DNA of 34,917 nt from Gammaproteobacteria bacterium. GTDB lineage: Bacteria > Pseudomonadota > Gammaproteobacteria > SZUA-152. Below are positions 1 to 34,917 of this stretch, piece by piece; position 1 is the stretch's first letter, and the number at the start of each line of letters is the position of its first letter. Location of the stretch: the NCBI GenBank assembly GCA_011051685.1, contig DRKQ01000123.1:1-34917 (forward strand). The letters run 5' to 3'. Under the pieces are notes generated by a model that saw only the letters and a list, made by a program, of their open reading frames with translations, was not told the origin of the DNA and ran no database searches. The position numbers were made by a program, and so were the translations under genes.

Positions 1-299
1 CGCTCCAGATCCACACCAACGCTGAGATCCGCCAGCGGATCCGTGCGCAGGCCCAGCAGGGCCGTGTCCGTGGTAATGGGATTGTCCTGACCGGCGGAAC
101 GGTTGCGGGCCAGGGACAGCAACAGGCGACCGTCCCCCACCAGGCCGGCATCCAGGTCGAGATACTGGTCACGGCTGCCATTGGCGTCTCCGCCCCCGCC
201 GAAGGAAAGCACCGAGGGCAGGGCCGCCGCCTGGACGAAGAATGGCGCCAGACACAGGAGCAACAGGCACGGCAACGCGCCCGGTTTACACAGACTCAT
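1..299 (-). CDS. Probable outer-membrane beta-barrel protein, N-terminal part (partial)
   Basis: The reading frame opens with ATG at 299-297 and runs off the window edge without a stop, giving about 99 residues. It begins with a clear signal peptide (MSLCKPGALPCLLLLCLAPF, ending near VQA-AA). The mature part alternates polar and hydrophobic residues, as in YLDLDAGLVGDGRLLLSLAR and ADLSVGVDLE, which looks like successive transmembrane beta-strands. It starts 9 bases after the stop of the DUF3106-type gene and is therefore probably the last or a late gene of the ECF sigma-factor operon. No specific family is recognised. The beta-barrel assignment is inferred from pattern alone; an ordinary secreted protein is the alternative. 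Confidence 0.6.
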   Translation of the reverse strand, partial: MSLCKPGALPCLLLLCLAPFFVQAAALPSVLSFGGGGDANGSRDQYLDLDAGLVGDGRLLLSLARNRSAGQDNPITTDTALLGLRTDPLADLSVGVDLE

Positions 300-308
300 C
301 ACCGGCAA

Positions 309-863
309 TCAGCGCTGGCGACGGATTTCGCGGCGGATCTCCCGCCGGATCTGCCGGCGTATCTGCCGGCGCTCGATCACCGCCCGGCGTTGCGCCGGGG
401 ACAATTGCTGCCAGCGGGCCCGCAGGGCCTCGCGGCGCTCCGGCGGCAACCGGCGGAACTGGCGGAAACGTTCCCGCAGGCGCTGGCGCTCCGCCGGCGG
501 CAGGGCCATGAACTGGGCAAAGCGGCGGCGCAGCTTCTGGCGCTTATCCGCCGGCAGCTCACGCCAGCGGGCAAAGCGTTGCTTGACCCGCGCCCGCTGT
601 TCCGGGGTCATCTCCGCCCAGCGCTTGATGCCCTTGCGCAGGCTTTGCTGACGCCCCGGCGGCAATTGATCCCAGCGCTCGGCAAAGGGCGCCAGCAACG
701 CTTGTTCGTCACGGCTCAGGCTTTGCCAGGCGATGCCCTGACCGATACCCCGGGAGGATGGCGGCGCGTCGTCGGCCTGCGCCAGCAGCGGGCCGGCCAG
801 CAGCAACAGGCCAACCAGCAGCCAGGCGCTGCTCTTGCATTGTTTACTGTACGTCTTGTTCAT
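309..863 (-). CDS. Arg-rich exported DUF3106-type protein
   Basis: This 184-residue protein has a signal peptide (about residues 1-28, hydrophobic WLLVGLLLLAGPLLAQA). It is followed by repeated short helices of the form LPxxxRxxLRxRFxxxxxLPPxxR, about 15 residues per unit, from roughly residue 50 to 150. The C-terminus is almost pure Arg/Ile/Glu (RRQIRREIRREIRRQR). This matches the DUF3106 family, which typically sits after an ECF sigma factor and a DUF3619 gene. The function is not known. A periplasmic, helical, strongly basic protein is what the sequence shows. I chose the ATG at 863 because it precedes the signal peptide directly. The gene overlaps the upstream small gene by 20 bases, suggesting translational coupling. 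Confidence 0.75.
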   Translation of the reverse strand: MNKTYSKQCKSSAWLLVGLLLLAGPLLAQADDAPPSSRGIGQGIAWQSLSRDEQALLAPFAERWDQLPPGRQQSLRKGIKRWAEMTPEQRARVKQRFARWRELPADKRQKLRRRFAQFMALPPAERQRLRERFRQFRRLPPERREALRARWQQLSPAQRRAVIERRQIRRQIRREIRREIRRQR

Positions 864-1107
864 CCTGCTCATCCTCATTGGCTTCTGCTTGCTTGACCTT
901 GACGTTTTGCGCCGCCGCATCCAGCGCCGCCAGTTCCTGCATGAATTCCAGGGGGTCCTGCCATTCACCGTCGCCGGTCTCCCACTCGCCGAGAAATTCC
1001 AGCAGTTCCAGGCTGGGGGCATCCTCGGCGAGTATCACTGCCGGTGCGCACAATGCGCAGACCATCAGCAGGCGGCGAAAGCGATCATCCCGCATCTTGC
1101 TGCTCAT
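844..1107 (-). CDS. Small exported acidic protein of the ECF operon
   Basis: This 87-residue protein has a short basic N-terminus and a hydrophobic segment (LLMVCALCAPAVILA, about residues 13-27) that looks like a signal peptide cleaved near ALA-EDA. The mature part is acidic: a LELLEFLGEWETGDGEWQDP segment, then a tail rich in Glu, Asp and Gln. It overlaps the preceding DUF3619-type gene by 23 bases and the following DUF3106-type gene by 20 bases, so it belongs to the same transcript. The LEFLGEW segment also appears in short hypothetical proteins of such operons. I recognise no function. The mature acidic protein could pair electrostatically with the very basic DUF3106-type product, but that is inference. 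Confidence 0.65.
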   Translation of the reverse strand: MSSKMRDDRFRRLLMVCALCAPAVILAEDAPSLELLEFLGEWETGDGEWQDPLEFMQELAALDAAAQNVKVKQAEANEDEQDEQDVQ

Positions 1108-1438
1108 CGTCTAACCATAAATAGAAATCCAGGTCCTCGTAAAACTCCAGTGATTCGCTGTCCTCCAGCAGGGCCAGGTCTTCCAGCGGCAATTGCTCGT
1201 TGACGCCCGGCTGAGGCGCGGCCAGCCATAACGACACGCTGAACACCGCCACCGTGGCCGCGGCGGCCAGGCCACCCATGGGCAGCAGCCAGGCCGGACG
1301 CCGCTGGCGGGCCTCAAGTGCGGTGTAACGCGCCTGGCGCAGCTCGCGCAGGGTGGCATCGTCCAGGGTCTGCGCCGAGCGCTCCAGGGTGGCCTGCACC
1401 TGCTGCAAAAACGGGTCTTTGTGTTCCGGCTTGCTCAC
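1085..1438 (-). CDS. DUF3619-type single-pass membrane protein, putative anti-sigma partner
   Basis: This 117-residue protein has a cytoplasmic N-terminus with a predicted helix (LRELRQARYTALEARQ). One transmembrane helix (about residues 50-73, LLPMGGLAAAATVAVFSVSL) follows, then an acidic periplasmic tail of about 40 residues (EDLALLEDSESLEFYEDLDF). Size and layout fit DUF3619, found next to ECF sigma factors. An anti-sigma role is plausible from position and topology but is not shown by any motif. The start is GTG at 1438, overlapping the sigma-factor stop by one base (TAGTG), with a GGAG ribosome-binding site 8 bases upstream. It is therefore almost certainly co-translated with the sigma factor. 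Confidence 0.7.
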   Translation of the reverse strand: MSKPEHKDPFLQQVQATLERSAQTLDDATLRELRQARYTALEARQRRPAWLLPMGGLAAAATVAVFSVSLWLAAPQPGVNEQLPLEDLALLEDSESLEFYEDLDFYLWLDDEQQDAG

Positions 1439-2091
1439 TACCGTATCTCCTGCTGTTCGTTCATCTGCCAGTAATCCTGCAACTCCGCCCGCAGCGCCTT
1501 GAGGGCGCGGGAAAAATGGGTCTTCACGCTGCCTTCACCGCAGCCCATGGCCTGGGCGGTGTCACGCACACTGAGCCCTTCCCACTGGCGCAGCAAAAAC
1601 ACCTGTTGCTGGCGCAGCGGCAATCTGTGCAGGGCGGCATCCAGCTGGGCCATGGCCTGTTGCTGCTGCAGCTGCACGCCGGGCTCGGGATCGGCGCTGG
1701 CCACGCGGGCCTCGAGGGGATCCTCCCCCGGCTCCGCCTCGCCATCCTGGGCCGGCTTGCCGCCCAGCCACTGGCGGAAGCGGTTGCGCACCGCATTGCG
1801 CCGGTACCAGTCGCGGATCACGCTCTGGGTGATGCGCTGAAACAGCGGCCCCCACTCCTCGGCATCGCGGTCGGCGTAGCGCCGGGCCAGGCGCAGCATG
1901 GCGTCCTGCACGATATCCAGCGCGTCCTCGTGATTGCTGGTGGCGATCAACGCCAGGCGATAGGCCCGCCGCTCCACGCTGGCGAGGAAGTGATCCAATG
2001 CGGCCGAATTGTCCAGCGCTGTTCTCCTGCATGCGGTGTATCCTGTGTGCTCGATTCTGGCCAGCCCGGGGCCGCTTTGTCCAGTGGGCAT
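1438..2091 (-). CDS. ECF-type RNA polymerase sigma factor
   Basis: The product carries a sigma region 2 (RLALIATSNHEDALDIVQDA, then FQRITQSVIRDWYRR) and a region 4 helix-turn-helix (LPLRQQQVFLLRQWEGLSV followed by DTAQAMGCGEGSVKTHFSRA). It lacks regions 1 and 3, as expected for the extracytoplasmic-function group. The linker between the two regions is long and rich in Gly, Pro and Glu. The true start is uncertain. The first ATG is at 2091, with GGGGA 8-9 bases upstream. A CTG at 2016 has a better AGGAG site 7 bases upstream and would give a 192-residue protein of usual ECF length. The residues before it (about 25) do not resemble sigma factors. It heads the operon running down to position 1, which it presumably controls. 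Confidence 0.85.
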   Translation of the reverse strand: MPTGQSGPGLARIEHTGYTACRRTALDNSAALDHFLASVERRAYRLALIATSNHEDALDIVQDAMLRLARRYADRDAEEWGPLFQRITQSVIRDWYRRNAVRNRFRQWLGGKPAQDGEAEPGEDPLEARVASADPEPGVQLQQQQAMAQLDAALHRLPLRQQQVFLLRQWEGLSVRDTAQAMGCGEGSVKTHFSRALKALRAELQDYWQMNEQQEIR

Positions 2092-2151
2092 GTGGAAAAG
2101 TCCCCAGTCTGTCAAATCCTTGCCCTGTTTAACGCATCACCGGCCAATCGG

Positions 2152-2179
2152 TTGACAACAGATGCCAAAGAATTACCCT
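2152..2179 (+). promoter_or_regulatory. Sigma-70-like promoter for the HTH gene
   Basis: A perfect TTGACA (2152-2157) is followed after 16 bases by TACCCT (2174-2179). It lies 36 bases before the HTH gene start, in the 123-base gap shared with the divergent sigma-factor gene. The -10 box is weak, so this is a candidate only. Confidence 0.4.
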
Positions 2180-2214
2180 ACGCAGCGCCGAACCACCGTA
2201 TACCGAGGTTGATG

Positions 2215-2664
2215 ATGTCCACGAAAAAAACCAGTACCTCCTCCGAGCGCAAGCGTTTCGCCCAACGACTCAACGACGCGCTGGACAATATCCAGTTTCC
2301 CGCACTGGGAGCGGGACGCCGCAGCCGCCTATCGGAATTGCTTGAAGTGCCCGCAGAAGACGTCAATGACTGGCTGAGCGGCGACGCCTTTCCCCGCACC
2401 TCGGCGCTGGTAAAGCTCTCGGATCTCACCCAGACCCGCTCCAACTGGCTGCTCTCTGGCCAGGGGGAACCCTATCACAAGGGTAACAACCCCCGTGGAC
2501 CTGGCAAGACCCCGCCCGCCACGGGCAGCGGCAAACTCAGCAAGGAGGCCTTCGATTTGGGCCTGGCCTGGATGAAACTCCCCAGGCTACAGCGGGAAGC
2601 CATTGCCCGGGTGATCACGGAATTGCTGGATAGCAAGGCATCTTCGCAGCATAACCAGAAATAG
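2215..2664 (+). CDS. Cro/CI-like helix-turn-helix DNA-binding protein
   Basis: This is a 149-residue protein. Residues about 13-85 form a phage-repressor-like HTH domain: RFAQRLNDAL, then SRLSELLEVPAEDVNDWLSG as the helix-turn-helix, then FPRTSALVKLSDLTQTRSNW and LLSGQGEP. The LLSGQGEP ending is characteristic of CI-type N-terminal domains. A Gly/Pro linker leads to a short C-terminal helix pair (DLGLAWMKLPRLQREAIARV) seen in stand-alone regulators of this kind. There is no peptidase domain, so it is not a LexA-like self-cleaving repressor. Two adjacent ATGs occur; I chose 2215 because GAGG (2205-2208) sits 6 bases before it. It is divergent from the ECF operon and upstream of, but not facing, the sRNA pair. 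The regulatory target is unknown. Confidence 0.8.
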   Translation: MSTKKTSTSSERKRFAQRLNDALDNIQFPALGAGRRSRLSELLEVPAEDVNDWLSGDAFPRTSALVKLSDLTQTRSNWLLSGQGEPYHKGNNPRGPGKTPPATGSGKLSKEAFDLGLAWMKLPRLQREAIARVITELLDSKASSQHNQK

Positions 2665-2685
2665 AAGCCTTTCCACATTACAGGC

Positions 2686-2721
2686 AAAAAAAACCGCGGA
2701 GCCAAGGGGGGCAGCGCGGTT
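2686..2721 (-). terminator. Rho-independent terminator of sRNA copy B
   Basis: AACCGCG (2692-2698) pairs with CGCGGTT (2715-2721). The stem continues through a GA/AG internal loop into GCC/GGC and a C-rich apical loop. On the minus strand it is followed by a run of T residues (2686-2693). Confidence 0.8.
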
Positions 2722-2754
2722 GGGTTCAAACAAATAGGGGGTTTGTTTGGAAGT
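2686..2754 (-). ncRNA. Putative small RNA, copy B, about 69 nt with two C-rich-loop hairpins
   Basis: On the minus strand a transcript starting near 2754 would begin ACUUCCAA. It then folds a perfect 8-bp hairpin (arms 2727-2734 and 2742-2749) with the 7-base loop CCCCCUA. It ends in a rho-independent terminator: arms 2692-2698 and 2715-2721, an inner GCC/GGC stem with apical loop CCCCUU, and eight T residues (2686-2693). Promoter-like boxes precede it. The same layout occurs in copy A at 2938-3031. The C-rich loops are complementary to G-rich ribosome-binding sites, as in sX13-, NmsR- or alpha-r15-type sRNAs known from other bacteria; no homology to those is claimed. No expression evidence is available. 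Confidence 0.7.
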
Positions 2755-2760
2755 GGTGCT

Positions 2761-2789
2761 ACTGTAGCAAGCGTCCCTTCTCACAGGAA
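2761..2789 (-). promoter_or_regulatory. Promoter of putative sRNA copy B
   Basis: Reading on the minus strand, TTCCTG (2784-2789) is followed by a 17-base spacer and TACAGT (2761-2766). Immediately upstream the DNA is almost pure A/T, like an UP element. The identical -10 and a near-identical -35 (TTCCAG) with the same 17-base spacer occur before copy A. The -35 is a poor match to TTGACA, so an activator or an alternative sigma factor is possible. Confidence 0.55.
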
Positions 2790-2937
2790 ATGATATTTTT
2801 TTATATATCAATCCTTTTTTATTATATAAATAAAGAGCTTATGTACGAATAAATTCTTTTTCTGATGTCTGGCATTGACTGCCTTTTCAAGCAATTGACT
2901 ACGATCCACGCATTCCGGGTCTGGCCGCTTGACAGGC

Positions 2938-2969
2938 AAAAAAAAACCGCTACCAGGGGGAAGTAGCGG
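2938..2969 (-). terminator. Rho-independent terminator of sRNA copy A
   Basis: CCGCTAC (2947-2953) and GTAGCGG (2963-2969) form a perfect 7-bp stem with a 9-base loop. It is followed on the minus strand by nine T residues. It could also terminate the upstream hydrolase gene. Confidence 0.85.
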
Positions 2970-3031
2970 CTGGGCATTTCAAGGTTGCTGACAAGTCAGG
3001 GGGTAGGGCTTGTCTGGCAAGGCTTGGAAGT
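2938..3031 (-). ncRNA. Putative small RNA, copy A, about 94 nt with two C-rich-loop hairpins
   Basis: On the minus strand a transcript starting near 3031 also begins ACUUCCAA. It then folds a 6-bp hairpin (arms 2990-2995 and 3009-3014) whose 13-base loop contains ACCCCCUGA. An unstructured linker follows, then a perfect 7-bp terminator hairpin (arms 2947-2953 and 2963-2969, loop UUCCCCCUG) and nine T residues (2938-2946). It shares the 5' end, promoter boxes, C-rich loops and the downstream CAGGCAAAAAAAA junction with copy B, but the stem sequences differ. Conserved loops with changing stems suggest selection on structure and loop. It starts just past the stop of the alpha/beta hydrolase gene and could also appear as that gene's 3' UTR. 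Confidence 0.7.
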
Positions 3032-3037
3032 GAGTTC

Positions 3038-3066
3038 ACTGTATCTCAGACTGGATGTTACTGGAA
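3038..3066 (-). promoter_or_regulatory. Promoter of putative sRNA copy A
   Basis: Reading on the minus strand, TTCCAG (3061-3066), a 17-base spacer and TACAGT (3038-3043) are followed six bases later by the predicted start at 3031. An A/T-rich stretch (3067-3110), overlapping the end of the hydrolase gene, lies just upstream. The arrangement is the same as at copy B. Confidence 0.55.
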
Positions 3067-3077
3067 CTTATTTGTTT

Positions 3078-4133
3078 CTATTTCGTTATCTTTATTGAAG
3101 ATAATGGTTCTTTTCCACTGAACACCCACAGCAAGCCCAGGCAGAGCAACAAAACACTCCCCAGGCTGCCGCCTCCTCCCCCACCACCGTTCGTGCTGCC
3201 GCCATCCGTGGTGCCGCCGCCCCCCACTGTAGCCACCGGGCCCAGCAGGGTGCCATCCCAGGTGAGGTCGAAGACATTGCTGCAATCCGCGACGCCTAGA
3301 GGGGCATTGCAGGCCATCCAGTCGTTGACCACGGTTTCCAGGGGCTGGTCGTTGCCTCCCTTGTAACCCACCAGCTTGTGACAATCATTGGTGCTCAGGC
3401 CGGCAGCGCAGTCCATCATGACCTGGGTGTAGGAGCTGCCACCACTGATGCTGTAGCTGCTCACCCGTCCCAGCCGGCCGCTCTCGGCATCGGTGTCATC
3501 ATCCCCGAAGATGTCCAGCACCGGCATTCCCGTTTCTTTCAGGGTTGAATCATGATCTAGGGGATCCACCCCGCTGGTGTTGTACATGCCCACACCGATC
3601 AGGCCGATGATGGGCAGGCTGGGCGAGGCGATGCGCGCCGCAGCGGCGGTGGCAAACCGTGAACCCATGCTGAAGCCCGCCAGCACCACCTGGCTCACTC
3701 CCAGCCCCTGCAAATGATTGATGGCCGCCTGCACCCGGGCATAGGCTTCGGGGAAGGCGTAGGGAGAGGCGCTTTGGGCGTCCGCAAGATAGTCCGCAAA
3801 CTCGCGTGCCGTATCGTCTGTCGGGTCGGAGGAGGGATTTTCAATGGACAGGGTGGTGTACCCCGCCGCATTGAGGCTGTTGCGCAGCTCGTTGACCACT
3901 GGCCCGTCCGGGGACGATGTGCGCCCGTGCATGAGAATCACCCCCACGGAGGGACTGCCCGCGCCAACCAACAGGCAACCGTCAAAGGTTTCCGTGCTGC
4001 CGCCAAGGCCACTGGGATCCAGCACCACGTTGGCGCAACCGGGATTCAGCGTGTGGCTGGCCATGACCACAAAGGGCCACAGCATCAGACCCAGGACAAT
4101 AAGCCGGCACATTTCCTGAAAATATTTTTGCAT
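3078..4133 (-). CDS. Exported alpha/beta hydrolase (dienelactone-hydrolase-like) with GlyGly-CTERM-like tail
   Basis: This 351-residue protein begins with a signal peptide (LIVLGLMLWPFVVMA, cleaved near MAS-HTL). The alpha/beta-hydrolase core shows the oxyanion-hole strand VILMHGRTSSPDGP, the nucleophile elbow GFSMGSR and a probable acid strand VLDIFGDDDTD. The catalytic His is probably the one in DCHKLVGY. Several Cys residues suggest periplasmic or extracellular disulfides. The C-terminus has a long Gly/Thr/Ser linker with a run of seven Gly, then GSLGSVLLLCLGLLWVF as a membrane helix and a Lys-containing end. This resembles GlyGly-CTERM sorting signals processed by rhombosortase and type II secretion. 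The ATG at 4133 has AGGAGG 7 bases upstream. The substrate is unknown; a secreted esterase is likely. Confidence 0.8.
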   Translation of the reverse strand: MQKYFQEMCRLIVLGLMLWPFVVMASHTLNPGCANVVLDPSGLGGSTETFDGCLLVGAGSPSVGVILMHGRTSSPDGPVVNELRNSLNAAGYTTLSIENPSSDPTDDTAREFADYLADAQSASPYAFPEAYARVQAAINHLQGLGVSQVVLAGFSMGSRFATAAAARIASPSLPIIGLIGVGMYNTSGVDPLDHDSTLKETGMPVLDIFGDDDTDAESGRLGRVSSYSISGGSSYTQVMMDCAAGLSTNDCHKLVGYKGGNDQPLETVVNDWMACNAPLGVADCSNVFDLTWDGTLLGPVATVGGGGTTDGGSTNGGGGGGGSLGSVLLLCLGLLWVFSGKEPLSSIKITK

Positions 4134-4283
4134 CGTTCTGCCTCCTGCATGTTGAGGGCGCAAGGCCCAATCCGCGATATCGCCCCAATTGTAACCAAAT
4201 TTCGTTTTGCCTTGATGTGAATACACGCACAAGCGCAACGCTATGCGGGCAAAGATGGTTTCGCGGAGGGTTTAGTGGAAGGT

Positions 4284-5822
<1,539 letters not shown>

Positions 5823-5877
5823 GCCCACAGCATCGGCAAAAGGGCGGGCAAGTTTAGAGTGGCACGGGAAATCATGC

Positions 5878-7464
5878 CTAGCTGATGAGGATATCCCAGT
5901 CCGTGGTCTGCAGGATCATCTTGCGCACCGTCTCGCGCAGCCAGCCGTCGAAAAAGTCGATGGGATTGTAATCGTCGGTAAGCACGATGGCGGGCGTGCC
6001 CGGCGGAAACTCGAAGCGCCTACCCAGGTTGCCGAATACAGTGCGGCGCACACTGGGGTGGGTTTGAAAACGCTGATGATCCACCTGCAGGGAACGCTGC
6101 GGCCCCTGATAAGCCATGAGGATAATATTGCCGATACCGATCTCCGATTGCCGCTGATCGAAGGCCGGGAACACATCCACTGTGTCAAACGCCGTATCCA
6201 GGGTCTTCACCACCGAGGCGGTCATGTAGGTTTCCCGGCGCAGGCTGCCGATGAGATTCACCGCCAACACCCCGCCCGGGGTCAGGCGATCGCGCATCAA
6301 CGACAGCGCTTCCACGCTCAGCAAGTGGCCGGGGGTGACATCACCATTGAACACATCTAACACGATATAGTCATACCGGCGCTGCGTACTGTTGAGAAAA
6401 TAACGGGCATCCTCGATAAACAAATCCCCGGAGTTCTGAAACCCGAAATAGTCCCGCGCGATATCCACCACCGCCGGGTTGATATCCACCACATCACACT
6501 GGATACCCTGATTTTCATACCAGGTGGGCACTGCCCCCAGTCCCAGGCCGATCACCAGACAACGCTTTCCCTGTGGCGCCAGCATATAGGAAAGGAACTG
6601 AATGAAATAATTGTATTCATAGATGGACTGATTGTCTGCCAGGTCGATGCCGCCCTGGATCATGCCGTCGATGATCATCTCGCGGTGGCGTTTGGCGCCG
6701 AAGCTGTAGTCCACCACCTTGATGTCACCGTAATAATTGTCCACGCGATGCACCAGCTCTACCCGGGTGCCGTCGGCCATGTTGCGCACCACGGGCGCCT
6801 CCGGCTGATACAACAGAAAGGGCAGAACCAGGCCGAGCGCGGCGACCCATTGTCGCTGAAACACCACGAAATACAGCGCCGACAGCGCCATCAGCAGGCC
6901 ACCGGTGAGGGCGAAGATCTGGTCCACGCTCAAATAGGCGATGAGCACGAAACCGGTGAGCACCGTGCCCGCGGTGCTGCCGATGGTGGACAGGGCATAG
7001 AGATTGCCCACCACGCGACCAATGTTCTTCAGCTTGGAGGCGGTAAGCTTCACCAGGTAGGGCGACACGCAACCCAGCAACAACAGCACCGGACCGAACA
7101 GGATCAGGGTGCTGGCGAAGGCGCCGCCACGCAGCCCCAGGGGCAGACAGGCCTTGAGCACCGGGCCCTTGAGAATGGGGATCAGCAGGGTCAGCAGGCC
7201 GGCGAGAAAAATGATGCCAAACAGCATCGCCGGGCGTTCAAAGCGATCCGAGAGCAGGCCGCCCAGGGCGTAGCCCCCGGCCAGGGCCAGCAGGGTGACG
7301 GTGATCAGCGAGGTCCAGACGAACAGGCTGACGCCGAAGAACGGCCCCACCACCCGGGAGCCCAGCACCTCGATGACCATCACCAGGGCGCCGCTGATCA
7401 GCGCAGTGAACAACAGAAAGATCAAAAACGCGCGATTGTTCTCCGGGGCCACGGTATCCATCAT
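5878..7464 (-). CDS. Membrane-bound spermidine-synthase-like (aminopropyltransferase family) protein
   Basis: This 528-residue protein fuses an N-terminal membrane domain to a soluble methyltransferase-fold domain. About seven helices span residues 10-220, including FLIFLLFTALISGALVMVIE and ASTLILFGPVLLLLG. The soluble domain resembles polyamine aminopropyltransferases: RCLVIGLGLGAVP is the nucleotide-binding loop, QCDVVDINPAVVDIAR carries the acidic ribose ligand, FIEDARYFL follows, and YDYIVLDVFNGD stands where the catalytic Asp loop lies. Proteins of this layout are usually annotated as fused spermidine synthases, but their true substrate is generally unproven. ATG at 7464 has AAGGA about 11 bases upstream. 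It lies 70 bases after the SAM hydrolase gene and may be in the same transcript. Confidence 0.82.
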   Translation of the reverse strand: MMDTVAPENNRAFLIFLLFTALISGALVMVIEVLGSRVVGPFFGVSLFVWTSLITVTLLALAGGYALGGLLSDRFERPAMLFGIIFLAGLLTLLIPILKGPVLKACLPLGLRGGAFASTLILFGPVLLLLGCVSPYLVKLTASKLKNIGRVVGNLYALSTIGSTAGTVLTGFVLIAYLSVDQIFALTGGLLMALSALYFVVFQRQWVAALGLVLPFLLYQPEAPVVRNMADGTRVELVHRVDNYYGDIKVVDYSFGAKRHREMIIDGMIQGGIDLADNQSIYEYNYFIQFLSYMLAPQGKRCLVIGLGLGAVPTWYENQGIQCDVVDINPAVVDIARDYFGFQNSGDLFIEDARYFLNSTQRRYDYIVLDVFNGDVTPGHLLSVEALSLMRDRLTPGGVLAVNLIGSLRRETYMTASVVKTLDTAFDTVDVFPAFDQRQSEIGIGNIILMAYQGPQRSLQVDHQRFQTHPSVRRTVFGNLGRRFEFPPGTPAIVLTDDYNPIDFFDGWLRETVRKMILQTTDWDILIS

Positions 7465-7534
7465 GGTGTCTTCATTCCTTACCTTTTCCGAACGCCCATG
7501 GTAACAGACCGGCCTGTCGAAAGGCTCATGGGCA

Positions 7535-8287
7535 TTAACAGACCGTGACAGGCTGGCCAATGGCCAGACCCAGTTGGGCAACCGCACTGCCCTGGTTGAC
7601 GGCGATCTCCAGGAGGCCATTGGCGTTCTCATAACAAAAGGCCTGGCCCACGGCGACCGAGGAAAAGGTGCGCGCACGGGGCAGGCGCTGGTCGCCTACC
7701 TGCAGGCCGGCGTCGGTGGCCAGCCCGCTGGCGCGCAGCCCGGTGACGGCATTGCCGTAATGGTCGATGAAGATCACCTCGGCCAGGTCGGTGTCGGCCG
7801 GCAATCGCCAGTCCCGCGGCTCTCCCGGCGGCGCCTCGCCCCGCGCCAGGCGGGCGGCCACCGGGGCGAACAGGTCACGGCCGTGAAAACTGTTGGACAG
7901 ATTCGCTGGTCGCCAGGTGATCTCCCAGCAGGACACCCTCTCCCCGGCGGCGCAGGCGCGGGCGGCGAACACCTCGAACAGGCCATTGTCCGGCCCCACG
8001 CACCAGCGCCCGCCCACCTGCACGGCGATGGGTGCGCGCCGTGCGTCACCGACGCCGGGATCCACCACGCCGAGCAGCACACAGTCCTCGGGGAAGGCGG
8101 GCAGACAGGCCGCCAGCAGATGGGCGGCGGCGCGGGGATTGAAGCGCGGCGCCTCGTGCAACAGGTCGATGCGCGGCGCCCCCGGCGCCTGTGCGGCGAG
8201 CACGGCCTGCATCTGCCCCACGTAGGGGCCGCCGCCACCGAAGTCGGTGAACAGCACGATCATCCGCGCCGGGCTTGGCTTGCTCAT
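7535..8287 (-). CDS. SAM hydrolase (SAM hydroxide adenosyltransferase, DUF62 family)
   Basis: This family splits S-adenosylmethionine with water to adenosine and methionine, and is related to fluorinase and chlorinase. The 250-residue protein shows the diagnostic order: [20 protein letters not shown] near the N-terminus, then [25 protein letters not shown] and [14 protein letters not shown]. The C-terminal domain contains [13 protein letters not shown]. The aromatic-free water-activating Asp/Arg/His set of the hydrolases appears to be present (FTDFG, ARR, FHGRD). The start ATG (8287) overlaps the queC stop as ATGA, so translation is coupled to queC. An internal ATG at 8263 is a less likely start. 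Its placement after two queuosine genes is discussed under findings. Confidence 0.88.
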
Positions 8288-8979
8288 GTCCCCGGCTGGT
8301 AGCGTGTGGGATCCGCCACCCCGGCCGCGGCAAAGCCCGCGGCGCGCAGCCGGCAGGAATCACAACGCCCGCAGGCGCGGCCTTCCTCATCCGCGGCATA
8401 ACAGGAAATGGTGGCCGCGTAATCCACCCCCAGGGCCAGGCCCTGCTGGATGATCTGCGCCTTGCTCAGATGGATCAGCGGCGTGTGGATGCGCACGCCG
8501 TGGCCCTCCACACCGGCCTTGGTGGCCAGCCGGGCCATGGCCTCGAAGGCGGCGATGTATTCGGGGCGGCAATCCGGGTAGCCCGAGTAGTCCACCGCGT
8601 TGACGCCGATGAAGATGTGCCGGGCATCCAGCACCTCCGCCCAGGCCAGGGCATAGGACAGGAACAGGGTGTTGCGCGCCGGCACGTAGGTCACGGGGAT
8701 GCCTTCGCCGGGGGCCTGGGGCACGGCGATGGCGTCGTCGGTGAGGGCGGAGCCGCCGATGGCGCGCAGATCCAGCTTGATCAGCCGATGCTCCGCCACC
8801 CCCTGGGATCGGACCACCGCGGCGGCGGCCTGCAGTTCCGAGCGATGGCGCTGGCCGTAGTCGAAACTCAGGGCGTAACAGTGGTAGCCGGCATCCCGGG
8901 CCATGGCCAGGGCGGTGGCCGAATCCAGCCCGCCGGAGACCAGCACCACGGCCCTTTGCTGCGCCTCTCCCTCGTTCAC
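8284..8979 (-). CDS. queC: 7-cyano-7-deazaguanine synthase QueC
   Basis: The enzyme converts 7-carboxy-7-deazaguanine to preQ0 using ATP and ammonia, in queuosine biosynthesis. The 231-residue product has the PP-loop motif [16 protein letters not shown] at the N-terminus, then SFDYGQRH, the [19 protein letters not shown] stretch and [17 protein letters not shown]. At the C-terminus it has the zinc-binding Cys cluster ([20 protein letters not shown], four Cys ligands). The start is GTG at 8979, which overlaps the queE stop as GTGA and has AGGAGGAGG a few bases upstream, so an upstream extension is unnecessary. It is translationally coupled to queE before it and to the SAM hydrolase after it. 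Confidence 0.95.
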
Positions 8980-9662
8980 CGGCCCTCCTCCTCGCCCCAC
9001 AGGAGCTTGTGCAGCTGTAATTGAAAACGCACCTCCAGCCGATCCTCGAGGATCCATTCCGCCAGGCTGCGGGGTTGCAGCTGGCCAAAACTGGGGGAAA
9101 ACAACACCTCGCAGCGCGCCGGCAATTCATACTTTGTTAGGATCTCCCTCGCCCAGTCATAATCCTCGCGATGGCAGAGGACGAACTTGACCTGATCCCG
9201 GGGAGACAGCCAATCGAGGTTGGCCCAGTGGTTCCTCGCCACCTCGCCGGAACCCGGGGTCTTGATGTCCAGCACCTTCACCACCCGCGGATCCACGGCG
9301 GAGACATCCAGCGCCCCGCTGGTTTCCAGGGAAACGCTGTGGCCTGCATCACAGAGCCGACTGAGCAGCTCGATACAGGCGCGCTGTGCGAGGGGCTCAC
9401 CCCCCGTGACCGTGACATGTTGAGTGTCATAGTCAGTGGTCAAGGTGAGAATGTTTTCCAGGCTCATCCACTGCCCACCCTGGAAGGCATAGCGGGTGTC
9501 GCAATAACCACAGCGCAGGGGACAGCCAGTCAAGCGGATGAATACCGTGGGGAATCCCACGCTACGTGACTCGCCCTGCAGGGACAGAAAGATCTCGCTG
9601 ATGCGCAGCTGACCGGCATGACCGGCGTTGTCTTGTGAAGAAAGGGCCGTATCAGCGGTCAT
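8976..9662 (-). CDS. queE: 7-carboxy-7-deazaguanine synthase QueE (radical SAM)
   Basis: The enzyme rearranges 6-carboxytetrahydropterin to 7-carboxy-7-deazaguanine using SAM and a 4Fe-4S cluster. The 228-residue protein carries the radical-SAM cysteines as [10 protein letters not shown] (CX3CX2C). They follow the substrate-binding segment [20 protein letters not shown], and [12 protein letters not shown] supplies the GGEP SAM-binding motif. The ATG at 9662 gives about 20 extra residues before the conserved region, so a slightly later start cannot be excluded. The downstream queC begins inside the queE stop codon. It lies 97 bases after cpoB, a common position at the end of gammaproteobacterial tol-pal clusters. 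Confidence 0.95.
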
Positions 9663-9759
9663 GACACTCTGTGTTGTTTGTCTGCGTGTTGATCGGAATC
9701 TTGTTGATTGAAATGAATGAAGGAGATTGCTGCTGACGGGCACCCGTCGAGGAGAGGAT

Positions 9760-10653
9760 TTAGGGGAACTGCTTCAGCTCCTGCAAGCGCTTTTGCGCCA
9801 GACGGGCGGCGGTGGTGTTGGGGTAATTCATCACCACCTCATTGAGTGACCGCCTGGCCTTGTCGTTGTCACCCAGTTCCTGGTAGGTGTAGCCCATCTT
9901 CAACAGGGCATCGGCGCGTTTGGGGCTGTTGGGAAAGTCTTTCACCACTTTCTCGAATTCGTGCAGGGCCACCTTGAAATGGCGCTGAACATAATTGGCC
10001 TCCCCCAGCCAGTACTGGGCGTTGTCGGTAAACCGTCCCCGCGGGTAGCTTTGCACGAAGGCCTTGAAGGCGGCCACCGCCAGATCGTAACGGCCTTCCT
10101 TGAGCAGGTTGAAAGCGCGCTCATAAGCGATGCGTTCTTCTTGCGTATCAGCAGCTGGGGCGGTATTTGCCGTGCTGGATGCCGGAGTGCCATTGGCCAA
10201 TCCATCACCTGCCATGCTGCCCGGGCTTGCACCGGCAAACACCGAGCCGCCCCCGGCGGCAGCGCCGGACGGGGCAACGGGCAGGCTGCGACTCGCCTCT
10301 TCCAGTGCCCGCAGGCGGCGATCGATATCCAGGTACAGGTCGCGCTGGCGCTTTTTCAGCTGCTCCATGGCATGACCCTGCTCCTCGAGCTGCCCCTCCA
10401 GTTCCGAAACGGCATTTTGCAGGGTGTCGACGCGGGTCACGAGATCCACCAAGGTCTGGTTCTCCAGCAGGCGCTCCAGACGCTGAATGCGTTTTTCCAG
10501 GCTGCCGACCTTGGCGTCAGGCAGTTCACCCGAGGCCTCGATCACCGGGGCGGGGGCGCGCGCCTGGGCGTCGGAAACAAAACATGGCGCGGCCAGAACG
10601 ACCAGCGCCATGCCTGCAAATCCACTTTTAAACCCTCTGGGAGCCAAACTCAC
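9760..10653 (-). CDS. cpoB: Cell division coordinator CpoB (YbgF), Tol-Pal system TPR protein
   Basis: CpoB is a periplasmic protein that links TolA and PBP1B activity during septation. The 297-residue product has a signal peptide (MALVVLAAPCFVSDAQA) and an N-terminal coiled coil for trimerisation (KRIQRLERLLENQTLVDLVT, continuing to RRLRALEEASR). A Gly/Ala/Ser-rich linker follows, then a C-terminal TPR domain: ERAFNLLKEGRYDLAVAAFK, NAQYWLGEANYVQRHFKVAL, and DALLKMGYTYQELGDNDKAR. I chose GTG at 10653, which has AGG 7 bases upstream and starts just before the signal peptide. A TTG at 10677 is an alternative. It follows pal by 48 bases, as usual for this cluster. Confidence 0.92.
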   Translation of the reverse strand: MSLAPRGFKSGFAGMALVVLAAPCFVSDAQARAPAPVIEASGELPDAKVGSLEKRIQRLERLLENQTLVDLVTRVDTLQNAVSELEGQLEEQGHAMEQLKKRQRDLYLDIDRRLRALEEASRSLPVAPSGAAAGGGSVFAGASPGSMAGDGLANGTPASSTANTAPAADTQEERIAYERAFNLLKEGRYDLAVAAFKAFVQSYPRGRFTDNAQYWLGEANYVQRHFKVALHEFEKVVKDFPNSPKRADALLKMGYTYQELGDNDKARRSLNEVVMNYPNTTAARLAQKRLQELKQFP

Positions 10654-10701
10654 GTGATACCTGTCTTCAATCTTCAATCCATCGCCAACCCGTTGCAGCG
10701 C

Positions 10702-11283
10702 TTATCGATTGTAAATGAATTCAGCACGACGATTCAGCGCCCAGGCCTCTTCGTTGTGTCCCAGGGCCGCCGGGCGTTCTTCGCCGTAGCTGATGACCCG
10801 GATCTGGCTGGCGGAAGCGCCCTGCAGGGTCAACATGCGCTTGACTGCATTGGCGCGGCGTTCACCCAGGGCCATGTTGTATTCACGGGTGCCGCGCTCA
10901 TCGGCATGCCCCTCGATGGTCACGCTGACATTGGGATGATTGGCCAGGTATTCGGCATGGGCCTGAATAATGTCGCGGAATTCACCTTTGATGTCACTCT
11001 TGTCAAAGTCGAAATAGACGACGCGCTTGGCCAGCAGGCTGTTAGGATCATCCAGAGGGTCGCCACTGAAAGCCGTACCGGCGTCCGTGGCCCCCATGCT
11101 TTCACCCTTGGCGCCGCCACTGGCGCCAACGCCGCTGGTGGTGGCCGAAGAACCGGAATCGCTGGCCGTCGAAGAGGAACTCACACCCGTGTCTGTGGCC
11201 TCTTCCACCTCACCAGAAGTGCCGCAGCCCAGCAGCATCAGTGCGGGTAACATTGCAAGCACAGTCTTGGTCCAGAATTTCAT
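10702..11283 (-). CDS. pal: Peptidoglycan-associated lipoprotein Pal
   Basis: Pal anchors the outer membrane to peptidoglycan and binds TolB. The 193-residue precursor has a lipoprotein signal peptide with lipobox LLGC (Cys20). A Ser/Thr/Gly-rich linker of about 60 residues follows, longer than in E. coli. The OmpA-like peptidoglycan-binding domain comes next, with VVYFDFDKSDI, NVSVTIEGHADERGTREYNM, ALGERRANAVKRML and the diaminopimelate-binding Asp and Arg of that motif. It ends LNRRAEFIYNR, typical of the family. Start ATG at 11283 has a GAGGGAG site 6 bases upstream. The 135-base gap before it is AT-rich (11360-11415) and may hold an internal promoter. Confidence 0.97.
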   Translation of the reverse strand: MKFWTKTVLAMLPALMLLGCGTSGEVEEATDTGVSSSSTASDSGSSATTSGVGASGGAKGESMGATDAGTAFSGDPLDDPNSLLAKRVVYFDFDKSDIKGEFRDIIQAHAEYLANHPNVSVTIEGHADERGTREYNMALGERRANAVKRMLTLQGASASQIRVISYGEERPAALGHNEEAWALNRRAEFIYNR

Positions 11284-11418
11284 AATTGACTCCCTCGAAT
11301 TGATCAGTGTTAGTGGTCGAAAAAATAAAGCCGTGTGTTGGATTCAGCGAACCCGGTGAATAATAAGCTTGTGTAAAAACTCTTTTTTTAAACTATTTTT
11401 TTAAATATTGTTTAGAAC

Positions 11419-12765
11419 CTATGGTGCAAAAGGCGACCATGATGGCTCTCGCACATCCCCTTCCGGCACCGTCAGCCGCTGATGGATGCTGCCATCCACG
11501 GAAACCGCCTTCAAGATGCCCCGCCGGCCCACCGTAGTCGCGTATATAATCATGCTGCCATTGGGCGCAAAACTGGGAGACTCGTCCAGCGTACCGTCTG
11601 TGAGCACCCGCAGGTTGCCGGTCTCCAGATCCATGACCGCAACCCGATAATTGCCATCGGTGCGGTGCACCATGGCAACCTTTTTACCATCACGCGACAC
11701 CGAGGCCTTGGCATTGTATCTGCCCTCGAAGGTCAAACGGGAGGCCTTGCCGCCCCGCGATGGCACCTTGTACAACTGCGGTCTTCCGCCCCGATCCGAG
11801 GTAAAAATAATGGTCTTGCCGTCCGGCGTCCAGGCGGGCTCGGTGTCGATGGCCCAGTGGCGGGTCAAACGCCGTCGCTGTTTGGTTGCCAAGTCTATGA
11901 CATATATCTCAGGGTTGCCATCCTTGGAGAGTGTTAGCGCCAGTGATTTTCCATCCGGCGACCAAGAAGGGGCGCCATTGAGGCCCTTGTACGCAGCAAT
12001 CTTGTCCCGTCGCCCGGTGGCTACATCCTGCACAAACACCACCTGATGCCCATTGTCCTCCAACGACGCATAGGCAATGCGGGTTCCGTCTGGTGACCAG
12101 GCCGGCGAGAGGATGGGCTCACGAGAACGCAGCATGGATTGCGGGCCGTAGCCATCGGCATCGGCCACCCACAGGGCATAGCGTCGCAGATTACCCTCCC
12201 CCGCAACCGTGACGTAGGCCACACTGGTGGTGAATGCCCCACGTTCACCAGTGAGTTTTTCATAAATGATATCACTGACCTGATGGGCGGCGCGGCGCAG
12301 ATTATTCCCACTGGCGGACAGGCTGTAACCTTCCAGTTGCTTGCCTTTGAAGACATCAAACAGGCGAAAACGGATCTTGTAACGGTTGGCACCCACATAT
12401 TGCAGAGTGCCCACCACCAGGTTTTCGCTCTGGAAAATACGCCAGTTGGAAAAATTGATGGAAGAATCGGCGTGAGGCCGGGCCAGCATATCCTTGGGCG
12501 GCAGAGGCTCAAAACGACCGGTGTGACGCAGATCTGCGCTGATGATGGCCGCCACATCGACGGGCGGTTTGCTGGGCGGTGCCAGGGACTTGGGCATCTG
12601 CGGGTTTTGCGGTGGCACCTGCCAGCCAAAAGGCACCACGGCAATGGGCATGGCGCCTTCCACACCCTCGGTGATCTCAATATTCAACACCGCCTGCGCA
12701 CTGCCCGCTACCAACAATAAATAGAAGCCCAATAACCGGGCCGTTAAAACGTTCATCTTATTCAT
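11419..12765 (-). CDS. tolB: Tol-Pal translocation protein TolB
   Basis: TolB is the periplasmic beta-propeller that binds Pal and the TolA system. The 448-residue precursor has a signal peptide (LLGFYLLLVAGSAQA) and an N-terminal D1 domain (about 25-165). A six-bladed propeller follows, with the repeated WSPDG/SPDG signatures: PAWSPDGTRIAYASLEDNG, PSWSPDGKSLALTLSKDGN, PAWTPDGKTIIFTSDRGGR, VSRDGKKVAMVHRTDG and FAPNGSMIIYATT. It ends EPSWSPFAP. ATG at 12765 is taken; ATG at 12756 is an alternative. The gene follows tolA by 47 bases in the conserved order. Confidence 0.97.
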   Translation of the reverse strand: MNKMNVLTARLLGFYLLLVAGSAQAVLNIEITEGVEGAMPIAVVPFGWQVPPQNPQMPKSLAPPSKPPVDVAAIISADLRHTGRFEPLPPKDMLARPHADSSINFSNWRIFQSENLVVGTLQYVGANRYKIRFRLFDVFKGKQLEGYSLSASGNNLRRAAHQVSDIIYEKLTGERGAFTTSVAYVTVAGEGNLRRYALWVADADGYGPQSMLRSREPILSPAWSPDGTRIAYASLEDNGHQVVFVQDVATGRRDKIAAYKGLNGAPSWSPDGKSLALTLSKDGNPEIYVIDLATKQRRRLTRHWAIDTEPAWTPDGKTIIFTSDRGGRPQLYKVPSRGGKASRLTFEGRYNAKASVSRDGKKVAMVHRTDGNYRVAVMDLETGNLRVLTDGTLDESPSFAPNGSMIIYATTVGRRGILKAVSVDGSIHQRLTVPEGDVREPSWSPFAP

Positions 12766-12812
12766 TCACTCAACAATATTGACATCCGTGACCCCGTGTC
12801 CGGAAACGACAT

Positions 12813-13703
12813 TCAGGACTTGGGTTTAAAGGTAAAGACAATCTCCCGATCAAACAAGGCCGGGTCGGGCGGCCGGGGCAAAGGCGAGGCCTTGTACACC
12901 GCTGTTTCCACCGAACGACGAAACACCTCGTCACCAAGGCACTGGGTCACCGTGACATTGATCACTTCACCCCCGGGAATCTGCTGCACCACCACCTTGC
13001 AGGACAGCCCCTGCCTGGCGCTGGGCGGACGAATCCAGTTACGCTCCACCTTGTTCTGGATATCGGCGATATATTGCCCTCGCAGGGACGACAGGCGTTT
13101 TTGTTCCGCGGCCTGCAGGCGTTGGTGCTCGGCCTCCAACTCCGCGCGACGCGCCGCGGCCTCCGCATCCCGCCGGCGTTTTTCCTCCAGCAGTTTACGT
13201 TTGGCGGCCACATCCGCCAAGCGTTTCTCCTCGGCAAGACGCTTTTGCTCCAGGGCCTTTTTCTCGGCCGCCAGGCGTTCCATTTCTTTTTTCTTCCTTG
13301 CCCGCTCGGCGGCAATGCGCTTTTCCTCGGCCTTGCGCTGCTTTTGCAGTTTTTTCTGGCGTTTCTTCTCCGCCTCGCGTTCCTTGCGCAGCTTGGCCAG
13401 ACGTTTTTCCTCACGCTGACGCTTTTTTTTCAGCTCGCGGGCCTTTTGTTCCAGCCTGCGCTGTTTGGCCAGTTCCTTCTTTTTCTTCTTCTGCTCGGCC
13501 TTTTTCAGCTTCTCCACTTCGGCAAGGATCTTTTTCTCATCCACTGCCACGGCCTTGACGATATCCACTTTCTGTTGCGCCGGGGTGGGCACATCGTTCC
13601 ACTCCAGGCTGACGAACAACACCGCACCAAGCACCACATGTACCAGAATGGCATAGACCATGGCGCGGGGGTTCTGCAGGATTTCTTTGAGTAAGGCTCG
13701 CAC
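12813..13703 (-). CDS. tolA: Cell envelope integrity protein TolA
   Basis: TolA connects the inner-membrane TolQR motor to the outer membrane. The 296-residue protein has one N-terminal transmembrane helix (AMVYAILVHVVLGAVLFVSL). A long charged helical domain (about residues 50-200) rich in Lys, Glu, Ala and Arg follows, shorter than in E. coli. The C-terminal domain III begins near YIADIQNKVERNWIRP, contains the two conserved Cys (GLSCKVVV and VTQCLGD) and ends FTFKPKS. The start is GTG at 13703, 15 bases after the tolR stop. No clear ribosome-binding site precedes it, so expression probably depends on translation of tolR. Confidence 0.95.
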   Translation of the reverse strand: MRALLKEILQNPRAMVYAILVHVVLGAVLFVSLEWNDVPTPAQQKVDIVKAVAVDEKKILAEVEKLKKAEQKKKKKELAKQRRLEQKARELKKKRQREEKRLAKLRKEREAEKKRQKKLQKQRKAEEKRIAAERARKKKEMERLAAEKKALEQKRLAEEKRLADVAAKRKLLEEKRRRDAEAAARRAELEAEHQRLQAAEQKRLSSLRGQYIADIQNKVERNWIRPPSARQGLSCKVVVQQIPGGEVINVTVTQCLGDEVFRRSVETAVYKASPLPRPPDPALFDREIVFTFKPKS

Positions 13704-13718
13704 TGTTTTTATTATTTG

Positions 13719-14156
13719 CTACTTGGTATCTTCGGGCGTTTCGGTGATCAGCCCGACACTGGGTGCCCCGGCCTTTTGCAATAGCGCCATAGCCACCACC
13801 ACCTTGCCATATTCCACATGGGTATCGCCGCGCACCATAATGGGCGTCTTGGGCCGGTGGCGCAGCACCGCCGCCACCTTGGTAACCAGGGTCTGGTGAT
13901 CAATAGGTTCGTCAGGCTTGTCACCCACGCTGAGGTAGTATTCACCCTTCGCAGTAACGGTAACTACCAGTGGCTCGTCACTTTCTCCGGCCATGGGTTC
14001 GGCCTCCGCCTGTGGCAACTCCACCGCCACCCCTGCCGTCAGCAACGGTGCGGTGATCATAAAGATCACCAGCAACACCAGCATAACGTCGATGTAGGGC
14101 ACCACGTTGATCTCCGACATGGGCTTGCGACGCACCTTTTTGATCTGTGCAGTCAT
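13719..14156 (-). CDS. tolR: Tol-Pal biopolymer transport protein TolR
   Basis: TolR is the ExbD-like partner of TolQ that harnesses the proton gradient. The 145-residue protein has a basic N-terminus (KKVRRKPMSEINVVPYID). One transmembrane helix follows, carrying the essential Asp in PYIDVMLVLLVIFMITAPLL. The periplasmic domain includes VTVTAKGEYYLSVGDKP and ends AGAPSVGLITE. Its ATG immediately follows the tolQ stop codon with no gap (TAA then ATG), so the two are co-translated. Confidence 0.97.
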   Translation of the reverse strand: MTAQIKKVRRKPMSEINVVPYIDVMLVLLVIFMITAPLLTAGVAVELPQAEAEPMAGESDEPLVVTVTAKGEYYLSVGDKPDEPIDHQTLVTKVAAVLRHRPKTPIMVRGDTHVEYGKVVVAMALLQKAGAPSVGLITETPEDTK

Positions 14157-14831
14157 TTATTTGTGCGCCTGCCGCTGCAGGATACTGGCGAATTCCTCAG
14201 AGAAGGTTTCGTAACGATTGATCAACCGTTCAAGCTCGGTGTTGAAACGGTTGTAACCGATCACCGCCGGGATCGCCGCGAACAGACCCATGGCGGTAGC
14301 CACCAGGGCCTCGGCAATGCCCGGCGCTACCATGGCAATGGTGGCCTGTTTGACGTTGCCCAGGGCGCGGAAGGAATTCATGATACCCCACACCGTGCCG
14401 AACAGGCCCACGTAGGGACTGGTGGAACCCACGGTGGCAAGAAAGGGCAGGTGCAATTCCAACTTGTCGGTTTCCCGCGACAGGGCCACACGCATGGCCC
14501 GCTGCGCACCTTCCAGCACGGTTCTCGGGTCGACACCCTCCTGCTTGCGCAGACGGGCAAATTCCTTGAACCCGGCCTCGAAGATCACCGCCAGGCCCGA
14601 ACTGCCATGACGCCCGGAGGTCACCTGGTTGTAGAGGTTGGACAGGTCGCCGCCGGACCAGAACTTTTCCTCAAATTCTTCGGCCTCGACACGGGCATTG
14701 GCCAGCATGCGCCGCTTCTGGAAAATGACATTCCAGGAAAACAGCGAGGCAATGAGCAGCAGCAGCAGCACCAGTTGCACCAGCACGCTGGCGTTGGTGA
14801 TGAGTGAAAGAATGGATAAATCAGCTGTCAC
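14157..14831 (-). CDS. tolQ: Tol-Pal proton channel protein TolQ
   Basis: TolQ is the ExbB/MotA-family inner-membrane protein of the Tol motor. The 224-residue product has three transmembrane segments: SVLVQLVLLLLLIASLFSWN near the N-terminus, VGSTSPYVGLFGTVWGIMNS, and GIAEALVATAMGLFAAIPAV, with the conserved Thr and Gly residues of the pore. The start is GTG at 14831, with AGGAG 8 bases upstream. It overlaps the end of ybgC by 11 bases. Confidence 0.97.
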   Translation of the reverse strand: MTADLSILSLITNASVLVQLVLLLLLIASLFSWNVIFQKRRMLANARVEAEEFEEKFWSGGDLSNLYNQVTSGRHGSSGLAVIFEAGFKEFARLRKQEGVDPRTVLEGAQRAMRVALSRETDKLELHLPFLATVGSTSPYVGLFGTVWGIMNSFRALGNVKQATIAMVAPGIAEALVATAMGLFAAIPAVIGYNRFNTELERLINRYETFSEEFASILQRQAHK

Positions 14832-15261
14832 GCAAAATCTCCTCTCGGACGTGGACGGGCATGGCGCGCGGCTTCAGGGTGACAGCATCGAGGCAGGCGA
14901 TCTTGACCTGTCCCTGACACAACAACGCGCCACTCGCCTCTCCTTCAGTCCCCTTGTTAGTTATCAGGTTTACCGTTTGCTCAAAACTCAAGCTGGCCTT
15001 GCCAGAGGCCATTACCTTCACACTCACTGAAAGCAGCTGGTTGAAACGGGCCGGTTTGAGATACTCCATTTGCAGCGAACGCACCGCAAAAATCAGCCCA
15101 TGCTCTCGCGCCAATACATCCTGTTCCACCCCCCGCGCCCGCAACCACTCTGTGCGCGCCCGCTCCATAAATTTCAGGTAATTGGCGTAATACACCACGC
15201 CGCCGCTGTCCGTGTCCTCGTAGTAGACCCGCACCGGCCAGGAAAATTCAGCCACAATCAT
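14821..15261 (-). CDS. ybgC: Tol-Pal system-associated acyl-CoA thioesterase YbgC
   Basis: This hot-dog-fold thioesterase acts on acyl-CoA or acyl-ACP and is always found at the head of the tol-pal operon. The 146-residue protein shows the signature VRVYYEDTDSGGVVYYANYL with the catalytic Asp, followed by KFMERARTEWLRARG. Length is normal. ATG at 15261 is the only sensible start. It overlaps tolQ by 11 bases and lies 119 bases after ruvB, the gap being filled by an inverted repeat. Confidence 0.95.
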   Translation of the reverse strand: MIVAEFSWPVRVYYEDTDSGGVVYYANYLKFMERARTEWLRARGVEQDVLAREHGLIFAVRSLQMEYLKPARFNQLLSVSVKVMASGKASLSFEQTVNLITNKGTEGEASGALLCQGQVKIACLDAVTLKPRAMPVHVREEILRDS

Positions 15262-15300
15262 CAGCCATTGTAAGTACGTCCAACCTCATCGCAAAAGTGT

Positions 15301-15378
15301 CTAGTGACTAGGGGCTAGTAACGAGGAAAACACAACAACCGTCTTTCCTAGTTACTCGTCCCTCGTTCCTCGGTACTA
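15301..15378. repeat. Imperfect inverted repeat between ruvB and ybgC
   Basis: The left arm (15311-15329, ggggctagtaacgaggaaa) is nearly the reverse complement of the right arm (15344-15362, tttcctagttactcgtccc). Both are flanked by further CTAGTGACTAG and TCGTTCCTCGGTACT variants of the same motif. It looks like a short dispersed intergenic repeat rather than a terminator, as no T-run follows on either strand. Confidence 0.6.
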
Positions 15379-15380
15379 AA

Positions 15381-16439
<1,059 letters not shown>

Positions 16440-16528
16440 GGGGCAGAGTGTACTACAGCCATGGCGGCCATGCCCTGTTCGGTCGTACAATGCCCACATA
16501 CCGTGTCGTTTACCGAGGAATCCTTGTC

Positions 16529-18241
16529 ATGCCTTCCCTGTCATCATCATCGATCCTGTCCCTGCTTGGCACTGCCGCGCTGCTCGCCAGCCTGAGCGCC
16601 TGTGATTCCGGCACCCCGCCGGTGCCGAAGAACCCGGTCCCGGAAAGGCCGGCCAGTGAGAAGATCACCCTGGTGTCCGGCTGCAACAGTTGTCATGGCG
16701 AGGATGGTGTGGGCAACAATCCGGACGTGCCTTTCATCGCAGGCCAACATGCCGACTATCTCGAACGCGCCCTGCGCGAATACCTGATCGGTGATCGCAA
16801 ACACGAATTGATGCGCGCCGCGGTGTTTGATCTCGATGTCGCTCAACGCCATCAATTGGCCAGGCATTACGCCGGGCTGAATAGCCCATGGAAAAAAACC
16901 GCTCCCCAGCCAACATCGGGAAAAAACGCTGAACAGACCCGCGACATTCGCGCCGGCAAGGCTCTGTCCCGGCCCTGCGCCGGCTGTCATGGCAAGGATG
17001 GCAACAGCATCAAGGAGGGGGTGCCCAGTCTGGCTGGCCTGCAGGCGGAATATTTCATCCCCGCCCTCAAGAGTTACCTGCAGGGCACGCGCCAGGGCGC
17101 CGCCATCATGAAGAACTTCAAGCTCAGTCTCAGTGAACGAGACATCCGCCAACTGGCAGCCTATTTCGCTGTGCAAAAACGCCAGCGTTCCCCCTTGGGC
17201 AAACGCCTCAAGGCCAGTGAGGCCAGTGACAAACTGGCCCATCGCTGCCTGGGCTGTCACGGAAAAGACGGCAACAGCACCCACCCGGCCATCCCCAGCC
17301 TGGCCGGACAAAACGCCGCCTATCTGATCAAGGCCATGCAAGCCTATCGTGACAACAAACGCCAGAACAAATTAATGACGGATATGGCCCACGGACTCAG
17401 TGACAAGGCCATCCGCCGTAATGCCATTTATTTTGCCACCCGCACCCCCATGAACCTGGCAATGCAGCCATCAAGCCGAACCGACAAGGCAACATTTGAT
17501 CCCCTGGGCGACGGCGCGCAACTGGCTGCCTCCTGTAACGGCTGCCACGGCGACAAGGGCAACAGCACCACCCGCGACGTACCGCGTCTTGCCGGCCTGG
17601 CCCAGGCCTATTTACAGCATGCCATTGGCGCCTACCGAGAGGGCCGGCGCCAACACGCCATGATGCAAATGCTCACCCGTTATCTCAGTGATACCGATAT
17701 CGAAAAGCTGGCCCTGTACTACGCCAGCCAGACACCGGCCACGAAAACCGGCAAGGCGCCCGTGGAGACCAAACTGACCGAAAGCTGCGCCGGCTGTCAT
17801 GGTGAGGACGGCAACAGCGCCACCCCCACCACCCCCAGCCTGGCCGGACAACAGGCCGATTACATCATTGCCGCCCTGCAGGCCTACAAAAAGGGCGCGC
17901 GTGAGAATGAAGACATGCAGGGTGCTGCGGCCGAACTGGACAGAAAGGCCATGCGCATACTGGCCGACCACTACTCCCGGTTAGAGCCAAAACAGGCTGC
18001 GGTAAGAATGTTTGAAACACCTCAAAGCCTGGCGCAAAAATGTGATCGCTGCCATGGCAAAAATGGTGGAGAACCCGACCCGGACAAACCCCGCATCGCC
18101 GGCCAGCGGCGTGCCTATCTGGTAAAGGCCCTGCAGGCTTTCAAAAACAAGGAGCGCCTGAATCCCACCATGTACAAAATGGTGGGACATCTGAGCCGTG
18201 TGGAGATCGAGGCTATCGCCAGCCACTATGCCAATCAATAG
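16529..18241 (+). CDS. Hexahaem lipoprotein cytochrome c (six tandem c-type domains)
   Basis: This 570-residue protein has a lipoprotein signal peptide ending in LSAC (Cys25), so it should be membrane-anchored in the periplasm or at the cell surface. It carries six CXXCH haem sites at about residues 52, 150, 240, 336, 420 and 505: CNSCH, CAGCH, CLGCH, CNGCH, CAGCH and CDRCH. Each lies in a repeat of roughly 85-100 residues of the form GCHGxDGNS..PSLAGQxAxYL..ALxAY..G.R....M......LSxxxIxxLAxYYA. This is the small monohaem class-I (c4/c553-like) fold. A Met near residue 45 of each repeat is a plausible distal ligand. ATG at 16529 has GAGGA upstream. It is divergent from ruvB by 89 bases. Role: electron transfer; the partner is unknown. 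Confidence 0.9.
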   Translation: MPSLSSSSILSLLGTAALLASLSACDSGTPPVPKNPVPERPASEKITLVSGCNSCHGEDGVGNNPDVPFIAGQHADYLERALREYLIGDRKHELMRAAVFDLDVAQRHQLARHYAGLNSPWKKTAPQPTSGKNAEQTRDIRAGKALSRPCAGCHGKDGNSIKEGVPSLAGLQAEYFIPALKSYLQGTRQGAAIMKNFKLSLSERDIRQLAAYFAVQKRQRSPLGKRLKASEASDKLAHRCLGCHGKDGNSTHPAIPSLAGQNAAYLIKAMQAYRDNKRQNKLMTDMAHGLSDKAIRRNAIYFATRTPMNLAMQPSSRTDKATFDPLGDGAQLAASCNGCHGDKGNSTTRDVPRLAGLAQAYLQHAIGAYREGRRQHAMMQMLTRYLSDTDIEKLALYYASQTPATKTGKAPVETKLTESCAGCHGEDGNSATPTTPSLAGQQADYIIAALQAYKKGARENEDMQGAAAELDRKAMRILADHYSRLEPKQAAVRMFETPQSLAQKCDRCHGKNGGEPDPDKPRIAGQRRAYLVKALQAFKNKERLNPTMYKMVGHLSRVEIEAIASHYANQ

Positions 18242-18247
18242 GCGCGG

Positions 18248-18278
18248 GCAATAAGACAGAGCCCAGTCTGATTATTGC
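18248..18278. terminator. Hairpin between convergent genes, possible bidirectional terminator
   Basis: GCAATAA (from 18248) pairs with TTATTGC (to 18278), and an inner CAGA/TCTG stem adds four pairs around a small bulge. It lies exactly between the ends of the cytochrome and the unknown lipoprotein genes and covers the stop codon of the latter. No T-run follows, so termination is only inferred. Confidence 0.4.
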
Positions 18279-18868
18279 TCGACCGCCATGCGCTTTTTGG
18301 TCCGCGCCACGATGCCCGTATCTGCAACGGCCTGTTTGATCTCGGCAACATCCAGCACAAAGGGGCGCACCTGATCCTTGTTGATCAGGCCATCGAGCAG
18401 CCCCTTCGGCTTGCTGAACCGGCTACGGCAAGCGCGGTGGCTTTGCAGCTTGTCGTCCCTGGGGCAGGCGAAGGAGCCATCCGTACGACTGTAGCTCAGC
18501 GGCTCGGTGCCGAAATAAACCACCACGCGTTGACCGTCGGTCCATAACACCTCCGTACCTTCCGGCACCTCACGAACACCACCCGTGGGCTTGGCAAAGG
18601 CCTTGGCATCGAAGGAATCATACATCATGCGCCAGCGGCCATCGGTCTTCTCCAGCAAGTAGGCATAACCCGAACCCGCAGCCCCCATCTTTTCCGAGAT
18701 ACGATAGGCAGGATTGCCGCCGTCTTGTCCAACTGCAATATCGACACCTCGGGAGAAATCCCTGACGCCGACACTTTGCGTTGTCTGACAAGCCACCAGC
18801 ATGGACATGTTCAAAAAGGAAACTGCCAGCGGGAACAGATAGCCACTATAAATTTTCTTATGGATCAT
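18272..18868 (-). CDS. Unknown lipoprotein convergent with the hexahaem cytochrome
   Basis: This 198-residue protein has a lipoprotein signal peptide (YLFPLAVSFLNMSMLVAC, lipobox LVAC, Cys about 27). The mature part contains YRISEKMGAAGSGYAYLLEK, RWRMMYDSFDAKAFAKP, REVPEGTEVLWTDGQRVVVY and a short segment with two Cys (FACPRDDKLQSHRACRSRF) that may form a disulfide. It ends in a basic tail. I do not recognise the family. ATG at 18868 has AAGAAG-type purines 6-10 bases upstream. It lies between the cytochrome gene and ruvA, forming with the cytochrome the insert that separates ruvA from ruvB. Whether the two work together is unknown. Confidence 0.7.
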   Translation of the reverse strand: MIHKKIYSGYLFPLAVSFLNMSMLVACQTTQSVGVRDFSRGVDIAVGQDGGNPAYRISEKMGAAGSGYAYLLEKTDGRWRMMYDSFDAKAFAKPTGGVREVPEGTEVLWTDGQRVVVYFGTEPLSYSRTDGSFACPRDDKLQSHRACRSRFSKPKGLLDGLINKDQVRPFVLDVAEIKQAVADTGIVARTKKRMAVEQ

Positions 18869-19267
18869 TGTCTTTCTTCTTGAAAGTTTCGCAAAAATCA
18901 ATCTACAACTCACCGTGCTAGCCTCAAAACAACACATTGTTTTGCCCGGCAGAACCAAAGTCGACTATTCATTGTCTCAAAATTATTGCTGCAGGATCAT
19001 TTACCCGTGTGGGAGCACCCGCATTTCGCTAGCCTCCATCAAATAGATCAGGGTGATCTATTTGATGGACAGGTTAAGAATAAAATAACTCTGGCTCGTA
19101 TTAGAAACAAGGGTGTTCCAGCGTGTCAAACGCATCTCCCCGCATACCCTCCGGCAACATCGCGTATGCGCTGACGATTCTCGTTTTACCTTGATCCGGC
19201 CAGACCTTCAGGCTTGATAGCCATGGTGCAAACTGTGGGCTACACGGGGCTACGTGATGGTACAACA
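18869..19267. other. Gene-free gap with a long perfect palindrome
   Basis: No convincing gene is visible. The notable content is a palindrome with 16-bp arms (19035-19069) and, near the ruvA end, two imperfect 12-base direct repeats (ggtacaacacta and ggtgcaacacta, about 19259-19283). There is also a GTGTGGGAGC fragment near 19005 that resembles half of a REP element. Confidence 0.6.
19035..19069. repeat. Perfect palindrome, 16-bp arms with 3-base loop
   Basis: TCCATCAAATAGATCA (19035-19050) and TGATCTATTTGATGGA (19054-19069) are exact reverse complements around GGG. No T-run follows on either strand, so it is not a standard terminator. A protein-binding site or a repeat remnant is possible. 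Confidence 0.85.
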
Positions 19268-19870
19268 CTATGGTGCAACACTACGCAGGGCCAGGCGAAT
19301 CACCTCCTCACTCGCCAGGCCCTCGCAGTCCAGGCTGGAGACCATCCTGCTGGCCTCCTGCGGTTTGTAACCCAGGGCAATCAGCGCTCCGACGGCGTCC
19401 TTTATGGCATCACTCTCGGGCGCTAGTACCTGCTTGACACCCTCCGCAGGCAAGGTCATACCCTGCCAACCCTTGAGTCGGTCTTTCATCTCCACTACCA
19501 GGCGTTCCGCGGTTTTTTTACCCACACCAGGCAAATTGGTGAGGGTCGCAGAATCCCCACCCTGTACACAGGCCACAAAGTCATTGACGGACATACCTGA
19601 GAGAATGGCCAATCCTAGCTTGGGGCCTACGCCGGAGATCTTGATCAGGTTGCGAAACAGCTGCCGGTCCTGTTCGCGTAAAAAGCCGTACAGCACATGG
19701 GCATCTTCACGCACCGCAAGATGCGTATGCAGGATGATCTCGTTACCGGTTTCCGGTAGTTCATAAAAGGTGGTCATGGGCGCAGAGACCTCGTAGCCCA
19801 CACCACCCACCTCTAACAATAATTGGGGAGGTTGTTTTTCCAGCAAGACGCCGCGCAGTCGGCCGATCAT
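19268..19870 (-). CDS. ruvA: Holliday junction DNA helicase subunit RuvA
   Basis: RuvA binds the four-way junction and loads RuvB. The 200-residue protein starts [20 protein letters not shown], as usual. It has the helix-hairpin-helix motifs ([20 protein letters not shown] and [20 protein letters not shown]) and the C-terminal domain III that contacts RuvB ([19 protein letters not shown]). The start ATG (19870) overlaps the ruvC stop as ATGA, so translation is coupled. The usual neighbour ruvB is displaced by the cytochrome and lipoprotein insert. Confidence 0.97.
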
Positions 19871-20376
19871 GGTTTTTTCGCCTTCCTGAGTTGTGTGCGC
19901 AACACGCCGGCCAGTTGCCGGGTATTGACGTGGCATAGTGCCGCGGCCAGGGCATCGGCGGCATCGGCCTGGGGGCAGCCGGGCAGGCTGAGCAACACCC
20001 GCACCATGTGCTGCACCTGTTCCTTGGCGGCATTACCCTTGCCCACCACGGACTGTTTGATCTCCGCCGGCGTATATTCGTGCACCGGCACATCGTGACT
20101 GATCACCGCGCAAATGGCCGCGCCGCGGGCCTGTCCCAGCTTCAGGGCGGAATCGGCATTGCGATGCATAAAGACCTTTTCAATGGACATCTCGTCTGGC
20201 TGATGTGTCTGCACCAGCTCGCTAACCCCGGCAAAGATCACTCCGAGACGTTCGGCCCAGTTGTCGCCGCTGACGCGGATAAAACCGCTGGTAACATAAC
20301 TTGATTTAGCACCATCGGTCTCGATCACCCCGAAGCCGGTGAAGCGGGAACCGGGGTCGATGCCTAGAATTACCAC
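19867..20376 (-). CDS. ruvC: Holliday junction resolvase RuvC
   Basis: RuvC is the endonuclease that resolves Holliday junctions. The 169-residue protein has the acidic catalytic residues: Asp in [17 protein letters not shown], Glu in [20 protein letters not shown], and the Asp pair in [13 protein letters not shown]. The start is GTG at 20376 by homology (normal [10 protein letters not shown]-like beginning). The start is directly preceded by a C/T-only tract on the coding strand and has no Shine-Dalgarno sequence, which is unusual. It ends inside the ruvA start. Confidence 0.96.
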
Positions 20377-20484
20377 AGGGGAAAGGGGAAAGGGGAAAGG
20401 GGAAAGGGAAAGAAAAAAGCCGCAGGCGAATAAAAAAGGCTGGCACTACTCCTTTCCTCTTTCCCCTTTTCTCTTTTCTCTTCC
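20377..20484. repeat. Paired polypurine and polypyrimidine tracts between yebC and ruvC
   Basis: On the plus strand there is a 43-base purine-only tract (20377-20419) containing four GGGGAAA-type heptads. A short GCC-rich spacer follows, then a 36-base pyrimidine-only tract (20449-20484). The two are roughly complementary, so the ruvC leader RNA could fold into a long G/A:C/U hairpin reaching the start codon. The spacer also contains a weak hairpin followed by six T residues on the minus strand. Confidence 0.75.
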
Positions 20485-20497
20485 AACAACATTCCCG

Positions 20498-21247
20498 TTA
20501 CGCCGATAGTTGTTTCATGACTTCATCGGAGAAGTCGGCATTGGTGTGCACACTCTGCACATCATCCAGGTCCTCGAGCATGTCGATGAGGCGCATCACC
20601 TTTTCCGCGTCCTCCAGTTCCAGTTCCACGGAGGTGGAGGCCTGTTGCACCACCTCGGCATTATCAGGTTCGAAGCCGGCGGCAATCATCGCCTCCTTCA
20701 CCGGCACCAGTTCCTCCCAGGGGGTGATTACGTCGATGCTGCCATCGTCGTTGGTCACCACGTCGTCGGCGCCGGCCTCCAGCGCCGCTTCCATGATGGC
20801 GTCCTCGTCCGCCCCGGCGGCGTAGCTGATCATTCCCAGCTTGGTGAACAGATAGGCGACGGAGCCATCGGTGCCCAGATTACCACCGGACTTGCTAAAG
20901 GCATGGCGCACCTCGGAGACGGTGCGGTTGCGATTGTCGGTCAGGCAGTCCACCATCACCGCCACTCCCGCGGGGCCGTAGCCCTCATAGCGAATCTCGT
21001 CGTAATTCTCACTGTCTTCAGCCCCGGCGCCTCGCTTGATGGCATTTTCCACCGTATCCTTTTTCATGTTGGCACCCAGCGCTTTGCTCACCGCATCCCG
21101 CAGGCGGGGATTGCTGTCCTGATCCGGGCCGCCCATCTTTGCCGCCACCACGATCTCGCGGATCAGCTTGGTGAAAATCTTGCCGCGCTTGGCATCCTGG
21201 GCCGCCTTGCGATGTTTGATGTTGGCCCACTTGCTGTGTCCTGCCAT
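20498..21247 (-). CDS. yebC: YebC/PmpR-family protein (probable translation or transcription factor)
   Basis: The 249-residue protein matches the conserved YebC family, whose members act as transcriptional regulators or aid translation of difficult proline-rich sequences. The N-terminus is diagnostic ([18 protein letters not shown]), followed by [60 protein letters not shown] and [20 protein letters not shown]. The C-terminus is acidic. ATG at 21247 is standard for the family. It precedes ruvC in the order normal for gammaproteobacteria. Confidence 0.97.
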
Positions 21248-21364
21248 GTCTACCTCGAAAACAAATAATAATTCCGGCATTGTACCCCAAGACGGGGCAC
21301 CGCTTAACAGGCTATTAATTTGCACATGATCCAGACAAATGCTCTTTCACTCTTTGAGACAGGT

Positions 21365-21712
21365 TCAGCTGTCTGCCTTGTCCTTGGGGGATTGTGCAGG
21401 GGTGTGAACACGTTTTTTGTGAGGGCGCAGCAGATCGAGAAGACCGATAGCCAGGGGCAGCAGCTTGAGCATCAATGGGGCGATGAAGGCGCGCCCCGCA
21501 TCGGTGTTGAACCAGGCTAGCAGGGAGAGCACGGCGGAGCGCCATTGCCCCCGGGTCACGGCGCTGAGAACCGGGCCGATGTCCAGACCGGCGTCCACCT
21601 CGCGAAGACGGGCCTTGGCCTGGGCCACACTGAGCCGGCGCCGTGGCGTGTGCCGGCCATCGAGCACGGCGCGAAAGCGCCGCCGGGCCTCTTCGCTGCT
21701 CAGCGGTTCCAT
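21365..21712 (-). CDS. Small hypothetical membrane-associated protein of the YqjD/YqjE operon
   Basis: This 115-residue protein has a basic N-terminal helical region (EEARRRFRAVLDGR, QAKARLREVD) and one hydrophobic segment (about residues 76-94, FIAPLMLKLLPLAIGLLDLL). A Lys/Pro-rich tail follows. Its start overlaps the end of the YqjE-like gene by 13 bases, so it is the third gene of that operon, a slot where YqjK-like proteins often occur. The sequence itself is not recognisably YqjK. Function unknown. Confidence 0.65.
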   Translation of the reverse strand: MEPLSSEEARRRFRAVLDGRHTPRRRLSVAQAKARLREVDAGLDIGPVLSAVTRGQWRSAVLSLLAWFNTDAGRAFIAPLMLKLLPLAIGLLDLLRPHKKRVHTPAQSPKDKADS

Positions 21713-21978
21713 GCCATGGCCATGCGTCCCACGATGAAAGCCAGGATCAGCGCCAGCAGGGACATGAGCAGCGCCGCCGCAGGGGGATTGAGCCAGATGG
21801 CGGTGTATTGATAGACCCCCCAGAGAAAGAAGCCCACCCCCACCAGGCCGATGAGCATGGCCAGCAGGACAAAGGCCAACCCCCAGCCCAGGCGCAGGGT
21901 GGCATCGCGCAGGCTGCGGCCCTCGGCCTCCAGCAGGTCGAGGAAGGCGATCACCAGATCCGATATCGTGGTCTTCAT
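21700..21978 (-). CDS. YqjE-like phage-holin-family membrane protein
   Basis: This 92-residue protein has two strong transmembrane helices (about residues 27-52, LGWGLAFVLLAMLIGLVGVG; and 61-84, NPPAAALLMSLLALILAFIV). They follow a short N-terminal amphipathic helix (SDLVIAFLDLLEAEGRSLRD). This is the layout of the YqjE (holin superfamily III-like) inner-membrane proteins that accompany YqjD. ATG at 21978 is chosen because the upstream extension to 22137 overlaps the DUF883 gene and lacks family features. It follows that gene by 8 bases. Confidence 0.8.
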   Translation of the reverse strand: MKTTISDLVIAFLDLLEAEGRSLRDATLRLGWGLAFVLLAMLIGLVGVGFFLWGVYQYTAIWLNPPAAALLMSLLALILAFIVGRMAMAWNR

Positions 21979-21986
21979 AAGGCCCC

Positions 21987-22334
21987 CTATTTCAGCAGTT
22001 TGCCGGCCAGATAGCCCACACCAAAGGCCACCGCGAGGCTGGCCAGCGGATGTTCGGCCACCTCGGCATTGATATCCTCGAGGGTCTGCTCGCTGTGCTG
22101 GCGGGTCTCCTCCAGCTTGCGGCGAAATTCCTGCCACTGGCTTTCGTCCTCAGGGGCCGGAGCCGTGGCGGCCTCGGCCTCGGCATCGCCCTCCACCTTG
22201 GCACCGGCATTCTTCTGCTGGGCCTGGAGAAAAGCCGTAAAGCTGTCCGCCAACTCTGCCAGGTCTGCGCGCAGCGCATCGATATCCGCGCGCAGATCCC
22301 CCGTCTCGTCTCGTCCTGCCGTCTTGTCTGTCAT
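21987..22334 (-). CDS. YqjD/ElaB-like DUF883 protein
   Basis: This 115-residue protein shows a long N-terminal helix with heptad-like pattern (LRADIDALRADLAELADSFT) and an acidic linker. A second helix (WQEFRRKLEETRQHSEQTLE) and a C-terminal hydrophobic segment (HPLASLAVAFGVGYLAGKLL) with the PLxSLAxAFGxGYLxGxLL pattern of DUF883 follow. Family members bind ribosomes and sit in the inner membrane, tied to stationary phase. The ATG at 22334 has GAGG 8 bases upstream. First gene of a three-gene operon. Confidence 0.85.
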   Translation of the reverse strand: MTDKTAGRDETGDLRADIDALRADLAELADSFTAFLQAQQKNAGAKVEGDAEAEAATAPAPEDESQWQEFRRKLEETRQHSEQTLEDINAEVAEHPLASLAVAFGVGYLAGKLLK

Positions 22335-22402
22335 CGCATTCACCTCGTCTGTGCGCAACTATTAATCATCTCAAATATCTACAGCGTTACTCTCCCCGTG
22401 TA

Positions 22403-22445
22403 GGAGCGCCTTTCCAGGGGTGAATCGCGCCTGGAAAGGCGCTCC
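22403..22445. repeat. REP-like palindrome with 16-bp arms
   Basis: GGAGCGCCTTTCCAGG (22403-22418) and its exact complement (22430-22445) flank an 11-base loop, in the setting TGTAGGAGCG...CGCTCCCAC. The TGTAGGAGC / GCTCCCAC ends are typical of REP elements mobilised by RAYT transposases in pseudomonads and relatives. It may also attenuate transcripts. Confidence 0.75.
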
Positions 22446-22858
22446 CACGGATTTGGCACTGCACAAGTGCTATAGGATTGGCTTGCCTTCACTACTCTTC
22501 CGGCATTCCCAAGGTGGCGCATGTCCAGCGGTATCTGTTAAACCTATTATTGGGACACTTAATAAATGATCAATATTCACCCTGTCGCGCTGCTGTCCCG
22601 TTCACTTTGTTATCGATCATTCCGGCACGGGCCGGTATCTAGAATGTCGTTGAACCAAAAGTAGGCGTTCTTTGGTGACCACTGGATTATTCGCTGCGCT
22701 CACCCTTCGGGCCGCCTGTGGCGTTCAACGCGCTTCGCGCTTATGTTCCGGCCTGCGCCAGAATGACGGTAGAGGTTTCCGACTATTCATGTCGCAAATT
22801 ATCAAATCATGCTACAACTCATGAAAAACAATCACTGCTGTCCCGTTAACTTCAGATT

Positions 22859-22932
22859 CGTCATTCCGGCGAAGGCCGGAATCCAGTGATTTCAGCAGGT
22901 TACTGGATCCCGGCCTTCGCCGGGATGACGAA
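22859..22932. repeat. GTCATTCCGGCGAAGGCCGG-type inverted repeat
   Basis: The left part, GTCATTCCGGCGAAGGCCGG AATCCAG, and the right part, CTGGATCCCGGCCTTCGCCG GGATGAC, form a complete long inverted repeat with about 18 bases between. Each half also has a self-complementary CCGGC-GAAG-GCCGG core. This is a widespread intergenic element of beta- and gammaproteobacteria, similar in style to Neisseria dRS3. Decayed copies lie at 22612-22630 and 22751-22770. Confidence 0.8.
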
Positions 22933-23175
22933 AAAAGACCAGCGCTATTCATGTCTCCAGTGCCGCATGGCTCGCTGTTTTCCCGTTTTTTCAACAGCTT
23001 CGCCAAATCAAAAGGCAGGTTTACGGGACAGCAGTGAAAAACAATCTATTTCGCCTACGAATGTGGAGTTTAGCCGGACAGTAGTGCCCCTGTGGTTTAC
23101 CCACAGTGTAGTACGCCCCGCCCCGCTGACTGTCAATAACTGCAACGCACATGGCCTAACCACAGATGGAGGCCG

Positions 23176-24054
23176 CTAGTCCTCCCGTGGCGGGTGAATT
23201 ACCTCATTGATGGCGGAATAATCCGTGTCCGCCAGACCCTTGGCCAGGGCAATAGCCACGGTATCGCGCACCCCCTGCAGGCAGGCGGCGGTGAGGCCGT
23301 GCTCATCCGCGGCATCGAGGAACAGGTCGGTGTCTTTCAGCAGATGGCGGGTGGGGAAATTGGGCTGGGCATAGTCCCGCTCCAGCATGCGCAGCAGTTT
23401 CTTGTCGAAGGTGGAGGCATAGAGGGCTGAGTCGCGCAGCATATCCATGAACAGTTCCACACGCACACCCTCCTTCTGGATCAGCCCGAGACTTAGACTG
23501 AAGCTGGCGGTGAGTCCGGCAATGAGCTGGTTGAAGGCCAGTTTCATGGCCGCCGCCTGCCCCACCGCCCCAACATGAAGGGGATTCTCGCCGAACACCG
23601 CGAGCAGGGGCTGATAGTGCTCGAATTGCGCCGGGCTGGCACCCACCATCAGCAGCAGACTGCCCTTCCTTGCCTCGGGGATACTGCCTAGCACCGGAGC
23701 CTCGAGATACTCGGCGCCGTGGGCGATGGCGGCATCCTGCAGGGCACGGCTGTGGGAGGGGCCGATGGTGGCCATCTGCAACAGGGTCTTGCCCTCCAGC
23801 AGGCTGGCGCGCTCGGCGGGAAACAGGACCTCCTGGATGGCCCGCTGGTCCGCCAGCCAGGTGATCAGCAGCTCTGCGGACTTGATGGCCTGGGCCGGTG
23901 TCGCTGCCTGCAGGGCGCCCCGGGCCACCAGGGGTGCAGCCTTTTCCGGCGAGCGGTTCCACACCACTACCTTGTAGCCGGCATCCAGCAGACGTTCCGC
24001 CAGGGGTGCACCCATGAGGCCGGTGCCAAAGATTGCAACAGTAGGCTTGTTCAT
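23176..24054 (-). CDS. NAD(P)-dependent 3-hydroxyisobutyrate-dehydrogenase-family oxidoreductase
   Basis: This 292-residue beta-hydroxyacid dehydrogenase has the Rossmann motif VAIFGTGLMGAPLAERLLDA. VVWNRSPEKA follows, with Asn-Arg after the second strand suggesting NADPH preference. The substrate-binding EAPVLGSIPEARKGSLLLMV and the catalytic-Lys motif GQAAAMKLAFNQLI are present. The C-terminal helical domain contains RHLLKDTDLFLDAADE. The ordinary GSGG-type substrate motif is changed to LGSIPEA, as in the GLYR/YihU-like branch, so succinic semialdehyde or glyoxylate reduction is as likely as hydroxyisobutyrate oxidation. ATG at 24054. It is divergent from the histidine kinase by 92 bases. 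Confidence 0.9.
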   Translation of the reverse strand: MNKPTVAIFGTGLMGAPLAERLLDAGYKVVVWNRSPEKAAPLVARGALQAATPAQAIKSAELLITWLADQRAIQEVLFPAERASLLEGKTLLQMATIGPSHSRALQDAAIAHGAEYLEAPVLGSIPEARKGSLLLMVGASPAQFEHYQPLLAVFGENPLHVGAVGQAAAMKLAFNQLIAGLTASFSLSLGLIQKEGVRVELFMDMLRDSALYASTFDKKLLRMLERDYAQPNFPTRHLLKDTDLFLDAADEHGLTAACLQGVRDTVAIALAKGLADTDYSAINEVIHPPRED

Positions 24055-24146
24055 TTTCTCATTCTCAAATAAATATGTGACAGCTTATCACGCCGAAGAC
24101 TAAAGCCTGGGCCGGGGGCGTCGCTATTCTGAGGAGATACGAGCCA

Positions 24147-25790
24147 TTGCCGCCTAGGCACTCCTTAGAATTCAGCATCATGCGCAATCATCTTGTTTTT
24201 GTCATTGTTATCAATCTGTTGGTCGGCGTCATTCTGGGCTGGGCAGGTCTCAGCCGAATGAATGAACTGCGGCAACTGCACAGCAACATCGCCAAGGAAT
24301 CTGTGGACTTGGTTGCAAGCAATATCGCCCAATTCATGCGCAACAAAAAAAGATTGACCGGCATTTTCGTTGAAAATGAAACAACAGCGATTCGTCAACT
24401 GGCCAACTCTCCGGAAAGTGACGAATTATACGAACAACTCAGACAAAAGGTCGCACACTATTTTCCCAATGTCTTCGCCTTTACCATTGCCGATCCAGCG
24501 GGCAACCCGATAGTGGAAGATTTTGATGGCTATGTGGGTGAAACCTGCCTGAAGGATTTATCATTCTTTGCAAAACAGCATGAGTACCGACCACGCATCC
24601 ACCCCAGTGCGGATGCCTATCACTTCGATGTAATGAGCCAGTATGGAGACGGGGAAGGTATATTTTTCATCAGCTTTCGCGCCGACATCCTGGGCAACAC
24701 CTTGCAGGCGATAGAGGCATATAATCATCAATTATTGCTAATCATGGAAGCCGGCATGGATCTGATTGAAGTCACGGCAGAAGGCGCAAGAAATCACTGG
24801 ATACGAGACGATTACCGGCTCAACGATAAAGAAAAGATGCGCATCCTCGCCAATCAACCAGTGCCAGACACGACCTGGAGCGCGATCGACCTGCACCTGC
24901 CCACACTCTTCAGTGCAACTCAAAAACAGATCCTTAGTCAGTCTATCGCTACCATGGCAATATTGCTGATTATCAGCATCCTGTTTCTGTCAATTATGGC
25001 CCGCACACACAGGCGCCGCGCCGAGGCGGAAAACATTCGCGACCAGTTTCTTTCCACCATCAGCAATGAACTGCGTATTCCGCTCAGCACTGTCTGTAAC
25101 TCACTAAACCTGGTGCTGGGCGGCATTGGCGGTCAACTGTCCGAGCAAACCCGGAAGCTGACACAAACCGCTTTGCAAAACACGAATCGCATCATTCTGC
25201 TGGTCGATGACCTTCTGGATTTACGCAGACTGGAAAACGGAAACATAAAAATCGAGAGCCACCCACTCAATCTGCCGGACATTGTCAGAAACTGTATTCA
25301 CATCAACCAAGAGTACGCCAAGAGTTTTGGTGTTGAATATCGGTTACACTGCAATGCCTGCACAGAAATACCAGAAAGCAGCAACACATCCTGTGACAAC
25401 AGACAGGTTATGGTGATGGGTAACAAACGCCGCCTCGAGCAAGCCATCAACAACCTGCTAAGCAATGCAGCCCGGCATGGTGCCAGCAACAGCATTGTTG
25501 AAGTAGTGATCTGCCAGAGAGGAAAAATGGTACGACTTGAGGTCAGAGATAAAGGCCCTGGGGTTCCGGCCTCCTTCATCTCGCATACCTTTGAAAAGTT
25601 CGGTCAATTGGCAAGAGAAAAATCTCCGCACAACACGGGGCATGGATTGGCCATCATCAACCACATCATCAAGTTACACCATGGACGCGCCGGTTATAAA
25701 ACAATATCCGGATATGGCGCGGTATTCTTTATTGAATTACCTCTATTGAAACCGGAGACACCCGCAAACGGAATCACTGATCTGCAATGA
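24147..25790 (+). CDS. Membrane sensor histidine-kinase homologue lacking the phospho-acceptor His
   Basis: This 547-residue protein has an N-terminal membrane helix (about 13-33), a periplasmic sensor region of about 230 residues with a Cache-like feel (PNVFAFTIADPAGNPIVEDF), and a second helix (about 266-285). There is no obvious HAMP. The HisKA region reads DQFLSTISNELRIPLSTVCN: the invariant His is Asn307 (codon AAT, 25065-25067). The ATPase domain is intact, with N-box RRLEQAINNLLSNAARHG, G1 box VRDKGPGVP, and G2-like TGHGLAI. TTG at 24147 has GAGGAG 10 bases upstream; ATG at 24180 is the alternative start, without a ribosome-binding site. No response regulator is adjacent. It converges on the cyclic-di-GMP protein, the 3' ends overlapping by 17 bases. 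Confidence 0.85.
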   Translation: MPPRHSLEFSIMRNHLVFVIVINLLVGVILGWAGLSRMNELRQLHSNIAKESVDLVASNIAQFMRNKKRLTGIFVENETTAIRQLANSPESDELYEQLRQKVAHYFPNVFAFTIADPAGNPIVEDFDGYVGETCLKDLSFFAKQHEYRPRIHPSADAYHFDVMSQYGDGEGIFFISFRADILGNTLQAIEAYNHQLLLIMEAGMDLIEVTAEGARNHWIRDDYRLNDKEKMRILANQPVPDTTWSAIDLHLPTLFSATQKQILSQSIATMAILLIISILFLSIMARTHRRRAEAENIRDQFLSTISNELRIPLSTVCNSLNLVLGGIGGQLSEQTRKLTQTALQNTNRIILLVDDLLDLRRLENGNIKIESHPLNLPDIVRNCIHINQEYAKSFGVEYRLHCNACTEIPESSNTSCDNRQVMVMGNKRRLEQAINNLLSNAARHGASNSIVEVVICQRGKMVRLEVRDKGPGVPASFISHTFEKFGQLAREKSPHNTGHGLAIINHIIKLHHGRAGYKTISGYGAVFFIELPLLKPETPANGITDLQ

Positions 25791-28700
25791 GGTCGGCCAA
25801 CGTGCAAGGCTTTTCGATACCATAACCCTGGGCATAATCTACACCCAGCTGCTTGAGCTGCTCAAGAATCTCTTCGTTCTCCACGAATTCGGCGATGACC
25901 TTTTTACCCATGAAGTGACCAATCTCACAAATGGATTTAACCACAGCATAATCACTGGGGTTAGTAACCATGTCCTTGACAAAAGCCCCGTCTATTTTCA
26001 GATAGTCCACAGGCAGATTCTTCAGATAAGCATAGGACGACATGCCGGTTCCGAAATCATCCAGCGAGAAACGGCAGCCGGTTTCCTTGATCGCGTGAAT
26101 AAAGTCAACGGCATCGGAAATATTGGCCACCCCAGCTGTTTCGGTAACTTCAAAACTGATCTTCTCCACCGGTACGGCGGAGTCCCGGATCTGTTCCAGA
26201 ATGAAGGGCAGAAAACTCTCATCATTGAGAGATCGCCCGGAAAGATTGATGGAAAACATATCTACACGTTCAGCCAGGGACTGATGGTGTTGTGTAATCC
26301 AGTGAAAGGCGGTCTTGATGACCCAGCGATCCACGTCGGGCATACGCTTGTAGCGTTCCGCTGCCTCGATAAATTCCGGCGTGGAAATGTCGCCGCCATT
26401 GAGATCCCAGACACCCAAAAGAATTTCGTAGTGGTCTTTCACCCCACCGCAGGCATTGATAGGCATGATGCGCTGGCAACGTAAATACAGGGTGTCTTCA
26501 TCCAGAATGCGATCAATCTCCGCCGCCCATTTCATGGCCTTGCGGCGCTGCGAAAGGCCACTGTGGCTGGCGTTGTACAACTGAATGCGATTACCGCCCA
26601 TCTCCTTGGCAACCCCGCAGCTGGATTCCGCGGCCTGCATCAGTTCGTTGGCCGCCTCGCTGCGATGAGAGATGGGCACCAGCCCCATGCTGAAACCGAT
26701 GGACAGACGCTTATTGTCCCATTGCAAGCGATAGTCCTGCACCACCTCCATCAATTCCTCGGTAAAATCCAGGGCATCGTCCAGCACACAATCCTTCAGC
26801 AGCAAGCCAAATTCGTCACTACCCAGCCGCGCCAATATCCAATCGTCTTCAAGCTGATCGCCAAGCAAAGCGGATATTTCCTTCAGCAATTGATCGCCAC
26901 CTTCATAGCCACAGGCATTATTGATGATATTGAATTGATCAAGATCGAGAAAACACAAGGCATGACGCGACTTGTTTTCCTTGGCCAGTGAAACCAGATC
27001 ATTGAGGTGATTTTCAAACTCACGTCGACTGATCAGGCCAGTCAACTGATCATGGGTCGACTGAAACAATAATTGTTGATGCAGATCTTCCAGCATGGCG
27101 TATTGCGCCCGATCCATGGCTGGTTCGTTGACCCCATCCAGGACCACAGTGGATCCCGTGCGTAAATCATTGGCCAGCTCATGCACATGCAGCACACACT
27201 CCTTCACCCCCAGTACATTGGCCAACACCACGCGCTGGGTCTTTTGTGCTTTCCAGGCAATGCGCAGACGCTTGGCTTCGTCAGTGCCTGCCCCGAATAC
27301 CAGCCAATCGCCTTCCTGCAGACGATCGGCACGCTTGATCCACAATGCCTGCTCCTCTTCACTGACATCATCCCAGACGACTTGCGGCTGAACAATGCAC
27401 ACCTTATCACTGTTTGAAAGTGCTTCTTCTTCCTGCTGAAAGTGGGCAACGAGTTTTTGCAAATTGGCGTTGTAGGATTTGTCCTGCACATTGAGCAATA
27501 TATCCAGTTGATGCAGCGCCCGGGCAAACACCTCGGTGGAGCCATCGAATTCTTCGTTAACCAGGGTGACAATCCAATCCAGAGCCTTTTTTACCGCAGG
27601 CTGATCCATCTTTTCGGATTCATCCACCAACATTTCCAGTTGGGCCACCTTGTTGATAACCTGACGCACCAGATGGGAACGATCGGTAAACAGGGCGTCG
27701 TCGTCTACGGCAATCTTGATGACGGGTAATTCCAGTTGGGCAATCCAGTTGCGGATCTTTTCCGAGACTTTCATATCGGTGGACATCCAGTGGAAGATGT
27801 TACTGGCCACATCGATGATACGGCTCTCTCGGACACCGAGATGCTTGCCCGTAGCCCCGGCGCGGGCGCCCAGCACCTTCAGCACCTCGGCCTTGAAATC
27901 CCGGATTTCGTTCGTGTCCGCCACGTCGTGCAGGGCCGGCTCCACCAGATCCAGGGCCGCCTGAATCTCTTCACGACTGAAATCATCACCCGCCGATGCC
28001 TGGCCGTCTCCTGCCTCCAGACCCATTCCGGCATTCACAGCGGCCACCGGAATAGTTCTCCCAACCAGACCCTCGGCAGTGTCCTTGCCCAGTCGTTGGC
28101 TGAGTTGTTGTTGTAAGGTTTTCAATTCTCCCACCAGCTGATACAGATCCTGGCCGGAGGGAGGCAGAACATCGGACGCCTGGGCAGTCGGGTTATCCGC
28201 AGCCTGTGACACCGGCGCCTCTTCCACGGCCGCCTTCGCCGGCACGACCTCCTGTTCGGCTTTTCGAGCAGGTGCGGCAGACTGCGCTTCCTCCTGTTCT
28301 TCTTCCTGGTCTTCTTGAGCCGGTTTCGGGGTGGAATACTGGATCACCGGCATCACGTCGTTATCGATGAAGTACTGGTTGATCTTGCTGTACACGTTGT
28401 CCAGACATTCCAGCAACACGTTGCGGAATACCTTGTAACAGGCCAGGTTGACCTTGTGACGCAGATCCAGGGGCTTGAGGGCATCGTGAAACAGGCGCGA
28501 AAACAGTGCCGGGCCGTAGGGGTTGTTCACCCGGCGAATGTCAGCGTCATACAACAGGCTGAGGCGTTTTTCGATTTCCGTGAGCACTTCCTTGTTGCGA
28601 GACTCCACGGAGTCCACGGTGGCGGTGTCGGCCAGCCAGTCATCGAACACCTCGTCATCCACAATGGACAGGGAACTGACATTGGCCGTACTGGTTTCAC

Positions 28701-29436
28701 TGTCGACAAACGCAGGAACATCCGGAGAATAGCTGGCAAGCTGAGCCTCTACCGATTCCAGGAACTGTTTGCGCAGCTGGTCTTTGACATTGTTGAGCAC
28801 CTTCAGGGCATCGAAGTAAGCATTCTGTTCCGTGATATCCAGTGCCGTCTTGGAAACCTCGAATAAATAATCCACCACGTCTTCATGGAAACGGGCCACC
28901 AGACTGGCCGCCGCACGATTCACCATGTGATCACAGGACTGGATGATCTCCTGCGCACTCTTGCCATTGAAGCGAGCCGAGCTCAGAGAGGATTGTGTGG
29001 CCGTATCCTCTTGCTTGCACAGGGACGTGGCATGGTCGAGGAGTATCTGCAAGGCGCGCAGATCCGGGTTGAGAAAACGCAACGCCAGGCCGTCTCGGGG
29101 CTTGCGCACCACATGGGCATTAAACGTCAATGTCTTGTAACCGCCGGCCACTGGCACACTGCACTCCACACTGACCTGTTCATCCTTGGCCGGTGAGCAC
29201 AGATGCGCCACCTTGGACTCATCCGTCAGTGGCTCGAACGCCAGGTACATGCCCCCCAGACAGAAATCCCGCACCAGACAGTCCCGCGCCACACTGCCCT
29301 CGGAATTGACCCGGGCGCGCAGATTGACCGGGAAACGCTCATAGGCTCGCCGCTCCCGGCCGATCGGTGCCGAACCGGCGGGGACATCGTTTCCAGTCTC
29401 CCCAACCGGCTGGCCCTGATTGTCGTCTGGTTTCAT
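25774..29436 (-). CDS. PilZ-DUF1631-GGDEF-EAL cyclic-di-GMP protein
   Basis: This is a 1220-residue cytoplasmic protein. Residues about 28-145 form a PilZ-type domain (RRAYERFPVNLRARV, then RDFCLGGMYLAF). About 150-760 is a DUF1631 region with a Glu/Gln/Ala-rich linker near 375-420. The GGDEF domain (about 790-950) has FLDLDQFNIINNACGYEGGD but reads LGSDEF (872-876) instead of GGDEF or GGEEF, so cyclase activity is doubtful. The EAL domain (about 990-1215) keeps Glu1004 in EIL, INLSGRSL, SFEVTET, LDDFGTGMSSYAYL, YLKIDGAFV, IAEFVE and AQGYGIEKP, so the phosphodiesterase metal site looks mostly complete. ATG at 29436. Such proteins typically tune motility or biofilm; the specific output is unknown. 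Confidence 0.9.
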   Translation of the reverse strand: MKPDDNQGQPVGETGNDVPAGSAPIGRERRAYERFPVNLRARVNSEGSVARDCLVRDFCLGGMYLAFEPLTDESKVAHLCSPAKDEQVSVECSVPVAGGYKTLTFNAHVVRKPRDGLALRFLNPDLRALQILLDHATSLCKQEDTATQSSLSSARFNGKSAQEIIQSCDHMVNRAAASLVARFHEDVVDYLFEVSKTALDITEQNAYFDALKVLNNVKDQLRKQFLESVEAQLASYSPDVPAFVDSETSTANVSSLSIVDDEVFDDWLADTATVDSVESRNKEVLTEIEKRLSLLYDADIRRVNNPYGPALFSRLFHDALKPLDLRHKVNLACYKVFRNVLLECLDNVYSKINQYFIDNDVMPVIQYSTPKPAQEDQEEEQEEAQSAAPARKAEQEVVPAKAAVEEAPVSQAADNPTAQASDVLPPSGQDLYQLVGELKTLQQQLSQRLGKDTAEGLVGRTIPVAAVNAGMGLEAGDGQASAGDDFSREEIQAALDLVEPALHDVADTNEIRDFKAEVLKVLGARAGATGKHLGVRESRIIDVASNIFHWMSTDMKVSEKIRNWIAQLELPVIKIAVDDDALFTDRSHLVRQVINKVAQLEMLVDESEKMDQPAVKKALDWIVTLVNEEFDGSTEVFARALHQLDILLNVQDKSYNANLQKLVAHFQQEEEALSNSDKVCIVQPQVVWDDVSEEEQALWIKRADRLQEGDWLVFGAGTDEAKRLRIAWKAQKTQRVVLANVLGVKECVLHVHELANDLRTGSTVVLDGVNEPAMDRAQYAMLEDLHQQLLFQSTHDQLTGLISRREFENHLNDLVSLAKENKSRHALCFLDLDQFNIINNACGYEGGDQLLKEISALLGDQLEDDWILARLGSDEFGLLLKDCVLDDALDFTEELMEVVQDYRLQWDNKRLSIGFSMGLVPISHRSEAANELMQAAESSCGVAKEMGGNRIQLYNASHSGLSQRRKAMKWAAEIDRILDEDTLYLRCQRIMPINACGGVKDHYEILLGVWDLNGGDISTPEFIEAAERYKRMPDVDRWVIKTAFHWITQHHQSLAERVDMFSINLSGRSLNDESFLPFILEQIRDSAVPVEKISFEVTETAGVANISDAVDFIHAIKETGCRFSLDDFGTGMSSYAYLKNLPVDYLKIDGAFVKDMVTNPSDYAVVKSICEIGHFMGKKVIAEFVENEEILEQLKQLGVDYAQGYGIEKPCTLADLIADQ

Positions 29437-29586
29437 ATAACATCCAAAATTCAGCGAGTTACGGGTTTACCGCCGCCTGACAACCAACCCATGGCCGCCA
29501 CCTCTTTTTATCGGCAGGCAGTGATGAATCTTTGAACGCAATCAACCTTCAACTGATTGCCTGTAGGATACAGCGCCGGATTGACC

Positions 29587-29620
29587 ATATTAATAAGAAT
29601 ATGTTAATATTTGAATATGT
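29587..29620. promoter_or_regulatory. AT-rich operator-like site upstream of the DUF2892 gene
   Basis: ATATTAA (29587-29593) and TTAATAT (29604-29610) form an inverted repeat with a 10-base spacer. GAATATGT occurs twice with a 16-base period (29597-29604 and 29613-29620). Such AT-rich dyads are typical of ArsR/BigR-type operators. It lies 50 bases before the gene. Confidence 0.45.
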
Positions 29621-29669
29621 CACCCTCGTTCGAGGCAGGGTGTTAAATCACTGAACAGAGGAATTAACC

Positions 29670-29873
29670 ATGAGTATTGACAAGATTGTTATGGCCTTTG
29701 CGGGCAGCGTCATCCTGGCCAGCCTGGCCCTGTCACAACTGCATTCGGTCAACTGGCTGTGGCTCACCGCCTTCGTAGGCGCCAACATGCTGCAGGCGGC
29801 CTTCACCGGCTTCTGTCCGCTGGCGATGATTCTCAAGGCCGCCGGCGCCAAGCCCGGGCAGGCCTTCAGTTAA
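29670..29873 (+). CDS. DUF2892 small membrane protein
   Basis: This 67-residue protein has two hydrophobic helices ([17 protein letters not shown] and [20 protein letters not shown]). The second leads into the family's [20 protein letters not shown] motif, with the conserved Cys in FCP. DUF2892 proteins are often linked to rhodanese or persulfide-responsive genes, and the same domain forms the tail of YgaP. The start ATG has GAGGAA 7-8 bases upstream. A strong terminator follows the gene, so it is probably a single-gene transcript under the AT-rich operator. Confidence 0.88.
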
Positions 29874-29904
29874 GCGCTGTTGTAAAGCACCAAGTACAGT
29901 TCAA

Positions 29905-29944
29905 TAAAAAAACGCCGTCACGGATTGCCGTGACGGCGTTTTTA
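29905..29944. terminator. Bidirectional rho-independent terminator
   Basis: A perfect 13-bp stem (29911-29923 with 29928-29940; AACGCCGTCACGG and its complement) has the loop ATTG. It is followed by T-runs on both strands. It separates the DUF2892 gene from the convergent hydrolase gene. Confidence 0.93.
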
Positions 29945-29976
29945 TTGCCGGTGAGGGAGGATTTTCGCCCAAGCCC

Positions 29977-30609
29977 TCAATCGAAACGTCCGTGGTGCAG
30001 AAACTGACACACCGCCCGGGCTACCTCGCGGGAAAACAACAGCCCCACGTGATTGAGGTGAAACAGCCGATAATCGGTCATCCCCGGCAGACGGGTCTCC
30101 GCCACCGACACCGCGCCATCATTGGGCCCGCTCAAACCACCCAGCAGCCGCCCCACTCCCAGGCTCACATCCCCTGCAATCACCCCCAGCTCACGACGCC
30201 ACCCTTCCCAGGCCGGCACATCGCCGCGCAGGCCGTGCTTGAGGCTCTTGCCCAGCAGCGCCTGGCCAAAGGGATTACGGCCCATGCGCCGGGCCACGGC
30301 ACTGCCGGCGTGAGGCGTACCCAGGGTGACAACCCGTCCCGGACGCTGGTGGGGAAAATCATGGAAAAACTGCCTCACTAGCAAACCACCCAGGCTATGG
30401 GCCACGAAGTGTACTTCGGGGGTCTCGATCTTTTGCACGAAGACCTGTAGGCGTCGGGCGTTGTGGCGCAGGTCGCAGCGCACGCTGGGATAGTGAAAGG
30501 GATATGGCCGGAAGCCGCAATGTCTCAAACGCCGGCCCAACAAGGACATCTCCGCCCCCGGCATCCAGATGCCGTGAACGAGAACGACGGCCGGCTGGCT
30601 GGGCGCCAC
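29977..30609 (-). CDS. Lipase-like alpha/beta hydrolase
   Basis: This 210-residue protein has the oxyanion strand AVVLVHGIWM and the nucleophile elbow VHFVAHSLGGLLVRQF (Ser in HSLGG). A second conserved stretch follows (RVVTLGTPHAGSAVARRMGR), then GPNDGAVSVAETRL with the probable acid, and LFHLNHVGLLFS with the probable catalytic His. This is the arrangement of small intracellular triacylglycerol-lipase/PGAP1-like hydrolases. No signal peptide. The start is GTG at 30609, chosen because extension to the ATG at 30777 would overlap nadA by 160 bases. No clear ribosome-binding site is present, so translation may depend on nadA, whose stop lies 8 bases upstream. Confidence 0.82.
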   Translation of the reverse strand: MAPSQPAVVLVHGIWMPGAEMSLLGRRLRHCGFRPYPFHYPSVRCDLRHNARRLQVFVQKIETPEVHFVAHSLGGLLVRQFFHDFPHQRPGRVVTLGTPHAGSAVARRMGRNPFGQALLGKSLKHGLRGDVPAWEGWRRELGVIAGDVSLGVGRLLGGLSGPNDGAVSVAETRLPGMTDYRLFHLNHVGLLFSREVARAVCQFLHHGRFD

Positions 30610-30617
30610 GGGAGTGT

Positions 30618-31718
30618 TCAGGGGGAAACGTCGAGCATGCGGTTGAGGGCCAGCAAGGCCTGCTCCGCCTCCTCCGGCGCCACCGAAATGCGGTTCACCA
30701 CGTTGCCTTCCAGCAGGTTCTCCAGGGTCCACAACAGGCTGGAAGGGCTGATGCGGTACATGGTGGAACACATGCATACGGTGTCGGACATAAAATGGAT
30801 ATTCTTGCCCTCGTGCCGGTACTGCTCGTGCAGGCGGTTGACCATGTTCAGCTCCGTGCCCACCAGCCAGCGGGTGCCCGGCGCGGAATCACGAATCGTG
30901 GCGATGATGTATTCCGTGGAACCCACGTAGTCCGATTTCCGGCACACCTCGAAGGAGGACTCGGGGTGGGAGATCACCTTGCCCTCGGGATACTGTGCCC
31001 TGAAGCGATCGATGTCCTCGGGTTTGAACAACTGGTGTACCGAGCAAAAACCCTTCCACAAAATGATCTTGGCCTTTTTGATCTGCTCGGGGGTGAGCCC
31101 GCCCATGGGCAGGTCATAATCCCACACCACCATCTCCTCCAGCGGGATGCCCATGGTATAGCCGGTGTTGCGGCCCAGGTGCTGGTCGGGGAAAAACAGC
31201 ACCTTCTCCCGCTGTTCGAAGGCCCACTCCAGCACATTGCGCGCATTGGTGGAGGTGCAGACGATGCCGCCGTGACGGCCGCAGAAGGCCTTCAGGTCGG
31301 CCGCGGAATTGATGTAGGTCATGGGCGTGACCTGCTCGTCCGGTTCCAGCACCTCGGCCAGCTCGCGCCAGGCCCGCTCCACGTTGGCCAGGTTGGCCAT
31401 GTCTGCCATGGAACAGCCAGCGGCCAGATCGGGGAGGATGGAAATCTGCTCCGGGCGGGAGACGATGTCCGCCACCTCGGCCATGAAATGCACACCGCAG
31501 AAGACGATGTACTCGGCCTTTGAATCGGCCGCACTGCGCGACAGCTTCAGCGAGTCGCCGCTGACGTCGGCATGGCGGAAGGTCTCCTCGCGCTGGTAAT
31601 GATGACCGAGGATGATCAGGCGCTCGCCCAGCGCCGCCTTGGCGGCGGCGATGCGCGCCTGGATCTCGTCCTCGGCCAGGGCGGTAAACTGTTGTACGTC
31701 GATGGGATTTGCAGACAT
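30618..31718 (-). CDS. nadA: Quinolinate synthase NadA
   Basis: NadA condenses iminoaspartate with dihydroxyacetone phosphate to quinolinate, in NAD biosynthesis, using a 4Fe-4S cluster. The 366-residue protein shows LIILGHHYQREETFRHADVS, then the cluster Cys residues in YIVFCGVHFMAE, KGFCSVHQLF and VCMCSTMYRISP. It also has the triad-type features PDQHLGRNTGYTMG and HPESSFEVCRKSDYVGST. Length and motifs are typical of the longer NadA type. ATG at 31718 has a weak GAGAG site. The lipase-like gene follows 8 bases after the stop. Confidence 0.97.
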   Translation of the reverse strand: MSANPIDVQQFTALAEDEIQARIAAAKAALGERLIILGHHYQREETFRHADVSGDSLKLSRSAADSKAEYIVFCGVHFMAEVADIVSRPEQISILPDLAAGCSMADMANLANVERAWRELAEVLEPDEQVTPMTYINSAADLKAFCGRHGGIVCTSTNARNVLEWAFEQREKVLFFPDQHLGRNTGYTMGIPLEEMVVWDYDLPMGGLTPEQIKKAKIILWKGFCSVHQLFKPEDIDRFRAQYPEGKVISHPESSFEVCRKSDYVGSTEYIIATIRDSAPGTRWLVGTELNMVNRLHEQYRHEGKNIHFMSDTVCMCSTMYRISPSSLLWTLENLLEGNVVNRISVAPEEAEQALLALNRMLDVSP

Positions 31719-31788
31719 GGGTCAGGCTCTCGTTACGTCGATGAGAGGATGGTATCACTTTGAATTTGAAGTACAACCGGGTCAAAAG

Positions 31789-31871
31789 CTTGCCACAGAG
31801 GCCACAGAGGGCACAGAGAAAACTGCCACAACCTGGACTCTCTGTGTTCCTCTGTGTGCTCTGTGGCTAAG
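31789..31871. repeat. CACAGAG inverted repeat, copy 1
   Basis: CTTGCCACAGAG...CACAGAG on the left and CTCTGTG...CTCTGTGGCTAAG on the right form a long imperfect hairpin between nadA and aspS. The flanking AACCGGGTCAAAAG resembles the AACCCGGTAAAAG before the copies near 34 kb, so all four belong to one dispersed element. Confidence 0.8.
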
Positions 31872-31878
31872 CCATCTA

Positions 31879-31937
31879 GCACGTGTTTTGTGCCCACGTG
31901 GAATGTACCAATTGGCGCGTGGGCACAAAACACGTGC
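31879..31937. repeat. Perfect inverted repeat, 20-bp arms
   Basis: GCACGTGTTTTGTGCCCACG (31879-31898) and its exact complement (31918-31937) flank a 19-base loop. It lies directly after aspS and may act as an mRNA end or attenuation structure, though no T-run follows. Confidence 0.85.
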
Positions 31938-31954
31938 CCACCCTCTAGCTACAG

Positions 31955-33766
31955 CTATTCCTCTTCCGTCCCACCCGCAGCCACCTTGGGCTTGGCGCGC
32001 AATTTGATGCCCAGCTCGCGCAGTTGGGTAGGATTCACCTCCGAGGGCGCATTGGTCAACAGGCAGGCGGCGCTCTGGGTCTTGGGGAAGGCCATCACCT
32101 CGCGGATGCTGGGGGCGCCGGTCATCAGCATCACCAGCCGGTCCAGGCCGAAGGCGATGCCACCGTGGGGCGGGCAGCCGTATTTCAGGGCGTCCAGGAG
32201 GAAGCCGAACTTGGTCTGTGCTTCGTATTCATCGATGCCCAGTTTGTCGAACACCTCCTGCTGCACCTCCTTGCGGTAGATACGCTGCGAACCGCCGCCC
32301 ACCTCGGTGCCGTTGAGCACCATGTCGTAAGCGCGGGACAGGCAGGCGCCGGGGTCGGAATGCAGCAGTTCCAGGTGCTCCTCCTTGGGCGCGGTGAAGG
32401 GGTGATGCAGGGCCGTCCAACGTCCTTCTGTACCGGAAGCATCGTGCTCGAACATGGGGAAGTCCACCACCCACAGCGGCCGCCAGCCGCGCTCCACCAG
32501 GCCGCGATCGTGGCCCAGCTTGACACGCAGCGCACCCAGGGCCTCGCTGACGATATTGGCCTTGTCGGCGCCGAAGAACACCAGGTCGCCGTCCTCGGCA
32601 CCGGTGCGCTGCATGATGCCGTCGATGGTGGCGTCCGGCAGGAATTTGAGGATCGGCGACTGCAGGCCGTCGCGGCCCTTCGCAAGCTCGTTGACCTTGA
32701 TGTAGGCCAGGCCCTTGGCGCCGTAGATGCCCACGTATTGGGTGTAATCGTCGATTTCCTTGCGGGTCAGCTCGCCGCCTTGTGGTAAACGCAACGCGGT
32801 TACGCGGCCCTTGGGGTCCTTGGCCGGGCCGGCGAAGACCTTGAATTCCACCTCCTGCATCAGGTCGGCCACGTCCACCAGCTCCAGGGGGATGCGCAGG
32901 TCCGGCTTGTCGGAGCCGAAACGCGCCATGGCCTCGGCGTAGGACATGCGCGGGAAGGGATTGGGCAGGGTCTCCTCCAGCACATGGGCGAACAGTTCGC
33001 GCATCATCTCTTCCATCAGCCCCATGAGCTCTTCCTCGTCCATGAACGAGGCCTCGATGTCCAGCTGGGTGAACTCGGGCTGGCGGTCGGCGCGCAGGTC
33101 CTCGTCGCGGAAGCAGCGCACGATCTGATAATAACGGTCCATGCCGGACATCATCAGCAACTGCTTGAACAGCTGTGGTGACTGGGGCAGGGCAAAGAAC
33201 TGGCCGGGATGGGTGCGGCTGGGCACCAGGTAGTCGCGTGCGCCCTCGGGGGTGGCAGCGGTGAGCATGGGGGTCTCGATGTCCAGAAAGCCCTTTTCAT
33301 CCAGTGAGTTGCGCAGCACGCGCACGATCTCGGAACGCAGTTTGAGGCGCTGGAACATGGCCGGACGGCGCAGGTCCACATAGCGGTAGCGCAGACGGTG
33401 TTCCTCGGAGACCTCGTCATCCTCGATGTCCAGCATGAACGGCGGGGTGTCGGCGCGGTTGAAGATCTCCAGTTCCTTGCCCAGCACCTCCACCCTGCCG
33501 GTGGGCATGTCGGGATTCTCGGTGCCCTCGGGGCGCTGGCGCACCCGGCCCACCACCTTGAGCACATACTCGTTGCGCACACTTTCCGCCAGCGCGAAGG
33601 CCGCTTCGGTATCCGGGTCGAACACCACCTGGGCGATGCCCTCGCGATCCCGCAGATCGATGAAGATCACCCCGCCATGGTCGCGGCGGCGGTGCACCCA
33701 GCCGCAGAGGGTGACGGTGTCGTCGATGTGGGATTCGTTGATGTGGCCGCAATAATGGCTGCGCAT
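31955..33766 (-). CDS. aspS: Aspartate-tRNA ligase
   Basis: This is a class II aminoacyl-tRNA synthetase charging tRNA-Asp. The 603-residue bacterial-type protein has an N-terminal anticodon-binding OB fold ([20 protein letters not shown]) and motif 2 with its loop ([20 protein letters not shown]). The bacterial GAD insertion domain (about 280-430) follows, then motif 3 ([20 protein letters not shown]) before the usual [10 protein letters not shown] segment. Whether it is the discriminating or non-discriminating form (also charging Asn) cannot be read with confidence; no gatCAB is in view. ATG at 33766. Confidence 0.97.
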
Positions 33767-34258
33767 GGTGGGTCTGTCCTGTGAGTACGGGCTTAAATGA
33801 AAGAAAGGCGGGAATGGTACGGATTGGGTCCTTTGCTTGCAACCGTGAAACGCCGTTTCACGGGCGAAAACCCGGTAAAAAACTTGCCACAGAGATCACA
33901 GAGGACACAGAGGAATCAGGCATCTGTCCTCTGTGGACTCGGTGATCTCTGTGGCTAAGATACCGATGCGTCGGTGACCACCTTGGGCTTTTCGCTCCCC
34001 GGCGCTGCCACTCTGGTACCAACCCGGTAAAAGACTTGCCACAGAGGTCACAGAGCTCACCGAGGAAAAAACGCCTGACCCTCTGTGTCCTCTGTGTCCT
34101 CTGTGTCCTCTGTGGCTAAGAAACCGATGCTTCGGTGGCCACCTTGGGCTTTTCGCTCCCCGGCGCTGCCACTCTGGTACCAACCCGGTAAAAGACTTGC
34201 CACAGAGGTCACAGAGCTCACCGAGGAAAAAACGCCTGACCCTCTGTGACCTCTGTGG
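33767..34258. other. Gap between aspS and the DUF502 gene, repeats only
   Basis: Apart from the candidate aspS promoter and a small hairpin near 33843-33863, this 492-base gap is filled by two extra copies of the tandem unit. Open frames across it are made by the repeat, not by a gene. Confidence 0.75.
33814..33842 (-). promoter_or_regulatory. Candidate promoter for aspS
   Basis: Reading on the minus strand, TTGCAA (33837-33842), a 17-base spacer and TACCAT (33814-33819) precede aspS by about 48 bases. A 9-bp hairpin (33843-33863, loop GCC) lies immediately upstream. Both boxes are moderate matches. Confidence 0.4.
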
Positions 34259-34324
34259 CTAAGATACCGATGCGTCACTTACCGCCTTGGGCTTTTCGCC
34301 ACCCGGCGGCTGCCACTGTGGCAC
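33869..34324. repeat. Three-unit tandem array: DUF502 gene tail plus CACAGAG hairpin
   Basis: Each unit of about 150-160 bases contains, on the minus strand, a 66-base gene-tail segment ending in TAG (33955-34020, 34116-34181, and the gene's own 34259-34324). A CACAGAG hairpin follows (33883-33959, 34035-34120, 34196-34263), then an AACCCGGTAAAA boundary (33869, 34021, 34182). The first unit is the real 3' end of the DUF502 gene. The other two lack one base relative to the gene, so the tail frame is shifted. The middle hairpin also has an extra expansion of TGTCCTC units. Confidence 0.85.
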
Positions 34325-34897
34325 CATCACCCCGGCGGAGATGATCATCTTCAGGCCGTCGTCCACGCTCATGTCCAGCTCGATGACATCGTCCCTGGGC
34401 ACCATGATGAAAAAGCCCGAGGTGGGATTGGGGGTGGTGGGAATGAACACATTGATCACCTCTGCAGTGGTCTTGGCCTGTGCCTCACCCTGGGTGGTGC
34501 TGGACTGAAAGGCCAGGGTCCACAGGCCGCGGCGCGGGTATTCCACCAGCAACACCTTGCGAAAGGACTGGCCGGAGGAAAACACGGTCTCGAGGATCTG
34601 TTTGACGCTGGCGTAAATGGTGCGCACCAGGGGTATGCGCGCCAGCATGCGCTCCCAGAGTTGCACCAGCTTGCGGCCGAACAGGTTGGCGACGATCACC
34701 CCGGTGCCCAGCACGATGATCACCGACAGCACCACACCGATACCCGGCACGTGGAAACCCAGCAGGGTGTCTGGCCGGTATTGCTCGGGCAGCCACAGCA
34801 GGGTCTTGTCCATGATGCCCACCAGCAGGTTGATGACCATCACGGTCACCCCCAGGGGCACCCAGACCAGCAGGCCGGCGATGAGGTAGCGTTTCAT
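34259..34897 (-). CDS. DUF502 family inner-membrane protein
   Basis: This 212-residue protein has two N-terminal transmembrane helices (LIAGLLVWVPLGVTVMVINL and VPGIGVVLSVIIVLGTGVIV). A soluble domain follows, with RKLVQLWERMLARIPLVRTI, YASVKQILETVFSSGQSFRK, FIPTTPNPTSGFFIMVPRDD and DMSVDDGLKMIISAGV, all characteristic of DUF502. It lies next to aspS in the order usual for many gammaproteobacteria; the cellular role is unproven. The last 20 or so residues (WQPPGGEKPKAVSDASVS) are encoded by DNA that is duplicated twice downstream. The stop codon itself lies inside the CACAGAG repeat. ATG at 34897. Confidence 0.93.
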   Translation of the reverse strand: MKRYLIAGLLVWVPLGVTVMVINLLVGIMDKTLLWLPEQYRPDTLLGFHVPGIGVVLSVIIVLGTGVIVANLFGRKLVQLWERMLARIPLVRTIYASVKQILETVFSSGQSFRKVLLVEYPRRGLWTLAFQSSTTQGEAQAKTTAEVINVFIPTTPNPTSGFFIMVPRDDVIELDMSVDDGLKMIISAGVMVPQWQPPGGEKPKAVSDASVS

Positions 34898-34917
34898 CTA
34901 TCAGGGTTCGTGTACGA

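Follow-up and report, generated by a model that had tools for sequence, protein, structure and literature searches.

Two minus-strand units lie close together in a gap between genes of a gammaproteobacterial contig, each of them a hairpin with a C-rich loop followed by a U-tailed terminator, and they raise the question of whether they are genes of regulatory RNAs and, if so, which messages those RNAs would bind. The window analyzed here is the whole 34,917-nucleotide stretch of the contig. In the explanation that we favor with moderate confidence, the units encode two sibling, separately transcribed, trans-acting small RNAs (sRNAs) that probably bind Hfq; the loop would pair with the ribosome-binding site of an OmcE-like cytochrome, block its translation, and probably act on other G-rich leaders.

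Both units described in the initial annotation, with their C-rich-loop hairpins and U-tailed terminators, are present in the window, and their features are collected in Table 1. Unit 1 has a folding energy of -22.1 kcal/mol (z -6.1) and unit 2 of -26.6 kcal/mol (z -4.25), and in each case 0/200 shuffles folded as well. Unit 1 folds into two hairpins, one being the terminator, and the loop of the unit 2 hairpin contains CCCTACCCCCTGA while that of its terminator contains TTCCCCCTG; the U tails number 8 in unit 1 and 9 in unit 2. The 5' end is common to the two, as had been stated, since ACTTCCAA opens both, and their likeness reaches beyond the 5' end and layout claimed earlier, extending upstream into the promoter regions. 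TACAGT sits 6 nt before the predicted start in both units, and the promoter-like element, start and terminator keep fixed spacing in relatives (spacing and sequence read by eye). A strict, generic sigma-70 scan called no promoter for either unit, and the case for a promoter is therefore made by the conserved layout and not by the generic scan. A simple terminator scan called the terminator of unit 2 alone (1 found vs 0.5 expected in shuffles). When run on the window, a covariance model built from unit-1-type sequences only picks up unit 2 at 32.7 bits (E 1.4e-4), from which we take the two units to be homologous.

Table 1. Predicted sRNA features and adjoining genes, in window coordinates.
Feature	Position	Strand	Remarks
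ECF sigma factor gene	1438..2115	-	NCBIfam NF006550, 225.6 bits
Small DNA-binding protein gene, Pfam Phage_CI_repr	2212..2664	+	Convergent with unit 1
sRNA unit 1 (type A)	2686..2754	-	~69 nt predicted transcript, +1 at 2754 to U-tail end
Unit 1 rho-independent terminator	2686..2721	-	8-T tail; folding and covariation; missed by simple terminator scan
Unit 1 5' hairpin	2727..2749	-	8-bp stem CAAACAAA/TTTGTTTG, loop with CCCCCTA
Unit 1 proposed seed AAACCCCCTAT	2734..2744	-	Perfect complement of OmcE-like cytochrome leader ATAGGGGGTTT
Unit 1 promoter-like element	2761..2789	-	TACAGT 2761-2766, 17-bp spacer, TTCCTG 2784-2789; AT-rich upstream to ~2815
sRNA unit 2 (type B sibling)	2938..3031	-	~94 nt predicted; recovered by unit-1 covariance model
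Unit 2 terminator	2938..2971	-	C-rich loop, 9-T tail; folding and simple terminator scan
Unit 2 C-rich-loop hairpin	2988..3016	-	Folding and type-B alignment
Unit 2 promoter-like element	3038..3066	-	TACAGT 3038-3043, 17-bp spacer, TTCCAG 3061-3066; AT-rich upstream to ~3090
DUF3530/alpha-beta hydrolase gene	3078..4238	-	Upstream of unit 2

For the distribution of the two types, we searched 57 genomes at the DNA level (12 from the window's genus, its own genome among them, 12 others of the family and 33 of the class), which gave matches in 14 of them, and then used the covariance model on the 24 family genomes, which are also all genomes of the order in the sample. The model matched 21 of the 24 at E<=0.001 and 17 at E<1e-10, the latter comprising 11 of the 12 genomes of the window's genus and six of the seven of a second genus. 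A weaker, divergent form, GACAAACATAACCCATGCCCCCA..TATGTTTGTC, is found in G012, G014, G016 and G018 (E 1.4e-5 to 4.4e-4) with near-identical terminators and a similar promoter layout upstream; two further weak matches in G014 (L059, L060) look like terminators and were set aside. The model found nothing in G003 (73% complete), G015 (84%) and G020 (93%, ~1070 contigs). From the loci read around type A, type B is present in at least six of the 12 same-genus genomes (G000, G002, G004, G006, G007, G009), and G010 and G011 hold two type-A copies side by side in place of the A and B pair. Homologous copies thus occur within one genome and often in tandem, as in sibling sRNAs, and the tandem pair is not the essential unit, with type A in 11/12 genomes of the genus and type B in at least 6/12. 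The host family is known here from draft genomes. Across the class (370 genomes), the model gave weak matches in 7 genomes outside the family (E 1.5e-4 to 8.8e-4), which we rejected as this RNA on inspection, as they mostly resemble ordinary terminators and, at L064 and L066, other C-rich multi-hairpin RNAs. The exact loop pattern returned 9 records from genome contigs, all gammaproteobacterial MAGs and one of them Ectothiorhodospiraceae, and 0 from viral contigs, and a phage origin is therefore not indicated.

The initial annotation suggested selection on an RNA, and the strong matches in 17/24 family genomes, the compensatory stem changes and the common promoter layout support this well; in the aligned type-A relatives the hairpin is kept and the stems covary. 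The type-A alignment holds 17 sequences, and its structure was written by hand from these same sequences; 95.7% of its 305 pair cells are standard. Seven pairs show two-sided changes, compared with a shuffle mean of 3.8 and 0/500 shuffles as high, and on four of five covariation measures 0/500 shuffles were as high; further pair types were not unusually numerous (87/500 as high). The 5' hairpin (8 pairs, 97.8% of cells paired) contributes two of the pairs with two-sided changes, and the terminator helix (10 pairs) five of those seen among relatives. When the partners are slid, 39-47% of cells still pair, but this comparison is biased toward a structure that was drawn from the very sequences it is scored on. 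The 5' part ACTTCCAAACAAACCCCCTATTTTGTTTGAACCC is near-identical in the type-A loci that we read and the terminator is variable; 17/17 aligned copies carry the loop CCCCC unchanged, and the bases flanking it are nearly invariant too. The type-B alignment (6 sequences) has no pair with two-sided changes. The earlier statement that the loops are kept is only approximately right, as the loop of unit 1 is nearly invariant among relatives but that of unit 2 varies in length and sequence. In summary, unit 1 is a conserved, covarying RNA and unit 2 is its faster-changing sibling. A promoter-like element at fixed spacing, terminators and covariation are the sequence-level marks of a stand-alone sRNA gene, and the transcript itself is a prediction.

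The pair had been described as no recognized family, which agrees with Rfam 15: there were 0 matches in the window at gathering thresholds, and a permissive search returned three weak ones only, to ErsA, a Tetrahymena snoRNA and psbNH, the best being ErsA at 17.4 bits vs 50. Judged by its sequence, this is a new sRNA family, absent from Rfam, of the known C-rich anti-Shine-Dalgarno kind. Other C-rich RNAs were met during the searches. All seven second-genus genomes carry a different C-rich multi-hairpin RNA (CTCCTCCTCCCTAGCGGGT..., with further C-rich loops; L197-L203 and L208, for example G017:C19:7645-7749), which scores 30.3-47.3 bits with the ErsA model RF01719 vs its cut-off of 50 and looks ErsA- or sX13-like, with a GAAACTTTT stretch upstream; a similar RNA in G008 scores 19.3 bits. 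C-rich hairpins before terminators (TTCCCCC and CCCTCCC loops) occur in other genomes at L064, L066 and L214 and may be sX13-like sRNAs; neither L064 nor L066 reaches the gathering threshold of any Rfam family.

The candidate target emerged from the complementarity of the loop. AUAGGGGGUUU, complementary to AAACCCCCUAU of unit 1, precedes the start codon of a tetraheme c-type cytochrome, whose leader reads GACCATAGGGGGTTTC immediately before the start. The pattern AGGGGGTTT placed 2-12 nt before an ATG gave 47 matches vs 26 for the reversed pattern in the 12 same-genus genomes. Thirty of the 47 came with loci and were read (four of the other 17 were looked at as well), and four of these 30 are the cytochrome, the recurrent gene start; among the remaining loci no frame exceeds 61 aa apart from those at L084/L094 (one place), L087 and L097 (98-360 aa, putative starts). 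The longer pattern ATAGGGGGTTT(N1-9)ATG gave 20 matches in 24 genomes vs 2 for its reverse. Fourteen of the 20 are the cytochrome start, in 12 genomes, with G000 contributing three of the 14, two of which may lie on contaminant contigs; one other match opens a frame of 399 aa in G018, and the last five open none longer than 50 aa. In G000, the window's own genome, contigs C59, C240 and C223 look like second-genus sequence and are possible contaminants, the listed contamination being 4.06%. The cytochrome, taken as the G010 protein, matches chain 7tfs_A of PDB 7TFS by phmmer (E=7.2e-19), a structure given as OmcE in PMC11936953, and four CxxCH motifs occur in all 16 loci of the cytochrome group that were read.

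We then searched the family with the cytochrome protein and read the leaders of 15 orthologues and of an additional G000 copy, located on contig C59. The leader ATAGGGGGTTT is exact in 12 of the 15, and G002, G007 and G009 have an inserted base beside the G-run; the sole invariant run upstream of the start in all 15 is GAGnCC-A-TA-GGGGG-TTTC. In an RNAduplex prediction for G000, leader AGAC also pairs with sRNA GUUU, so that most of the invariant block can pair there. Thirteen genomes hold both the sRNA and the cytochrome leader. Among genomes of which several are incomplete drafts, four (G004, G005, G006, G023) have unit 1 and no close OmcE-like gene was found in them, and two (G015, G020) have the leader and no sRNA match; the RNA therefore probably has other targets. 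The leaders of nonaheme cytochromes that we read (L157-L159) lack the conserved block. Some other multiheme cytochromes have G-rich leaders, such as CTAGGGGGCTAG in the second genus (by reading of the leaders). CTAGGGGGCTAG, with 7 bases complementary to CCCCCUA, stands before the start of a cytochrome at L226, L227, L229, L233 and L235 (second genus, and also G000 contig C223). As a separate observation, the OmcE-like gene of G009 (contig C19, L163:8265-18351) is followed by genes of a SurA-like prolyl isomerase and of cytochrome c7-type and NHL-repeat proteins, and further multiheme cytochromes lie on this contig, together a possible extracellular electron-transfer locus.

For leaders outside the family, the cytochrome matched 41 of 369 class-sample genomes at E<=1e-20 (4 of them family members), some via longer cytochromes only. 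Twenty-seven outside-family loci were fetched whatever the sRNA content of the genome, and 23 had a readable start, chosen by the best Shine-Dalgarno sequence, a choice that favors G-runs. The 11-mer occurs in 0/23 of these leaders, GGGGG in 11/23, and nine of the eleven bases in 3/23, namely the near-identical L277 and L278 (ATAGGGGGT) and L285 (AGGGGGTTT), whose pairing energies of -18.6 to -19.1 are as good as those of the lineage leaders. For one and the same sRNA segment, the mean energy is ~-11.4 kcal/mol for the 23 outside leaders vs -19.0 for the 15 lineage leaders, the outside value being an average of individual leader energies and the leader windows being -30 to +3 (outside) and -30 to +10 (lineage).

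Within one genome, we ranked the loop duplex energies of 357 crude ORF starts in a 400 kb G010 sample that was picked to include the target, and the cytochrome start ranked 1/357. But random A/U-flanked CCCCC 11-mers match the real loop somewhere in this sample in 34/295 cases, and full shuffles of the loop find some start as good in 15/300; the single-genome pairing energy is not significant. Once the calculation covers the full hairpin region, the cytochrome comes 4th of the 357 for one G010 copy of the RNA and 1st for the other, and several further leaders of this sample pair with similar strength. In 13 genomes, the shuffled sRNA region reaches the energy with its own leader in 0 to 34 of 1000 trials; in four genomes the CCCCC run was preserved during shuffling, and the matches then numbered 16 to 320 per 1000. 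By RNAcofold, G009 shows no net gain and G002 one of -1.0, and when partners were swapped in the divergent clade, pairing with the own partner was not clearly better. Support for the anti-Shine-Dalgarno role proposed earlier now comes from 11 conserved nucleotides that match a single, specific ribosome-binding site, but the role is not proven, and we regard the link between the sRNA and the cytochrome as a well-motivated hypothesis.

These results leave room for a reading in which the C-rich-loop sRNAs are real and serve as general anti-Shine-Dalgarno regulators of many G-rich leaders, with the OmcE-like match being one of many or coincidental. We consider this unlikely, though it explains several observations: the single-genome permutation control, the other G010 leaders and the three outside OmcE-like leaders of equal energy are in line with it, as are the four genomes that keep unit 1 where the cytochrome was not found, and the flanks of the 4G motifs in sX13 targets are described as not conserved (PMC3771888). 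Against it, the six leader bases flanking the G-run fit those around the C-run of the sRNA and are retained in 12/15 orthologues, whereas all six are present in 0/23 outside leaders, and the sRNA flanks themselves are nearly invariant.

Two further readings dispense with a new trans-acting RNA. The inverted repeat could be a DNA operator, for example for the adjacent CI-like protein, or an attenuator, and indeed, read as DNA, the 5' stem forms an almost perfect palindrome enclosing the C-run, with the CI-like gene adjoining in the window. We think this very improbable, as the promoter-like element, start and terminator keep their spacing, the terminator covaries, and the neighbors differ elsewhere. 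In the window, the pair is flanked by the CI-like and ECF sigma genes on one side vs the DUF3530 hydrolase, phosphoglycerate mutase and fused MFS/spermidine synthase genes on the other. Other members of the genus have similar neighbors (ECF sigma, mutase and CI-like genes, by eye only), with an ORF similar to the CI-like gene near the sRNAs in L010 and L011 and a matching ECF sigma gene beside the sRNA in L006, L007, L009 and L012 (both by eye). In G017, however, a spermidine-synthase-like gene precedes the RNA and a cytochrome c gene follows it, and in the divergent clade a Sel1-repeat gene lies near the RNA in 4/4 genomes and a FUR-family gene in 2/4. A role in cis is less likely because the neighbors change while the RNA stays. 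The remaining reading, that unit 1 is a divergent homologue of ErsA (Rfam Pseudomon-1, RF01719), is barely credible to us. The two share a C-rich hairpin and, in a weak end-to-end alignment (17.4 bits, E 0.79), a terminator U run followed by GCCTG, including the downstream TTTTGCCTG; yet this score is far under the 50-bit gathering cut-off, which was exceeded in 0/24 family genomes, and the best RF01719 matches, those in the seven second-genus genomes, are other loci with the different RNA described above. The ErsA gene is flanked by polA and engB and depends on sigma-22 (PMC8575079), whereas neither polA nor engB is among the neighbors examined here.

Two observations on context stand apart from these readings. 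At L166 and L168, in the divergent clade, the RNA lies between the FUR-family and Sel1-repeat genes, and a link to iron or metal is possible. A regulon search with the type-A promoter motif, allowing one mismatch in 12 genomes, gave 29 matches (10 of them sRNA loci) vs 13 for the reversed pattern, and no regulon emerged from the non-sRNA contexts, which were read by eye.

Returning to the sibling trans-acting sRNAs that we prefer, each RNA would be made from its own promoter and held by Hfq, whose gene is present in 24/24 family genomes. The loop would then pair with the G-rich ribosome-binding site of the cytochrome mRNA and block translation; other G-rich leaders would probably be targeted too, perhaps including those of other multiheme cytochromes, and unit 2 with its faster-changing loop likely serves overlapping or additional G-rich targets. 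Such blocking of ribosome binding is reported for sX13, acting on G-rich motifs of its targets (PMC3771888), and for NmsR, acting through anti-Shine-Dalgarno motifs (PMC5362039). sX13 of Xanthomonas represses mRNAs with G-rich motifs near the start and is reported to be Hfq-independent, and the motif UCCCCCU in its loop 3 resembles ACCCCCUA of the present RNA (PMC3771888). Compared by described features, the units share the C-rich apical loops with sX13, but unit 1 has two hairpins where sX13 has three stems with C-rich loops, and here the siblings are in tandem. NmsRA and NmsRB of Neisseria are likewise tandem siblings in one intergenic region, with anti-Shine-Dalgarno motifs and metabolic targets, but they have UC-rich motifs instead of CCCCC loops and three stem-loops, and belong to another lineage (PMC5362039). 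The proposed target is homologous to the OmcE filament protein of Geobacter (7TFS) and shares its 4 CxxCH motifs (PMC11936953 and PMC9473688), while the homologues here, known from their sequences, are longer, at 293-342 aa (complete frames) vs 232 in the PDB chain.

We found no open-licence paper on small-RNA control of cytochrome nanowires, and to our knowledge work on OmcE-type extracellular electron transfer has dealt mostly with transcription and with the proteins themselves. Here an sRNA family that is clearly conserved and stands outside Rfam gains a specific, testable candidate target, and this new family probably represses the OmcE-like cytochrome among other targets. If the pairing is true, it would connect OmcE-type extracellular electron transfer with regulation by small RNAs, and C-rich anti-Shine-Dalgarno RNAs would be a recurrent solution in another lineage, with a hint of target-specific flanking bases. 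More tentatively, a dedicated family-wide sRNA may control production of an extracellular filament of OmcE-like cytochrome, and probably of further multiheme cytochromes, through its invariant C-rich loop on their ribosome-binding sites; cytochrome nanowires would then be regulated post-transcriptionally by an sRNA.
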